In this document: in pieces, positions 1 through 64,000 of the stretch | Layout of the letters: each line of letters begins with the position of its first letter | Numbering within the stretch: position 1 is the first letter of the stretch | NCBI GenBank assembly: GCA_015660995.1 | Contig: JACTUC010000022.1 | Location: 1-64,000, forward strand | Reading direction: 5' to 3' | DNA from: Candidatus Methanomethylicaceae archaeon | GTDB taxonomy: Archaea > Thermoproteota > Methanomethylicia > Methanomethylicales > Methanomethylicaceae | DNA: 64,000 nucleotides | Notes under the pieces: model-generated | Told to the model about the DNA's origin: nothing | The model's input: the letters and a program-made list of their open reading frames with translations, nothing else | Database searches by the model: none | Program-made: the position numbers and the translations under genes

Positions 1-16
1 CTTCGACTCCACTCCC

Positions 17-1018
17 TTGACGGTTACCTGGACCATAGCCCCGCCGGGCGTCGTAGCCTGCATCCCCATAACCCTCTCCAATAGCCAGAACATGGCGACG
101 CCTGCAAACTTCCAGCAGCAGCTCTTCATCAACTGGTCCCTCTGCAGCCCCTACGTCAGCTCTAGCCTCAGCAACGTGATCTTCTTCGACAGCAACGGCA
201 ACCCGCTTTACGTCTGGGATGAGAACGGCACCACCAACGTCAGCAACTCCCTGACCACGGTCTGGGTCAACCTGGGTTCAAACATAATCCCGGCCAACGG
301 TAACATCAACATATACCTTGGCTTCTACAACCTCAGCTACGATACCAGAGGGCAGAATGGCTACTGGGGCATGTTCCCCACGGCGACCGGCACCTACGCC
401 CAGTATGACAACGGCTTTAAGGTCTTCCAATTCTACGACAACTTCAATGGTACCACTATCAGCCCTGCCTGGAACACCCAGGGGGCTGCTGGGACCTACT
501 CTGTTAACAACGGTCTCACAATGTATTCGGGCGCATTTCCGAACTATGTGTTCACCCTCAATAATCAATACTCAAGTCCTATTATTGTCGACGCCTATTC
601 GGTTGGAACCTACGGAAATTGGCTAGGCATCTCTCTCTGCAACCTCCAGTCTACGGATGGGTCCTATGCCCTTACGAGCGGTGCCGTTCAATGGCTCTAC
701 CCCCCGGAGGGCGGGTGGGGCTCCTACAACGGTCTTGCGAGTGCCTCGGGATATACAGCCATTACGCCCAGTCCCATCACCACCACTCCTCAGGTTATCT
801 CGCTAGCCATGAACTCTACCACAGCGACCGAGTACCAGAACTATGCCAGTCCAGCAACGGTTTCTGTCACAGGCTCCCTCTCCAACTATCCAGGGCTAGT
901 CCAACTGGCTTATAATACCGCGTCGGACACTCAGACCATCTACTGGTTCAGGCTTAGAGCCCTTCCCCCCAACATGGTAATGCCAGGTGTCTCGTTGAGT
1001 GGAATTGTTGTACTTTAG
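17..1018 (+). CDS. Secreted/surface protein fragment, DUF2341-like/concanavalin-like; probably continues upstream of the window
   Basis: ORF open to the left edge; N/T/S-rich, with 'NINIYLGFYNLSYDTRGQNGYWGMFP...FQFYDNFNGTTISPAWNT' resembling archaeal DUF2341-type surface proteins. Confidence 0.6.
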   Translation: MTVTWTIAPPGVVACIPITLSNSQNMATPANFQQQLFINWSLCSPYVSSSLSNVIFFDSNGNPLYVWDENGTTNVSNSLTTVWVNLGSNIIPANGNINIYLGFYNLSYDTRGQNGYWGMFPTATGTYAQYDNGFKVFQFYDNFNGTTISPAWNTQGAAGTYSVNNGLTMYSGAFPNYVFTLNNQYSSPIIVDAYSVGTYGNWLGISLCNLQSTDGSYALTSGAVQWLYPPEGGWGSYNGLASASGYTAITPSPITTTPQVISLAMNSTTATEYQNYASPATVSVTGSLSNYPGLVQLAYNTASDTQTIYWFRLRALPPNMVMPGVSLSGIVVL

Positions 1019-1094
1019 CTCGCACGTGCTTTGCTAAAGACATAATTTGCGAAGATTTTCTCCGAATTATTGTAAAGTAAAAGAACAAAAAAAA

Positions 1095-1787
1095 CTAAAA
1101 TTTAATCCCAAACCTGCGCAATAGTGGCTCCCAATCATATTTGAATAAGAAAATCCCAAGGAAGATGAACACTATGGAGAGCAGGATCGAAAATTCGAGG
1201 GATGTGAGACCTAATAAATGGTGGACCGTCTTGGTGATCTGAAGTATGCCAAGGAACTCGAGCCAGATCTCAACGGCGCTTTTCACAATCTTTGCAAGAA
1301 TGGTTACTGAGAACATGGGAAGGAGTCTTATTTTCTCTGCGCCGGCTCCTATGTAGAGGTAATCATCAAGGGGAAGTACTGGTATTACTGCTGTTATGAA
1401 AACTACAATGAGAAAGCTTCTACGCTGAAGCCAAGCCCCAAGAAGTTTAACGTTTTTGTTCTCCTTCAGCTTTCCACTGAATCCCATGGCACCGCCATAA
1501 ATGATGAGCTTCCCGATGGCTGCACCAAGCGCAGTGATGAGAATGATGAGGAGGAAACCCTCAGGCGTGAATCCGAAAGTTATCAGCTCGGCTGTGGCAA
1601 TCAGCGTGTAGGAGGCTCCGAAGAATGGAGTGGCGTTGGATATGAGCGAGACGACGAAGAGTCCTGCCAGGCTGAATAAGAAAGGGTTACTAAAATGGGC
1701 GGCTGCTGGAAGAGCCAGTGCAGCTCCCCCTAGAAGAGCACCATTGATGCATTGGATGGCATCAGTAAACATTCTGGGGGTCTCCAT
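1095..1787 (-). CDS. Polytopic membrane protein, VTT/DedA (SNARE-associated)-like
   Basis: 230 aa with several hydrophobic segments; 'FLIVVFITAVIPVLPLDDYLYIGAGAEKIRLLPMFSVTILAKIVKS' resembles the VTT core. Confidence 0.55.
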   Translation of the reverse strand: METPRMFTDAIQCINGALLGGAALALPAAAHFSNPFLFSLAGLFVVSLISNATPFFGASYTLIATAELITFGFTPEGFLLIILITALGAAIGKLIIYGGAMGFSGKLKENKNVKLLGAWLQRRSFLIVVFITAVIPVLPLDDYLYIGAGAEKIRLLPMFSVTILAKIVKSAVEIWLEFLGILQITKTVHHLLGLTSLEFSILLSIVFIFLGIFLFKYDWEPLLRRFGIKF

Positions 1788-1943
1788 TTTTTAAAACTGG
1801 CAAGCAACTTCAGCTTTCATTGTTATGTGATCACGCCACTTCTACATAAGGACGCCAATATTTCTAGACCAAGCCAGGATTAACTTGCCAGAATTGGACC
1901 CAGATTCCTTTTGCTCCATTTTCGCAAGCGATATATTGGCAAC

Positions 1944-3473
1944 TCAATAGCCCATTCTTTGCGCCATCTCTAATCTTTTGTTTTTGCCCGTTGGTCCCTT
2001 GGGTATATTGTCCACGAAGATTATTTGGGTAGGTACCTTGAAGTAGGCAAGGCGATCGAAGAGAAATGCCCTAAGGTCCTTCTCTGTTATGGAACTACCT
2101 GGCCTGAGGACAACGGCAGCCACTACGTCTTCGCCCAACGTCTTATGGGGCACAGCAAAGGATATGGCCTCTTCAATTGCTGGGTGCTGAAGGAGCGCGT
2201 CGTCAATCTCTTGGGGTGCCACCTTCTCGCCTCCTTTATTTATCATCTCCTTGAGGCGACCCCAGAGGTGGAGGAATCCCTCATTGTCAAAGGAACCCAG
2301 ATCACCGGTCCTGAACCAGCCATTTATGAAGGCTAGGGAATTGGCTTCAGGATTATTCTCATAGCCCTTGAAGACGTTGGGGCCTCGCAGAACTATCTCC
2401 CCTATCTCCTTCGGGTCCAACAGTGCACCCTTTTCGTCCATGATTGCCACCTCGGCCACCCCAACAACTCCCGCACTGCCGGGCTTACGCCTAGATGGGG
2501 AGTTCGAGGCTATGAATAAGGCCTCCGTCATGCCATAACTCTCAATTACCTGTGCCTTGAAGAGATCCTCCAGCTGCGCCATGAGCTTCATAGACATGGA
2601 AGCAGACCCCGTGCCAATCCACTTGATATTGCACCTGGAAACAATGGCCTCGTTACCCTTGGAGAGGTCCATCACCATTTGATGGATTGTCGGGGGACCA
2701 GCATACCAGGTCGGACCAGTTGAATCAAGCCAATGGAAGAACTCGGATGGGATGAAACCCGGTGCACAGATAAACCTTCCCCCATGGCGTAGAACACGGT
2801 AGAGAATATTCAATGCAAATACATGAAAGAGGGGAAGCATGTTCAGGTATATGTCCTCCTCGGGCTTCGACTTGAAGATCTTTGCATAGTAATCGATATT
2901 GTGACATAGGTTCGATTGGGTTAAGGGTACCCGCTTGGGCTCAACGGTTCCAGAGGTAAAAAGCACATGGGCGATATCATCCGGCTGCGCATAGTTGGGT
3001 TCATTGCTTGGCCTTTCGGGCATTCCTTCTAGGATGAAGGAGCCTGCCTCCTCCTCATTTATCTTTAATAGCTCGATTACTTCGATCCCATGGGCACGCG
3101 CAACCCTTTTCGAAGGGGAGTCTTGGCCCTTCTCCACAACCAGTGCCTTCAGCCCCAGGTCTTTGACAATTGACTCCAGCTCCGCTTCTGTGTATTGGGG
3201 ATTCAGAGGAATGACTGTGAACCCTGAGACCAGAGAGGCCATGGCAACGGCCATTTCTGGCCCGTTGGACATGGAAATGGCAATCCTGTCATTTCTGCCA
3301 TAGCCGATGCTATTGAGCGATGCGACAACCTGATGCACCCTCTCACGGAGTCGGCCATAGGTGATCTTTCGGCCCGTGACGTCGCTCAATGCAACCACCT
3401 CTTTGGGCTGCATTCGGAATAGCGTCTCGGATATTGTAAGAGGTAGAGGGTTTGGGTCTTTACTCATATTCAT
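1944..3473 (-). CDS. AMP-forming acyl-CoA synthetase / fatty acid-CoA ligase
   Basis: 'VLFTSGTVEPKRVPLTQSNL', 'ESYGMTEA', 'GWFRTGDLGSFDNEGFLHLWGRLKEMINKGGEKVAPQEID', 'PKGPTGKNKR' are ANL superfamily motifs. Confidence 0.93.
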   Translation of the reverse strand: MNMSKDPNPLPLTISETLFRMQPKEVVALSDVTGRKITYGRLRERVHQVVASLNSIGYGRNDRIAISMSNGPEMAVAMASLVSGFTVIPLNPQYTEAELESIVKDLGLKALVVEKGQDSPSKRVARAHGIEVIELLKINEEEAGSFILEGMPERPSNEPNYAQPDDIAHVLFTSGTVEPKRVPLTQSNLCHNIDYYAKIFKSKPEEDIYLNMLPLFHVFALNILYRVLRHGGRFICAPGFIPSEFFHWLDSTGPTWYAGPPTIHQMVMDLSKGNEAIVSRCNIKWIGTGSASMSMKLMAQLEDLFKAQVIESYGMTEALFIASNSPSRRKPGSAGVVGVAEVAIMDEKGALLDPKEIGEIVLRGPNVFKGYENNPEANSLAFINGWFRTGDLGSFDNEGFLHLWGRLKEMINKGGEKVAPQEIDDALLQHPAIEEAISFAVPHKTLGEDVVAAVVLRPGSSITEKDLRAFLFDRLAYFKVPTQIIFVDNIPKGPTGKNKRLEMAQRMGY

Positions 3474-3494
3474 GACCTAAGCCATGATATTAAT

Positions 3495-3529
3495 GCTGGT
3501 GGATCTTTTAATAAAAAGATATCGCCAGC
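3495..3529. promoter_or_regulatory. Interrupted inverted repeat GCTGG-n3-ATCTTTT-aata-AAAAGAT-n4-CCAGC in the divergent intergenic region
   Basis: Read directly from sequence; lies 21 bp upstream of the acyl-CoA ligase start. Confidence 0.55.
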
Positions 3530-3671
3530 AACAAAACGAGTAATTAAGCGCCATCAAGTCTCTCATTTTCCCTTCGCATCTTAATGGCAGTATTGCACTT
3601 CTTATGGCTTATCTACCTAATGTTTTAATACAAGGAAAAAATAAACCGACGAAGAGAGAGGAAACTTCATC

Positions 3672-4109
3672 ATGTCTTCGTCAAGGGTATCCGTGAAGGC
3701 CCGTGCAGCCTTTGGTAGATCCATGCCGATTACCATCGCAGCCCTAACCTCTCTTACAGCCGGTGTGCTAGGTTTAGTTGCTTGCGCATTTGTGGCTGTG
3801 ATTGTCCTGCAGGGTACTGAGTATACAACGCCCTTAATCGGGCCAATACTCCTAAGCACTAGCGGCAAAAACTTTGTCCTTGGCACAGTAGCCATTGTCC
3901 TTTCAATCTTGCATATTATCGTCGGTTTCATGCTCTGGAGGTCGACATCGCAGGGAGGAACGGTGGGCATAGTCCTTGCTGCTGTAGATATCGTCATCTA
4001 TTCAATCGCGCTCTTCGCTCCCATGGTTGTCTACGTAGTGCTGCCACTCCTCTTTGTGGGGACAATAATGGCGATTGCTATAATCTTTGGATGGGACACA
4101 CTTCGCTGA
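3672..4109 (+). CDS. Small membrane protein, about 4 TM segments
   Basis: 145 aa with four hydrophobic stretches. Confidence 0.7.
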   Translation: MSSSRVSVKARAAFGRSMPITIAALTSLTAGVLGLVACAFVAVIVLQGTEYTTPLIGPILLSTSGKNFVLGTVAIVLSILHIIVGFMLWRSTSQGGTVGIVLAAVDIVIYSIALFAPMVVYVVLPLLFVGTIMAIAIIFGWDTLR

Positions 4110-4255
4110 GCTCGGACTTCATGTTGCAGTTTCATCCCTTTATGCTTGGCAAGAAGTAATGCTTCATTAATCAGGGTTTCAATCCTTTGCCTTGCGCCGA
4201 CTTTTATTCTTGGAATCTCGACTGTCGATTCAAAGTAATCGTTGTGTCTGTTGTT

Positions 4256-5194
4256 TTAGATAGGAATTCGGACATCTTTCCCAGTGTAATAATTTACAGT
4301 CTTCTCGATCCCTTCCTCAAGCTTGATCTTCGCCCTGAAACCCAAGACCTTTTCTGCCTTGGTGGTATCTGCCTGGGTGTGCATGACATAGTTCTTGATC
4401 GGGTTGGGAGTGTATATTGGAGTAATATTCAGGCCCAGCTGCTTATTCAAGATTGCAATAATCTCGTTGAATGATGTGGCCTTGCCAGTTCCTACGTTCA
4501 AAATCTCTCCCTTGAGGTTGGACTTCATTGCAAAGACATTCGCCTCAACGACATCATCAATGTAGGTAAAGTCCCTGGTCTGGGTGCCGTCGCCATATAT
4601 TACAGGGCGCTTTCCTTTCATCATCCCCCAAAGGAACTGGGTGATGTTGTTCGCGTACTTGCCCTTGTGCTCCTCGTGGGGGCCGTAGACGCTGAAGTAC
4701 CTGAGGCCTACCGCCCTCAGGCCGTAGAGATCTGCGTAGAGCGATGCTGCCAGCTCCCTGGCATAGAACGAGTACTCATAGAAGCTGCCAGGGGATACCG
4801 GAAGGCTCTCCCTGTGGGGCGGAGGGCACCTGCTATAGAGGCTGCTGGTTGTGGCATAAACCACGGGGAAATCATGGCAGCAGGCCGCATCAACAACATT
4901 CAAGAACCCCTTCAAGTTGACATCTATGCCCTCCCTCGGGTCAGGGAAGAACATGGGAGAGGAGCTATAGGCTGCATCGTGGAAAACGCCATTCAAATCC
5001 TTGCATAGAGAATCGATCAGCTCCTTGTTCCTAACGTCGCCCCTTACGGTTTTGGCCCCATGCAGTTCTGCTTCCTTGCCAAGGCTCATGTTGTCAAGAA
5101 CGATTACCTCATGTCCATCATTAATGAGCCTTTTTGCTATGTTGAAACCTATGAAACCCATTCCACCCGTCACAAGAAACTTCATAAGCGTCAT
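4256..5194 (-). CDS. NAD-dependent sugar epimerase/dehydratase (extended SDR, GalE/WbpP-like)
   Basis: 'FLVTGGMGFIGFNIAKRL' Rossmann motif, 'SVYGPHEEHKGKYANNITQF', 'YGDGTQTRDFTYIDDVVEA', 'NVGTG'; first codon may be the downstream ATG (MKFLVTGG). Confidence 0.93.
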   Translation of the reverse strand: MTLMKFLVTGGMGFIGFNIAKRLINDGHEVIVLDNMSLGKEAELHGAKTVRGDVRNKELIDSLCKDLNGVFHDAAYSSSPMFFPDPREGIDVNLKGFLNVVDAACCHDFPVVYATTSSLYSRCPPPHRESLPVSPGSFYEYSFYARELAASLYADLYGLRAVGLRYFSVYGPHEEHKGKYANNITQFLWGMMKGKRPVIYGDGTQTRDFTYIDDVVEANVFAMKSNLKGEILNVGTGKATSFNEIIAILNKQLGLNITPIYTPNPIKNYVMHTQADTTKAEKVLGFRAKIKLEEGIEKTVNYYTGKDVRIPI

Positions 5195-5321
5195 TCTATC
5201 GTTTGTAAAAACTCATTGATTAGCTTTTCAATGACTAATTTTATTAATATTAAAAGGAGAAGAGGTTCAACATCGGAAATTGATTACAGATCTTCGGTTT
5301 GGTTTGGATTGCCTGTGAAAA

Positions 5322-6521
5322 TTGAGGACTGGAGATACGGATGAAATGGCAATTGTTGTCGTGTATGGGGTAGATACCTCCATAGAACAAGAAATCCAGA
5401 AGGGTAATATCTCTCAAATGCAAACCGAAATCAACAATTTCAGTTCCTTGTCAAAGATCTACCTACTAACCATGGACTACTGTTCCTATGACTCTCTTTT
5501 CAACAACAACGTCATTCACATCCCCTGTGGCTTTAAAGTCAGAAGTAATTCTTTCATAGTCCGTTTTCTTTTTTCGATAATTTACGTCTTCAGATCTTTT
5601 TTTGAAATTATGAAAAGGCGCAAAGACATTGAATTGATGGTATCTCAAGGCACAACTACTTTGCAATGTGTTGTAGCTTCAGGAATAATTAAAGTTCCCT
5701 TCATACTTTTTATCCATTACCTTTCCTATCAAGAGGAACTGATCCTGAAAAGGAAGCTTCTTGCCACAATTTTCTGGGCAATCGAAAGTTATACGATAGC
5801 GCACGCAGATCAAATTATAGCCTTAAGTCAAAAAATAAAGTCGCAAGTTCTGCCACTAAATATGAGAGTTCAAATAATTCCAAATTATGTTGATGTAAAG
5901 GTCACTGATAGGCTTGATAGAAAACAATTAAGAGAAAAATACCAATTCGGCGAATCCCTGAAGGTGATTTTGTTTGTTGGCAGATTACACCCCGTAAAGA
6001 ATGTTGATTTTCTTCTTAAGGCCTATAAACACATTGTCTCTGAGGTTAATTCCAAGGTCGTAATATTGGGAGATGGACCAGAACGGATGCCCTTGGAAGC
6101 ATTAGCAAAAGACCTCGATATAGCCGATAAAGTCGACTTTAAAGGATTCGTTCTTAAGGATGAGGTTCTTGAATATATGAACGCAAGTGACATTCTTGTT
6201 TTGCCATCATTGGTAGAAGGGCAACCCCGAGTCATATTGGAGGCTTGGGCATGTGGCCTACCGGTTGTGGCTGCAAAAAGTAGTGGCCTACAGGATCTAA
6301 TAAATGACGGAATAGATGGCATATTGTTCGATGTGCACTCCGAGAAAGAATTAGTTAATGCTATTATAGGAGCTCTGAAAGCTGCCAAATCTAATTTATT
6401 GATTGAAAATGGGGAAAAACGCGTGAAGGAATTTGAGAAAGAGAGAATTCTTTCAATGCAAATTGAAGCGATACAAACCTTACTAAATAAAACTATATTA
6501 TCAAAAACTAGGTTATCATAA
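5322..6521 (+). CDS. Glycosyltransferase family 4 (GT-B)
   Basis: 'LKVILFVGRLHPVKNVDFLLKAYK', 'ILGDGPER', 'LVLPSLVEGQPRVILEAWACGLPVVA'. Confidence 0.92.
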   Translation: MRTGDTDEMAIVVVYGVDTSIEQEIQKGNISQMQTEINNFSSLSKIYLLTMDYCSYDSLFNNNVIHIPCGFKVRSNSFIVRFLFSIIYVFRSFFEIMKRRKDIELMVSQGTTTLQCVVASGIIKVPFILFIHYLSYQEELILKRKLLATIFWAIESYTIAHADQIIALSQKIKSQVLPLNMRVQIIPNYVDVKVTDRLDRKQLREKYQFGESLKVILFVGRLHPVKNVDFLLKAYKHIVSEVNSKVVILGDGPERMPLEALAKDLDIADKVDFKGFVLKDEVLEYMNASDILVLPSLVEGQPRVILEAWACGLPVVAAKSSGLQDLINDGIDGILFDVHSEKELVNAIIGALKAAKSNLLIENGEKRVKEFEKERILSMQIEAIQTLLNKTILSKTRLS

Positions 6522-7654
6522 TGCCTAATACCAAAAAAATTCTATTTTTTACTGAAATTGACCAAGATAACCCTTACGGGTCCCATATAAGACCATTTTT
6601 TTTGGCAAAGTATCTGTGCTCCGAGAAATATGATGTATTCGCAACTTGTATCAATTATAATATCAACTCAAAATGTCCGAAATTCATCAATCTTTCTTCG
6701 ATTTTTAAATTTTCTAGACCAAAAAAATACTTATACCATTTGAAATATGGAAGAAATATTGTTCAAAAAATAAAACCCGACTACATATATACTCATCTTC
6801 ATACCGCTAGTTTTGCATTAGGATTATTGAAAATATTGAGAATTGTCAAGGAGCCTCTAATTGTTGATATGCATGGAAGTTGGGGCCTCGAAGTAAGTAA
6901 TTCACTCTTAAAGCCTGCATTGATATTGATAGAAAGTTTTTGCATATATGCGTCAGACATGACAATTGTTCCATCAGAGGAATTAAAAAAATATTTTCAA
7001 AATTCTTATGGGGTGCGACCTGGTAAAATCGTGGTTGTACCCAATGGGGTCAACAATAATTCATTTAGATTACTTAATGATCTAGAGAAAGAGAACCAGC
7101 GGGCTAAACTGGGATTGGCAAATAAAAAAATAATAATCCTAACAGCTCCTCGTAACAACAACTCAAACATAATAGCAATCAAGTTGATGTATGAAGTTAT
7201 GAAAATCGCCAAAGAAAAAGGGGTGAACCTTCAATTACTAATTTTAGGTGGGGGACCAACTGTAGGGACTCCGCCAGCAAATGTGGCGTATACTGGTTTT
7301 GTTAGGAATTTTGAGATGTTTATGTCAATAGCAGATGTGGCAGTTGCTCCCTATCCTGAAGGGGCAGCAGCAGGAGGAGCACGGAATAAAACATTGGAAT
7401 ATTTTAAATATGAAATTCCAGTCGTTTCCACTGTTGAAGGCATTAGAGGAATAGATGGAGCCATGCCTGAAAAGGATTTTATTCTTTCAAGTGATGAACC
7501 TCTCGATTTCCTTCAAAAAATTATAATGTGTATTGGTATGGATAACAAAAAAAGACAAAAAATGATTGATGATGCGAATGACTTAGTTACTCAAAATTAC
7601 ACTTGGGAAAAAAGCGCGAAGCAACTAAATGATTTTCTTAAGTCGTTAGCTTAG
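6521..7654 (+). CDS. Glycosyltransferase family 4-like
   Basis: 'IVPSEELKKYFQNSYGVRPGKIVVVPNGVNN', 'LLILGGGPTVGTPPANVAYTGFV', 'VAPYPEGAAAGGARNKTLEYFKYEIPVV'; TAATG overlap with the preceding gene. Confidence 0.88.
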   Translation: MPNTKKILFFTEIDQDNPYGSHIRPFFLAKYLCSEKYDVFATCINYNINSKCPKFINLSSIFKFSRPKKYLYHLKYGRNIVQKIKPDYIYTHLHTASFALGLLKILRIVKEPLIVDMHGSWGLEVSNSLLKPALILIESFCIYASDMTIVPSEELKKYFQNSYGVRPGKIVVVPNGVNNNSFRLLNDLEKENQRAKLGLANKKIIILTAPRNNNSNIIAIKLMYEVMKIAKEKGVNLQLLILGGGPTVGTPPANVAYTGFVRNFEMFMSIADVAVAPYPEGAAAGGARNKTLEYFKYEIPVVSTVEGIRGIDGAMPEKDFILSSDEPLDFLQKIIMCIGMDNKKRQKMIDDANDLVTQNYTWEKSAKQLNDFLKSLA

Positions 7655-7658
7655 ATGA

Positions 7659-7682
7659 TTCTATTCATGAATGTGAATAGAA
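7659..7682. terminator. Hairpin TTCTATTC-8 nt-GAATAGAA just after the stop codon of 6521..7654
   Basis: Perfect 8-bp inverted repeat followed by an A-rich stretch; function not demonstrated. Confidence 0.35.
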
Positions 7683-7746
7683 AAATGATATTTAAGCTGT
7701 TGTCAGAAAGATAATTATCTAATTTCATCTAAAGGAAACATTACCA

Positions 7747-10026
7747 ATGAATCCGCTTTATTATTTAATCCCATTAGTTTTATTCCTGCCAGGATGGTTA
7801 GCGTTAGCCAATTGGAAAAAAATAAATCTATCTGCTGTGGAATCGCTAGTCTTCGGTTGTTTATTATGGAATTTTCTATTCGTAAGCTTGAGCTATGTTT
7901 TTGGTATTTTTTCGAATTTAATCAATGAGTTTTTCGTTGCTTTTCTTGTGCTTGGCCTAATCATATCCATTGTCAGCATATACAACTTAATTGCCACAAA
8001 ATCCTTGTCTTTCAAGAAAATAGAATATACTAAATTAATATTCTCAAAATATTTCTATCTATTATGCTGTATACCCTTCGTAATTCTATTATTTTTGTTA
8101 ATTCTTGCTCATTCTACTTCAAGCGAGTATGACGCATTATTCTATTATTTGCCCCTTGCAAAATCCATTATTCTAACACACGGTTACCAATTGAACTATT
8201 TCCAACAAAATGCGCTCAGTACAACTACGTCTCCAGCAATACCATTAATGTATGCCCTTACAATCTTATTTTCACCAAATTTACTTTCAGCTGATCTTTT
8301 TCTAAGAACAATACCCATAATGTATACAATTCTGATTGCGTTGGTCGTTTTCCTTATAGGAAAAGAGATCTTAAAATCAAAAATATTATCGGCGCTAGCA
8401 GTAATTGTCTTTCTTCTCATACCCGCAACATTTTCCTTAGAGGCAAACTATTCGTTATATTTGGATCTGCCCTTCACATTATTTGTCTTTGCGTCTCTTT
8501 ATGCGCTGATAAAAGTCTATTCAAGTAAAGGGCGGCCAGTATGGCTGTTTCTCTTGTCAATGAGCATTTCTATGGCCATACTAACAAAAGATGTATCTTT
8601 TATGATCCTGCCAGCTTTACTTACAATTATAATAATCCCATTTTTACCTAAATTTAAGAGGTCATATCCACTTTTATTATTAGCTCTGTCATTATTGTTC
8701 GTCTCTACATATGAAACCCTTTTCATTAAAGACTTTTTAACTACGTCAGTGCCATCACAAATAATTCTTGAACAAGTACCAATACTTCTAGGCATTATTC
8801 TTTTTCTCGTTCTTTCCATGGGTATTAAAAACGAGAACTATACTTTTCCAAAAATAAAAGCAATATTCTTATTTCTATTACCTTTTATCCCAGTAATCAT
8901 CTTCTTAATAAGAAACCTCTTAATGTTCGGAGCAATTTCCAGCTCATTCCCGTTCGTCTCTAACAATGAAGCAAATTGCGCCTCGATAGTATTGTCCAAC
9001 TCCTTGGGTGGGAAGATCTTACCCCAAAATATTTTCGATGTAACAAAGTATGGTATACTCTTTTCTGACATACAATTGGGTGCTTTATTCTTTCTACCCT
9101 CAATTATTGGGATCATTATGGTGGCAAAAGACACACTTCAAAAAAGAAGCAAAGAATCGTTTATTTTACTTTCGTTTTTCCTTATTTTATTGGTCCTTTG
9201 GTCTCGCACCCTTCAATTCACATATTCAGGGTCAGAGGTTAGATATCTATTTTATTTTTCACCATTGTTTGCAATCTTCATAGTGAAAGGTGCCAGCTCT
9301 TTTTCAGCATATACTAAGGTATGCTCAACCTTCATCTCACGCTTTGTGGCATATCTTTTAATTATTTTATTTTTGCCTATGATCTATCTCATCATCAATG
9401 AGAATGTGAATATAACGAATATTGGTCCCGCCTTTCTATCGTTAGGAATCGCAGACTATGGCCTCATAGCCACCTTTTCTATTATCTTCCTAGCAATTTT
9501 TTATCTCAAATTACCAAAGAACTTAAAACTGAACAACAAACAAATCAAATTAATCATCGTGATAATCCTTACGTCACTTCTATTAATCGGAACTTCATCG
9601 ATATTATCTGGAGGTTTGCTTCACACTGAAACTTCCGTTAATTACGTTTATCCTGGATGGGAAAATAATCTTAATGAAGTCATTACCTATCTTAACCAAA
9701 ACAACAGTGCCAATTCAACAATAATTACATGTTACGCATTACCAATATCTTACTTTACTAATTATTCCATAATTGACTCTGAAAATCTTAATGGGGTTAT
9801 GACTCTGATACAGATAAACTCAAGCGATCCTCAGATGCTCAATAATACCCTTTTAGAATATAATGTTCAGTATTTACTCTATCCCAACTCTGGCAATAAT
9901 TACTTTGATCGATTTAATAACCTGAGTGCAAGTCTTCCTATATTAAATATAACCTATTTGAACAATTACCTAAAAATAATTCCTGTTAAAGAGTTTACTG
10001 ACTATACCCTTTACAAAATTCCCTAG
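7747..10026 (+). CDS. Large polytopic membrane protein, GT39/PMT-like (dolichyl-phosphate-sugar transferase type)
   Basis: 759 aa with many TM segments and a hydrophilic C-terminal domain; 'SEYDALFYYLPLAKSIILTHGY' resembles the first-loop motif of GT-C enzymes. Confidence 0.7.
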   Translation: MNPLYYLIPLVLFLPGWLALANWKKINLSAVESLVFGCLLWNFLFVSLSYVFGIFSNLINEFFVAFLVLGLIISIVSIYNLIATKSLSFKKIEYTKLIFSKYFYLLCCIPFVILLFLLILAHSTSSEYDALFYYLPLAKSIILTHGYQLNYFQQNALSTTTSPAIPLMYALTILFSPNLLSADLFLRTIPIMYTILIALVVFLIGKEILKSKILSALAVIVFLLIPATFSLEANYSLYLDLPFTLFVFASLYALIKVYSSKGRPVWLFLLSMSISMAILTKDVSFMILPALLTIIIIPFLPKFKRSYPLLLLALSLLFVSTYETLFIKDFLTTSVPSQIILEQVPILLGIILFLVLSMGIKNENYTFPKIKAIFLFLLPFIPVIIFLIRNLLMFGAISSSFPFVSNNEANCASIVLSNSLGGKILPQNIFDVTKYGILFSDIQLGALFFLPSIIGIIMVAKDTLQKRSKESFILLSFFLILLVLWSRTLQFTYSGSEVRYLFYFSPLFAIFIVKGASSFSAYTKVCSTFISRFVAYLLIILFLPMIYLIINENVNITNIGPAFLSLGIADYGLIATFSIIFLAIFYLKLPKNLKLNNKQIKLIIVIILTSLLLIGTSSILSGGLLHTETSVNYVYPGWENNLNEVITYLNQNNSANSTIITCYALPISYFTNYSIIDSENLNGVMTLIQINSSDPQMLNNTLLEYNVQYLLYPNSGNNYFDRFNNLSASLPILNITYLNNYLKIIPVKEFTDYTLYKIP

Positions 10027-10096
10027 TATCTGGTCTAAAGATAAAAATCCCTATTTTTTTAGGTGTTTTCATGGATAAAGGCATTATACGAGCACA

Positions 10097-10162
10097 CTTT
10101 AAACATAGTTAAACACCCCTTGGGCATCCCTCAAAAAACACTTTAGTCATGCTTGAAACACT
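10097..10162. repeat. Array of six degenerate 11-bp tandem units (CTTnRRRCAyn)
   Basis: CTTTAAACATA GTTAAACACCC CTTGGGCATCC CTCAAAAAACA CTTTAGTCATG CTTGAAACACT, contiguous, 11-bp register. Confidence 0.6.
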
Positions 10163-10201
10163 AATAATTGCATGAATATTTTCAATTTTAATATTACAAT
10201 C

Positions 10202-11008
10202 CTAGAAATTATTTTGTCTAGCTTTAATCTGTCTCTTTAACCTAGACGTTAATTTGTTCATATCATACAAATATATTGGGTAAGCCAATGTGCACTGTTT
10301 ACAAATGACATCCCCGAAAAGGTATGCCCCCCTCTTTATTTTTTTATATTCTTTTGAGCTAACAATTTCATCATAAGTTTGAAATAAGAGGTTGCCGACC
10401 TTGTGCTTTAAAGAGAAGTCCATGCAACAGAGGTAAGTATCTCCGTTTGGCAAAACAATGAATCCTGAACTGCCATCCAATCTCTCACAGGTAACTGGTT
10501 GTTTCCATGACCATTTCTTTTCAGATCGTAACCCTGCTCTTTGATTGTTTGGAAAATTCTTATTCATAGTAACTAACGTAGTTACTTCCAGTTTAGTAAG
10601 TGCATCAGCTAAGACATCTTTGTATTCCTGTGTAATCGGTATCTTTGAAACGTTGTTGCTGTCAGGAAGGTGCAAATTAATGCTGTAAAAGGAAAGTTTG
10701 CTAAGGCGTTGGATGTCGTTTTGATTGAGACCGACTAGAGTCGTGAATAAAGATACTTGATATCCGACGCTGTACGCATATTCCACCATATCGACACATT
10801 GTGGATTAAGGAATGGTTCCGATGCACCAGAAAAGCATATTACAACATCTTTCGATATATTTCGAATTATCTTTGTGAAATTTTCAAATGACATTATCTT
10901 TTCGTTGCCTTTATACGCTTCAAGAAATTCCGCTTGGGGGCAATACTTATCGCATCGTATTGGGCATCCTATGATCGTTGTAATATCAAGGCTTCGATAT
11001 TTTGACAC
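10202..11008 (-). CDS. Radical SAM protein with SPASM/Twitch-like C-terminus
   Basis: 'GCPIRCDKYCPQ' N-terminal Cys cluster; C-terminal 'CERLDGSSGFIVLPNGDTYLCCMDF...GNL...CKQC'. Confidence 0.88.
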   Translation of the reverse strand: MSKYRSLDITTIIGCPIRCDKYCPQAEFLEAYKGNEKIMSFENFTKIIRNISKDVVICFSGASEPFLNPQCVDMVEYAYSVGYQVSLFTTLVGLNQNDIQRLSKLSFYSINLHLPDSNNVSKIPITQEYKDVLADALTKLEVTTLVTMNKNFPNNQRAGLRSEKKWSWKQPVTCERLDGSSGFIVLPNGDTYLCCMDFSLKHKVGNLLFQTYDEIVSSKEYKKIKRGAYLFGDVICKQCTLAYPIYLYDMNKLTSRLKRQIKARQNNF

Positions 11009-11256
11009 TGAACGTCTTCCTTAAGACTTGTTTCTATAATGGCATACTAAAGTTTTACGAAGTCGTTTTAGAATGACTAAGATAGTTTGGGTTGGGGTTT
11101 AAATTTTAACCCCCAAGCCAGTGCTCTATCTCATTCAATCAATCTATCATGTACTCTTACTCTCGTAAAACGCGCGCACTATGGCAACTCAGAAAAAAAT
11201 GTGCCCACACTACATTTTGACGTTTTACTTTTAGTTATTTTTATATTAAAACCTAT

Positions 11257-12310
11257 GACCATATTCTTTTTCAAGTGGAAAAGGGTGATTACACTTCGCC
11301 ATCCGCAAGGAACGGTAACCGTTGATGAACTAGTAAATGGTAAACGTCGAATACAAACTTACAATACCTTACAATTTACACCTCTTTCATCTTGCGAAAC
11401 ACTCTATCCTGTTGACCTAATCTCATTAATTTTGCAAACAAAAGGGCTTTCTTATTTATGCGACGAAATAGCACGCGATGAAGACCATTATTACGTGGAA
11501 GACCATTTGATGCTATCGATTTTGGCGTATATTTCCGAAGATGAATTTCGAAACAAGAAGATGTTGGATTTTGGCTGTGGTTCAGGATCTTCGACCATGA
11601 TATTGTCAAGGAGATTTCCACATACTGAAATTGTAGGCATTGACTTGGTGCACGATTTCATTAGGATTGCAGAAGCAAGAGCCAGATACTACAAGGTCGA
11701 AGACCGAGTTAGATTTCTCGTGGCATCAGACAGCACTATACTTCCAGAGAAAATGGAAAAATTCGATTTCATAGTTCTTAACGCCGTTTACGAACATTTG
11801 TTGCCCGATGAAAGAAAAAAAGTGTTGCAGCAGTTATGGAAAATCTTGGAACCCGGCGGCACGCTCTTCCTTAATGAAACACCCTATCGATTTTATCCTA
11901 TTGAAATTCACACTACCGGATTGCCTTTGATAAACTATTTGCCAGATAGAATGGCGTTTGCGATTGCCCGCAGATATTCTGAAAGTGTTACGATGGATGA
12001 GTCTTGGGCACACCTTCTCCGGCGTGGAATACGCGGTGCAACTGAACATGAGATACTTAGAACTATACGCGAAGGTTGCGGTAGACCCGTGCTATTATCG
12101 CCATCCCGATTAGGTTGCAAGAATAGGATAGACTTGTGGTATGTGCCACCTGAAACTGGTTCTCGTGTTTCAGGCAGTTTTATAGATTTTCAACTTGCTC
12201 ACAGAATTTATGAGAGTCATTTATTACGATACATACTGAAATGTTTTCTCAAAACTACTGGCATAGCCTTTGTTCATTCTATCACCTTGGCGATTCAAAA
12301 AGAATCCTGA
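11257..12310 (+). CDS. Class I SAM-dependent methyltransferase
   Basis: 'MLDFGCGSGSSTMILSRRFPHTEIVGIDLV', 'FDFIVLNAVYEHLLPDERKKVLQQLWKILEPGGTLFLNE'; the internal ATG at 11257 is the likely start. Confidence 0.88.
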
Positions 12311-12397
12311 GCTCCTCGGTTTTCATAATTTTGGAAAATCAGGCAAAATACTTCTCAATAATTCTGGAAGATAGTGATTATCTCCAAATTGTCAGCT

Positions 12398-13402
12398 TTA
12401 TTTTGATATTAGTCTCTTTTTTACAATTTTTCTTATCGAGTCCCTTGGGGATGTAAAATTCTCCATTTTAAGAATCTTTTTTGCCTTGTCGACACTTACT
12501 TTGATGTTATTCTTTTCATTAGTGGAAAAAAGTAACGGTGAACCCTTATCGACAATCTCAATTTGAGGAGAAAGTCCGCCCAAACTGAGTTCTATGATCG
12601 TCTTTTGAACGATCTCTGCCAATTCAAAAACGGTTGTTGGCACAGGATAATACACGTTTATTATATTTGAAAGGATATCTCCAATTTCAACCGGCTTTTT
12701 GTTCAGAAGTATTTCTAGCAATCTCTCATAGGCTAAACAGATATCGCTTTCATCAACAAACAGCATTGGTCTGTGCATACTATGTCTGTAAGGCGTTATT
12801 GATTGATTATTTAACCCCCTCTCAATGAAAATGTTCGCAGCTGTTTCTTTTGGCATATCATTTCCTAGGACTGTGCCCATCCTGATTATGCCGAATTGCT
12901 TATCTGACATCTCGCTGTAAAACCGAACTATTGTCTCTTGGGCAATTTTAGACAACGAGTATAATCTAGCCCGCTCCTCGACCTTATCTGGCCTAAACCC
13001 AAATTCCTCATCTATTACTCCATTAAATTCCCGCTCTCCGATTGTATGCCAGGAGCCCGCCAAAATCATGCCCTTAAGATTGGGCAACTCGTTGACAGCT
13101 GCACAAACATTCTGGGTGCCAACAATATTTACCTCGTAGCCTAGACGCTTTTGCTCAATGATCTTCGGAATTTGAATTATAGCAGCATGAATAACAAAAG
13201 TACAATCATCCAAATTCTTTTTCAGAAGGCTGAGATCTCTAACGTCCAAATTGTAGAATTCAACTCCTTCGCCCAAGAAGCTCGAGGGCGAATTAACGTC
13301 GATGAGCTTGATATCATATTTTTTAGAGAGATATTCTGCTAGGATCTTTCCTACGTAACCGCTGCCGCCGGTAATTGCAATCTTCTCTCTGAAACCTATC
13401 AA
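12398..13402 (-). CDS. NAD-dependent epimerase/dehydratase (extended SDR)
   Basis: 'IAITGGSGYVGKILAEYLS', 'VIHAAIIQIPK', 'YSLSKIAQE'. Confidence 0.9.
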   Translation of the reverse strand: MIGFREKIAITGGSGYVGKILAEYLSKKYDIKLIDVNSPSSFLGEGVEFYNLDVRDLSLLKKNLDDCTFVIHAAIIQIPKIIEQKRLGYEVNIVGTQNVCAAVNELPNLKGMILAGSWHTIGEREFNGVIDEEFGFRPDKVEERARLYSLSKIAQETIVRFYSEMSDKQFGIIRMGTVLGNDMPKETAANIFIERGLNNQSITPYRHSMHRPMLFVDESDICLAYERLLEILLNKKPVEIGDILSNIINVYYPVPTTVFELAEIVQKTIIELSLGGLSPQIEIVDKGSPLLFSTNEKNNIKVSVDKAKKILKMENFTSPRDSIRKIVKKRLISK

Positions 13403-13576
13403 TTTTTTACCTCAATAGTTGAATAGATTAAACACAAGATCTTATTATTGTTGTTACCTATGAAATAATATTTTTTTAACTATTCTGTGATTAGAATTTT
13501 AACATGTTTAACAGTCTGTAAGTAAAACATATTAACTCTAAAGATCGCTTTTATAATTGGTATCAAGGTTGACGCC

Positions 13577-14704
13577 ATGAGGATACTCCAGATAAGCCCG
13601 TATTTTCAGCCTTCTACTGGAGGATCAGAGTGGTACTGCCAACAGTTATCGAAGCGCCTCGCTAAGAGAGGTCACGAAGTTCACGTTCTAACTTCCCTGC
13701 TTGATAAAACTCTAAGCCCGGAGGAGGAAATGGATGGTTATTCTGTGCACCGCTTGCCCTGCTTTGCAAATGTATGGGATTGTAATCCTGCCACTTTTCT
13801 TCTTCACAGATTGGCCAAGATAAAGGCTGACGTGATGCACGCCCACTCGTACATCTTCTTCACCTCCAACCAGGTAGCTCTGGCAAAGAGATATACAAAA
13901 ATTCCCTTTGTCCTTCACCTCCACGGCGGAATTGACTTTACATCAAAAATTAATGATTTAACAACCCGTTTCAGGTTCAATGTCAAAGACAAGATTTATG
14001 ACCCGACTTTCGGGAAATGGACGGCCAGAAGCGCTGATTTGGTGGCATCGGTATCAAAAAGGGATCTAGAACTTGCAAAAAAGATGTGGGGACTAAACAA
14101 AGGCTTGTCCTGGGTACCCAACGCTGTTGATTTAAGTGATTTTCCCAAACAATCAAGTAATGAGGGCAACGACTTACTTAATATCGTCTTCATAGGACGG
14201 CTTGAACCGTGGAAAGGCATCAACACCTTTATAGAAGCCGCACAGCTCGTTGGGAAAAAATACAATGATGTGCGCTTCACAGTAATAGGTGACGGGAGTC
14301 TGAGTTCCTACGCCCATAATAACTCCATAAAAAAATACGTGGACTTTATTGGCAAGGTAAATCACTCGAGGATTCCCGAGCTTCTATCCAAAGCATCTAT
14401 GCTCGTGCTGCCTTCTTACATGGAGGGGCTCCCCACAGTATGCCTAGAGGCACTTGCGGCTCAAGTACCGGTCATTGCATCTAACGTCGGGGGGATCCCT
14501 GAGATTGTAATCGATGGCGAGACGGGCTTCCTTTTTCCACCGGGCGACTCCAGCTGTTGCGCTGACCGAATCATCCGAATCCTTTCGGACGATGGCCTCA
14601 GGAAGAAGTTGGGAAGTAACGGGCGGCAGCTTGTGGAAAAGTACTTCACTTGGGACAATGTGGTAGAAAGAACTGAGAGAGTATACGAATCAGTTCTTGC
14701 GTAA
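13577..14704 (+). CDS. Glycosyltransferase family 4
   Basis: 'MRILQISPYFQPSTGGSEWYCQQLSKRLAKRGHEVHVLTS', 'IVFIGRLEPWKGINTFIEA', 'LPSYMEGLPTVCLEALAAQVPVIASNVGGIPEIV'. Confidence 0.95.
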   Translation: MRILQISPYFQPSTGGSEWYCQQLSKRLAKRGHEVHVLTSLLDKTLSPEEEMDGYSVHRLPCFANVWDCNPATFLLHRLAKIKADVMHAHSYIFFTSNQVALAKRYTKIPFVLHLHGGIDFTSKINDLTTRFRFNVKDKIYDPTFGKWTARSADLVASVSKRDLELAKKMWGLNKGLSWVPNAVDLSDFPKQSSNEGNDLLNIVFIGRLEPWKGINTFIEAAQLVGKKYNDVRFTVIGDGSLSSYAHNNSIKKYVDFIGKVNHSRIPELLSKASMLVLPSYMEGLPTVCLEALAAQVPVIASNVGGIPEIVIDGETGFLFPPGDSSCCADRIIRILSDDGLRKKLGSNGRQLVEKYFTWDNVVERTERVYESVLA

Positions 14705-14805
14705 TTTTTTTTGTGCTTGTCCCTGTAATCGATGGAAAAATAGAAATCGATTTATGATAAAGCTAAATTACGTCTTTGTAGAAAAGTCAAACGTAGCAGT
14801 AACTA

Positions 14806-15204
14806 GTGAGAGATTTGAAGACTCGTGGCCTTATCCTTGGGATATCCCTTATGGGACTTGGGGCTATTGGCTGGGTGATGGGGTTCGTCTTTTCTGGTGA
14901 TTATTACCTTTCAACGGGGCACATTGTGCTACATTATCTGGGACATCTCGCCCTTGGGATAGGCCCATCTGTAATAATTCTTGGGGCGGTTCTGTTTTTT
15001 GCCTTTTTTGTCGAGGGCTATTACCATAAGCCAGTTCCACCCGCAGATCTGCGCCCAGGCATATACCCGGTAGCAGAACAACCTCCCAACAAAAAATGTC
15101 CAAATTGCGGCACCCAAAATCCCGTAGACGCTGTATTTTGTCTTAAATGTGGTCAACAATTTTCAGAATTGATGGATGATAAGAACCTGAAAGAGGGCTT
15201 TTGA
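14806..15204 (+). CDS. Membrane protein with C-terminal zinc-ribbon
   Basis: GTG start; three hydrophobic stretches, then '[22 protein letters not shown]'. Confidence 0.75.
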
Positions 15205-15266
15205 ACCACGTAGCTCACCGATTTGGGAATTTTTTGATAATGGCAATTGATCGGGCACGATCGGCT

Positions 15267-15295
15267 GCTGATCAAGTGAAAGTTGCCTGATCAGC
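15267..15295. other. Intergenic inverted repeat GCTGATCA-13 nt-TGATCAGC
   Basis: Perfect 8-bp stem read directly. Confidence 0.5.
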
Positions 15296-15356
15296 GGGTT
15301 TTAGAGCTAGAATAAAATGGCGACGCGTCCGAGCATATTTTAAATACCATCTCTGC

Positions 15357-15746
15357 GTGTTGAAAAGTATGCCCATAGTCTTGACCCATCTTCTTTCCGG
15401 GATTATCGTTGTTGGCGTGCTGGCCTTGGCATACCCAAAGAAGCTTTCAAACCCCTTCGTTTTTGTCGTGATGGCAGGCCTCTTCACGCTCCCGGATCTC
15501 GATCATCTGGCATTCTGGCAGCCTTCAATGGTCAACAAGATCCTTCCTACGTCCTTCTGGGACCTGTTTACGGGAATGTTTGTTCCGCGCCCCCCGCTTC
15601 TTCTCCACAACTGGATCTTCCCGGCGATTTTTGCCCTAGCCGCCATAGTCGCCTACAGATACCGTTGGAACAAATGGGGCTACATTGCCATCCTCTCCAT
15701 TGCATGGGCTACACACCTGCTACTTGATGGTGTCATGCTATTCTGA
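15357..15746 (+). CDS. Membrane-bound metal-dependent hydrolase-like (YdjM/DUF457-type)
   Basis: 'THLLSG', 'TLPDLDHLAFW', 'PLLLHNW', 'ATHLLLDG' His/Asp pattern in TM helices. Confidence 0.65.
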   Translation: MLKSMPIVLTHLLSGIIVVGVLALAYPKKLSNPFVFVVMAGLFTLPDLDHLAFWQPSMVNKILPTSFWDLFTGMFVPRPPLLLHNWIFPAIFALAAIVAYRYRWNKWGYIAILSIAWATHLLLDGVMLF

Positions 15747-15818
15747 ATCGGCTTTCAATCTATTCCTGACCCTTTTCATCATCAAATTGTACATAAAACG
15801 CCCTGTCTAAGTGGTCTA

Positions 15819-15843
15819 CTGTTAAACAGAAGTTCAAATGAAC
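15819..15843. promoter_or_regulatory. Two adjacent short inverted repeats CTGTTaAACAG and GTTCAaaTGAAC upstream of the giant surface gene
   Basis: Read directly; about 200 bp upstream of the 16038 start. Confidence 0.4.
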
Positions 15844-16037
15844 AAACACTTGTCCTAAATATAATATGGATAGTTCAAACAATTTAAGCTCCTGTTAGCA
15901 ACATTAAAGTTAGCAGTTACTAAAAAACAGAATGAAAATATAATCATTATCTTTGAAAATTATAATCCTGACACAATCATTATATTACTAAGTTTACAAA
16001 ATGGCACTCAGTGAATTTATAGAGAGGGAAATATCAT

Positions 16038-19000
16038 ATGCAAAAAAAGTATCTATATTTGACTTTAGCGATTTTTCTGTGCTTTGCAGTTGTCTTTGCA
16101 TCAGGAATGACTATTGCTAACGATAATGCTTGCAAAAAAACTCTCATCACAGCCCCAACCGGCGGATCGCCAGGCACTTTTCATGTTGGTGACACAGTTT
16201 CATGGAATATAACCGTCTATTCGTCCAATACGTCAATTCCAAACAATCCTGCGGTAATGAAGGATCTAATTATCTATGATAACCTTCCAGCGGGCGTAAC
16301 CTTTGTAACCGGCACCAACTGGAGCAGTTCTACAGCTACCTTCAGCGTAATAGGCACCAATCTGTTGAAATGGGACTTTGGCAGTACAACACTAAATGGG
16401 ATGCCTCAGGCTTGGGTCAACTTTAGCGTGACAATCAACAATGTCCCGGCCAATACGGTTCTAACCAATACTGCAAATTGGACAGCTAATGTGTACGATG
16501 TCATCGCCAACGATTGGCAGTCCATATCCGTCCCTGCCTTCGATTCCATACGGATCGTTAAGTCGCCATCAACGCTTACAACAGCACTCAATGTCACAAG
16601 CCCAATAGTCATGGGGACTCCGTTCCATGATAGCGCAACCTTGGGCGGCCACGTCTCTGGGTACGACATGAATAATACTGCGACCATATCCTTCTACTAC
16701 AGCACTGACGACGTCAACTGGATCCAGATAGGCAGCGCACAAAGCGCGCCGTCAAATGGCGGAACGGTCAATTCAGCTGACGTAACTGGATTAGCCGTTG
16801 GTACTTACCACTTCAAGGCCAACTACACTGGCAATACCTACTACAGTAGCGTAACAAGCGCCGATCTTTCAGAAAACTTGACCATCACTCAAGCCCCGTC
16901 TACCACCACTACCAAGCTCAATGCAACGACAATAAGCAATATACCGACAATAACGCTGGGTGGAACGGTGCACGATATGGCTAATGTGACCTTCACCGTC
17001 CCGATTGGGCCATACCCCCAGCCTGCAGGAACCATTACATTCCTCATTGCCTACAATAGCAGCTTACAATGGCAAGTCTTGAGTAGTGGTCCTGGGACAT
17101 GGGATCCATCGACTCATACCTTCTATGCAATCTCCGTCGACGTCACTCCGAATAGCACCGGTTACTACTACTTCAATGCGACCTACAGTGGCGATGGCAA
17201 CTACTCGGCCAGCCACGACTGCTATTCGAAGGAGGTGCCACAAAGCGAGATACTGCACGTATTGAAAGCTCCTACAAACGTCACCACTCTGCTCAATGCC
17301 ACAGGCCCGATAACCCTTGGCCAAAATGTCACCGACACAGCCACAGTAACTGGTGGTGTCTTGGGCATAGTCCCCACAGGGACCGTCACCTTTGATTATA
17401 GGTTCCCCAATAACGGGACATGGAAGACCTACGACACTGAGACCCTGTCCGGTGGCGTGGCAACGTCCAAGCCTTTCACGCCAACCCAGGCAGGTGTTGT
17501 TTACTACTTCAACGTCACCTACAATGGTGATGGCAACTACAGCTGCAGCACCTCTAATGTAACGAGTGAGCATATTACCGCGAACAAAGCCACTCCGACA
17601 GTTAATACTGCGTTGCTATCTGTCACTGGTGCACCCATAACGAGTATCATCCTGGGCCAGGGCGCAAATGATACGGCCACAGTAACTGGTGTCTTGGGCA
17701 TAGTCCCAACAGGCACCGTCACCTTCAGTGTACAGCTACCCAATGGTACATTGGTGACCTTCGATTCAAATCAACCCCTGGTGGCAGGCTCGGCGACTTC
17801 CACAGCCTATTACCCGCTGGGAAATGGGACCTACCTATTCCAGGCTACCTACAATGGCGATGGCAATTATCTAACCGCAACCAGCAATATAACAACTGAA
17901 CCTTTGGTTGTTACTGCGACTACAAGTGAAATAGACACCTACCTCAACGCGACTACGATAACGTTGGGCTCAACGGTTTACGATACAGCCAATGTTACAT
18001 TCCCAGTATCGATTCCGCCGTACCCCGTTCCGACAGGGAGCATAAGCTTCTCGGTGAAGCTAATCGGCGGCACGTGGGAATCACTAGGAAATGTGGTCGG
18101 CACTTGGGATTCATCCAATAACCGGTTCTATGCGAACTCGGCTGAGTTCACTCCTAACCAGACTGGGACCTACTACTTCAATGCAACCTACAGTGGCGAT
18201 GGCAACTACACAGGTTCCCATGAACAGGGCAACTCTGATACCCGACTGGAGAAGCTAGTTGTAACCAACGCGACTCCAATAGTCACCACTCAACTCAATG
18301 CTACATTGATAACCTTGGGAGCTGGTGTGACGGATACCGTCACCGTAACGGGTCTAGGCATCGGCTTCCCGGTACCGACTGGCACCGTACAGTTTACTGT
18401 GCAGTGGCCTAACTTGACTGTAACCAACCTTGGCACACCGGTGACTTTAGACGCATTTGGCATGGCAACATCCATACCCTTCACACCACCTTTCACTGGC
18501 TCTTACCTCTTCAACGCCACATACTCCGGAGATAGCAACTACAATGCAGCCTCTGACGCCATAGCTTACCAAAATCCAGAGCTTCTAATAGTTGCGCGAG
18601 GCAATGTAACGGTCACAACTCAGCTCAATGCTCTGACAATAAACTTTGGCCAGAGTACCACAGACACGGTCACCGTGACGGGCCTAGGCGGCATCTTCCC
18701 GATACCGACAGGCTCTGTTCAGTTCATTGTTAACGGGTCAAACCTCGGCAGTGCTGTAAACCTCGATGCATCCGGCATGGCAACATCTCCAGTCTTCACG
18801 CCAACTCAGGTAGGCACCTACTACTTCACCGCCGAATACAGTGGCGATGGCAACTACACTGGCAGCACATCGCAGATCACAGTAGATGAGACTCTTACCG
18901 TCGGTCCAGGCACTCCAACAGTGGAAACCCGTATCAACGGCTCAGTGGACACAATACAGTCCGTCCTCGGCGACCAATTCAATGATGAAGCCATAGTTAC

Positions 19001-20193
19001 AGGCTTTGACGGAGTTACGAGTTACTCCAACTGGAACTGTCATGTTCTTCCTGTACTGTCCAAACGGCACAACCATCAACTTCGACAATGAGCCATTAGT
19101 CGATGGAGTAGCATACTCCTCATACGTAACACTCAACCCTGCAGGCTTCTACTACTTCTCCGTATGGTACACTGGTGATGGCAACTATACTGGCCAGGTG
19201 AGTTACGCAGAATCATTCACCGTCGGTCCAGGCACATTAATAACCACTCTGCTTAACACAACCTGGATCAACCTTGGTCAATCTGTCTCCGACTCCGTCA
19301 CGTTTGTTGGAGTCCAAAATGGCTACCCAGTCCCAACAGGCACTGTCGAGTTCCAGAACAACGACACTGGCGTATGGGTAACCTTCGACACCGAACCGCT
19401 GTCCAACGGAATGGCCACTTCTGGGCCTTTCACTCCAACGCACGCAGGGAAATTCTTCTTCCGTGCATGGTTTGACGGAGATACAAACTACATGCCAACT
19501 GGCAGTTGCCCGTTCGGTGAACCGCTAAGGGTCTACCCACCGCTTCCTACTATAGAGACAATTCTTAGCAATGGTGCACCCACCATCGGTGACGCAGTCT
19601 ATGACACCGCTACACTGACTGGCTACGGTTCCTTATCGCTTGCAGGGGCCAACATACAGTTCTGGTACATGGCACCTGGTGGTCAATGGGCACCTTTAGG
19701 CAGCCCACAGCTTGTAACAAATGCCGCTGGCGGTACATTTACATCCATATATCTCATGCCCAACATCGTTGGTAACTGGTTCATTAAGGCTAACTATACT
19801 GGCAATGCGAACTATTGGCCTGGTGAGAGCGGAGTTGAGCTTATACAAGTTCAGCAGGACACTCCGACAGTAACAACCTATCTCAGCGCTACAAACATAA
19901 CTATCGGCGAGTCAATATATGACAACGTTACAGTCACTGGCCTCGGCGGCAACTTCCCAGTACCAACAGGTACTGTCCATTTCCAGAATAACGACACCGG
20001 CGTATGGGTAACCTTCGACAATGAAACGCTGTCCAACGGAATGGCCACTTCTCAACCTTTCTATCCATCGCACACAGGGATCTTCTTCTTCCGTGCAGTA
20101 TACGATGGCGACAGTACTTACACAACAGCTCAAAGTGGCAAATGCATAGAGATCGTAATGGTCTATCCTGAACCTATTGGCTACATTGATTAA
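16038..20193 (+). pseudogene. Giant secreted Ig-like-repeat surface protein (about 1,380 aa if intact), split into ORFs 16038..19091 and 19006..20193 by a +7-bp duplication
   Basis: Signal peptide 'MQKKYLYLTLAIFLCFAVVFASGMTIA', then about 10 repeats of '..TxLNATxITLGxxVxDTATVTG..PTGTVxF......AGTYYFNATYSGDGNY'; repeats continue in the +1 frame after 19012-19025. Confidence 0.85.
19012..19025 (+). repeat. 7-bp tandem duplication GAGTTAC GAGTTAC causing the frameshift
   Basis: Removing one copy gives continuous in-frame 'VTGFDGVTPTGTVMFFLYCPNG', matching the repeat consensus. Confidence 0.9.
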
Positions 20194-20293
20194 TAATACA
20201 ACTTTCCTTTTTTTTATTTTTTAAACGTATAATAATACCTTTAGACAAACAGTCGAAAGATTATATTGAGAACGATCAGCTATGCTGACATGC

Positions 20294-20335
20294 ACTACCT
20301 CTGGAAGGTAGTTAAAATCTTCTACTTTGTAGAAG
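20294..20335 (+). other. Tandem hairpins ACTACCT-5-AGGTAGT and CTTCTAC-3-GTAGAAG
   Basis: Two perfect 7-bp stems 6 nt apart in the intergenic region, just upstream of 20363. Confidence 0.5.
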
Positions 20336-20362
20336 GGAGCTGGATTTATAATAAATAACTAG

Positions 20363-21838
20363 ATGAATGGAAAAATTGGCAAAATGAACAGCAAATTAGA
20401 GTTTAAAGGCAACAAGGCATTCTTTGCCTTTATTATCCCATTTGTATTCAGGCTAATTCTTGAAGTTTATTCATTACCTTACACAATAGGTTATGACACA
20501 GTAGTTTCTTTAATTCCTGGCGTAAGCAGCCATTTCTCAACATTGGGCAATCTGCTAATTAACATTGGACCAGTTTATTATTCAATAGCCATTTTAATTC
20601 AAAATTTGCTTCAAGACCCTACCCTCACTATTAAGATACTTGCAGTATCTCTTCAAGGCCTTTTTGGGTTATCTATGTTCTTATGGGGTACAACTTTTTT
20701 AAACAGAAAAAATGCGCTATTTTTCTCTCTCATTACATCCTTTTATTTTTCAACACTCAGAATATCCTGGGATCTTCAACGTAATGTCCTAGGCTTATGC
20801 TTTCTCTTCCTTTGCATGTATGCCTTTGAATCAATCCAAAACAAAAAAATTGGTTCAATCATTCTTCCTCTTTTCTCCATCTTAGCCATTACCGCAGATC
20901 CATTAATTCTACCAATATTGGTTGTCGTTCTGCTACCAAGAATAGCTAAAAAAGACAAAATAGCGACCTTCTCGGTATTCATTTCCTTAATCTTTTTTTG
21001 GGCTGGTCTGTATACCCTGACAGGAAATAATGCTGGGATCATTGACACTCTATTGAATGAATTAACGTTATTTATCCCAAATTACCTGTACATTTTTCCT
21101 CAAGGTTTTATAGCTTTGGAGTTTTTCTTATATCTCACATTACCGCTGATTCCCTTTCTATTCAAAGCAATAATCTCTATATCCAAAGATAAGGTTGGAA
21201 TAAGCAAACTCATGCCCGCCATATTGTGGTTCAGCGCGTCCATAATATTGAGCTTGATATTGGGTTTGGGTTACAGATTTGCCTTTATGGCCCCAATTCC
21301 GGCTATTGCAATTATAATATATTACATAAATGATAAGCACAAGACTCAAAGAAAAATGATAATTGGCATTACAATAATTTTTGCGATTGGATTTTGCGCG
21401 TTTCAAAATCCATACCCATTTCCCTATTATACGACACCTGTTATGTGGCGTAGTGAATTCTTAAGCGCTTTTCCAAGTTCAATGTTGCAAAATACAATTC
21501 CTTTAGCCGACTCAGGAAAAGTAAACGATCTCTTCATTAAAGCTGATCAGATGATTGCATCTAGCAATAGCACTAGTATTATCATAGTCAATGACCCCAT
21601 GTTATACTTCTCTATAACCTCGCACTCCAACAATACCTATTACTATGGGTCTCACTTTGACGATCCAAAACCAGCAATAAACAATTATCTTGCGAAGGGA
21701 TACAATGTTTACATCATATGGTGGCAGTCGGGGAAGCAGTGGTACAACATCGACTTTGCTCAGATTCTTCGAGGCTACAATTATTCTGTAGTAGCTACAA
21801 AAGGGGATTATGCCATCTATTATGTTTCGCCTTCTTAA
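20363..21838 (+). CDS. Polytopic membrane protein, GT-C/GT39-like
   Basis: 491 aa with many TM segments and a C-terminal soluble domain, similar in layout to archaeal membrane glycosyltransferases. Confidence 0.6.
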   Translation: MNGKIGKMNSKLEFKGNKAFFAFIIPFVFRLILEVYSLPYTIGYDTVVSLIPGVSSHFSTLGNLLINIGPVYYSIAILIQNLLQDPTLTIKILAVSLQGLFGLSMFLWGTTFLNRKNALFFSLITSFYFSTLRISWDLQRNVLGLCFLFLCMYAFESIQNKKIGSIILPLFSILAITADPLILPILVVVLLPRIAKKDKIATFSVFISLIFFWAGLYTLTGNNAGIIDTLLNELTLFIPNYLYIFPQGFIALEFFLYLTLPLIPFLFKAIISISKDKVGISKLMPAILWFSASIILSLILGLGYRFAFMAPIPAIAIIIYYINDKHKTQRKMIIGITIIFAIGFCAFQNPYPFPYYTTPVMWRSEFLSAFPSSMLQNTIPLADSGKVNDLFIKADQMIASSNSTSIIIVNDPMLYFSITSHSNNTYYYGSHFDDPKPAINNYLAKGYNVYIIWWQSGKQWYNIDFAQILRGYNYSVVATKGDYAIYYVSPS

Positions 21839-21915
21839 TATTAAAAATATAAAGTAAAATATAAATTTTATTCAGGGAGTAGTGTTATATAATTGAAAAT
21901 TTACAAAATATATAC

Positions 21916-22449
21916 ATGCGATCATGGTCGTCTTTAGAAAAAGGCACCATCATCATCTTCATAGGAACTGTTCTTCTTGCTATGAGCATAGTGCCTTTGT
22001 ATGCGTTTCTTCCCGCAAATCTCTACTGGGAAGCGAAGCCTAATGTTGCAAGTGGCAGCAGCTATAACCAGGACATCGGCTTTTTCGTCGTTGGAAGCTA
22101 TGTCAAACTTGATGTTTATGTGTATGGTGGGAACGGCAAAATATCTGCCCAGGTATTGAATACAGGCATGAACAACATCACCAAAGAAACAAGCATTGTA
22201 GGAACCGGCACGATTCTCTTTCAAGTCCCTAACAACGACTATTATAGCGTATTCTTGAGGAACGCTTATCTTATCCAGAACGACAAGCAGGTCTTGATCA
22301 AAGTTTACTATTCTTTCTATAATGACGTCTTTTTGGTTTCTGGTATTGTTATAATCGCGCTAGGCACCGCCATCATATTCTACTATGGAGTAAGGAACAG
22401 CGCAAGCAATAAGAAAACAGGCCCAAGCATCCCCGAAATGGGGTACTGA
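21916..22449 (+). CDS. Membrane protein, two terminal TM helices flanking an extracellular beta-rich domain
   Basis: N- and C-terminal hydrophobic segments; intervening polar domain. Confidence 0.6.
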   Translation: MRSWSSLEKGTIIIFIGTVLLAMSIVPLYAFLPANLYWEAKPNVASGSSYNQDIGFFVVGSYVKLDVYVYGGNGKISAQVLNTGMNNITKETSIVGTGTILFQVPNNDYYSVFLRNAYLIQNDKQVLIKVYYSFYNDVFLVSGIVIIALGTAIIFYYGVRNSASNKKTGPSIPEMGY

Positions 22450-22562
22450 TTGCACGCGATTCCCCAATACAGCGTTTCTTTCGGCTGGCAACTCGACGCA
22501 TGGCATCGATCCCACCCAACCTTTTAAGGTATGCAACAGATAGATAGTGAAAATCACTGAAT

Positions 22563-23831
22563 TTGTGGCGATTGGGCATGGCTTCGTTGCTGCTCGACTC
22601 GTTGAGCATCATTACTCTTCTAATCCTCCTTGCTTCCTTCGCCCTCACCATATACTCTCTCGTAATATTCGCTTTCGGGCTCTCCAGCTATCGTCGGTTA
22701 AGGCGAGATCCTTCCCCCAATGGTGCCAACGCGAGTTCAGATCCGCCTTTCGTCCTTCCCTTCATATCTCTGATAGTTGCCGTCAAGAACGAGGAAAAGA
22801 CTCTCTCGAGATCCCTAGAAGCGATGGTCTCCCTCGACTATCCGAAGGACCGCTACGAGGTCATAGTCGTGGAGGACGGCTCAACGGATAGCAGCCCTAA
22901 ACTGTGCGCCAAGTTCGCTGAAGAGCATCCCGATCTCGTGAAATTCTTTCACAGGGGGGCTTCAAAAGGCAAGCCTTCCGCCCTAAACTTCGCACTCGAA
23001 AAGTCTAGAGGCGAGATAATCGGTGTCTTCGACGCGGACAGCATTCCATCCTCTGAGTGCCTTGGACCTGTGATCTCAAGCTTCTCATCTGGGGTGTCTG
23101 CCCTTCAGGGTTTCACGAAGTCCGACGCAAAGGGCGGCTTCCTCATCCGCCTCCTCTCCCGCGAGCACGATGCGTGGTTCAATGCCTACATGATGGGAAG
23201 GAAGCGCCTCAACCTCTTTGTGCCATTCGCGGGCAGCTGCCAGTTCATTCGCCGAGATATTTTGGAAAGATTGGGTGGCTGGGACGAGCGATCCCTAACT
23301 GAGGATATGGAGATCTCACTAAGGCTCGCGGAAGCGGGCATACCTGTCCAATACGAGCCTGCGCTGAAGGGCAAGGAGGGCGTTCCATCTTCCCTTGGAG
23401 CCCTGTTTGGCCAGCGTCTTAGGTGGTTCCGTGGTTGGCTTGAGCTGATAATTCCTTCGATACCAAGATCTTTTGGGAGCAAAAAGTTAACAGACGCTTT
23501 ATTCTTACTCCTAACTCCCCTCATCTTTGCCATGTTTCCTGCTCTGACGATAATTGGTCTGGCTCTTTCGCTGATGTCACTCCAGATCCCGGTTTACTGG
23601 CTGCAAAGCCTGCTCTACCCCTTCATAATGCTCTCATTTCTATCTCTACTCATAATGGCTGGCGTCACCATCGCCTATGTGGACCGTGTGGTGTGGTACA
23701 AGGCAATCCTTTGGATCCCTGTGATCTTTCTCTATTGGGGGTTCCTGAGTGCAACAGCATTTGTATCCCTTCTTCAGGCCCTTGTAAGGTGGCCCAAAAA
23801 ATGGAGTAGCACCTCCAAGATCCAAATATGA
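22563..23831 (+). CDS. Membrane glycosyltransferase family 2 (cellulose synthase/BcsA-like)
   Basis: 'PFISLIVAVKNEEKTLSRSLEAMVSLDYPKDRYEVIVVEDGSTDSS', 'GVFDADS', 'EDMEISLRL', 'QRLRWFRG' (D,D,D,QxxRW). Confidence 0.93.
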   Translation: MWRLGMASLLLDSLSIITLLILLASFALTIYSLVIFAFGLSSYRRLRRDPSPNGANASSDPPFVLPFISLIVAVKNEEKTLSRSLEAMVSLDYPKDRYEVIVVEDGSTDSSPKLCAKFAEEHPDLVKFFHRGASKGKPSALNFALEKSRGEIIGVFDADSIPSSECLGPVISSFSSGVSALQGFTKSDAKGGFLIRLLSREHDAWFNAYMMGRKRLNLFVPFAGSCQFIRRDILERLGGWDERSLTEDMEISLRLAEAGIPVQYEPALKGKEGVPSSLGALFGQRLRWFRGWLELIIPSIPRSFGSKKLTDALFLLLTPLIFAMFPALTIIGLALSLMSLQIPVYWLQSLLYPFIMLSFLSLLIMAGVTIAYVDRVVWYKAILWIPVIFLYWGFLSATAFVSLLQALVRWPKKWSSTSKIQI

Positions 23832-23960
23832 ATGACCAAAGATGATCTTTACAACCATCTAATGCGATCTTATTCAAAGAGCTGTAATTATTCTGTTTAA
23901 GAAACTAGGAAACAGAAATATAGTAAATATCGATTAACCTAATCTGTTGATCATCATTAT

Positions 23961-24797
23961 TTGGGAGCGTATCAATTGAGCGAGGATGTCAACGCCGTTG
24001 TCATTGGTCCTGCCCCTGCTGGCAAAACCGCTACCGCTTCCCCATTCTACATGCTGGGGGCATCGCTCCTCATAGGGGGCTCCCTACTTGCTGCAACCTC
24101 CTACCTTATCCTCCACTATGTTCCGTTGACCGCGCTGGGGCTGTCTACGGTAATCTTGGCTGCTGTCTCGTTTGCCCTCGGGAGAGGCCAACCCAGGATT
24201 CCCCCAGAGGTAAGCTCAATGCTCCTCGACTCTGGGCTCGAGAACACGGCAGCAATAATCGAGGAGTTAGGGATTAGCTCAAAGGCTGTATATCTCCCCT
24301 CGGGCATAGCAGGCGGAAAGCCGCGCGCCCTCCTCCCCATCTTGCCCTCAGCACAGCCAGAAACCACCATTCAGAGGCTGCCGAACCGCCTCATCGTGCG
24401 CTACGGGCAGGGGGCTGAGGAGATGGGGCTGCTCGTAAATACGCTAGGGTCAGCCGCAGTTGGCCGCTTCGGGCTCGAGAACCTCCAGGGAGGGGACATC
24501 GAAGGCGCCCTTTCGTCCGTGCTCACGGGTGCGACAGACCTGGCCGACTCAGTCAAGGTGGTTCAGTCCGAGCAGCTGATCACCGTCGAGGTAATAAACC
24601 CACGGATTGAACATAAGAACCTCAAGGTATTCGAGAACATCGGATCGCCTCTAGCCTCCATCGTCGCCTCAGTAATATCAGAGGTGACCGGCGGACCAGT
24701 TACAATAAACAGTGAGTCCCGCAGTGGGAACAAGCTTGTGGTTGAGCTCAGGGCTCTGGCGCTAGTGTCTATGCCAGAAAGGGAGGGAGCAATGTGA
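23961..24797 (+). CDS. Membrane-anchored protein of unknown function (first gene of the MoxR/DUF58-type operon)
   Basis: Two N-terminal TM segments, soluble remainder; ATGA overlap with the next ORF. Confidence 0.7.
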   Translation: MGAYQLSEDVNAVVIGPAPAGKTATASPFYMLGASLLIGGSLLAATSYLILHYVPLTALGLSTVILAAVSFALGRGQPRIPPEVSSMLLDSGLENTAAIIEELGISSKAVYLPSGIAGGKPRALLPILPSAQPETTIQRLPNRLIVRYGQGAEEMGLLVNTLGSAAVGRFGLENLQGGDIEGALSSVLTGATDLADSVKVVQSEQLITVEVINPRIEHKNLKVFENIGSPLASIVASVISEVTGGPVTINSESRSGNKLVVELRALALVSMPEREGAM

Positions 24798-25060
24798 GGC
24801 TCAACGAGCGGTACATGTTCTCGATGGCGGCGGCTTACGCCCTCACAACGGCGATCCTGGCGGCGTTCAACGAGGATCGCTTGGACCTGTACCTATCCGT
24901 CTACATAATCGAGTACTTCGTACTGACGCTGCTTCATTCGCCACTGAAACCAAAAACGTCAAGGATGCTGGACGCGACCGGCTATGCCCTCTTCGCCATA
25001 TTTGTCATCATAGTGGCGATACAAGTCTGGGAGATACTCTTCGGGGGAGCGTTCCTGTGA
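24794..25060 (+). CDS. Small 3-TM membrane protein
   Basis: 88 aa hydrophobic; overlaps neighbours at both ends (GTGA). Confidence 0.65.
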   Translation: MRLNERYMFSMAAAYALTTAILAAFNEDRLDLYLSVYIIEYFVLTLLHSPLKPKTSRMLDATGYALFAIFVIIVAIQVWEILFGGAFL

Positions 25061-27087
25061 AGCTCTCTATAGCAAAGTTTACAGCAATATTCATTTTCCT
25101 GATGGTGCTGGTCTCCCCGCTGTCCTACGTATGCGCCGAGCTCCAATTCCCGCCGCACGACGATCCAGGGTCCGCTCCTGTCAATGTAGATCCAGTATTC
25201 CTCATGAACTACTATTCATCCCTTTTCCAGTTCATTTCGAAAAGCGACTACTCTGGCTTCAAAGAGTTGTTTGCCAGCAACGACCTGACCTTTCTGCCGG
25301 CTTCCCTTCAAGGGCTCTTCAACAGCTTCTCGGCAGAGTTAAACCGCGCGAACTCGAATATGCAGCAGATCGACCAGCTCCTGACAAATTCCTCAAGTTT
25401 ATTGGACCAGAACAGACGCTCAGAAGCCAACCAGACTCTATACGAGGCCAGCATCACCATAGGCGGAACCGAAATCATACTCAACCAACTGGGCAACACA
25501 ACCCTTTCGATCGGGGATCAGCTTGGCGTAACAACAACCCCTGCCAACAGCCCTTCAAGGCAGGCCTTGGCTGGTCTTCAGAACTCGATTAAAACCGTCC
25601 AGAACCAGCTGAATAATTACCTGATGCTGTTTCAGACGCTCATGACAAGGTACTATGCAACATCCGACAATGGAACAACAGCCACATCGATCATGCTTCA
25701 ACTAAACGTCTCGGTAGCGTCCGTAGGCACCAATGTCGCTTTCTATGGGCGACTAACATCGAACGGGTCATCGCTTCCTGGGAGGAATGCAACCCTCCTC
25801 CTCGACGGGAACATCATTGCAAGTGCTGTGACCGATTCAAACGGTTCATACTCGTCTTACTTCAGCGTGCCTTTCGACTACGTCCGCCAGGTAATGCTCT
25901 TTGCGCTTTTCATCCCGGAGGGAATCGACGCACTGGATTACATCTCTTCCATAAGTGAGCCAGTTTACCTCAATGTGCTCTATAAAACGACCAACATTGA
26001 AGTGAATATCCCCAATACCGGCTATCCAGGGCTCACATTTCCGATTCAGGGCAACGTGACGTCCGATAATGGAACGCCCCTCGAGGGCAGGACAATAAGC
26101 ATCTACATTGACAACACAACAATCGTTGACCTTTACAGCGGTTCACACGGAGATTTCTCTTCAAATTACGCTATCCCAGCCAATTCCATTACAGGCTCCC
26201 ACCAGCTGAACATTTACGTCGCGCCGCAAGGGACTTTCGCTGGCACATCCTTAAGCGAGACCTTCAGCATTGATAGGTATCCGCTCAACCTTACGCTGTC
26301 GTACCCGCCAACAGTCTATCTGCCCACTTCTTTCACCGTAGAGGGGAACGTCTCTTCGGCCCTTGGGCGCCTCGACAACGCAACCGTTACAATCAGCGTT
26401 GGGAACACCACGAAGATAGTGAAAACTGTAGATGGATCATTCAGTGCAACCTTCGATCTTCCGCTCAGCCCCTGGCCAGCTGGAAACCAGCTCCTGTCGA
26501 TCACAGTGGAGCCGGCGGAACCATGGCATGCTAGCCTCGAGGTCTCTAATAATGTGTTCGTGTGGAGCCCAATAGCCGTTACAGCTATTTCTGGTGCATC
26601 TCTCTTAATCGTCGCCTTTTCTATCCTGTGGATAAGGCGCAATAGACTGTCAAGAAAGTCAAGTAGCCCTGTTGAGCAAGGTGCTGAGGGGACCGTCATA
26701 TCTCAAGCCCCATTGGAACCGCCAATGCCTTCAGAGATCCCCGCATTCGATGGCGGGGATCTCGCACTGCCGGTCGCCAAATCCATACAAAACATCCAGA
26801 TCGGATTGCTCTCTTCCGAAAGGCAGAAAGTCATTCAATCCTATGCTCGTGCTTGGCGCCTCGTCGAGCGAACAACGGGTGTATTGATGGAACCCAATAC
26901 TACAATCAATGAATTCCTTCAGATAGCATCTGCCAGGCTCAATGGCGCGAAGGACCCATTCTCTTGTCTTACTGCCTTAGCTGAGAGATCGCTATACTCG
27001 CAGTTCGATCCGGTCCTTGAAGATGTATCCCTCGCAGAAACCTATTCCAGAACGATTGAGGAGGCATTCAAGTATGGAAGCGCGTAA
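25057..27087 (+). CDS. Secreted/membrane protein with Ig-like domains, one TM and a C-terminal DUF4129-like cytoplasmic domain
   Basis: Signal peptide, repeated beta-rich segments, TM 'WSPIAVTAISGASLLIVAFSILWIRRNR', C-terminal 'VIQSYARAWRLVERTTGVLMEPNTTINEFLQIA...YSRTIEEAFKYG'. Confidence 0.75.
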   Translation: MKLSIAKFTAIFIFLMVLVSPLSYVCAELQFPPHDDPGSAPVNVDPVFLMNYYSSLFQFISKSDYSGFKELFASNDLTFLPASLQGLFNSFSAELNRANSNMQQIDQLLTNSSSLLDQNRRSEANQTLYEASITIGGTEIILNQLGNTTLSIGDQLGVTTTPANSPSRQALAGLQNSIKTVQNQLNNYLMLFQTLMTRYYATSDNGTTATSIMLQLNVSVASVGTNVAFYGRLTSNGSSLPGRNATLLLDGNIIASAVTDSNGSYSSYFSVPFDYVRQVMLFALFIPEGIDALDYISSISEPVYLNVLYKTTNIEVNIPNTGYPGLTFPIQGNVTSDNGTPLEGRTISIYIDNTTIVDLYSGSHGDFSSNYAIPANSITGSHQLNIYVAPQGTFAGTSLSETFSIDRYPLNLTLSYPPTVYLPTSFTVEGNVSSALGRLDNATVTISVGNTTKIVKTVDGSFSATFDLPLSPWPAGNQLLSITVEPAEPWHASLEVSNNVFVWSPIAVTAISGASLLIVAFSILWIRRNRLSRKSSSPVEQGAEGTVISQAPLEPPMPSEIPAFDGGDLALPVAKSIQNIQIGLLSSERQKVIQSYARAWRLVERTTGVLMEPNTTINEFLQIASARLNGAKDPFSCLTALAERSLYSQFDPVLEDVSLAETYSRTIEEAFKYGSA

Positions 27088-28054
27088 GCTGCTTCCCGCC
27101 CTTACTGCTATAACCATTGTTGCACTACTGGTGCTCATCTGGTTCTTCCCGCCCACCGGCGATTTCCGGGCGGGTAATCCGTTCTGGAATGGCTACTCCC
27201 AGTTCTCCAGCAGCTTCAACGCGTCCGCCCTCTCATCAATGAACGGACTGCCAGCCAATTCGAGCGGTGCCATACTCGTAGAGGTGCCTTACGCTCCCTT
27301 CACTTCGGGGGATCTCTCAAAGATTCGCCAGTTTGTCGCCGGGGGAGGCACCCTTGTCCTAATGGACGACTATGGCTACGGCAACCAGATCCTAGAATAC
27401 TTCAGGCTCGATGTGAGCTTCAGCGGCGTACCCTTGATTGACCCGCTCTTCCACTACAAGAATGACTTCTTCCCAAGGATCTCCGACTTCGCTTCTCTCC
27501 TCAACCTTACCAGCACTGCCTATTTTGCCATGGACCGAGGCACTACACTTCTCACCAACGACTCCAGCGGCGTGCTGGCGTGGTCCTCGAGCTTCAGCTT
27601 CCTGAGCCAGGACGGTAGTTCTGTAAAGTCCGCCGACGACACTTTGGGCCCGTTCCCCGTCGCCTACTATACGAGAATAGATAAAGGGATGATCATTGCT
27701 GTGGCCGACCCCAGCATAGTGATCAACAGCATGATAGGCGTAGACAGCAACTATGCCTTCATCAACAATGTAATCAACCTAAACGGTAATCATGTGGCAA
27801 TGTATTTCGATCAATCACATTTACCGGTTGGCACGCTTGATAACGCAAAGCAGACACTTGACATAGCCTATTCCGTGGCATCGTCCCCCTTTGGCGCAGC
27901 AGCGATTCTGGTAGCGCTCCTTGCGGTAAGCACATTGCCTTTATGGAGAAAGAAAAATAGTGTAAGTGCTGGGGCACCTAACCCAAAGCCCCGCAACCGT
28001 GAAGATGAAGATCATGACAAATCAAAAGGTGAAATGAATGCCAATATCCCCTGA
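27074..28054 (+). CDS. DUF4350-like protein with N- and C-terminal TM helices
   Basis: 'ILVEVPYAPFTSGDLSKIRQFVAGGGTLVLMDDYGYGNQILEYF' resembles a DUF4350/GATase-like fold; operonic context. Confidence 0.7.
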   Translation: MEARKLLPALTAITIVALLVLIWFFPPTGDFRAGNPFWNGYSQFSSSFNASALSSMNGLPANSSGAILVEVPYAPFTSGDLSKIRQFVAGGGTLVLMDDYGYGNQILEYFRLDVSFSGVPLIDPLFHYKNDFFPRISDFASLLNLTSTAYFAMDRGTTLLTNDSSGVLAWSSSFSFLSQDGSSVKSADDTLGPFPVAYYTRIDKGMIIAVADPSIVINSMIGVDSNYAFINNVINLNGNHVAMYFDQSHLPVGTLDNAKQTLDIAYSVASSPFGAAAILVALLAVSTLPLWRKKNSVSAGAPNPKPRNREDEDHDKSKGEMNANIP

Positions 28055-28982
28055 CCTAGTGAGCATTCCGCAGAAAATCCTAAATGAAATATCGAAGGTC
28101 GTTGTCGGCAAGGACGACGTGAAGGAACTAATGCTGACAGCGCTCCTCAGCGAGGGGCACATCCTCATCGAGGGGCTGCCGGGAACGGCAAAGACCCTCC
28201 TTGCCAAGACGTTCGCGCTTAGCATCGCGGGCGAGTTCAGGAGGGTGCAGTTCACCCCCGACCTGCTCCCCTCGGACATTACTGGGTACTACTTCTACAC
28301 CCCAGACGGCAACTCAAAGTTCCTCCCCGGGCCAGTCTTCGCGAACGTCGTACTCGCAGACGAGCTAAACAGGACCACTGCGCGCACGCAGTCTGCTATG
28401 CTGGAGGTCATGCAGGAGGCGCAGGTTACCGTTGAGGGTAAGACCCACCAGGTGCCGCAGCCCTTCATGGTGATCGCAACACAGATCCCCTACGGGTTCG
28501 AGGGTACCACACAGCTCACTGAGGTCCAGTCCGACCGTTTCATGTTCAGAGCATGGTCAGGCTACCTAGACCGGGAGCAGGAATCGAAGGTTCTGGCGAA
28601 CATAGATTACATAGACCGCTTGGACGTTAAGGCTGTGGTTTCGCTTGGGAACATAGCCAGGGCAAGGGAGGCGGTGAAGACCGTCTTCGTTTCCGATGGC
28701 GTGAGGGATTACATCACCCTGATCGCGGACAGCCTGCGGAAGAACCCAGATGTCTCCATGGCTCCCAGCTCGAGGGCTACAGCCGCGCTCTACAAGGGCT
28801 CGAGGGCGATTGCGTTCATGAGGGGGAGGGACTATGTCATCCCGGATGACGTGAAGATGCTGGCGACACCTGTCCTTGAGCATAGGATAAGGGTGAAGTC
28901 CGAGGCTGAGATCGACGGCGTCACCCCCCTATCGCTCGCGGAAAAGACGATGAAAGAGGTCCCGGTGCCCAAGGCTGAGTGA
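28038..28982 (+). CDS. MoxR-family AAA+ ATPase
   Basis: 'GHILIEGLPGTAKTLLAKTFA', 'RVQFTPDLLPSDITGYYFY', 'VVLADELNRTTARTQSAMLEVMQE'. Confidence 0.96.
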   Translation: MPISPDLVSIPQKILNEISKVVVGKDDVKELMLTALLSEGHILIEGLPGTAKTLLAKTFALSIAGEFRRVQFTPDLLPSDITGYYFYTPDGNSKFLPGPVFANVVLADELNRTTARTQSAMLEVMQEAQVTVEGKTHQVPQPFMVIATQIPYGFEGTTQLTEVQSDRFMFRAWSGYLDREQESKVLANIDYIDRLDVKAVVSLGNIARAREAVKTVFVSDGVRDYITLIADSLRKNPDVSMAPSSRATAALYKGSRAIAFMRGRDYVIPDDVKMLATPVLEHRIRVKSEAEIDGVTPLSLAEKTMKEVPVPKAE

Positions 28983-29090
28983 CTTATTGATTGAAAAATG
29001 GTAGATAAAATAAAAAATTGGAATGAAAAAGGATGAAGCGCTGAGCTGAAAGCGGACGTGAAATGATGGAGAAGAAGGAGGGGGATCGGG

Positions 29091-30668
29091 TTGACCAATG
29101 CCTTTCGTGAAAACGCAGCTAGGGTCTATACCCTAGCCTACCTGTTACTGACCACAGTTATGCTGATCCTCACCTACCTACCATTGACCATCCTTTCCGT
29201 CATACTTGCAGCACTAAATGCCTGGGGACTCTACAGAAAGCCTCGACTAGGCGTCCTGCTAAGCCTTGACATAGCAACATTCCTAATCTCGCCGCTCTTC
29301 TTGGAGCCGGCGCTTGGCATCTTCTCAGTGCTACCTGCCCTACCCGTGCTCATTTCAATCGAGAAATCTCTCAGGGACTTGGCCTCCAATGCCCCGCCAC
29401 CCGCTTTCGCGAGGGGAAGGAAGCTCACTAGCACGTCAAAGTTCATATTAGCCATTTCTGCCTTGTCACTATTTACATCGGCAGTCCTTGCAAAACCCTC
29501 TGCGACTGTTTCAGGTGGTGTGCTGTTTTTCTTCACGCTTGTCCTCATCCTGCGAGCGCACTATGGTATCCCAAAAAACCCGGTCTCATTCGAAAGAACG
29601 TGGAGACGGATCCTTGTCAGAAACACCGAGCGCGTGCCCCTCAAGTTGAAATCCGAGTCTACGATCAGTATGCGTGCCTGCCTTGTGGCCGCTAATGGAT
29701 GGTCATCTATCAGCTCCACTGACTTCGGTATGTCCCCCCACGACGATTATGGAATAGAATTCGCAATCACCCCGATGCTCGCTGCACCATCAAATGCGCC
29801 GATCAATGCCTCTTTCGTCGACCAGTGGGGGCTCACATCCATGGGGCAGGAGATGGAACCCGTCGACCTTCACGTCATACCCAGGGCCAAGTACGCTGAA
29901 TGGCTTGCGAGGAAGTACCTCGCCCAAACCTCGCCAGGCTACTCCCTGTCCATGGCGACACCCCCCATCAGGGCGCAGAAGCCCTCGAGGAGGGGGATTG
30001 AGTACTTCGGGAGCAGGCTCTACCAGCCGGGCGACCGGGCAAAGGAGATCGACTGGAGGCACACCTTCCGCCTGCAGGAGCTCGTGGTGAGGGAGTTCTC
30101 GAGTTCGCAGACCGAGCCGGCCGTCATCCTAGCAGACCTCACTGCCAGCAGAGCTGAGGAAGCCGACGGCCTAGCCTACGACCTGATAACGTCCGCGCTC
30201 ACCATGGCAAAGGAGGGCGTCCCCACAGCAATAGCCACCTATAATAGGAAAGGAGCTACTGCGCCAGCACGCCTTGGGAACCCTAGGGATGCGCTCAAGC
30301 GAGCGCTTCAGCTGAGCAAGGGGATCTCGATCGTGCCCGCCACCGAGAGGGTACTCCAGAAAACCGAACTGCTCAAGGTAAAGAGGGAGACTGGAAGGCT
30401 CAAGCCGTCCGCGCAGAGGGAGGCTAGTATGCTCGGTGCCATGTTGAAGATAGAATACCGCGCCACCCAGAATTTCGCGGCTGAGAGCCTTGCAGGGCAA
30501 GCCATGAAGCACATTGCTGATGGGGTTCCCTCGCCTGCTGTTATCATTTCTGTCTCAGCGGCTAGGGATGACCCCGACCTTAGCGTCGGGCTGGCAAGTA
30601 TGGTCGAGAGGGGCTATAAAATTGTCCCTCCAGAAGAGATAAGGAGGGGCAAACCCAATTCGAACTAA
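29091..30668 (+). CDS. DUF58 domain protein with N-terminal TM helices
   Basis: 'GIEYFGSRLYQPGDRAKEIDWRHTFRLQELVVREFSSSQTEPAVILADLTAS' is the DUF58 signature; follows MoxR. Confidence 0.92.
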   Translation: MTNAFRENAARVYTLAYLLLTTVMLILTYLPLTILSVILAALNAWGLYRKPRLGVLLSLDIATFLISPLFLEPALGIFSVLPALPVLISIEKSLRDLASNAPPPAFARGRKLTSTSKFILAISALSLFTSAVLAKPSATVSGGVLFFFTLVLILRAHYGIPKNPVSFERTWRRILVRNTERVPLKLKSESTISMRACLVAANGWSSISSTDFGMSPHDDYGIEFAITPMLAAPSNAPINASFVDQWGLTSMGQEMEPVDLHVIPRAKYAEWLARKYLAQTSPGYSLSMATPPIRAQKPSRRGIEYFGSRLYQPGDRAKEIDWRHTFRLQELVVREFSSSQTEPAVILADLTASRAEEADGLAYDLITSALTMAKEGVPTAIATYNRKGATAPARLGNPRDALKRALQLSKGISIVPATERVLQKTELLKVKRETGRLKPSAQREASMLGAMLKIEYRATQNFAAESLAGQAMKHIADGVPSPAVIISVSAARDDPDLSVGLASMVERGYKIVPPEEIRRGKPNSN

Positions 30669-30669
30669 T

Positions 30670-31806
30670 ATGGTGGCATCCAGCAGGGGGAGGCATGCGC
30701 ACGCGATCGGGAAACCATGCGCCATCGCTCTCTTCATTCTTGTTGCTGTTGCATTTCCCATCCTGGTCTCGATTCCCAACGTGAAAGCATCGGCATACCC
30801 GAACTCATCCTTCCCAGATACCTGGACTGCCCTAGAGGGGGCATATGCGGCCCTTTCGAACGCCTCCAGCGCCGGCGGAAACGTCACGCAAACCAATGCC
30901 GATCAGCTCAACTTGGCTATTTCCGATGCATTACTAGCTGAAAGCCTCAACAGCTCGAACCATTCCCAGGCGCAGGCCCTGGCATCAGAAGCAAGCAACA
31001 TTGCCCTCGTGGTCCAGCAGGAGATGATGACTGCCAAGGAAGAAGGAATCAGACAAGGACAGATGACGCTGTACGCACTTGTCGTCTTCGTTGCGGCTTG
31101 CCTCGCCTTTGCCCTGCTGGTTTACAGGTTCGGGCCGGACTGGATCTGGCGAGGTTGGCTGAGAAAAAGGCGCACTCAAACCGTAAAAGTGCCCCAAGAA
31201 GGAATGGCTGGCGCAAAGGCAAACGCCAAAGGGGCAGAAAAAGCAGCACAAAAAAACAAGCTGAATAGGGGCGATGATGACACTGATAACGGTAAAAAGG
31301 AGCAGGATAAAGGCGAAGAAGAAACCCTGCTTACGCTTAAAACCATTTGCTTGATTGTGGCCATTGTCCTTGTGGTCATTGCCGGAGTCGCTGTATCGCA
31401 GTACTTTCTTTCTGGACAGGTTGTAAAACCCTTCTCCGAGCTTGCTATCCTTAGTCCTAGCATGACGATTAGCGATTACCAGAATGAGGTTGTTGCTGGC
31501 GACACAGTGCACCTTTACGCTTACGTGGGCGACCAATTGGGCGCGCCAGCATGGTTCTCCGTCCTCGTCAAAGTAGGGGACAATTCGACAGCCGTGGATC
31601 CGATGCAGCAGCCAGCCATAGCAAGGCTGGATATTGTGCTCTGCAATGGCCAGAACTGGACGTCGCCGGTTGATTTTACTCTAGTGCAGGTCGGCCTCAA
31701 CCAGCGCGTGGTGTTTGAGCTCTGGTCGTTCAACTCAACTACTGGCGTAATGGACTACACCCAGAGGTGGTGTGAGATCTGGGTAAACGTTACTAGTCCT
31801 CCTTAG
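30670..31806 (+). CDS. Membrane protein with signal peptide and two internal TM segments, last gene of the MoxR operon
   Basis: Starts 2 nt after the DUF58 stop; hydrophobic segments and a KAEKAAQKNK-rich linker. Confidence 0.65.
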   Translation: MVASSRGRHAHAIGKPCAIALFILVAVAFPILVSIPNVKASAYPNSSFPDTWTALEGAYAALSNASSAGGNVTQTNADQLNLAISDALLAESLNSSNHSQAQALASEASNIALVVQQEMMTAKEEGIRQGQMTLYALVVFVAACLAFALLVYRFGPDWIWRGWLRKRRTQTVKVPQEGMAGAKANAKGAEKAAQKNKLNRGDDDTDNGKKEQDKGEEETLLTLKTICLIVAIVLVVIAGVAVSQYFLSGQVVKPFSELAILSPSMTISDYQNEVVAGDTVHLYAYVGDQLGAPAWFSVLVKVGDNSTAVDPMQQPAIARLDIVLCNGQNWTSPVDFTLVQVGLNQRVVFELWSFNSTTGVMDYTQRWCEIWVNVTSPP

Positions 31807-32014
31807 GACTGGTCAGACATTGTTTAATTCTTGAATACGCAAATACATGAAAGCCTCTGAAAACCACCATTGCGTAATAGGCGCGTAGTGCCTTTTTGGC
31901 TTCGTGTGGAATAAATGCATCATTGAATGTTTAAGAATTGAAGAACAAGAGCAAGTTTTCCTTAGTAGTTAACTCAATCATTACAAAGACTTTTATTAGT
32001 TTTCTGCACATATC

Positions 32015-32407
32015 ATGACTTGTTTGGCGATGTTATTGCAATCTATCAGCTACGCCGAGTTGCTCTCTCTTTGGAGTCGCGGCTCGAGAAACGGTGCTTT
32101 GCGGAGAATGCCTTTGCTGAAAAGGGGTCTGTTCAGCGCTGCGCTTGAATATGCTAGGACCGTCGGCACAATCGTTAACCAGAAACTTATTGGAATGATA
32201 ATGGCGTTAGCTGAGCGAGTTGGAAAGTCAGTGGGCCAGAAGATCTTTTCGCATGGACTTGACAGGGCGTTAGGTTTTATCAAGAACGCCAAGATGATGC
32301 TCATGTTTCCCACCGTATGGAAATGGATCAGCGAGGACAGCTTCGTCTTCTGGCTAGGCACTGAGATCTTGGTCAACCGGCGAGCTTGGATGTACTGTTC
32401 GAAATAG
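32015..32407 (+). CDS. Conserved-looking small archaeal protein of unknown function
   Basis: 130 aa, immediately upstream of and probably co-transcribed with the GT2 gene. Confidence 0.55.
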   Translation: MTCLAMLLQSISYAELLSLWSRGSRNGALRRMPLLKRGLFSAALEYARTVGTIVNQKLIGMIMALAERVGKSVGQKIFSHGLDRALGFIKNAKMMLMFPTVWKWISEDSFVFWLGTEILVNRRAWMYCSK

Positions 32408-32419
32408 GCCGCAAGAAAA

Positions 32420-33346
32420 ATGGCAATAGAAAGACCTGCCGCCGAGCCACGGAACAAGTTCATTGTAGCCTGCATACCTGCCTATAATGCAGATTACACC
32501 ATCGCGAGCGTCATAATGAAGACCCAGAAGTACGTAAACAAAGTAGTTGTTTACGACGATGGCTCCAAGGACCAGACCGGGGAACTGGCATCGCTTCTGA
32601 ATATTGAGTTGATAAGCGCTGATGTAAACATGGGGAAGGGACACGCCTTGAAGCGGATGTTTCAGCAAGCGCTCGATATGGGGGCTGATATTGTAGTTAC
32701 ACTGGACTCGGACGGGCAGCACAATCCAAACGAGATCCCAAAGGTCATCGAGCCCATCTTGAACGGTGAGGCTGACATCGTCCTTGGGTCTAGGTACATG
32801 GATGGGGCATCGACGGACGCTCCCCCTTACCGGAGGTTCGGGCTGAGGATCATAAACTCGATTAGCAAGAGCGGAAACAAATACGACGTCAAAGATACCC
32901 AGAACGGATTCCGGGCCTACTCGCGCGAGGCACTAGGGTCAATGGTGGAGTGCAAATCTAACGGTTTTGGGATCGAGACCGAACAACTGTCGATTGCCGT
33001 GCAACACGGTTACCGGATCAAGGAAGTGCCGGTCAACGTAAGATACCAGAATCTGCCAAATCCGTCAAACATGCACCCAGTCAGGCATGGCATCAATCTT
33101 ATTGAGACTGCCTTAAAACTGGTCGTGGAGAAGAGACCCGTCCTACTGCTAGGCGTGCCCGGTGTTGTCCTGCTTTGTATTGGGCTCATAGCTGGTGTAA
33201 TGTTGCTTTGGGAATTCAATTTGTCGCGATCTTTTAGCATGCCTTATGCAATAATTGCATTAGGTGGCTTAATTACCGGGATTTTTCTGATCATGACGAC
33301 CCTCATACTTTATGGTATTCGATCAATGTATGATAATTCAAAATAA
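32420..33346 (+). CDS. GT2 dolichyl-phosphate sugar synthase-like, two C-terminal TM helices
   Basis: 'IVACIPAYNADYTIASVIMKTQKYVNKVVVYDDGSKDQTGELA', 'DIVVTLDSDGQHNPNEIPKVIEPIL', 'GSRYMDG', 'DTQNGFRAYSREAL'. Confidence 0.95.
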   Translation: MAIERPAAEPRNKFIVACIPAYNADYTIASVIMKTQKYVNKVVVYDDGSKDQTGELASLLNIELISADVNMGKGHALKRMFQQALDMGADIVVTLDSDGQHNPNEIPKVIEPILNGEADIVLGSRYMDGASTDAPPYRRFGLRIINSISKSGNKYDVKDTQNGFRAYSREALGSMVECKSNGFGIETEQLSIAVQHGYRIKEVPVNVRYQNLPNPSNMHPVRHGINLIETALKLVVEKRPVLLLGVPGVVLLCIGLIAGVMLLWEFNLSRSFSMPYAIIALGGLITGIFLIMTTLILYGIRSMYDNSK

Positions 33347-33556
33347 CAAGGTGGAATTAAAATGGATCCAAAAAAAGTTACTAATGACGGGCGTTCTTAG
33401 CACCCTTCTCCTTTTGGAGAACATGTACCGCGGGTCGATGATAGATCCTTGTTAGATTTTGCGAGAATAACTGAATCAACATTGTCATAATAATGAACAT
33501 TAGTATGATATTGACGAGATGTTAAAACATGTCCTACTTCTCTGTGAGAATTAGTA

Positions 33557-34726
33557 ATGACTTCAAATAGCGTTTTTGTTACCGACGCACAAATGCGAAG
33601 TTCATTAGCAGTTGTCAGGTCATTAGGAAGTAAAAATATTGAAGTTACTGCTGGTGAGACTACAAATTTTGCAACAAGTTTCTTCTCAAAATATTGCCAC
33701 AACAAAGTGGTTTACCCTTCACCAATAAAAAATAAAAACGACTTTAAAGAATTTTTGCTTACCCTAGTAAAAAAGCATAATTATGCGTTAATAATACCTG
33801 TTGCAGATGATGTGCTCGAACCAATAATGGAGATTGAAGACGAATTATCCAGATGCACAAGAATTGCAATCCCCTCAAAAGACATTTTTATGAAATGTTA
33901 TGATAAATACAATACGCTAAAGATAGCAGAAAAAAATAACATTCCGTGTCCTAAAACATATCTCATCAATGAGATTGAAGATGTACTCGAATTAAAAAAT
34001 ATTTTGTCGTACCCTGTTGTGATTAAACCCAGAATTAGTTCTGGAAGGCGTGGCGTGAAAATTTGTATGTCGGCAGAAAATCTGCTGGCAGATTATGTTT
34101 TAGTTCAAAAAGAATATGCTTACCCATTGATACAGGAATACATCCCGTATGGGGGTGAACTCGGCGTTTATACATTATTTAATTTCGCATCTAAGCCTAG
34201 AGCCTTCTCAGTTCAAAGAAGAATTCGATCATATCCAATTGCAGGTGGGCCAAGCACTCTCAGAGAAACAATAAAGAATGACGACTCAAAAAAAGCTATG
34301 TCATTGGCTTTTAATCTCTTACACTCTATGAACTGGACTGGTGTAGCGATGGTCGAATTTAGAAAAGATTTGCGAGACGGCTCTTTAAAACTAATGGAAG
34401 TGAATCCCCGATTTTGGGGGTCTCTTCAACTATCAATATTGGCTGGCATTGATTTTCCTTATTTACTCTATAAGATGTTTACCGACGGCGATGTTGAACC
34501 CATCACTGATTATAAAGCCGGAATTAAATGTAGATGGTTGTTACCTGGAGACCTTCTTTGGTTTGCGAGCACTCCTAATAAATTAAAAAACTTCAAAGAG
34601 ATCATAAGATTTGATGTCCCTGACGATATTTTATCATTAAATGACTTCGGTCCTACGCTAGGATTCTTTTCTGCAACCATCCGTTTTCTCTTTGATAAAG
34701 AGATGTGGAAATTCATAATTAGGTAA
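33557..34726 (+). CDS. ATP-grasp ligase (carboxylate-amine ligase type)
   Basis: 'YPVVIKPRISSGRRGVKICMSAENLL', 'PLIQEYIPYGGELGVYTLF', 'VAMVEFRKDLRDGSLKLMEVNPRFWGSLQLS'. Confidence 0.93.
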   Translation: MTSNSVFVTDAQMRSSLAVVRSLGSKNIEVTAGETTNFATSFFSKYCHNKVVYPSPIKNKNDFKEFLLTLVKKHNYALIIPVADDVLEPIMEIEDELSRCTRIAIPSKDIFMKCYDKYNTLKIAEKNNIPCPKTYLINEIEDVLELKNILSYPVVIKPRISSGRRGVKICMSAENLLADYVLVQKEYAYPLIQEYIPYGGELGVYTLFNFASKPRAFSVQRRIRSYPIAGGPSTLRETIKNDDSKKAMSLAFNLLHSMNWTGVAMVEFRKDLRDGSLKLMEVNPRFWGSLQLSILAGIDFPYLLYKMFTDGDVEPITDYKAGIKCRWLLPGDLLWFASTPNKLKNFKEIIRFDVPDDILSLNDFGPTLGFFSATIRFLFDKEMWKFIIR

Positions 34727-34797
34727 TACCATGCACATATTGATGAATAGCCGTATGGTATTCTTGCCATGATTAACATTGTGATAATAAAACATTA

Positions 34798-35616
34798 ATG
34801 AATGCTTTAACTATTGATCTGGAGTATTGGTGGTGCAACGAATTTCTAACAAAATACCTACCAGAAAAAAGAATAGCGCATGTTATAGAGTCAGTATCTC
34901 CACTTTTGGATTTATTGCATAAGTATGAAACCCATGCAACTTTTTTTGTCTTAGGTGATTTGGCAAAACAATACCCCGAACTAGTTGAAACAATCTACAA
35001 CGATGGGCATGAAATCGCCTGTCACTCCTATTCTCATAAAGCTTTACACGAATTAGGTGAAGAAGGTTTTCAAGAAGAAATAAAAAAATCTTTAGATATT
35101 ATTGGTAAATATCATCCAATTGGGTTTAGGGCTCCTTCTTTTTCAATTAATAATTCGACAAGATGGGCATTCACAATTTTGAATAAATTTGGATTTAAAT
35201 ACGACTCAAGTGTTTTTCCTGCAAGAACAATGCTTTATGGCGTCCCAGGTGCACCTCTTGACGTATACCGCCCATCATTATTGGACGTTGCTCAGAATGA
35301 TCCAAAAGGAAAAATCATAGAAGTTCCATTGACTGTATTGAAATTCGGTACTAATATTCCCTTTTCTGGTGGCTTTTATTTTAGGCTCATCCCATTTTGG
35401 CTCTTTAGAATAGGGCTTAATGAAATAGTTAAAAAACGCCCGGCGGTAATTTACATTCATCCGTGGGAACTATATCCTGTAAGCTATGATCTTAAAGCAC
35501 CGTTTTTGTCATATTTTGAGTCTAATTATGGAAAAAAATTTGCCCTCAAGAAGATGGAAAAACTCTTAAAGCATTTCAAATTTTTGCCAATAAAGGAGCT
35601 AATATATGCGGTATGA
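34798..35616 (+). CDS. Polysaccharide deacetylase (NodB/CE4, DUF3473-like)
   Basis: 'NALTIDLEYWW', 'ATFFVLGDLAKQYPELVETIYNDGHEIACHSYSHKALHEL', 'GFRAPSFSI'. Confidence 0.94.
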   Translation: MNALTIDLEYWWCNEFLTKYLPEKRIAHVIESVSPLLDLLHKYETHATFFVLGDLAKQYPELVETIYNDGHEIACHSYSHKALHELGEEGFQEEIKKSLDIIGKYHPIGFRAPSFSINNSTRWAFTILNKFGFKYDSSVFPARTMLYGVPGAPLDVYRPSLLDVAQNDPKGKIIEVPLTVLKFGTNIPFSGGFYFRLIPFWLFRIGLNEIVKKRPAVIYIHPWELYPVSYDLKAPFLSYFESNYGKKFALKKMEKLLKHFKFLPIKELIYAV

Positions 35617-36229
35617 TTTGCACATTCACTCTAAATATTCTAATGATTCAATTTCAACTCCTGATAATATACTTAAAATAGCTAAGAAAAAAGGCCTTAA
35701 TGGGATTGCGATTACTGACCATAACACCATTAAAGGTGGATTAGAAACAAAGAAAATCAAAACTGAAAATCTTGAAATCATAGTTGGCGCTGAAATTAAA
35801 ACAGAATTGGGCGACATTATCGGTTTATTTCTAAATGAGGAAATTAAAAGTAGAACATTTGACGAAGTACTTGAGGAAATTAGCACTCAGGGGGGTATTA
35901 CGATATTACCCCATCCATATCGTCATCATCGTCTCCCCGAATATCTTGCCCGAAAGGTTGATGCAATTGAAATTTTTAATGCAAGATCTTCGTGCAAACA
36001 AAACGCTCAATGCTCAGCGCTTATTAAAACATGCCATAAACCAATTACTGCTGGAAGTGATGCGCACATGTTATTCGAAATAGGGCGAGGTTTAACAATA
36101 TCTGAAGATTGCATTGAAAATGCCTTAAAAAAAGGCATGACGAGCGTGATAGGCACTGAATCTAATCATTATTTTGGTCACAGTCTTAGCTTTATTCTAG
36201 AAAAAATAAAAGGTAAGAACCATGAATAA
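35606..36229 (+). CDS. PHP-domain metal-dependent phosphoesterase
   Basis: 'YDLHIHSKYSNDS', 'AITDHNTIKGG', 'LPHPYRHHRLPE', 'AGSDAHMLFEIG'; overlaps the deacetylase 3' end. Confidence 0.93.
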   Translation: MRYDLHIHSKYSNDSISTPDNILKIAKKKGLNGIAITDHNTIKGGLETKKIKTENLEIIVGAEIKTELGDIIGLFLNEEIKSRTFDEVLEEISTQGGITILPHPYRHHRLPEYLARKVDAIEIFNARSSCKQNAQCSALIKTCHKPITAGSDAHMLFEIGRGLTISEDCIENALKKGMTSVIGTESNHYFGHSLSFILEKIKGKNHE

Positions 36230-36358
36230 TAACTCTTCATTTAAAACTTCACTTGCCTCGCTTGTTCAAAGCATAGAAACGTATCTTATATCTAAGATTT
36301 TAAGAAAATGAACTTTTGCAAATGCACTCTGACTGTTTTCAACTAATAAATTGCTATA

Positions 36359-37486
36359 ATGACTAAAATAAAGATCGCGATAGTGGGTGCAAGGGGAATA
36401 GCAAATTATGGTGGATTTGAAACAGTAGTAAGTGAAATAGCACCTCGGCTTGTTACGCTCGGTTATGACGTATATTGCAGCTGCGAAAAAAATGATGAAC
36501 TAAATTTACCTGATTCATATTTTGGAGCGCACCTGATTTATTTTCCTATAAAACCACCTAAATATTATTTATTTAGAAAGTTTTATGAAGTCTTATATGA
36601 CATTTATTTCATTATTAGATGTAGTTTATTCTGTGATATGGTCTATGCTTTAGGTATCGGAGGAGGTATTGTTCTATTATTTCCAAGATTTTTTCACAAA
36701 ATTAGCATTGTGAATGTTGATGGATTAGAATGGAAAAGACAAAAATTCTCTTTTATTGAAAAAAAAATCTTACATCTATTTTTCAATTTAGTGGCAATGA
36801 GTGCTAATTATGTTATCATTGACAATAGACAATTGATAAATTATGTAATTGTGAATCAAAGAAAAATTATCTATATCCCTAATGGGATTAGGGCGCACGC
36901 TCAGGTTAAATGGGATGTTGCTAAACTAGCAGTTCGGTACGGTTCCAAAGTTGCCTCAATGATCTCAAGAGCCGCATTCTGGCTAGTTGTCGCTAGACTG
37001 GAACCTGAAAATAACATACACATCATAGTTGAAGCTTTCATGAAAGTTGAAACACGGTTCCCCTTAGTAATTATTGGAGATTTTACTAGTAGTGTCTATA
37101 AAAACGAAATATATGCTAAATTGTTGAAATCAGAAAGAATATTATTTTTAGGTGCATTATACGACATAGATTTATTAGACATGTTAAGACAAAATTGCTT
37201 TGCATACATCCATGGTCATTCTGTTGGAGGAACCAATCCTTCTCTTTTAGAGATAATGTCAATGGAAAAAATTGTAATAGCTTATGCCAGCGTTTTCAAC
37301 AAGGAAGTCGGCCAAGAATCACTTTTATATTTCCGCAATTCAGATGAATTATCTCAACTAATTATTCAGGTTGAAGCTAACCCCTCTGCAAACGCCATGG
37401 CAAAGATGCAAATTCAAAGAATACGTGACGAATACAACTGGAACGCTATTGTCGAAAAGTACGAGAGCCTCTTGAGTAAGATTTGA
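36359..37486 (+). CDS. Glycosyltransferase (DUF1972/GT4-like)
   Basis: 'IAIVGARGIANYGGFETVVSEIAPRLVTLGYDVYCSCE', 'GIVLLFPRFFHKISIVNVDGLEWKRQKF', 'FAYIHGHSVGGTNPSLLEIMSM'. Confidence 0.92.
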   Translation: MTKIKIAIVGARGIANYGGFETVVSEIAPRLVTLGYDVYCSCEKNDELNLPDSYFGAHLIYFPIKPPKYYLFRKFYEVLYDIYFIIRCSLFCDMVYALGIGGGIVLLFPRFFHKISIVNVDGLEWKRQKFSFIEKKILHLFFNLVAMSANYVIIDNRQLINYVIVNQRKIIYIPNGIRAHAQVKWDVAKLAVRYGSKVASMISRAAFWLVVARLEPENNIHIIVEAFMKVETRFPLVIIGDFTSSVYKNEIYAKLLKSERILFLGALYDIDLLDMLRQNCFAYIHGHSVGGTNPSLLEIMSMEKIVIAYASVFNKEVGQESLLYFRNSDELSQLIIQVEANPSANAMAKMQIQRIRDEYNWNAIVEKYESLLSKI

Positions 37487-38478
37487 TTATTGTCTCCGTT
37501 GTAATCCTCAATTGGAATGCTCACGAAGTCACCGAAACATGCCTGAATTCTCTCCTAGTTAATACAGAGTGTCCGGAATGTGAATTGAAGGTAGTAGTCG
37601 TTGACAATGGCTCGTTGGACAGGTCACCCACGATTCTAGACCAGAAGTATCATGGAATAGTAGACATCGTTCCTCTTAGGTGTAATTTGGGTTTTGCTGC
37701 GGGTTGCAATATGGGCATAGAATACGCCATGAGCCATTTTGCGCCTGACTACATTCTTCTGTTGAACAATGACACAATTCTTACGCAAAAGAGATGGCTT
37801 TACAAATTAATCGAAGCCGCCAAAGCTGATAGCGCAATTGGCATAGTTGGACCAAAGTTAATCTTTCCAAATGGCAAGGTACAATGGAGCGGGAGGGCGC
37901 GTGAACTGAACGTTTTTGCTCTTATGTTTCAGATTATATCAGCCGGTTTCAATCCTGGCGTTGGAAAAATAGACGATAAGGACTCGCGCGACTTGGTAGG
38001 TTATGTGAACACGGTGAGTGGCGCATGCTTGATGATGAAATCTAGCCTGATCAGAAGCATCGGTCTGCTTGACTACCATTTGGCTCCTATGTTCGGTGAA
38101 GATGTTGAGTATTGTTACAGAGCGTGGAAAAATGGTTATAAAGTATTCTATAGGGGTGATGCTAGAGTAATTCATGCGGAGAGTTACACCATTGAAAAGT
38201 TTGGTGATTCGCTCAAAGCGAAGAAAACCTTCTGGACAGTGCGAAGTAGCCTTAGAATCAGCAGGAAGTACTTTGGATTCTGGAGAACTCTCCTCTTCGG
38301 GATACCTATGGTTGTTGCCGGGGGGGCGCTAGAGAAACGCGACAAGACTCTTGGTTTGAATAAGAGTAATATCCGGCTGAAGCATAATTTCTGGCGAACC
38401 GTTCCAATCTTGCTCGCAGCAGTACGAGACGCTTTCTTCTACGATGTTAAGCGTGACCCCCCTCATCTAAGAGACTAG
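37483..38478 (+). CDS. Glycosyltransferase family 2 (rhamnosyltransferase-like)
   Basis: 'VSVVILNWNAHEVTETCLNSLLVNTECPECELKVVVVDNGSLDRSP', 'NLGFAAGCNMGI', 'LLLNNDTI', 'FGEDVEYCYRAWKNGYKV'. Confidence 0.95.
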   Translation: MIIVSVVILNWNAHEVTETCLNSLLVNTECPECELKVVVVDNGSLDRSPTILDQKYHGIVDIVPLRCNLGFAAGCNMGIEYAMSHFAPDYILLLNNDTILTQKRWLYKLIEAAKADSAIGIVGPKLIFPNGKVQWSGRARELNVFALMFQIISAGFNPGVGKIDDKDSRDLVGYVNTVSGACLMMKSSLIRSIGLLDYHLAPMFGEDVEYCYRAWKNGYKVFYRGDARVIHAESYTIEKFGDSLKAKKTFWTVRSSLRISRKYFGFWRTLLFGIPMVVAGGALEKRDKTLGLNKSNIRLKHNFWRTVPILLAAVRDAFFYDVKRDPPHLRD

Positions 38479-38487
38479 AGTGGTATC

Positions 38488-39621
38488 ATGGCTACTATTG
38501 CAATAATGACACGCGACTTCAATGGATCCGGCATTGACAGAGTCATCGGTTATCAAGCAAACGCTCTTGTGCAGGACGGTAACAAAGTCGTTATTGTCAC
38601 CCTCGGGGGCGATCTTAGCCCCCCCCGAGGGACAGAAATACTCCGCCTATCTCGGTCTTTTGGTTTTTTCGGTGATAGAATTCTCTATCTTACACTACCT
38701 CTTAATTTCCGGATAGTAATGAAGCATCTTCCTGAAATTCGCAAATTTGACCTTCTTATAGCGCACACTTACCCCTTGACATGGGTTGCTAATATGGCAA
38801 AGAGATCGGGCAATACTAAATATGTGTTGTATAACCATGGAGTGCTAAATGCTTCTTATGCAGGGAGAGATCTGGTTGGGAGAGGATACCTCGGCCTTAA
38901 TGCGTTGTTATATACAGCCACTCTTGGGAAACCCGACGAAGCGATTTCGATAAGCAGTTGCGCCCGTATTCAGCTGAAATCCGCTATGGGGCTAGAAAGT
39001 AAAATAATCTACAACCCGGTGGACCTCGACTCATTCTGTCCAACCCTAGATCCCTCCATAATAAGGGAAAAACACGCTCTCGGAGCCGCTCCAGTAATCC
39101 TTTTCGCGGGTCGCATTGAACCGAACAAAGGCATACATCTTCTGATTCAAGCCTACCAACTTGTCAGGAAAGCCATCCCCAATGCAAAACTACTAATTGT
39201 TGGGAAAAAAAGGTATGGGAATTATATAAAACAGATAGAGTCCTACCTTGATGACTCCGTAAGGTTAGTTGAATGGGTTCGGTTTGAGGAGATGCCGTAC
39301 TATTTTGCATCATGCGACGTTTATGCTTCTGCATCGCTTTGGGAAAGTTACGACCTACCGTTGGTTGAAGCACAAGCCACTGGTAAACCAGTCGTAGCAT
39401 TTGATATCCCTGCACATCGGGAAGTCATAGAGAACAACAAGACAGGGTTCCTAGTCCCACTTGGGGATGTGAGCAGGTTTGCCGATGCGCTGACGAGACT
39501 ATTGCTTGACGAGGATTCTCGTGCGAGAATGGGTCAAATGGGTCGACAGCTTGCATGCCAAAGATTTGATTTACAACGATTCTCTGCGGAAACAAGGTCG
39601 TTAGTGCGAGCATTGACATAG
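38488..39621 (+). CDS. Glycosyltransferase family 4
   Basis: 'PVILFAGRIEPNKGIHLLIQAYQLV', 'DVYASASLWESYDLPLVEAQATGKPVVAFDIPAHREVI'. Confidence 0.95.
   Translation: MATIAIMTRDFNGSGIDRVIGYQANALVQDGNKVVIVTLGGDLSPPRGTEILRLSRSFGFFGDRILYLTLPLNFRIVMKHLPEIRKFDLLIAHTYPLTWVANMAKRSGNTKYVLYNHGVLNASYAGRDLVGRGYLGLNALLYTATLGKPDEAISISSCARIQLKSAMGLESKIIYNPVDLDSFCPTLDPSIIREKHALGAAPVILFAGRIEPNKGIHLLIQAYQLVRKAIPNAKLLIVGKKRYGNYIKQIESYLDDSVRLVEWVRFEEMPYYFASCDVYASASLWESYDLPLVEAQATGKPVVAFDIPAHREVIENNKTGFLVPLGDVSRFADALTRLLLDEDSRARMGQMGRQLACQRFDLQRFSAETRSLVRALT
38600..38631 (+). repeat. C8 homopolymer inside an inverted repeat (CCCTCGGGGGC ... GCCCCCCCCGAGGG) within a GT4 gene
   Basis: Read directly; C-run at 38619-38626. 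Confidence 0.8.
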
Positions 39622-39847
39622 CTTGATACTTCCGGGTCCAAAGCGAAATCCAGTTTGTTGTTACTTGGGGAGAATGTTCTTCTTCTTGCTCTTACAAAAC
39701 TCACTTATTGACGAGGAACCTGATTGACGCACGCGTTCGGTTAAGCCATTCCTTGGCAAGCTTAGAAAACTGTTACGGAATTATTAACACACTATGCAGA
39801 CGGAAAGTGTGCGTGGCTTCGGATGAAGGTCGTTCTTTAGTGAATAT

Positions 39848-40591
39848 ATGAGACGATTACAGATGAGGATCGATTACTATATCAGGACAGCAATCTGGTC
39901 TTTAGCGAAGGTGAAGAATCTGCATGAGCTGGCCCAGTTCGAGCTTGGAACGAGAGACAAGATTACTGTCAGCTTTCACAATGGTATAAACCTGTATTGT
40001 GAACAGGGTCTATTCAGCATTCAAGCCTTCGTTGGGGAACCATACAAAGCCCTCAACGTATTCGGAAAGGATGTCGTGGATGTGGGTGCATTCGTTGGAG
40101 ACACTGCTCTATGGTTTGCATCGCAAGGAGCAAGAAGAGTATTCGCTCTTGAGCCTTACCCTGTAGCCTTCGAACTACTGAAGAAAAATGTCAGGCTAAA
40201 CCATTTTCAGAACATCCATTTGCTCAATGAAGCACTTGGACCAAAAGATTCAAGCTTCGTCGCGGATCCTGATTTTAGAAGTAATGCAGGTTCAGGAATT
40301 AGGGGATTCCCTCAAGGGCACAAGGTCAAGATAACATCACTAGCGAGCCTTGCTGCTGACCTGGGGTTACAAAACGCAGCTTTGAAACTCGATTGCGAAG
40401 GTTGCGAATATAGTGCTATTCTTCAATCGGATCGCGATGTCCTAAAATCTTTTTCGGACATAATGATTGAGTGCCACGGTCCGCCAGAACCTCTGGCAAT
40501 AAAACTCAGGGGTTCGGGTTTCGCTACTTTGGTATTCAGACACCTCTCCGACCTTTATATGCTAGCACATAGAATCGAATTGTTTAGCTGA
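39848..40591 (+). CDS. FkbM-family methyltransferase
   Basis: 'DVVDVGAFVGDTALWFASQGARRVFALEPYPVAFELLKKNVRLN', 'AALKLDCEGCEYSAI'. Confidence 0.93.
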   Translation: MRRLQMRIDYYIRTAIWSLAKVKNLHELAQFELGTRDKITVSFHNGINLYCEQGLFSIQAFVGEPYKALNVFGKDVVDVGAFVGDTALWFASQGARRVFALEPYPVAFELLKKNVRLNHFQNIHLLNEALGPKDSSFVADPDFRSNAGSGIRGFPQGHKVKITSLASLAADLGLQNAALKLDCEGCEYSAILQSDRDVLKSFSDIMIECHGPPEPLAIKLRGSGFATLVFRHLSDLYMLAHRIELFS

Positions 40592-40604
40592 TCTTGCAAT
40601 AGCA

Positions 40605-42791
40605 TTGAAACCAGTATCTTCTTCTGAGCTCAAAATAAACATTTCTTTGAAAGCAATTATAGCATTTCAGCTGATTGTATTGATCATAATTGGCCTTTCC
40701 ATTTTTGGTCTCGAAATATCAGCGCTTAGGACAATTGTCTGCTCAGCTTATCTATTCTTTGTGCCTGGCGTCTTAATTCTGAAAGTTTTAAAATTAAATA
40801 AATTAGAAAATCTTGAGATTTTGCTCTTCAGCGTAGGACTAAGCATATTTATTGTTATGTTTGTTGGTTTTGGCATAAACTTCTTGCTTCCGCTAATTGG
40901 CATTAATAACCCAATTTCGCTTATACCATTGACAAGCTCGATAAGTGCAATTGTGATAATTCTGTGTGCCATTTTCTACATTCAGAACAAAGGCAGCAAA
41001 AGTGCCCCCATATCGATAAGGTTGCACTTAACAAAATACTCATTGTTGCTGTTATTCCTACCGTTTCTAGCCATATCTGGAGCATATTTAATGAATTACT
41101 ATAGTTATAATGGTTTTATCGTACTGCTTTTGCTTATAATCGGCGTCTTGATTGTTGCAATGGGCTTTTATGGATTAAAAATTAGCAGTTATTATCCGCT
41201 GATCATTTTTGTTGTCAGTCTTTCCCTTCTATACCATAGTTCGTTGATATCCCAATACCTTTGGGGTTGGGATATTCAGAATGAATATTATCTTGCCAAT
41301 CTTGTAATTGCCAATCATTATTGGGTCTCTTCACTTCCATACAACACTAATGCTATGCTAAGTATCGTTATGTTAGGGCCCATTTGTACAATATTCACCG
41401 GATTGGACTTGACTTCAGTATTTAAAATTATTTATCCGTTGATTTACTCTTTAGTCCCTGTTGGACTATTCCTCTTTTTTAGGAAGATTTTTTCCAACGA
41501 AATTTCTTTCTTTTCTGTTATTTATTTTGTGGCAACGTTCACATTCTTTACCGACATGTTAAACCTATCACGACAGATGATGGCTGAACTATTTTTTGTT
41601 TTACTGTTGATTTTAATTTTTAATAAACAAATATCTAAAAATAAAAGGAACATCTTATTGATCATTTTTAGTGTATCGTTGATTGTCTCTCATTATGGTT
41701 TAACTTATATTTTTATTATGCTTATCACATCCTCTTGGTTGTTGCTTTTCTTGAGTGATCATTTATCTATTAGAAAAATAAAATTGGTTACTGCAAGGAT
41801 TTACGGTCACCTGCATGAACAATTACCTGTTTATGGTGCAACTCTTGAAAGTGGAACCCGAGGAATTACTTCAGTTCTTGTAATCTTCTCAATAATATTT
41901 ACTCTAGCATGGTATCTCTATTTTTCAAGCTCTATTCCCTTAACAACAGGAGCGTCTATTGCTATCTTATTGGCTCAATCTATTCTTACAGACTTTTTAA
42001 ATCCACAAGCAACGCAAAGTCTAAAAATATTATCTAGCAGCAACCTACCTGCGTATGAATTGACTAAATATCTGAATGTTATCTCTATACTATTTATAGT
42101 AATAGGAATAGTGTATGTATTAAGAATTAAAACATTTAAAATTGGGAAGGAGTACACAATACTATCCTTGGTTGCCTTATTTATTGCGGTACTCGGGATA
42201 ATCTTGCCATATTTTGCCAGTACATTAAACACAGATAGGCTGTATCATATCGTACAATTTGTCATTGCGCCATTTTGCATAATTGGGTGCATCTTTTTTA
42301 CAAAGCTCATTTTTAGCCTTGTTGGGAAAATATCTCGAAAAGACCTTTCCGTAAAGAACCCTATTAAAATCGTGGCTTTGTTTCTTTCAGTCTTCTTTAT
42401 TTTCAATTCTGGTTTGGTATACAAAATAAGTGGAGAAATTACACCTACAGCAGCATTGATCTCGTTAGATTCAAATTTTGATTACGCGAAATATAACAAT
42501 ATGGAGGTAGCTGGTGCAAGTTGGTTCTTTGCGCACAGTAACTCTACTATATGGGGTGATCAATATAGGTGGTTGTTATTGGCAGGCTTCAACTGGGAAC
42601 ATGTTCAGGCTTTTTCATCATCTACTGAAGTACCCAAAAACTCATATATTTATTTAGGAACCTTCAACATTGAAAAAGATGAGCTTCTTTTACTTAGTCC
42701 TACCGGTACGTATCAATATGTTAGCTTTAATGCAAGCATATTGGGTGAAAATAAAATATATGATGATGGTGGATCATGGATACTTTCATGA
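40605..42791 (+). CDS. Large polytopic membrane protein, DUF2206/GT-C-like
   Basis: 728 aa with many TM segments; 'SQYLWGWDIQNEYYLANLVIANHYW' loop motif typical of archaeal DUF2206-like proteins. Confidence 0.7.
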   Translation: MKPVSSSELKINISLKAIIAFQLIVLIIIGLSIFGLEISALRTIVCSAYLFFVPGVLILKVLKLNKLENLEILLFSVGLSIFIVMFVGFGINFLLPLIGINNPISLIPLTSSISAIVIILCAIFYIQNKGSKSAPISIRLHLTKYSLLLLFLPFLAISGAYLMNYYSYNGFIVLLLLIIGVLIVAMGFYGLKISSYYPLIIFVVSLSLLYHSSLISQYLWGWDIQNEYYLANLVIANHYWVSSLPYNTNAMLSIVMLGPICTIFTGLDLTSVFKIIYPLIYSLVPVGLFLFFRKIFSNEISFFSVIYFVATFTFFTDMLNLSRQMMAELFFVLLLILIFNKQISKNKRNILLIIFSVSLIVSHYGLTYIFIMLITSSWLLLFLSDHLSIRKIKLVTARIYGHLHEQLPVYGATLESGTRGITSVLVIFSIIFTLAWYLYFSSSIPLTTGASIAILLAQSILTDFLNPQATQSLKILSSSNLPAYELTKYLNVISILFIVIGIVYVLRIKTFKIGKEYTILSLVALFIAVLGIILPYFASTLNTDRLYHIVQFVIAPFCIIGCIFFTKLIFSLVGKISRKDLSVKNPIKIVALFLSVFFIFNSGLVYKISGEITPTAALISLDSNFDYAKYNNMEVAGASWFFAHSNSTIWGDQYRWLLLAGFNWEHVQAFSSSTEVPKNSYIYLGTFNIEKDELLLLSPTGTYQYVSFNASILGENKIYDDGGSWILS

Positions 42792-42869
42792 AAAATATTC
42801 TCATTCTGTTATTAGAATAACAGACCGCATCTGTATTATTAAACATATAAAAAATACTAGGGTAATTTA

Positions 42870-42986
42870 ATAAAATTCCAAATTAGAGGCAGGGAATACA
42901 AGATCTCGATGATAACTCCAACTTTAAACTCCGGAAAGTATCTTGAAAATAATCTTAGAAGCGTTCATTTGGATCAAGGCGATTAG
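42870..42986 (+). pseudogene. Remnant of a GT2 glycosyltransferase N-terminus
   Basis: In-frame translation 'IKFQIRGREYKISMITPTLNSGKYLENNLRSVHLDQGD*'; 'KISxITPTLNSGKYLExNLRSV' is a GT2 N-terminal signature, then truncated. Confidence 0.75.
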
Positions 42987-42988
42987 TC

Positions 42989-44020
42989 TTGGCAACAAAT
43001 CAAGAACTGCTTGAAAATCTCTGGTCTAGCAACGATATAACCAAGTTGGCAAGGTTCTACTCACTAAACCCCAGTATCAACGGATTAGTAAAGTTCTCAA
43101 GAAACAGACCAAAAGCCGAGATAATCATTCATAAGAAAAGATGGGCAAAGTCCCCTGTCGTCGTCGTAGTACCCACGACCGATGCGAATGGAACTCTGGC
43201 TAGAAATGTCACCAGTATTTTCTCTCCGTTGCCTATCGTGTTCGCGCAGTCGAATGGCCGCTATTTCAACTATGGAAGGAGCCTTAATGCCGGAATATCT
43301 GAAGCTCTCAACGCCGATCCTACATGGGTCATCATAGCGAATGATGACTTGATTCATGTGGGTAATACCTACACGCTCGTTGAATTGCTGGAGGACATAA
43401 CAAATGCAGAAGTAGTTCTTGCCAAGCCATCACAACATGGGTCAGCATGGCAACACTCTGCCCTCCTTAGCATTGAAAAAAATAGTAAGATATCGGACTT
43501 GATGTGGAGCCTCTTGTGGTCTTTCATGCATACTTCTCTCTCCGCGCAACTTATTTCCAGCTTGGTTGAAAAGAGGTATGGATTACAGTATCAGATAGCC
43601 CCGATCCCAGAAAGCATTTTACAAAATAGGAGTCTGTTAGGTCTTGATAGGCAACGCACGTATTACTTATTCCACTCGATACATGCACGCAAAACAGGTA
43701 TCTATTTCAGGAATTTTTCTGCATTTGGCGCTTTCAGGTCCTCGATTCTTGCAAGAGAGCGTTTTGATGAGACTTTTATTAATGGCTACGAAGACACGGA
43801 CTTCTCGTTCAGATTGTGGCTTCAAAAGAGGAAAGTGGTAATCGCAAACTACAAGATTGCTCATCTGGGGGGTTATTCGCTATCAAGAAGCAGAAAAGCA
43901 ATGTCAATCAGGATCATGCACGAAGTTTTCAACAAACTCTATTTCTCCTTCAAAAACCGAAACCTAATACGTGAAGCAATGTCTTCGGCTAAGGAAACAG
44001 ACGCACCCAGCCATACTTGA
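42989..44020 (+). CDS. GT2-like glycosyltransferase
   Basis: TTG start; 'SPVVVVVPTTDANGTLARNVTSI', 'WVIIANDDLIHV', 'FINGYEDTDFSFRLWLQKRKVVIA'. Confidence 0.85.
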   Translation: MATNQELLENLWSSNDITKLARFYSLNPSINGLVKFSRNRPKAEIIIHKKRWAKSPVVVVVPTTDANGTLARNVTSIFSPLPIVFAQSNGRYFNYGRSLNAGISEALNADPTWVIIANDDLIHVGNTYTLVELLEDITNAEVVLAKPSQHGSAWQHSALLSIEKNSKISDLMWSLLWSFMHTSLSAQLISSLVEKRYGLQYQIAPIPESILQNRSLLGLDRQRTYYLFHSIHARKTGIYFRNFSAFGAFRSSILARERFDETFINGYEDTDFSFRLWLQKRKVVIANYKIAHLGGYSLSRSRKAMSIRIMHEVFNKLYFSFKNRNLIREAMSSAKETDAPSHT

Positions 44021-44146
44021 AAGAAAGTGTAGATTGGTGATCATGACGTTATACAGTACCATGCTGAAATTTTAGTAGTCAAGTTAGGGTCAATTGGCAC
44101 AAGACTTGCGCTTGAAAACAATTTTCCTTAGAAAGGAACATAAGGA

Positions 44147-44917
44147 TTGCCCATAGAAATAGTGTTATCAATGGCGAATTCTGATACAGAGTGGGAAAAA
44201 ATAGGGGGGTCTGAACCTTACTGGGGGGTATTAACGACCGAAGAATATAAAAGAAAAAATCTAACACCTGCATCAAGGCAAGAGTTTTTCAATTCTGGTG
44301 AAGAATATGTTAAACAGATTTTTGAAATCATTTCTTCATATATTGATAGAGATTTTAATCCTTCGCTAGGAATTGATTTTGGGTGTGGTGTTGGCAGAAT
44401 CGCAATCCCCCTATCAAAAAGGTGTAAACAAGTAATTGGTGTTGATGTTTCACCAAGCATGGTAGCTGAAGCTAAACGCAATTGCGTCTTATTCAACATA
44501 ACCAATATTGACTTTGTTGATGATTTATCTAAAATAAAACAAAAAGTGGATTTCATCAATACCGTACTTGTATTGCAACATATTGAAACAAATCGGGGTA
44601 CGAACATTATTGAAGACTTTGTTGAAAAATTAACCCCGTCTGGGATAGCCTGCATTCAAGTTCCCTATTCTATTGAAAGGTCACCAATAAAAAGTGTACT
44701 TAAATCAATAGTGGACAAATCAAGCTTGGCTCAAAAAATGTATAATATAATGATGAAAAAAGATGTGAATGCACCCATTATTATGATGAATGATTATGAT
44801 ATAACCAGAATATTGAAACTATTAGCGAAAAAAAATATTAATAAAATATTCATTTTAACAGAAAAATATGATAAAAACAGTCGCGTTTTTAATGCTTCAT
44901 TGTTTATCAAAAAGTGA
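44147..44917 (+). CDS. Class I SAM-dependent methyltransferase
   Basis: 'LGIDFGCGVGRIAIPLSKRCKQVIGVDVSPSMVAEAKRN'; the likely start is the internal ATG at 44171. Confidence 0.9.
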   Translation: MPIEIVLSMANSDTEWEKIGGSEPYWGVLTTEEYKRKNLTPASRQEFFNSGEEYVKQIFEIISSYIDRDFNPSLGIDFGCGVGRIAIPLSKRCKQVIGVDVSPSMVAEAKRNCVLFNITNIDFVDDLSKIKQKVDFINTVLVLQHIETNRGTNIIEDFVEKLTPSGIACIQVPYSIERSPIKSVLKSIVDKSSLAQKMYNIMMKKDVNAPIIMMNDYDITRILKLLAKKNINKIFILTEKYDKNSRVFNASLFIKK

Positions 44918-44936
44918 AGAGTTGATAAAAATTGCA

Positions 44937-45002
44937 ATGGAAAATGATTGGGGTGTACGGGGTAGAGAAATTATTAAAGAAATCTATCGAATATGCGCAT
45001 AA
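44937..45002 (+). pseudogene. Possible short remnant of a glycosyltransferase C-terminus
   Basis: '(SKSEELIKIA)MENDWGVRGREIIKEIYRICA*' resembles a GT4 tail, but too short for certainty. Confidence 0.25.
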
Positions 45003-45039
45003 TTAAATAGTTAAAAAAAATCATTAAGAACCAAGTACC

Positions 45040-45094
45040 CTTTAAACGCACTTAGACACCCCTTAGACAACACTTAAATCCCCCTTATACACCC
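45040..45094. repeat. Array of five degenerate 11-bp tandem units (CTTARACAcCC)
   Basis: CTTTAAACGCA CTTAGACACCC CTTAGACAACA CTTAAATCCCC CTTATACACCC, contiguous, exact 11-bp register. Confidence 0.7.
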
Positions 45095-45166
45095 CCACGA
45101 TAATCTAAATAACAATAAAAAAGCTTAACAAGATTCTAGTAACTCTTTTCCGCAGGGGTAAGGATA

Positions 45167-45811
45167 ATGTACAAACGTCAAACAGCACTTTATGAAAAAA
45201 CACTTCGAAGACTTATCCCTTTCTACGAAAAAGAATTGGAAAAGACAATAGGTGACTGTAATACAATATTGGATTTAGGATGTGGCGTTATTTCGCCAAT
45301 ACGACATTTTTCATCTAGATTATATGCAGTAGGGGTGGATTGTTTTTTACCCGCAATCAAAATCAGCAAGATGAATGGCATTCATTCAGACTATATCTAT
45401 ACTGATATTCTTAATGCATTAGACTCCTTCCTTCCAGAATCGTTTGATTGTGTAATTGCTCTAGATTTAATCGAGCATTTGAAGAAAGAGGAGGGTTATC
45501 GACTTATTAAACTCATGAATAAAGTTGCTAAAAAAATGATAATAATATTTACTCCTAATGGATATGTCTCACAAGATGCTTTGGATAATAACCCTTGGCA
45601 AATCCATCGGTCTGGATGGACCATATCCGAATTTAATAAAATAGGATTTACCGTGATAGGTATAAGTGGTATAAGATTTCTATATGAAGGGCGTGCCTTT
45701 AAATATAAACCAACATGGTTTTGGGCAATATTGTCAGATATCACACAAATTATCGTTAAAAATCATCCTGAATACGCTTTTCAGTTATTATGTTATAAAG
45801 AAAAACATTAA
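45167..45811 (+). CDS. Class I SAM-dependent methyltransferase
   Basis: 'NTILDLGCGVISPIRHFSSRLYAVGVDCFLPAIKISKMNG', 'FDCVIALDLIEHLKKEEGYRLIKLMNKVAKKMIIIFTPNG'. Confidence 0.9.
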   Translation: MYKRQTALYEKTLRRLIPFYEKELEKTIGDCNTILDLGCGVISPIRHFSSRLYAVGVDCFLPAIKISKMNGIHSDYIYTDILNALDSFLPESFDCVIALDLIEHLKKEEGYRLIKLMNKVAKKMIIIFTPNGYVSQDALDNNPWQIHRSGWTISEFNKIGFTVIGISGIRFLYEGRAFKYKPTWFWAILSDITQIIVKNHPEYAFQLLCYKEKH

Positions 45812-45843
45812 AAAATACAATTACAACTAGTTATAACAACTAA

Positions 45844-45859
45844 ATATTACATGTAATAT
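45844..45859. promoter_or_regulatory. 16-bp perfect palindrome ATATTACATGTAATAT
   Basis: Read directly; between the methyltransferase and the 46008 ORF. Confidence 0.55.
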
Positions 45860-46007
45860 GTACAACTATATGTTGCTTATCGTGTATATCACAAGCAGAA
45901 TGCACAAAACGAACCTGCTTGAAGGGAAGACCATAAATAAAACCTTCTGGGTTTCATTCTCAGATATATGAAAAAAGGCCAAACGGCACTCCCAGGGTCG
46001 TTGCAAA

Positions 46008-46274
46008 ATGACGAAGTCGCGGAGGTCTCCCTACACCAAGGGTCAGCTCAATAAAATAATTGATGGCATGGTGCACCCTCTTGCGCGCGGAGATGACAAA
46101 CTTATGGCATTGGTGTTGGACTCGGTGCTCCACGCTATCATTGAGCAAGATGTTAAAACAAGTGCTCGGAAGTTCATTAAATACAACGCACCCCTTTTAA
46201 TCGGCGAGCTAACCAAGGAAAGCCACAAAGGGAGCAGGCCAAAGCGCGCCCGGGGTAAAAGCCACCGGCGGTGA
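46008..46274 (+). CDS. Small basic protein of unknown function
   Basis: 88 aa, helical centre, Arg/Lys-rich C-terminus 'KESHKGSRPKRARGKSHRR'. Confidence 0.5.
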   Translation: MTKSRRSPYTKGQLNKIIDGMVHPLARGDDKLMALVLDSVLHAIIEQDVKTSARKFIKYNAPLLIGELTKESHKGSRPKRARGKSHRR

Positions 46275-46425
46275 AATAACTGGCAGGGCAAAGGCACAGG
46301 AAGAGTATGCTAGTCAAAGAAGCTAAAGGTTGCACCTGGGGAAATAACTTACCATTACCCGTCTGGAATAATATCAAAACCTGCAAAGGAAAAACATTTC
46401 ATTGTCATACGTTATAAATAAACAT

Positions 46426-47625
46426 ATGACGGGTAAGACTTCTTATAGAGAACTTCACGAAGTATTCTATTACTGGCTGAACGGCAAGGGATATGAGACC
46501 CTCTCAAAGGAAACTGGCGTGAGCATTGGCAAGATTTCTGAAGTACTAAAGGTGGTCAATGCTGCCATACCCGATATTGAAGAGCTTAGAAAACTTAAGA
46601 TGGAGCAAAACACCAAAAAAATAAGCACCAAAGAGGCCGCTGATGGTATCGTCGCTCAGAACACATTGCGCTCACTAAACCTGACAATGAATAACGTAGC
46701 TGAAAGCGTCTCCCTCCTAAAGCACTACGGAGTCAAGGCGCCATCGGTTCTGGAACGCGGGGAGTACCTATGGGAGATTGAAGAGAGAGTAGGAAAAAAA
46801 TACGATCTCATTGTCGATGAGGCTGAAAAGAAGTCCCTCCAAATAGCTTCAATGGACAATGAAACAAAAGACCTACTGAAAAAAAAGAGCGACCTTGAAG
46901 AAGCTATGCCAGAACTGGAAAGTCTAAAAAAACTAAAGTCCAGACTCGACTCATATCAACTTTCAGCAGAAAAACTAGATGGGTTCATCGACTATCAGCT
47001 ATGGCTGCAAAAATCCGGTTTTACCAGTGATACTGCTAAACTGTTCGCATCAACCCTTAAAAACGAAGGTCTGGACCCGAAGAGTGCCGCTGAAATATTT
47101 CCATCGCTCATTATAAAAGGCAAAAACTTCAGCGCATCCATCAAAGAGAAAGAAATGGAGCATGCGCAGCTTGCAACACAGGTAGGCTCGAAAAAAGAGT
47201 TGCTTGAGCGATTGACTGATAATGAAAAGGACCTCAAGCACAACCTCGAAGTACTCCAAGGTTCAATAGCCCAAAACAAAGCTTCTTTGGACGACATCGA
47301 AAGAAAGATCGCTGACAAAAACAACGAAAAAGCTTCAATAGAAGAAAAAATGAGGGAACTCGAAACATCAATTAAAAAATACGAAGAGGAAGTGCATGGG
47401 AAAATGCTCTATCGCGTATTTGTTTCGTTGACAGAAACCCCGACGGTCCGCTTAGATCGCTTGGAATTAATTAATGCTTTATTCGGCCTTTCCGAAGGCG
47501 TGAAGATCTATGTTGATAAATTCCCCTCAGAGTTTTACCTTTCAGACGCTTTACGAGAAATATTTAGGTCGCTGGCTGGCAACCTCTTGGAGGAGTTACA
47601 GCATGCAAAGCAGCCCACCTCTTGA
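46426..47625 (+). CDS. N-terminal HTH plus long coiled-coil protein of unknown function
   Basis: 'SYRELHEVFYYWLNGKGYETLSKETGVSIGKISEVLKVV' reads as an HTH; residues from about 150 to 330 are Lys/Glu/Leu heptad-like. Confidence 0.75.
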   Translation: MTGKTSYRELHEVFYYWLNGKGYETLSKETGVSIGKISEVLKVVNAAIPDIEELRKLKMEQNTKKISTKEAADGIVAQNTLRSLNLTMNNVAESVSLLKHYGVKAPSVLERGEYLWEIEERVGKKYDLIVDEAEKKSLQIASMDNETKDLLKKKSDLEEAMPELESLKKLKSRLDSYQLSAEKLDGFIDYQLWLQKSGFTSDTAKLFASTLKNEGLDPKSAAEIFPSLIIKGKNFSASIKEKEMEHAQLATQVGSKKELLERLTDNEKDLKHNLEVLQGSIAQNKASLDDIERKIADKNNEKASIEEKMRELETSIKKYEEEVHGKMLYRVFVSLTETPTVRLDRLELINALFGLSEGVKIYVDKFPSEFYLSDALREIFRSLAGNLLEELQHAKQPTS

Positions 47626-48295
47626 ACGCCTTTCAAGGCTAATAGCCACCCTTGAATCAGCAAGAGAAGAAATCAACAGGTCAGGACCTGGCATTAATCG
47701 CTTAATCTTTGATGCCTTAAGGCTCGATTCTGCGTATCGCGTGGCGAAGAAGTTTGAAAGAATTAGATCAGATGTAGAAGAAAAGGATTTGAATATCAAA
47801 AGATATGACATAGAGGACCAGGTCGTCATTATCGAGGCGTTCACCCTAAAATTTCTAGGTCAAAGCATTCCTCGTATTAACGCTTTAAAAGCTAACAAGG
47901 AAACGGATAAAATTAATTTTCCTAAAATGTTTAAAAAGAATGGCACTATCAACTTGTTCTTTGAGGAGTTCAAACAAATTGTGGACGGGCTCCTTCTGGA
48001 GATAAAAAATGGGAAGGAGGACGAACGTTTGCTACTCCCTGCCGAGAAGCTCATCTTTGACAAGCTATTCGACTATGCCAAAGCAAAATATGCAAACTAT
48101 TCTGAGACCGAAGAAAAATCTATTTCCTCTGAAAAAGAAACGGGTGGTCCCCCTACCCCCTCAGCCAAAACTTGGGAGGTAGTAGCGAAGCCTGAACCAA
48201 AACCTAGGAAAATGGTTGTAGTCAAACATATGCCAGTTCAAAAACCTAACTCTGAAACCGGGCAGGAGTCGAATAATAAGAAAACGCAAGACTAG
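47603..48295 (+). CDS. Partner protein of the HTH/coiled-coil protein, unknown function
   Basis: ATG at 47603 overlaps the upstream gene by 23 bp; mostly helical, with a basic C-terminal tail. Confidence 0.65.
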   Translation: MQSSPPLERLSRLIATLESAREEINRSGPGINRLIFDALRLDSAYRVAKKFERIRSDVEEKDLNIKRYDIEDQVVIIEAFTLKFLGQSIPRINALKANKETDKINFPKMFKKNGTINLFFEEFKQIVDGLLLEIKNGKEDERLLLPAEKLIFDKLFDYAKAKYANYSETEEKSISSEKETGGPPTPSAKTWEVVAKPEPKPRKMVVVKHMPVQKPNSETGQESNNKKTQD

Positions 48296-48354
48296 TCCTT
48301 TTTTTCACGAGTCAAGAAGAAGTGTTGTCTCTACTCCTTTCCCCTCTCTAATAC

Positions 48355-48379
48355 TCAGTAATATAATAATATTCAGTAA
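48355..48379. repeat. Direct repeat TCAGTAA x2, 18 bp apart
   Basis: 48355-48361 and 48373-48379, read directly. Confidence 0.4.
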
Positions 48380-48384
48380 GTGTG

Positions 48385-48464
48385 CATTTGCGTGAACACG
48401 TGAACATTTGCGTGAAAACGTGAAATGGTCCATGAAAAAATGAACTTACGTGAAAAAATGTATT
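48385..48464. repeat. Iteron-like array of four 20-bp units with paired (C)GTGAA/ATGAA half-sites
   Basis: CATTTGCGTGAACACGTGAA / CATTTGCGTGAAAACGTGAA / ATGGTCCATGAAAAAATGAA / CTTACGTGAAAAAATGTATT. Confidence 0.75.
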
Positions 48465-48600
48465 TTCATGGATTTCAAAATTGAAACCATTTGGATGACT
48501 TTGGCTCGAGCAGTTCTCCTTACGAACGCAGTCCATCTTCTATAACGCCTTCCAAAAGTTTCTTTATGTCGTTGATTGATAATATCTCCGGGTTTAAAAA

Positions 48601-49659
48601 ATGAAGGCCCTCATCCTCAGCGGCGGCAAGGGCACGCGTCTCCGCCCCCTTACCTTTACCTTGGCAAAGCAGCTCATCCCCGTTGCCAACCGCCCCATCC
48701 TGGGCTACGTCCTCGACCAGGTTGCCAGCGCTGGCATAAAGGAGGCCGGCGTGATCATCGCCCCAGAGACTGGCCAGTACGTCAAGGACTACGTAAGGGA
48801 CGGCTCCGAGTGGGGAATGGCTGTCGAGTACATCCTCCAGGAACCCTTGGGGCTAGCCCACGCCGTGAAGCAGGCCCGGCCCTTCCTTGGCAGGTCTAAT
48901 TTCATAATGTGTCTGGGAGACAACCTCCAAGGCAAGGGTGTAACGGACCTCATCAAGCGCTTTGAGAAGGAGAAGCTGGACTGCCTAATCCTCCTGAAGG
49001 AGGTACCTGACCCCCAGCGTTTTGGCATAGCAGTCCTCGACGCAAAGGGCGAGGTGATCAAGCTGATCGAAAAGCCCAAGGAGCCGCCGACCAACCTCGC
49101 AGTCGTGGGCACCTACGTCTTCTCTCCCAAGGTCCACCTCGCCGTGGACCGCATAAAACCCTCCTGGCGCAACGAGCTCGAGATAACCGATGCCATACAG
49201 GAGATGGTAAACATGGGCTTCAAGGTAAAGGCAGAGGTCCTCGACTCTTGGTGGCTGGACACTGGCAAGAAGGACGACATCCTAACCGCTAACCAGATCA
49301 TCCTCGACCAGTATCTCAAGGGCGAGGTTCTTGGAACCATCGAAGAGAGCGAGATCAAGGGCAGTGTCCGGGTCGTACCTGGCGCCAGGGTCACCAAGAG
49401 CAAGATACAGGGTCCGTGCATAATCGGCAAGGGCGCCGTCGTGGAGAACTCCTTCGTTGGTCCCTACACCAGCATCGGAGAGGGATCGCAGGTGATCAAC
49501 TCTGGCATTGAGAACTGCATCCTCCTGGAGTTCTCCATGGTGAAAGATGTGGCGCACCTCGAGGACAGCTTGCTGGGAAAGCATTCTCTGATCTCAAAGA
49601 ACGGCAAGGGTCGATCAGTACGAGCCCACATCGGGGACTACTCCGAGGTTGAGGTTTGA
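48601..49659 (+). CDS. rmlA: Glucose-1-phosphate thymidylyltransferase, long archaeal form
   Basis: 'MKALILSGGKGTRLRPLTFTLAKQLIPVANRPILGYVLDQV', C-terminal left-handed-beta-helix-like repeats; rml operon context. Confidence 0.95.
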   Translation: MKALILSGGKGTRLRPLTFTLAKQLIPVANRPILGYVLDQVASAGIKEAGVIIAPETGQYVKDYVRDGSEWGMAVEYILQEPLGLAHAVKQARPFLGRSNFIMCLGDNLQGKGVTDLIKRFEKEKLDCLILLKEVPDPQRFGIAVLDAKGEVIKLIEKPKEPPTNLAVVGTYVFSPKVHLAVDRIKPSWRNELEITDAIQEMVNMGFKVKAEVLDSWWLDTGKKDDILTANQIILDQYLKGEVLGTIEESEIKGSVRVVPGARVTKSKIQGPCIIGKGAVVENSFVGPYTSIGEGSQVINSGIENCILLEFSMVKDVAHLEDSLLGKHSLISKNGKGRSVRAHIGDYSEVEV

Positions 49660-49683
49660 AACTTCTGGCATTGGGGTCTTAAT

Positions 49684-50574
49684 ATGCGCATACTCATAAC
49701 CGGGGCGAACGGGCTCCTTGGCTCAAAGCTTGCCGCAACGGCTCTCTCCAGGGGCTTCGAAGTCTTTTCTGGCTATATCTTGGACTCTCCAATGGTAGGG
49801 AAGCCTATCCCCATGGACATTACGGACGAGGCCTCAGTCCGAAGGGCTTTTAAGCAGTCCCGCCCGGACGCGGTCTTCCACTGCGCAGCCATGACCGACG
49901 TGGACAAGTGCGAAGAGGACCAGGAAGCCGCAATCAAGGTCAATTCAGAGGGCACACGCACCATTTCAAGGCAAGCCGCCCTTTCCAGTTCCTATATCGC
50001 CTACATCTCCACCGACTATGTCTTCGACGGCGCAAAGGGCAACTACATAGAGTCCGATCCGACCAATCCGGTCAACGCCTACGGAAGGTCAAAGCTCCTC
50101 GGCGAGGAAGTGGTCAGATCCTCCGGCGCCGACTTCCTGATTGCCCGCTCCAGCGTAATCTACGGCGCGCAACCCGCGATGGGCAAGGTCAACTTCGCCC
50201 TCTGGCTCCTCGAGTCCCTCCGTGCCCGCAAACCCGTCACCCTCCTCACCGACCAGTGCGTCTCACCAACCCTCAACACTTCCCTTGCTGGAATGCTCCT
50301 CGAATCCTTTGAGAAACATCTGACCGGCACCTATCACATGGCGGGCGCGACCCGCGTCTCCCGCTACGAATTTGGCTCCGCACTCGCAGGCACATTTGGC
50401 CTCGACCAATCCCTCATCAGAGCTGCTACAGCGCTGGACTTCCAGGGACGGTGGAAGGCAGCGCGTCCTCCAGACTCTTCCCTCGACGTTTCCAAGGCCA
50501 CTTCCATCCTGCAGACCAAACCGCTCGCCTTAAATGACGCACTGAAAGAGTTAAGAGAGGAGATTGATGGCTAA
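49684..50574 (+). CDS. rmlD: dTDP-4-dehydrorhamnose reductase
   Basis: 'MRILITGANGLLGSKLA', 'FHCAAMTDVDKCEEDQEAAIKVN', 'YISTDYVFDGAKGNYIESDPTNPVNAYGRSKLLGE'. Confidence 0.95.
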   Translation: MRILITGANGLLGSKLAATALSRGFEVFSGYILDSPMVGKPIPMDITDEASVRRAFKQSRPDAVFHCAAMTDVDKCEEDQEAAIKVNSEGTRTISRQAALSSSYIAYISTDYVFDGAKGNYIESDPTNPVNAYGRSKLLGEEVVRSSGADFLIARSSVIYGAQPAMGKVNFALWLLESLRARKPVTLLTDQCVSPTLNTSLAGMLLESFEKHLTGTYHMAGATRVSRYEFGSALAGTFGLDQSLIRAATALDFQGRWKAARPPDSSLDVSKATSILQTKPLALNDALKELREEIDG

Positions 50575-51074
50575 TGCTCCCTGGCGTAGCCGTAAGGCAG
50601 CTCAAGAAGTTCCCAGACGAGAGAGGCACATTCACAGAGATCATGCGGTCTGACTGGAGCGACGTCATAAGGGACGGAATAGTCCAGGCAAACTACTCCT
50701 TCTCTTACCCAGGCGTCGTGAGGGCTTGGCACAGGCATGCGAGGGGACAGGTGGACCACTTCCTGTGCATAGGTGGCTCAATCAAGATATGCGCCTACGA
50801 TGAGGCCTCGGCTGAGATCGACGAGATAGTTGCATCGGGCGAGTCTCTCCAACTGGTCCGCATTCCGGGGAACTACTGGCATGGGTTCAGTGTTGTGGGC
50901 TACAGTCCCGCCTCGCTCATATACTTCGTCAACCGCCTCTACGACCCAAAGGTGCCAGACGAGCTGCGGAGGCCATGGGACGACCCGATAGTCATCCCCA
51001 AGTTGATAAATGGAAGAGCGGACGATCCCCGTTGCGGCAAGCCTTGGGATTGGCATTCCGTTCCCCTCAAATGA
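50574..51074 (+). CDS. rmlC: dTDP-4-dehydrorhamnose 3,5-epimerase-like
   Basis: 'FPDERGTFTEIMRSDWSDV', 'QANYSFSYPGVVRAWHRHARGQVDHFLCIGGSIKI', 'YWHGFSVVG'. Confidence 0.9.
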   Translation: MLPGVAVRQLKKFPDERGTFTEIMRSDWSDVIRDGIVQANYSFSYPGVVRAWHRHARGQVDHFLCIGGSIKICAYDEASAEIDEIVASGESLQLVRIPGNYWHGFSVVGYSPASLIYFVNRLYDPKVPDELRRPWDDPIVIPKLINGRADDPRCGKPWDWHSVPLK

Positions 51075-51096
51075 TTGCATAGTATGGTGAGATGTA

Positions 51097-52104
51097 TTGG
51101 CTATAACGAGCGTCCTTGCGACTGGGGGGCTTGGCTTCATTGGAAGCAATTTCATCCGCCTCTTGCTTTCGGAGACTGGCTACAACATCATCAATATCGA
51201 TAACCTCTCCTACGGCTCAAACCTAAAAAACCTGGATGATCTTAAGGATGTTCCCAAGTATCGTTTCGTGAAGGGAGACATCTCCGACCCTGACCTTATG
51301 GTTCGCCTAGTGAATGAGTCCGATGCCGTTGTAAACTTCGCCGCTGAAACCCACGTGGACAGGAGCATATCCGATCCACTGCCATTTCACAGGACGAACG
51401 TTGGTGGCGTACTCACAATTCTTGAGGCTATCCGTAAGGCAGACCGGGACGTGCGCCTGGTGCAGATAGGCACGGACGAGAGCTATGGCGACATTACACA
51501 TGGCTCCTTTGCCGAATCAGACAGGCTCAGTCCGTCATCGCCTTACGCTGCATCAAAGGCTTCCGCAGACCTCTACGTAATGGCCTATCGCAGGACCTAC
51601 GGGCTGAACGCCTGCATCACCCGGTGCACAAACAATTATGGGCCATATCAGTTTCCGGAGAAGCTCATACCGAAGACAATAATACGCGCCAAGATGGGCC
51701 TGAAGGTTCCCATATATGGTACAGGAAAGAACGTTAGGGACTGGATCTACGTCCTCGACCATTGCGAGGGAATCAAAGCAGTTCTGGAAAAGGGGAAGCC
51801 AGGCGAAATCTACAATATTTCATCAGGCAATGAACTCAATAACCTTACTGTAGTCAAGATGATTCTCAGGCTTCTCAAGCTACCCGAGAGCTTCATTGAA
51901 TTCGTTGATGATCGCCCGGGGCACGATCTCCGCTACAGTCTTGATTCCCGAAAAATCAGGGAGGAGTTAGGGTGGTCTCCGACAAATACGTTCGAGAAGG
52001 GGATCTCAGAAACCGTAAGCTGGTACCTTTCGAACGATAAGTGGTGGAAACCCCTATCAAATGAGAAAACGCTACACCCTGCCCCTTGGAAACTAAAATG
52101 GTGA
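51097..52104 (+). CDS. rmlB: dTDP-glucose 4,6-dehydratase
   Basis: 'ATGGLGFIGSNFIRLLL', 'FAAETHVDRSISDPLPFHRTNVGGV', 'GTDESYGDI', 'YAASKASADL', 'ITRCTNNYGPYQFPEKLIPKTI'. Confidence 0.96.
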   Translation: MAITSVLATGGLGFIGSNFIRLLLSETGYNIINIDNLSYGSNLKNLDDLKDVPKYRFVKGDISDPDLMVRLVNESDAVVNFAAETHVDRSISDPLPFHRTNVGGVLTILEAIRKADRDVRLVQIGTDESYGDITHGSFAESDRLSPSSPYAASKASADLYVMAYRRTYGLNACITRCTNNYGPYQFPEKLIPKTIIRAKMGLKVPIYGTGKNVRDWIYVLDHCEGIKAVLEKGKPGEIYNISSGNELNNLTVVKMILRLLKLPESFIEFVDDRPGHDLRYSLDSRKIREELGWSPTNTFEKGISETVSWYLSNDKWWKPLSNEKTLHPAPWKLKW

Positions 52105-52195
52105 GTACGGAGACCAAGCTCTGGTTGAGCAGATGGCATGTTTTTTTCATTTTATATACCTTGAACATCAAATCAGTCTTCACGAGGATTATCAG

Positions 52196-54808
52196 ATGAG
52201 ACTGTTGGGGAAAATTGCAATATCCTCCGTAATTATTATTGTAATTGCCCTAGGAGTCGCTTGCTTCACAGCAGGATTTGGCTGTCAACCGTCTGCCTTC
52301 CCGGCCAATACCGCAAAGCCAGCTTCTGTACTACCCCTTGCAGATGCCATACATGATATGGCAGCAGACCGAACATTGGTCCAGCAGCAAGTTGCGATCG
52401 GCCCTAAGAACATCCACCCTGCCTCGGTTTTGCCCTCAGTCGCTCCACTGAGCGTTGGCGGCAGCATGCCCATGGCACCCCAGCCCGCGAATTGGAACGA
52501 ACAGCTCGGGATCAGTTTTACCCAAAATTTCACAAGCCTCGCCTACAATGTCATAGCAGTTGCTCAAGCAGACCCGAATGGCTATGGGCCTGCCTACCTG
52601 CTGAATGGTCTTACGAGCAATGGCTACTGGTGCCAGGTCGGCCTCTCCTGGAACTGGCCCTATGCAAGCGGTGGCTACAACTCAGGCTTCAACCTGAACT
52701 ATGAGGTCTTTGACTCTTCGGGGAACTCGATATTCCCAACCGGTGGCAGCGGTGGTCTCATCAGCTTCTCGGGGACCGTAAACCAGGGCGACGCTGTGAG
52801 CCTCAGCCTCTCCTTCTCTGGAGGGAATGTCATCATGTCTGCCCACGATATCAATAGCGGCGCAAGTGCCCAGGAGAGCTATGGTCCAATCGGGGCGACC
52901 TATTTCGAGGGCACCCCCTCCGCATCCTCCGACTCCAACGGTTTCTTCACCGGGCTGATGACCGAATGGTACCATGTCTCCCAATACTATGGTGGCGAGG
53001 CATCCGTGATCTATTTGGATCAAGGCTCCGCCGTCTCCTCCGCCTGGATGTGGATCGACGAGTTCAACGCGAATACTGGCACCAGACTCTTCGACGACGA
53101 ATCCCCATCCCCCTTTAATTATTCCAACCCGACGCAGCTCCAATATTTCACCGGGCACGGAGCCACGGAGGACTCGAATGCTTTCGATTTTATCACGGGT
53201 ACAGGCAACTGGGTCCAGACGACGCTGAGCTATTCCGTAGTTGGCGGCGGAACTGGATATTATGCACCGACATTGACCTACACCCTGGGGGGCATCTCTT
53301 ACTCTGCTTCCTTGAGCACCTCCCCAACTGCCTACTACATGGACTCTGGGAGCGGGTGGAGCGTCAACAACCTCTTGTCTGGCTCGACGAGTCTAGAAAC
53401 CTGGATCACCAAGCAGCAGACGAGCGGCACAGCTGGCTCCAACCAGTCGATCAGCATTACCTATTATCATCAGTACTCGATCAGTCTCGGCTACAATGTC
53501 TCCGGAACCGGGACAGGCTACTCGCCACCCAACGCAACGGTCGTGCAATTCGGAGCACTCACAACGGTTACAGTCCCTATACACCTATTTGCTGACGCCG
53601 GTTCCCAGTACTCCCTTCAGAATCCCCTCCTCGGCTCCTCCCCAACTGAAAGGTGGTTTGCGGCATCCTCCCAGGGCATCGTCTCGTCGAGCTTTTCGCT
53701 TCAGGCGTTGTACTACCTCCAATATGCCCTCAACGAAAGCTATTTCATCGTGGGCGGAGGGAATCCAGCAGGGCCTAATGTGACCTGCACCTCTCTCGGA
53801 AGCTCCTCCTCCATTCCGCTTACCCTGGTTAGGGGAACGATCTGGCTGGACCTGGGATCTGCCTACAGCATTCCTAACACTCTTTCCCCATCAGGTTCAA
53901 CCGAAAGATGGTTCACCCCGTCACCTCTGGCCGGTTCGGTGTCAGGACCTGGAACGATCTCCCAGACCTATTACCACCAGTACCTGGTGGTCTTCAGCTA
54001 CTCGGTTGAAGGGGGTGGGAGCCCGCTGCCGCCCCTTCTCAACGGCACATCCCTCGCCTCCTCCACAAGCCAGGTCTTTGGCACCGCCCCATTAGCCACC
54101 TGGTTGGATTCTGGATCGAGCTACGCCTTCAATTTCCTCCTGAGCCCATCTGCAACAGAGCGGTGGAGTACCAACCAAACCTTGGTTTCCGGTACAGTAT
54201 CCGCTCCAGCCACCCTCTCGCCGGTGTATAATCATCAATTCTACGTGGCCATGGAGTCGGATTCGGCAGCCGGGGGCTCCATCTCTCCTGCAAGCAATTG
54301 GTTTGATGCGGGGCATATGATCCAAATCTCAGCCGTGGCAAATCCTAGATGGGAGTTCGAGAACTGGAACGGCTCAGGAGCATCGTCCTACAGCGGCATA
54401 CTCAATTCCACAATTACCATAGTCAATTCACCCATAGTGGAGTATGCCACATTCTATCCGGGGCTGACAATAAACGCCACCAGTTACGGGACGGTTGCCT
54501 ACAACTACAGCCTGGGCTCCGGCTCCGTACCAGGCAGCTCTTCTGTGGTCCTCTACGTCCCTCTGAATGACAGCCTCCTCCTCAACGCCAATCCTTCATC
54601 CTTCGTCTTCCAGTTCAAATCATGGTCTGGCGATGCTGTCTCAACGGCTCAGCAGATGCAGATCGTAGCTTCTGCGCCCATGGCGGTGCAGGCCAATTTC
54701 GCCTTCAGCTGGGTCAACATAGGTATCACGGTCGCAGTGGTTGCCATAGCTTTTGCCGTTCTTGCCCTGCTGATACTTCGAAGGAAGGGAGCTCGCAACC
54801 CCACTTAG
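52196..54808 (+). CDS. Large secreted, TM-anchored surface protein with tandem repeats, thermopsin-like or related archaeal surface family
   Basis: Signal peptide at 'MRLLGKIAISSVIIIVIALGVACFTAGFGC'; repeated '..YYHQY..YxVxGGGxxxxPP....WLDxGSxYxxxNxLxxSxxTERW...' blocks; C-terminal TM plus 'RRKGARNPT'. Confidence 0.8.
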   Translation: MRLLGKIAISSVIIIVIALGVACFTAGFGCQPSAFPANTAKPASVLPLADAIHDMAADRTLVQQQVAIGPKNIHPASVLPSVAPLSVGGSMPMAPQPANWNEQLGISFTQNFTSLAYNVIAVAQADPNGYGPAYLLNGLTSNGYWCQVGLSWNWPYASGGYNSGFNLNYEVFDSSGNSIFPTGGSGGLISFSGTVNQGDAVSLSLSFSGGNVIMSAHDINSGASAQESYGPIGATYFEGTPSASSDSNGFFTGLMTEWYHVSQYYGGEASVIYLDQGSAVSSAWMWIDEFNANTGTRLFDDESPSPFNYSNPTQLQYFTGHGATEDSNAFDFITGTGNWVQTTLSYSVVGGGTGYYAPTLTYTLGGISYSASLSTSPTAYYMDSGSGWSVNNLLSGSTSLETWITKQQTSGTAGSNQSISITYYHQYSISLGYNVSGTGTGYSPPNATVVQFGALTTVTVPIHLFADAGSQYSLQNPLLGSSPTERWFAASSQGIVSSSFSLQALYYLQYALNESYFIVGGGNPAGPNVTCTSLGSSSSIPLTLVRGTIWLDLGSAYSIPNTLSPSGSTERWFTPSPLAGSVSGPGTISQTYYHQYLVVFSYSVEGGGSPLPPLLNGTSLASSTSQVFGTAPLATWLDSGSSYAFNFLLSPSATERWSTNQTLVSGTVSAPATLSPVYNHQFYVAMESDSAAGGSISPASNWFDAGHMIQISAVANPRWEFENWNGSGASSYSGILNSTITIVNSPIVEYATFYPGLTINATSYGTVAYNYSLGSGSVPGSSSVVLYVPLNDSLLLNANPSSFVFQFKSWSGDAVSTAQQMQIVASAPMAVQANFAFSWVNIGITVAVVAIAFAVLALLILRRKGARNPT

Positions 54809-54833
54809 CAACTCTTGCCCTTCGATATCCCCC

Positions 54834-57569
54834 TCAAATTATTAAGAAGAGGTCGGTGGTGACCTCACCTGTCAGGGAATTGGTGTAGTTTCCATCAAAG
54901 ACGTAGTCGGCGTAGACCGTATGGTTCCCTCCAACCATGGAAGGAACGATAAAGGTGTTAGTCCCATTGATCTGGCCATTGCTTCCCACCGAAGAGTTCA
55001 GGACCCAGTAATAATTGTTGGTGGAGTTTTCAAAGTAGAGGTAGATGGGTCCCGGTGCGAATCCTTGGCTTTGAACGGTCACCCTGGTCCCAATATCACC
55101 TCTGGCAGGTGTAAGCACCAGGGTTGGAAGGACATTGATGGAGAATGTGAAATTGGCTGTGGTAAGTGCATTTGCAACCGTGACCTTGTGGATGCCGCCG
55201 GCAAGAGCCGGAATGGTGAAGGTGGCATTGAAGAAGCCCGTTGCGTTGGCCGTTGTTGTCCCTAGGGCTGTGGAGCCATCGATGGTGAAGACCACTGGCG
55301 AAGTGGGGTTGAAGCTGTTGCCTGCGAAGGCATAGTTGGATAACGGGTTGACATTGTAGGGACCCGTGCCATTGCCAAAGGTGCCGACGACCCCAGCCAG
55401 CTCAAGAAAGACCCTGCTTGGTTCGCTGAAGAAGCTATTGGTCACGAAGGAGCCGCTGGCGTTCAGGAGGTCGATCTCGACATTGGTGGTGGGGGTCGTG
55501 GTCCAGTCAGCGCCCGTGTCCCTCACGTTAAAGGTGGAGCTGAAGGAACCTTTGCTGTCGGTGATAACCTGGGCGAAGGCCATGGAGCTGTTGCCGTAGG
55601 TAAGGTTGTACTGGGTGTTTGCCTCCAACGCATTGCCATAGACCCCAACGGCTGCTCCCGCCGGACCGGAAGCTGGTGTCAGGGTAAGCGAAGGCTGCAC
55701 CATGATCGGCTGCCGGGCGACAACGACGCCACCATCGTAGACTTTTATGTACCTATAGTCCTGGGTTATGTTCAGGGGTATGGGCCCCATGAGCATCTCT
55801 GCCGAAACTCCATTGATGGTTCCATTGCCCTGGTAGAAGGTGGCTCTGCCGTTGGGCAGGAATGAATCGGATATTTGGATCGCCGTGGGGAAAGGACTGC
55901 TGAAAGCGCTGACGTCGAATCCCATGGCGTAGGGTATGTCACCTGGGCTGAGGGAGGCGTATCCATCCCGACTCATGTAGAGGTCGAACTGCGACCCGGA
56001 GAAGGTCACTAGGTTGGCGCCATTGTAGGTGAAGATTATCACCAACCCTTCGTTTGCAACGGGGACCCCGTCAACGGCAGAAACGTTGAGACTGCCGGCC
56101 GCGACCGCAATGTTTTGGGAGGGGATGTCTCCGGTGTTGTTTGTGGATAGGGAGAGTCCACCCAGCCACGGGTTACCCGTTATTCCGCCCTGCTGGTTGG
56201 AGTGCTGGAAGTTGATAAAGTCCAGATTGGTTATGGGTGCATGGCCACTTGTGGCGTTGAAGGCATAGCCATCAGGCGGTGAGATGCGAAGCCATCCGGA
56301 TTGGGAAGTCTCGTTGATGGTGCAAATGCCCGATTGGTTGATGGTGAAAGAGTAGTAGCCGCCGGAACCCGTTGTGCTGTTGGCAACGAGACCCGTGGCA
56401 TTGTAAAGGTCGACAGCCCAGCCCGAGACCCCGTTGCCATTCCACACATCCACATGGCCCGATACTATGAATGGCACGAATGTTGGAAGGGTAACGTTCG
56501 AATTCACTAATGTGGCTGCGACACCGGAAGTGACCGCAATATAGTTTCCGTCGCCACCGTAGACCGCTCTGAAGAATGAGGTCCCAGTTTGGTTGGGTGT
56601 GAAGATCGAAGAGGCTGCCACCCCCCCGATCAGGTTCTCAACATCAAAGGTCACCCAGACCCCCGTGTCGTTGTTCATGAACTGGATGGGGCCCGTGGGT
56701 AGAGGGAAGTTCCCCCCCAGCCCCATGACTTCAATATAGGAGCGGATGCCCTCTCCCAGGGTTATGTTGTTTGAACTCAAATCGATTGTCATGGTGGGAG
56801 TGGCAGCTGAGACATTCACGACCTCAAGGGTCGTGATGGTGGAGGGCCAGCTTCCAAAATAATTGCCGTCGCCGGCGTAGGTTGCATTGAACTGATAGGT
56901 CCCGGCCTGCAGGGGTGTGAATGAATGGGAGATTGCCACACGCTGCTGGCTGGTTGAATTCCAATAATAGACAAAAGTGCCCAGTGGCAGCCATGCCCCT
57001 TCGCTGCCTAACCTATACTGGAAGGTAATAGCCCCCGAGGGCAACGGTAGCAGCCCTGCAACAATGGGGAAGAAGACGCTGGCCGTGTCCCTTACGGAAG
57101 CGCCCAAGGCTATGATGGTAGCGTTGAGCATGGTCGAGGTGACGCTTGGGGCCTTGTTTATGGTGATACTGGATATATTGCTCAACGAACTGAGGTACCG
57201 TGAGCTGCCAGGGGTATAGTTGGCCTTGAAGTAGTAGGTTCCAGTACCTATGGGAGGAACCGCCACCGAAACAATTCCACCAGAGTTAGGAACATTCTCT
57301 GTATCAAGCAAAGTCCAGCTGGCATTATCCGTACTCCAGTAAAAGATGATGAGGGCATTGGTCCCATTCATCGGGGAACCGGCAACGTAACCACTCAAAT
57401 TTGCAGTTGCAGTAAAAGGCGTCCCCAGAGTCATGGGTCCTGTGGTGTTGAAACCAACTACTAATGACGTAGCCCTTGGCGTTGGGGGGGTGGTGAAGAC
57501 GTACACTCCCACTGCTGCTACTGCAATAATTATGATTATGCTAACCAAGATCAAATACTTTCTATCCAT
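54834..57569 (-). CDS. Large surface protein, N-terminal TM, Ig-like repeats plus SdrD/Cna_B-like domain
   Basis: TM 'YLILVSIIIIIAVAAVGVYVF'; Ig-repeat units ending 'FNATYAGDGNY', 'FMNNDTGVWVTFDVENL', 'VSGHVDVWNGNGVSGWAVDLYNATG...GYYSFTINQSG'. Confidence 0.85.
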   Translation of the reverse strand: MDRKYLILVSIIIIIAVAAVGVYVFTTPPTPRATSLVVGFNTTGPMTLGTPFTATANLSGYVAGSPMNGTNALIIFYWSTDNASWTLLDTENVPNSGGIVSVAVPPIGTGTYYFKANYTPGSSRYLSSLSNISSITINKAPSVTSTMLNATIIALGASVRDTASVFFPIVAGLLPLPSGAITFQYRLGSEGAWLPLGTFVYYWNSTSQQRVAISHSFTPLQAGTYQFNATYAGDGNYFGSWPSTITTLEVVNVSAATPTMTIDLSSNNITLGEGIRSYIEVMGLGGNFPLPTGPIQFMNNDTGVWVTFDVENLIGGVAASSIFTPNQTGTSFFRAVYGGDGNYIAVTSGVAATLVNSNVTLPTFVPFIVSGHVDVWNGNGVSGWAVDLYNATGLVANSTTGSGGYYSFTINQSGICTINETSQSGWLRISPPDGYAFNATSGHAPITNLDFINFQHSNQQGGITGNPWLGGLSLSTNNTGDIPSQNIAVAAGSLNVSAVDGVPVANEGLVIIFTYNGANLVTFSGSQFDLYMSRDGYASLSPGDIPYAMGFDVSAFSSPFPTAIQISDSFLPNGRATFYQGNGTINGVSAEMLMGPIPLNITQDYRYIKVYDGGVVVARQPIMVQPSLTLTPASGPAGAAVGVYGNALEANTQYNLTYGNSSMAFAQVITDSKGSFSSTFNVRDTGADWTTTPTTNVEIDLLNASGSFVTNSFFSEPSRVFLELAGVVGTFGNGTGPYNVNPLSNYAFAGNSFNPTSPVVFTIDGSTALGTTTANATGFFNATFTIPALAGGIHKVTVANALTTANFTFSINVLPTLVLTPARGDIGTRVTVQSQGFAPGPIYLYFENSTNNYYWVLNSSVGSNGQINGTNTFIVPSMVGGNHTVYADYVFDGNYTNSLTGEVTTDLFLII

Positions 57570-57990
57570 CCATTATTCCTCCTTTTTCCAAATGTCAAAA
57601 TCCTGCAAAACCTGATTCCCCTGGGACTCCCAAAAAAAGAGAAACCTTGTTCTAATTAAAGCCTTGACAGATAAAACTATTCTTATCTGACATTTATTGA
57701 AAAGAAAGATCAGAATTATTTTGGTTCAGCCTCTGATGATATAACTCATTCGTTTTAAAATCTAAAAAGCTTAATTTTAGTTTCTAAAAGCCAGCTTAAT
57801 ACTCACCTGCTGCCTGGGTCATTCATTCCTAAGCCTGGCTCGCGTCATCTTTAGCTCTGTTCTGGTAGCCTAAGAAAAGCCACATCCTGTGGCCCGATTT
57901 CTAACCGTGACCGCATTAAATCATTCTATATATATTAGAAGGTTCTTTCGTTATTAGGTCGAAGATTAAGTTCCTGTTGAGGGATAGTGT

Positions 57991-58938
57991 TTGGTTATGG
58001 AAAGGTCGAGTGCTCAATCAGTCAAGCCGTTTGTCATTGCTTGCATACCTGCCCTAAATGAGGAGAGCTCAATAGCCAAGGTTATCCTGCAGACAAAACC
58101 CTATGTTGACAAGATAGTGGTATGCGATGATGGCTCAACTGATATGACCGCTGCCATAGCATCAGGCCTAGGCGCCACTGTAATCCGCCATTCGAAGAGC
58201 ACAGGTTATGGAAGTGCCCTGGCCACACTCTTCGGTGCTGCGCGGGAAGGCGGAGCTGACATTATGGTGACGCTTGACGCGGATGGTCAGCACGATCCAA
58301 AATTTATCCCAGACTTGATCGCCCCAATCATCAATCAGACTGCTGATATCGTAATAGGATCGAGGTTCCTAGGCGGAAGTGAAGTTCCAGGGATGCGCCA
58401 GGCAGGCATCAAGGTAATAAACGATGTGACCAACCTTGCAAGCTACAAAGGGATGACCGATACCCAATCCGGGTTTAGGGCCTATGGCAAAGCCGCAATT
58501 GAAGCCATAACGCCTGTGGAGAGTGGCATGGGCGCAAGCACCGAGATTCTGATAAAGGCCAAGGCCCGCGGGTTCCGGATCGCTGAGGTCCCCATAATTA
58601 TCACCTACAACGGTTCTCCGTCGTCTCAGAATTCAGTCAAGCACGGATCTTCGGTCATTCTGAGCACAATCAAGCACGCGGCAATAGAACATCCCCTATT
58701 GCTCTTTGGGGTTCCTGGTTTGATCCTCCTCGCTGTCGGGTTCGGATTCGGAGCATTTGGCCTGGACATATTGATCAACGCGAAGCATCTTCCAGTCAAT
58801 GTTGCTTTAATTGCTGTCGGCTCTGTCATCTTCGGTTTTATGTTTATCACAACAATGCTCATCCTCTGGGTGCTGTCAAGCATTGTCAAAGAACTGCGCC
58901 CCTCACCTCAGCAATATGGTGTTGGGTTCAAATCATGA
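57991..58938 (+). CDS. GT2 dolichyl-phosphate sugar synthase-like, C-terminal TM helices
   Basis: 'FVIACIPALNEESSIAKVILQTKPYVDKIVVCDDGSTDMTAAIA', 'DIMVTLDADGQHDPKFIPDLI', 'DTQSGFRAYGKAAI'. Confidence 0.95.
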   Translation: MVMERSSAQSVKPFVIACIPALNEESSIAKVILQTKPYVDKIVVCDDGSTDMTAAIASGLGATVIRHSKSTGYGSALATLFGAAREGGADIMVTLDADGQHDPKFIPDLIAPIINQTADIVIGSRFLGGSEVPGMRQAGIKVINDVTNLASYKGMTDTQSGFRAYGKAAIEAITPVESGMGASTEILIKAKARGFRIAEVPIIITYNGSPSSQNSVKHGSSVILSTIKHAAIEHPLLLFGVPGLILLAVGFGFGAFGLDILINAKHLPVNVALIAVGSVIFGFMFITTMLILWVLSSIVKELRPSPQQYGVGFKS

Positions 58939-58951
58939 AGGGTGCCCTGAG

Positions 58952-59962
58952 TTGAAGGTCGCCATCTACACACCAGCATACGGCAAGTCCCCAGGCACAA
59001 GGTACAAGGTGGATATGCTCCGCAAGGCCATAATGCGTAAGCACGAGGCCATCTTGATCTGTGATGAAGATGAAAGCATCCTTAGGCACGCCTACAGGCA
59101 TCTCGGTCCCTCATTGCTGAATTGGCATTCAACATGGGAACGGATCGGGAAGAGGATTGGTAACACCATCCTCTCCGCAGATCCCGACGCTGCGGTACTG
59201 ATAACAGATATCTCTGCCAGCGCCATACCGTTCCTGAAGAAGAACGGGGTAAGGACGATCTTGAGCGTCGAAGATCTGACGCCGGTATGGTTGAAGATGG
59301 CTAATCCCGACCCTTTTTACGCCCAGTTGAGATCCTTTTCAAAAGATGCGGATGGTATAATAACCGTCTCCGAAGATCTGAGGGAGAAGCTCCAAAGGAT
59401 TGGCATCCCATCCGAAGTCGCGGCCCACGGCATAGAGAAGCTCTACGTAAATGAGGAAGAGGCTTACGAAAGGAGGAACAAGGGCATCGTCATCCTCAAC
59501 TCGGGCCAAGTGGAGTTTGAAGAGGAGAGGAAGGCCTTCGAAATTTCAGCCAGTAAGATCCTTGAAAAGTACCCCATCATGTCGTACTCATTCGGGAGAC
59601 ACAATCCCCGGCTCCAGGCCAAATTTCCCCAGATCACCTGGTACAACTACAGCTCACCGGAAGAGGCAATCCCTCGCCTGAAAGAATGCTCCATTGGGCT
59701 GATCATAAGGTTCAACACTGAGCGCCCCACGAGGCTCTTCTACCACGCCTCGATGCTCCAGCCCATCGTAGCCATAGGCGACAGGTGGGTCAGCGAAGTC
59801 TCCGAGAAGAAGCTAGGCGTTGCTGCATCTCCCGAGGGTTCCCTGGAAGCCCTGGATAGAATACTGGAAGATTATGAGAGCTACATAAAGTCAATAAAGA
59901 ATTTTGCCCAGGAAAACCTTCTTGAAAACGCATATGCCCCACTCATGAGGATGCTGGGTTGA
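58952..59962 (+). CDS. Divergent GT-B glycosyltransferase
   Basis: Probable TTG start (LKVAIYTPAYGKSPGTRYKVDMLRKA); 'ADGIITVSEDLREKLQRIGIPSEVAAHGIEK'. Confidence 0.75.
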   Translation: MKVAIYTPAYGKSPGTRYKVDMLRKAIMRKHEAILICDEDESILRHAYRHLGPSLLNWHSTWERIGKRIGNTILSADPDAAVLITDISASAIPFLKKNGVRTILSVEDLTPVWLKMANPDPFYAQLRSFSKDADGIITVSEDLREKLQRIGIPSEVAAHGIEKLYVNEEEAYERRNKGIVILNSGQVEFEEERKAFEISASKILEKYPIMSYSFGRHNPRLQAKFPQITWYNYSSPEEAIPRLKECSIGLIIRFNTERPTRLFYHASMLQPIVAIGDRWVSEVSEKKLGVAASPEGSLEALDRILEDYESYIKSIKNFAQENLLENAYAPLMRMLG

Positions 59963-59965
59963 TTC

Positions 59966-61072
59966 ATGAAGATCCTCTTCGTTCAACCCTACGTGACTTT
60001 CCCCGGCGTCATGGATGATACCCTCCCGGGACAACTTGCGCGCATGGGCCACGATGTGCTGGTCGCAACCTTCTCCCGGCAGCAGCTGCAGTCCTCAGTG
60101 TCAGGCCTAAGGTTCGAGAGGGCCCATGGCATAAGCCTGGCTATCCCCTATTTTGTATCCGAGTTCCCCTACATGCTCGACCTTGAGGGCCTGGCAAAAC
60201 ATTTTGAACCTGACATCATTCATGCCAACAATCTACCCTTCCTGACAACATGGCAGGCCGTGAGGGTGGCTAAAAAGTTGAGGAAGAGATCGGTCGTGCA
60301 CGTTAATGGGGTTGTTATGGAAAGGACTTACCTCTTCAACCTCCTTCAGAGGGCCTTTCTCTACGCCTTCGGGCCATCGATCTTCAGCAACGCCGACAGG
60401 ATAATCTGCGTGAATAACAGCGATGCCAAAGAAATCACCAAATTCAAAGCCTCCCCTGCAAAGATAGTAATAATCCCGAATGCGGTCAATGTGGAAAAAT
60501 TCTCCCCTTCAAAGGAGAGAGCAGAGAACACCATCCTCTGGGCAGGGCGCTTCGTGAAGCAGAAGGGGCTCGAATATCTCCTAGAGGCCATGGACATTCT
60601 GGTCAACAGGAAGGGGATGAAGAACGTCTCCCTCTTCCTTACTGGGGATGGCCCCCTCTTTCAGCATATTGCTGGCATGGTGAAACGATTCAGTCTGGAG
60701 GGAAACGTCACCTTCTTGGGACGGGTATCCAGGCAAGAGATAGTGGACCGCATGGCTTCCTGCACGATCTATGTACTCCCATCCATCAGCGAGGCACTCC
60801 CGACCTATGCCCTCCTCGAAGCCATGTCATCCGGTGCGGCAACAATCATCTCCGACATAGCCGGTAGCAAGGAGATATTCTCCTCCTGCCAGCCAGCACT
60901 GCTTATCCCGCCAAAGAATCCCGTTTCCCTAGCCGATGCCATTGAGAGGCTGCTGAAGGACGAACCCCTCCGGACCCAGTTGGGCAAAGATGCCCGAGAT
61001 CTGGTGCTGGAAAGATATAACCTGAAAAATACTGCTGCTGCAGTCGAGCAGCTCTACAGGTCTATCCTTTGA
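59966..61072 (+). CDS. Glycosyltransferase family 4
   Basis: 'MKILFVQPYVTFPGVMDDTLPGQLARMGHDVLVATF', 'ENTILWAGRFVKQKGLEYLLEAMDIL', 'VLPSISEALPTYALLEAMSSGAATIISDI'. Confidence 0.95.
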   Translation: MKILFVQPYVTFPGVMDDTLPGQLARMGHDVLVATFSRQQLQSSVSGLRFERAHGISLAIPYFVSEFPYMLDLEGLAKHFEPDIIHANNLPFLTTWQAVRVAKKLRKRSVVHVNGVVMERTYLFNLLQRAFLYAFGPSIFSNADRIICVNNSDAKEITKFKASPAKIVIIPNAVNVEKFSPSKERAENTILWAGRFVKQKGLEYLLEAMDILVNRKGMKNVSLFLTGDGPLFQHIAGMVKRFSLEGNVTFLGRVSRQEIVDRMASCTIYVLPSISEALPTYALLEAMSSGAATIISDIAGSKEIFSSCQPALLIPPKNPVSLADAIERLLKDEPLRTQLGKDARDLVLERYNLKNTAAAVEQLYRSIL

Positions 61073-61159
61073 TCCCAAAACAAATTCAACCACGAAAAAG
61101 GATTAACTAATAATCATTGGAGAATCCTATAATATCGTTAGTGCTGGTGGTATAGCTCT

Positions 61160-62056
61160 TTGAGCAGATCCGTAGCCCTTGAGAGGGGAATCTCTGTCAT
61201 AGTACCTACCTATTGCAGAGCCTCCGAGATCGATACCCTGCTCTTCCCATCCCTCCTCGAACAGTCATTGCATCCGAAAGAGGTGATAGTGGTCGATGAC
61301 ACCCCGGATGACTCTGTGAAATTGGTATGCGAGAAGTGGTCCCCACTCTTCGCCCCCTCCAAAATCCCAGTGATCTACCTGCGAAACCAACCCCCAAGAT
61401 CAACTGCGAAAGCAAAGAAATATGGAGGGTCAAAGGCGTCAGGCGATCTCCTCACCTTTCTTGACTCCGACCTGATTCTGGACTGTGACTATTTGAGATG
61501 CATTCTGGAGGTCTTCTTGAAGGACCCTCAATCGGTAGGAGTCCAGGGATTCATTGTTAACTCTGCAAGTGACTCTAGAATTCAAGCCTTCCGCAGAGTA
61601 ATCAAACATCCCGAGGGTATAGGATATGCCGTCCTGAGCTCATTCCTGCGGAATTTCCTCGCCCTCACCATCCCGTCTACCAACAGCTGTCGGATCTTTG
61701 AATACCCTCAAACCTTGGATAAAACGATCGCATGTGACTGGGTGAATTGGTCCAATGCAACAATAATACATAAGGTCTTTAGCTCTATCGAGCCTGACGA
61801 GGGGCTGAAAGGCTACAGCTATGGGGGGGATGTGCTCTTCAGTCTCCAATTGAGACAGTACGGTAGGCTTTACATAACACCCAATGCAAAATGCACCCAC
61901 CTGTATTCCACTTCGGGACGGACGGACCAAGCCTCGCTCCTGAAGCAGGAAAAATACTTCCTAGGTAAAGTCTTTGGTTTAAGGGGTCCCGCAGTCTATT
62001 ACGGCAGAAGAGTCTTCTTCAGCCTTATGGGCGCACTGGGTCTTATGCAAAAATGA
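61160..62056 (+). CDS. Glycosyltransferase family 2
   Basis: 'GISVIVPTYCRASEIDTLLFPSLLEQSLHPKEVIVVDDTPDDS', 'SGDLLTFLDSDLILDCDYL'. Confidence 0.93.
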   Translation: MSRSVALERGISVIVPTYCRASEIDTLLFPSLLEQSLHPKEVIVVDDTPDDSVKLVCEKWSPLFAPSKIPVIYLRNQPPRSTAKAKKYGGSKASGDLLTFLDSDLILDCDYLRCILEVFLKDPQSVGVQGFIVNSASDSRIQAFRRVIKHPEGIGYAVLSSFLRNFLALTIPSTNSCRIFEYPQTLDKTIACDWVNWSNATIIHKVFSSIEPDEGLKGYSYGGDVLFSLQLRQYGRLYITPNAKCTHLYSTSGRTDQASLLKQEKYFLGKVFGLRGPAVYYGRRVFFSLMGALGLMQK

Positions 62057-62141
62057 TCTGAGTTTGAACCACTATCCCATATTAACGGCTGATGTTTCGC
62101 TGGATTAGCCTCAAATACCAACTGTTGGATTAAATGTTACT

Positions 62142-63605
62142 ATGAGCCTAAGCCGGGTAGTCCGCGGGAGCCTCTGGCTCTACATCGGTGGAATCGGCAG
62201 TAGCGCCCTCGGCTACATCTATTGGCTCTTGGCCTCACAGTTCGTCGCTGCATCGACAGTGGGAAGCGCTGCGGCAGTAGTCGCGATAGTTACCCTTATC
62301 ACATCGGTCACTAGCCTAGGCATACCATCCGGTACCATGCGCCTGCTGGGTAAGGCTCATGGCTACAAGGAAAGGGACGCACTCAACCTTTACTTCAGCT
62401 CATCCATGGGGGCTACCATCTTCATATTTGCCATCGCCTCAGTGCTAACCGTCGTGCTTTGCAGCCTGCTGGGCATCCAAGGATCGGATATCCTCTTCAT
62501 AGCGGTGCTCGTGATTTTGGGTGGTTGGCCCTCGGTGCTCGTGTCCCTCTACCAATCGATCCTGCAAACCCACATAATCGCAGCCGCCAACCTGGTATCT
62601 GCTGTATTCCGGCTGGCGCTCGGGGTAGCTTACCTGTACCTTGGTCTAAACTTTGTCGGGGTCCTCCTTGCCTTTGTTACTTCTGCCTTGATTCAAAATT
62701 TCGTTCTCCTCATCAGCATGAGGGGCAGGGTCACGATCGTCCGGCCCTCCGCAAAAAAGGCCGGAGAGGTTATACGCGCCGGCATCCCTGACTGGGTGCC
62801 CTCGCTTGTCTCCACATGGGGGACATGGCTCGGCGTCTTAGGCGTCTACGGTTTCTCCGGGAGCTCAACAACAGGCACATATTATATCGCATTCCTGATG
62901 GCATCCCTCGTCTTTACACTCCCCAATAGCATCCTGACCCTGATGTTCCCCCTGCTGAGCGGCATGGAAGATGGGAGGAAGAGGGCAACCAACCGGTCTG
63001 TGAAGCTCGCGTTCACCATCTCCGCTCCCATCGCCGCCGTTGGCATTGCCTACCCTTACGTACCCCTATCAATATTGGGCGCTTCCTATGTTCCAGCATC
63101 CTTTACGTTGCAGTTGCTCCTGCTGGGGGTATTTATGACCCCGATAACGTCCGGTTTCTACAGCCTGGTCTATGCCTACGGGAAATACCGCTATGTGACC
63201 CTGCTTGGCCTAGCGCTGAATCTACCCCGCGTAATTCTCTACACTCCGCTGGTGTCATTATGGGGAGAGAGTGGCGCTGCTGTTGCCTATACCTCTGGAT
63301 TCCTCTTCGCTTTGCTAGCTGTTCTGGTGCTCTCCCGCAGAATCTCCTACTCGGTGGGCTGGAAGAGCTCCCTGCTCTTCTGCCTATTGCCCATTCTCAT
63401 TGCTGCTATTGTTGCCTTTGCAAAAATTAACTGGATCCTGGGTACCGTGGTCATCCTCTTTGTCTCTATCCTAGCCTTCACTAGGCTGGGGATGGTCACC
63501 CGGGAGGACATAAAGGAGCTCGTAAATTCAATCCTCTCGAAGAGGCAGATAGATGCCTTCTACCCCTATTCAAGATATCTGCTGCAGGTCCTCTATGGCG
63601 AATAA
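62142..63605 (+). CDS. Wzx/RfbX-like polysaccharide flippase (MOP superfamily)
   Basis: 487 aa with about 12-14 TM segments; 'GSLWLYIGGIGSSALGYIYWLLASQFVAASTVGSAAAVVAIVTLITSVTSLGIPSGTMRLLG'. Confidence 0.88.
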   Translation: MSLSRVVRGSLWLYIGGIGSSALGYIYWLLASQFVAASTVGSAAAVVAIVTLITSVTSLGIPSGTMRLLGKAHGYKERDALNLYFSSSMGATIFIFAIASVLTVVLCSLLGIQGSDILFIAVLVILGGWPSVLVSLYQSILQTHIIAAANLVSAVFRLALGVAYLYLGLNFVGVLLAFVTSALIQNFVLLISMRGRVTIVRPSAKKAGEVIRAGIPDWVPSLVSTWGTWLGVLGVYGFSGSSTTGTYYIAFLMASLVFTLPNSILTLMFPLLSGMEDGRKRATNRSVKLAFTISAPIAAVGIAYPYVPLSILGASYVPASFTLQLLLLGVFMTPITSGFYSLVYAYGKYRYVTLLGLALNLPRVILYTPLVSLWGESGAAVAYTSGFLFALLAVLVLSRRISYSVGWKSSLLFCLLPILIAAIVAFAKINWILGTVVILFVSILAFTRLGMVTREDIKELVNSILSKRQIDAFYPYSRYLLQVLYGE

Positions 63606-63633
63606 TCCCACTGTTCGAGGGAAAAGAAGGATC

Positions 63634-64000
63634 CTATTCCCTGTATCTCGGCCTGACCAAGCGCCACTTGAACATTCTCAGCCCAAGATCTCTCCCCTCG
63701 ACCACCAAGGCTGCGAAGTAGTTCCTTTCCAATTTAATGTCAAAGCATGTCCATTCTCTGCCATTCTTGAAATTATGAACGGTCTCGCTGGAGGTACCTC
63801 CCCCAAAGAAGGGAACGCTCGCACTAGGCGATCCGAGCCCAGCCCCAGTTGCTTTCATGTACGCTTCCCTGCGGGTCCAAATCCTGAAGAAGGCCTCCGA
63901 TCTCTCGGTCCCTTTGCTCGAAGCGACGAGTTCCGCCTCCCGCCCTGTGAAAAAGTGCTGGGCCACCTCCAGCACAGGGAAGTCTGGCTCTGCGTATTCC
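63634..64000 (-). CDS. 4'-phosphopantetheinyl transferase (Sfp/ACPS superfamily), N-terminus beyond window edge
   Basis: 'QHFFTGREAELVASSKGTERSEAFFRIWTRREAYMKATGAGLGSP' matches the Sfp-type F-[FxxxE]...F..WTxKEAYxKAxGxGL motif. Confidence 0.85.
   Translation of the reverse strand, partial: EYAEPDFPVLEVAQHFFTGREAELVASSKGTERSEAFFRIWTRREAYMKATGAGLGSPSASVPFFGGGTSSETVHNFKNGREWTCFDIKLERNYFAALVVEGRDLGLRMFKWRLVRPRYRE

Follow-up and report, generated by a model that had tools for sequence, protein, structure and literature searches.

An archaeal gene pair for an HTH-coiled-coil protein and an overlapping helical partner, with linked arrays of short direct repeats

Introduction

In the 64-kb window analysed here (64,000 nucleotides from the start of contig JACTUC010000022.1 of a Candidatus Methanomethylicaceae archaeon), three co-directional ORFs followed by a repeat array adjoin a glycan island of low GC content at 33-46 kb and precede the rmlADCB genes. 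What do these ORFs encode, and do they form one unit with the array? A preliminary description had taken all three proteins (P1, P2 and P3) and the array as an undescribed module for DNA partition, tethering or replication, or as a defence or regulatory cassette. We examined each component and its relatives in other archaea.

Results

The locus and its surroundings

The three ORFs, the array and the rmlADCB flank of the preliminary description were all recovered in place (Table 1). Among the Pfam-scanned ORFs of the 64-kb window there was no integrase, ParA or replication gene, and neither the Rfam nor the tRNA scan gave a match in the window. The glycan genes are flanked by large, repeat-rich surface proteins with Big_3_5 (Ig-like) domains at 16038-20193 and 54837-57569. 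A further short tandem array with an 11-bp period (CTTAGACACCC) lies at 45049-45095, upstream of a methyltransferase ORF at 45167; its motif is unlike the P2-linked boxes described below, and an 11-bp phasing also occurs in front of some P2 homologs.

Table 1. Coordinates of the features discussed, in the window unless a locus is named
Feature	Position	Strand	Remark
P1, 88 aa, net charge +12	46008..46274	+	
P2, HTH and long coiled coil, 407 aa	46402..47625	+	ORF start TTG 46402
P2 N-terminal tri-helical HTH, aa 7-47 counted from ATG 46426	46444..46566	+	Predicted helices and family alignment
P3, helical partner, 230 aa	47603..48295	+	Overlaps P2 by 23 bp
Direct-repeat array, seven CGTGAACA-like boxes	48391..48459	+	Candidate P2 binding site
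rmlADCB (dTDP-rhamnose genes)	48601..52104	+	Identity read from sequences
rmlADCB ORFs	48601-49659, 49684-50574, 50574-51074, 51097-52104	+	
Dispersed elements of genome G345	L158:1100-1260, L159:1-200, L160:5480-5763		AAATACGCATGCGTATTT palindrome and TTGAAC boxes, spacing 8, 12, 20, 21 bp

P1 is a neighbour of the pair

The basic protein P1 is not a chance ORF, because it has a paralog in the same genome (contig C27, 49% identical) and homologs in two other genomes (G091 and G052, E about 1e-17). None of these genes has a P2/P3 pair alongside, and for this reason P1 was left out of the module; it belongs to a separate small family of basic proteins and adjoins the module, of which it is probably not a member; the membership first proposed for it was not borne out. 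The homolog in G091 adjoins a ParA ATPase gene at a locus that differs from the P2-P3 loci. The C27 paralog (L119, 9787-10074) is followed by a 191-aa gene, beyond which lie genes resembling a type I restriction-modification system.

P2 and P3 form an overlapping pair

Alignment with relatives favours ATG 46426 over TTG 46402 as the likelier start of P2. Structure models of P2 and P3, predicted without deep alignments, are of low confidence (mean pLDDT 45-51). For P2, they place HTH helices at residues 7-18, 23-30 and 34-47 (low to moderate confidence) and, after this tri-helical HTH, long helices at 108-196 and 225-336 (low confidence). The HTH alignment of 14 family members has the core G-s-G-x-(I/V)-S/T, and P2 relatives weakly match the HTH_23, Sigma70_r4_2, PAX and Sleeping Beauty HTH models. 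The predicted helices and the coiled-coil matches thus agree with the N-terminal HTH and long coiled coil first noted in P2. No library names the protein: Pfam, NCBIfam, PHROGs and PADLOC returned coiled-coil noise only, and no KfrA model appeared among its Pfam matches at E<=1. Readings of these proteins as ParB or SMC found no support, as P1-P3 contain no ParB (CTPase) or SegB domain and P2 has no ABC-type ATPase head of the SMC/Rad50 kind; its library matches cover the coiled coil only and lie far below cut-offs.

The overlap between the P2 and P3 genes is exactly as long as previously described, and P3 is preceded by a Shine-Dalgarno sequence, GGAGG, at 47589-47593. A low-confidence model (pLDDT 45) is all-helical, in line with the mostly helical protein first read from the sequence, and the C-terminal tail is probably disordered. 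P3 has no naming match in Pfam, NCBIfam, PHROGs or PADLOC. The earlier suggestion that P3 recalls GINS found no support in sequence searches, in which neither P3 nor a P3 profile gave such a match.

The pair recurs in distant archaea

No P2/P3 relatives were found in 22 genomes of the same family or 40 of the same class, and relatives were reached only by searches of the wider phylum. Single-protein queries with P2 or P3 had no match in viral contigs or plasmids, and a two-row P2 profile had none in GTDB contigs or viral contigs. A genome of another class (G209) encodes a full-length P2 relative (28% identity over 327 aa, E 2e-36), together with an overlapping 136-aa gene whose product resembles P3 at its C-terminus; a single comparison of the two gave 39% over 33 aa with E 5e-4. 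From this pair of sequences, the two-row profile led to Nitrosopumilaceae-like genomes (family f12), in which the HTH-coiled-coil gene again has behind it a small, overlapping gene for a helical protein; a further profile search added P2 relatives from several archaeal families. Profile-profile comparison of the window/G209 pair with the f12 proteins gave an hhalign probability of 96.9 (E 1.6e-10), and the P2 homology between them is solid. Homology of P3 is detectable between the window and G209 only, with none to the partners in other families, which may be unrelated small helical proteins. The HTH-coiled-coil gene and its partner overlap by 1-23 bp in all 12 pairs found (12/12; families f1, f45, f12, f70 and f73).

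Genomes of family f48, mostly 2-5 Mb in size, carry several to many P2-type genes, mostly solitary. This family is probably Nitrososphaeraceae; we infer both names, Nitrosopumilaceae-like for f12 and Nitrososphaeraceae-like for f48. At L005, L040 and L008 of f48 the genes are solitary and short; in these genomes the gene family has expanded, and part of it is broken. Matches of the P2 profile to the coiled coil only, in other families (e.g. L038 and L045), were left out of the relatives. One of these, at L038 (G149, 469-2689), is a coiled-coil protein with no HTH and a similar middle region, which adjoins an OB-fold, SSB-like gene and may be a distant chromosomal relative. We found no description of the P2-P3 pair in the open-licence literature.

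The patchy distribution, and the many and broken copies in Nitrososphaeraceae-like genomes, would suit an anti-virus defence or regulatory cassette, as would the type I restriction-like genes in the vicinity of the P1 paralog. Domains of an effector, nuclease, NTPase or toxin are absent, however, and the PADLOC matches are coiled-coil cross-matches for P2, with none for P1 and P3. We consider a defence role very unlikely.

An array of short direct repeats follows the pair

The array of the window comprises boxes of 8-9 bp, with TGAA at 48393, 48401, 48413, 48421, 48433, 48441 and 48451, that is, at spacings of 8/12/8/12/8/10 bp. Its tandem score was 23, compared with 8.1 ± 1.3 in 500 dinucleotide shuffles, none of which reached this value (z above 10); no other intergenic gap of the 64-kb window exceeded z 3.2. 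Of the 24 occurrences of the hexamer CGTGAA in the 64 kb, five fall within 64 bp at the array. The repeats first described as a four-unit, 20-bp iteron-like array are therefore real (0/500 shuffles), but seven shorter boxes fit them better; the 20-bp reading is an approximation because only two such units are near-perfect.

A search of the same 1.63-Mb genome for GTGAA-N3..8-GTGAA-N3..8-GTGAA gave, besides this array, one further place, C26:5914-5942 (minus strand), and the reversed-pattern control gave no occurrence in that genome. The C26 array (GGTGAACGATATCGTGAACAATATCGTGAACTTTTTCGTGGACACGTGAAATGG) shares CGTG(A/G)A(A/C)ACGTGAAATGG with that of the window.

Arrays lie directly upstream of P2 homologs

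The preliminary description had proposed asking whether genes and array co-occur in other archaea, and had regarded an array unlinked to the genes in relatives as evidence against a module. We found that the linkage recurs in distant archaea, so the array is not such an unlinked neighbour. In relatives, arrays of TTTGAAC, TGAACA or TTTGAC boxes with a phasing of about 11 or 20-21 bp lie directly upstream of the P2 homolog: eight TTTGAAC at 20-21 bp in L059, five ATTTGAACA at 20 bp in L058, four CATTTGACG at about 21 bp in L061, four TGAACA in G209 (L016), and, upstream of P2-type genes in f48, 11 copies of TTTGAA and nine of TTTGAC at 11 bp. The upstream arrays at the f48 loci named above (L005, L040, L008) are very regular, including also TGACGG x5, with spacings in multiples of 11 bp. 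A significant 6-mer cluster (p<=0.01) was present in 8 of 46 P2 upstream regions versus 1 of 236 for other genes (Fisher p 2e-6); 28 of the 46 P2 genes lacked a significant upstream array (p>0.05). When all of 420 five-mers were compared with no prior motif, the three that most often made up the top cluster next to a module were TTTGA, TGAAC and TGACG. Across the locus as a whole, TGAAC is clustered most densely beside the P2 gene in the window and in L016, L058, L059, L060, L096 and L017; in L060 and L096 this cluster lies partly within a small gene just upstream of P2. A spacing of 8/12 (=20) bp recurs, with 8,12,8,12,8,10 in the window, 12,12,12,8 in C26, 8,9,12 in G209 and 8,12,20,21... 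in the Nitrosopumilus-like arrays. Left out of the arrays were the TGAAC triples in G128, G617 and G099, which are for the most part repeats of coding type (TGAACCAACACC...).

The positions of these arrays bear on a rival explanation, namely that P2/P3 are a plain transcriptional regulator that neither tethers nor maintains DNA and that binds the array to control rmlADCB (surface rhamnose), as well as the gene which the second array precedes. The window array lies downstream of P3, and its boxes point to rmlA, which follows about 140-210 bp further on; the array may also be an rmlA operator. The C26 array likewise precedes a gene on the same strand, by about 80-130 bp, and points to it, and the relatives' arrays upstream of P2 would serve as autoregulatory operators. 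The boxes are absent from the P2 promoter of the window. In genome G345 there are three or more additional arrays, nearly identical to one another and all adjoining a AAATACGCATGCGTATTT palindrome (Table 1); one of these elements is just behind an ammonia monooxygenase subunit B-like gene and one behind a TFIIB-like gene. Arrays in trans at C26 and L158 occupy operator-like positions, but that at L160 lies behind an opposite-strand gene and not at a promoter, which counts against plain regulation; so does the combination of a long coiled coil with a co-translated partner, which is unusual for a simple repressor. We regard plain regulation as a serious contender that nevertheless falls well short of an even chance.

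Marine relatives of the pair often adjoin integrases

In f12, the pair or the P2 gene adjoins tyrosine-integrase-like genes at L060, L096, L098, L099, L100 and L104, most of these matches being below Pfam's cut-off. At L060, a ParA ATPase (AAA_31, E 1.5e-28) is encoded close downstream of P2-P3. Because the marine relatives often lie beside integrases, and once beside ParA, a mobile-element origin of the pair is suggested. No integrase was seen at L058/L059 or L061 in the stretch read (by reading alone). At L104 (G188, 5719-9013), a P2 gene remnant occupies the same integrase-flanked chromosomal site as L060 and L096; it adjoins a protein of about 1000 aa resembling a P-loop NTPase.

The ParA gene of L060 raises the question of a partition system proper, with centromere-like arrays, P2 as the centromere-binding protein and a ParA-type motor encoded elsewhere. 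The dispersed near-identical arrays of G345 and the two arrays in the genome of the window would agree with this. Against it, the pair has no neighbouring ParA gene in the window, G209 or the other relatives inspected, the ParA gene of G091 belongs to a different locus, and P2 has neither a ParB nor a SegB domain. Such a system is improbable here. The same mobile context, and the iterated boxes adjoining a gene for a DNA-binding protein, could also point to the remnant of a plasmid, namely its replication (iteron) module. Here the odds are slimmer still, given that P1-P3 lack domains of an initiator, primase, MCM or Rep protein and that no replication gene was seen between array and pair in relatives.

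Discussion

What stands of the module first proposed is an undescribed HTH-coiled-coil protein, its partner and an array, with a linkage that recurs; P1 falls away. Among the roles considered for it, tethering or maintenance is consistent with the likeness to KfrA/KfrC, the integrases and the one ParA gene, but replication finds no Rep domain and defence finds only PADLOC noise.

By analogy of architecture, P2-P3 and the array are probably the archaeal counterpart of KfrA/KfrC, that is, an autoregulating, array-binding coiled-coil tether. Within this reading, binding of P2 to the array is the part in which we place most confidence and is very likely; a tethering or maintenance role for the pair is more tentative, a possibility somewhat below even. 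P2 and P3 would be a co-translated DNA-binding module in which a P2 dimer, with its HTH and a long coiled-coil arm, binds cooperatively to TGAAC-core boxes of the same orientation, spaced such that all of them would lie on the same helical face. P3 would be a dedicated structural partner, made in step with P2 through the overlapping frames. Where the array is at the promoter, P2 would most likely repress its own operon, because the array of the relatives sits upstream of the P2 gene. The arms may oligomerise on one array and may also bridge separate arrays, since the array of the window lies behind P3 and a second one is found on another contig. Plasmid KfrA, with KfrC as its partner, operates in this manner, as an autoregulator and as an accessory tether that aids the keeping of an element. 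The module may have begun as a maintenance or stability function of integrating elements that was later stranded, or adopted, in the glycan island.

A broader proposal is an undescribed archaeal system of site-specific tethering or segregation, in which P2 and the partner co-translated with it would act on TGAAC arrays that are dispersed and helically phased; integrating elements would have carried this system across Thermoproteota-type archaea, and in ammonia oxidisers it would have become fixed or multiplied. On the evidence above, this is doubtful. If P2 does grip its arrays as proposed, archaeal chromosomes contain arrays that have gone unrecognised, with a possible part in the organisation or regulation of distant loci. 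The module also gives a handle by which function can be tested for a P2 family that the libraries used do not recognise. Members of this family are found in several families of archaea, and large Nitrososphaeraceae-like genomes have many copies.

Comparison with known systems

Integrated mobile elements of thaumarchaea include conjugative elements in which ParB-like proteins are coupled to TFIIB (PMC6563490). The likeness to these elements is that marine relatives of the pair adjoin tyrosine integrases; the main text of that paper does not contain the term "coiled-coil", and we found no description of the P2-P3 pair in it.

With SMC/Rad50 proteins, P2 shares coiled-coil arms that are broken mid-way, but it differs in having no ATPase head and in that its DNA-binding part is an HTH. 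SegAB and ParABS systems, including the archaeal AspA-ParB-ParA of pNOB8, resemble the pair in sequence-specific binding at repeats near the gene, which is putative for P2, and in the ParA gene beside one P2-P3 relative. They differ in that P1-P3 lack a ParB/SegB domain, the window lacks ParA and its array consists of direct repeats. Sites of the parS-like or SegB kind are palindromes, unlike direct repeats.

The closest characterised architecture, by analogy, is that of KfrA/KfrC of plasmid RA3 (also KfrA-KfrB-KfrC of IncP plasmids). KfrA of the IncU plasmid RA3 has an HTH head, a coiled-coil tail and a helical partner, KfrC; its operator contains five 9-nt repeats, of which at least two to four are needed; and it contacts ParA/ParB, with broken DNA binding leading to plasmid loss (PMC7783346). 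P2 likewise has an HTH head and a long coiled-coil tail in its predicted helices, as found in the KfrA family, and a row of short direct repeats lies next to the module in the window and, in relatives, upstream of the P2 gene, with P2 as the putative binder. Each protein has a helical partner, and the role of KfrA/KfrC is an accessory one in keeping an element (PMC7783346). Filaments or complexes with the helical partner and with ParA/ParB are a further trait of the KfrA family; for P2, a partner gene is present. P2 further differs in being archaeal, in lacking a KfrA sequence match and in the HTH of its relatives, which is of the HTH_23/Sigma70_r4/PAX type. The P3 gene lies directly behind the P2 gene and overlaps it, the P2-linked boxes have a TGAAC core in contrast to TGTATTGTA of KfrA RA3, and the window array is downstream of the pair, with a second array elsewhere in the genome. 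On this analogy P2 is KfrA-like in its presumed working and not a KfrA member by sequence. If this is true, archaea and bacterial plasmids share a design in which coiled-coil proteins grip repeats, perhaps reached independently.
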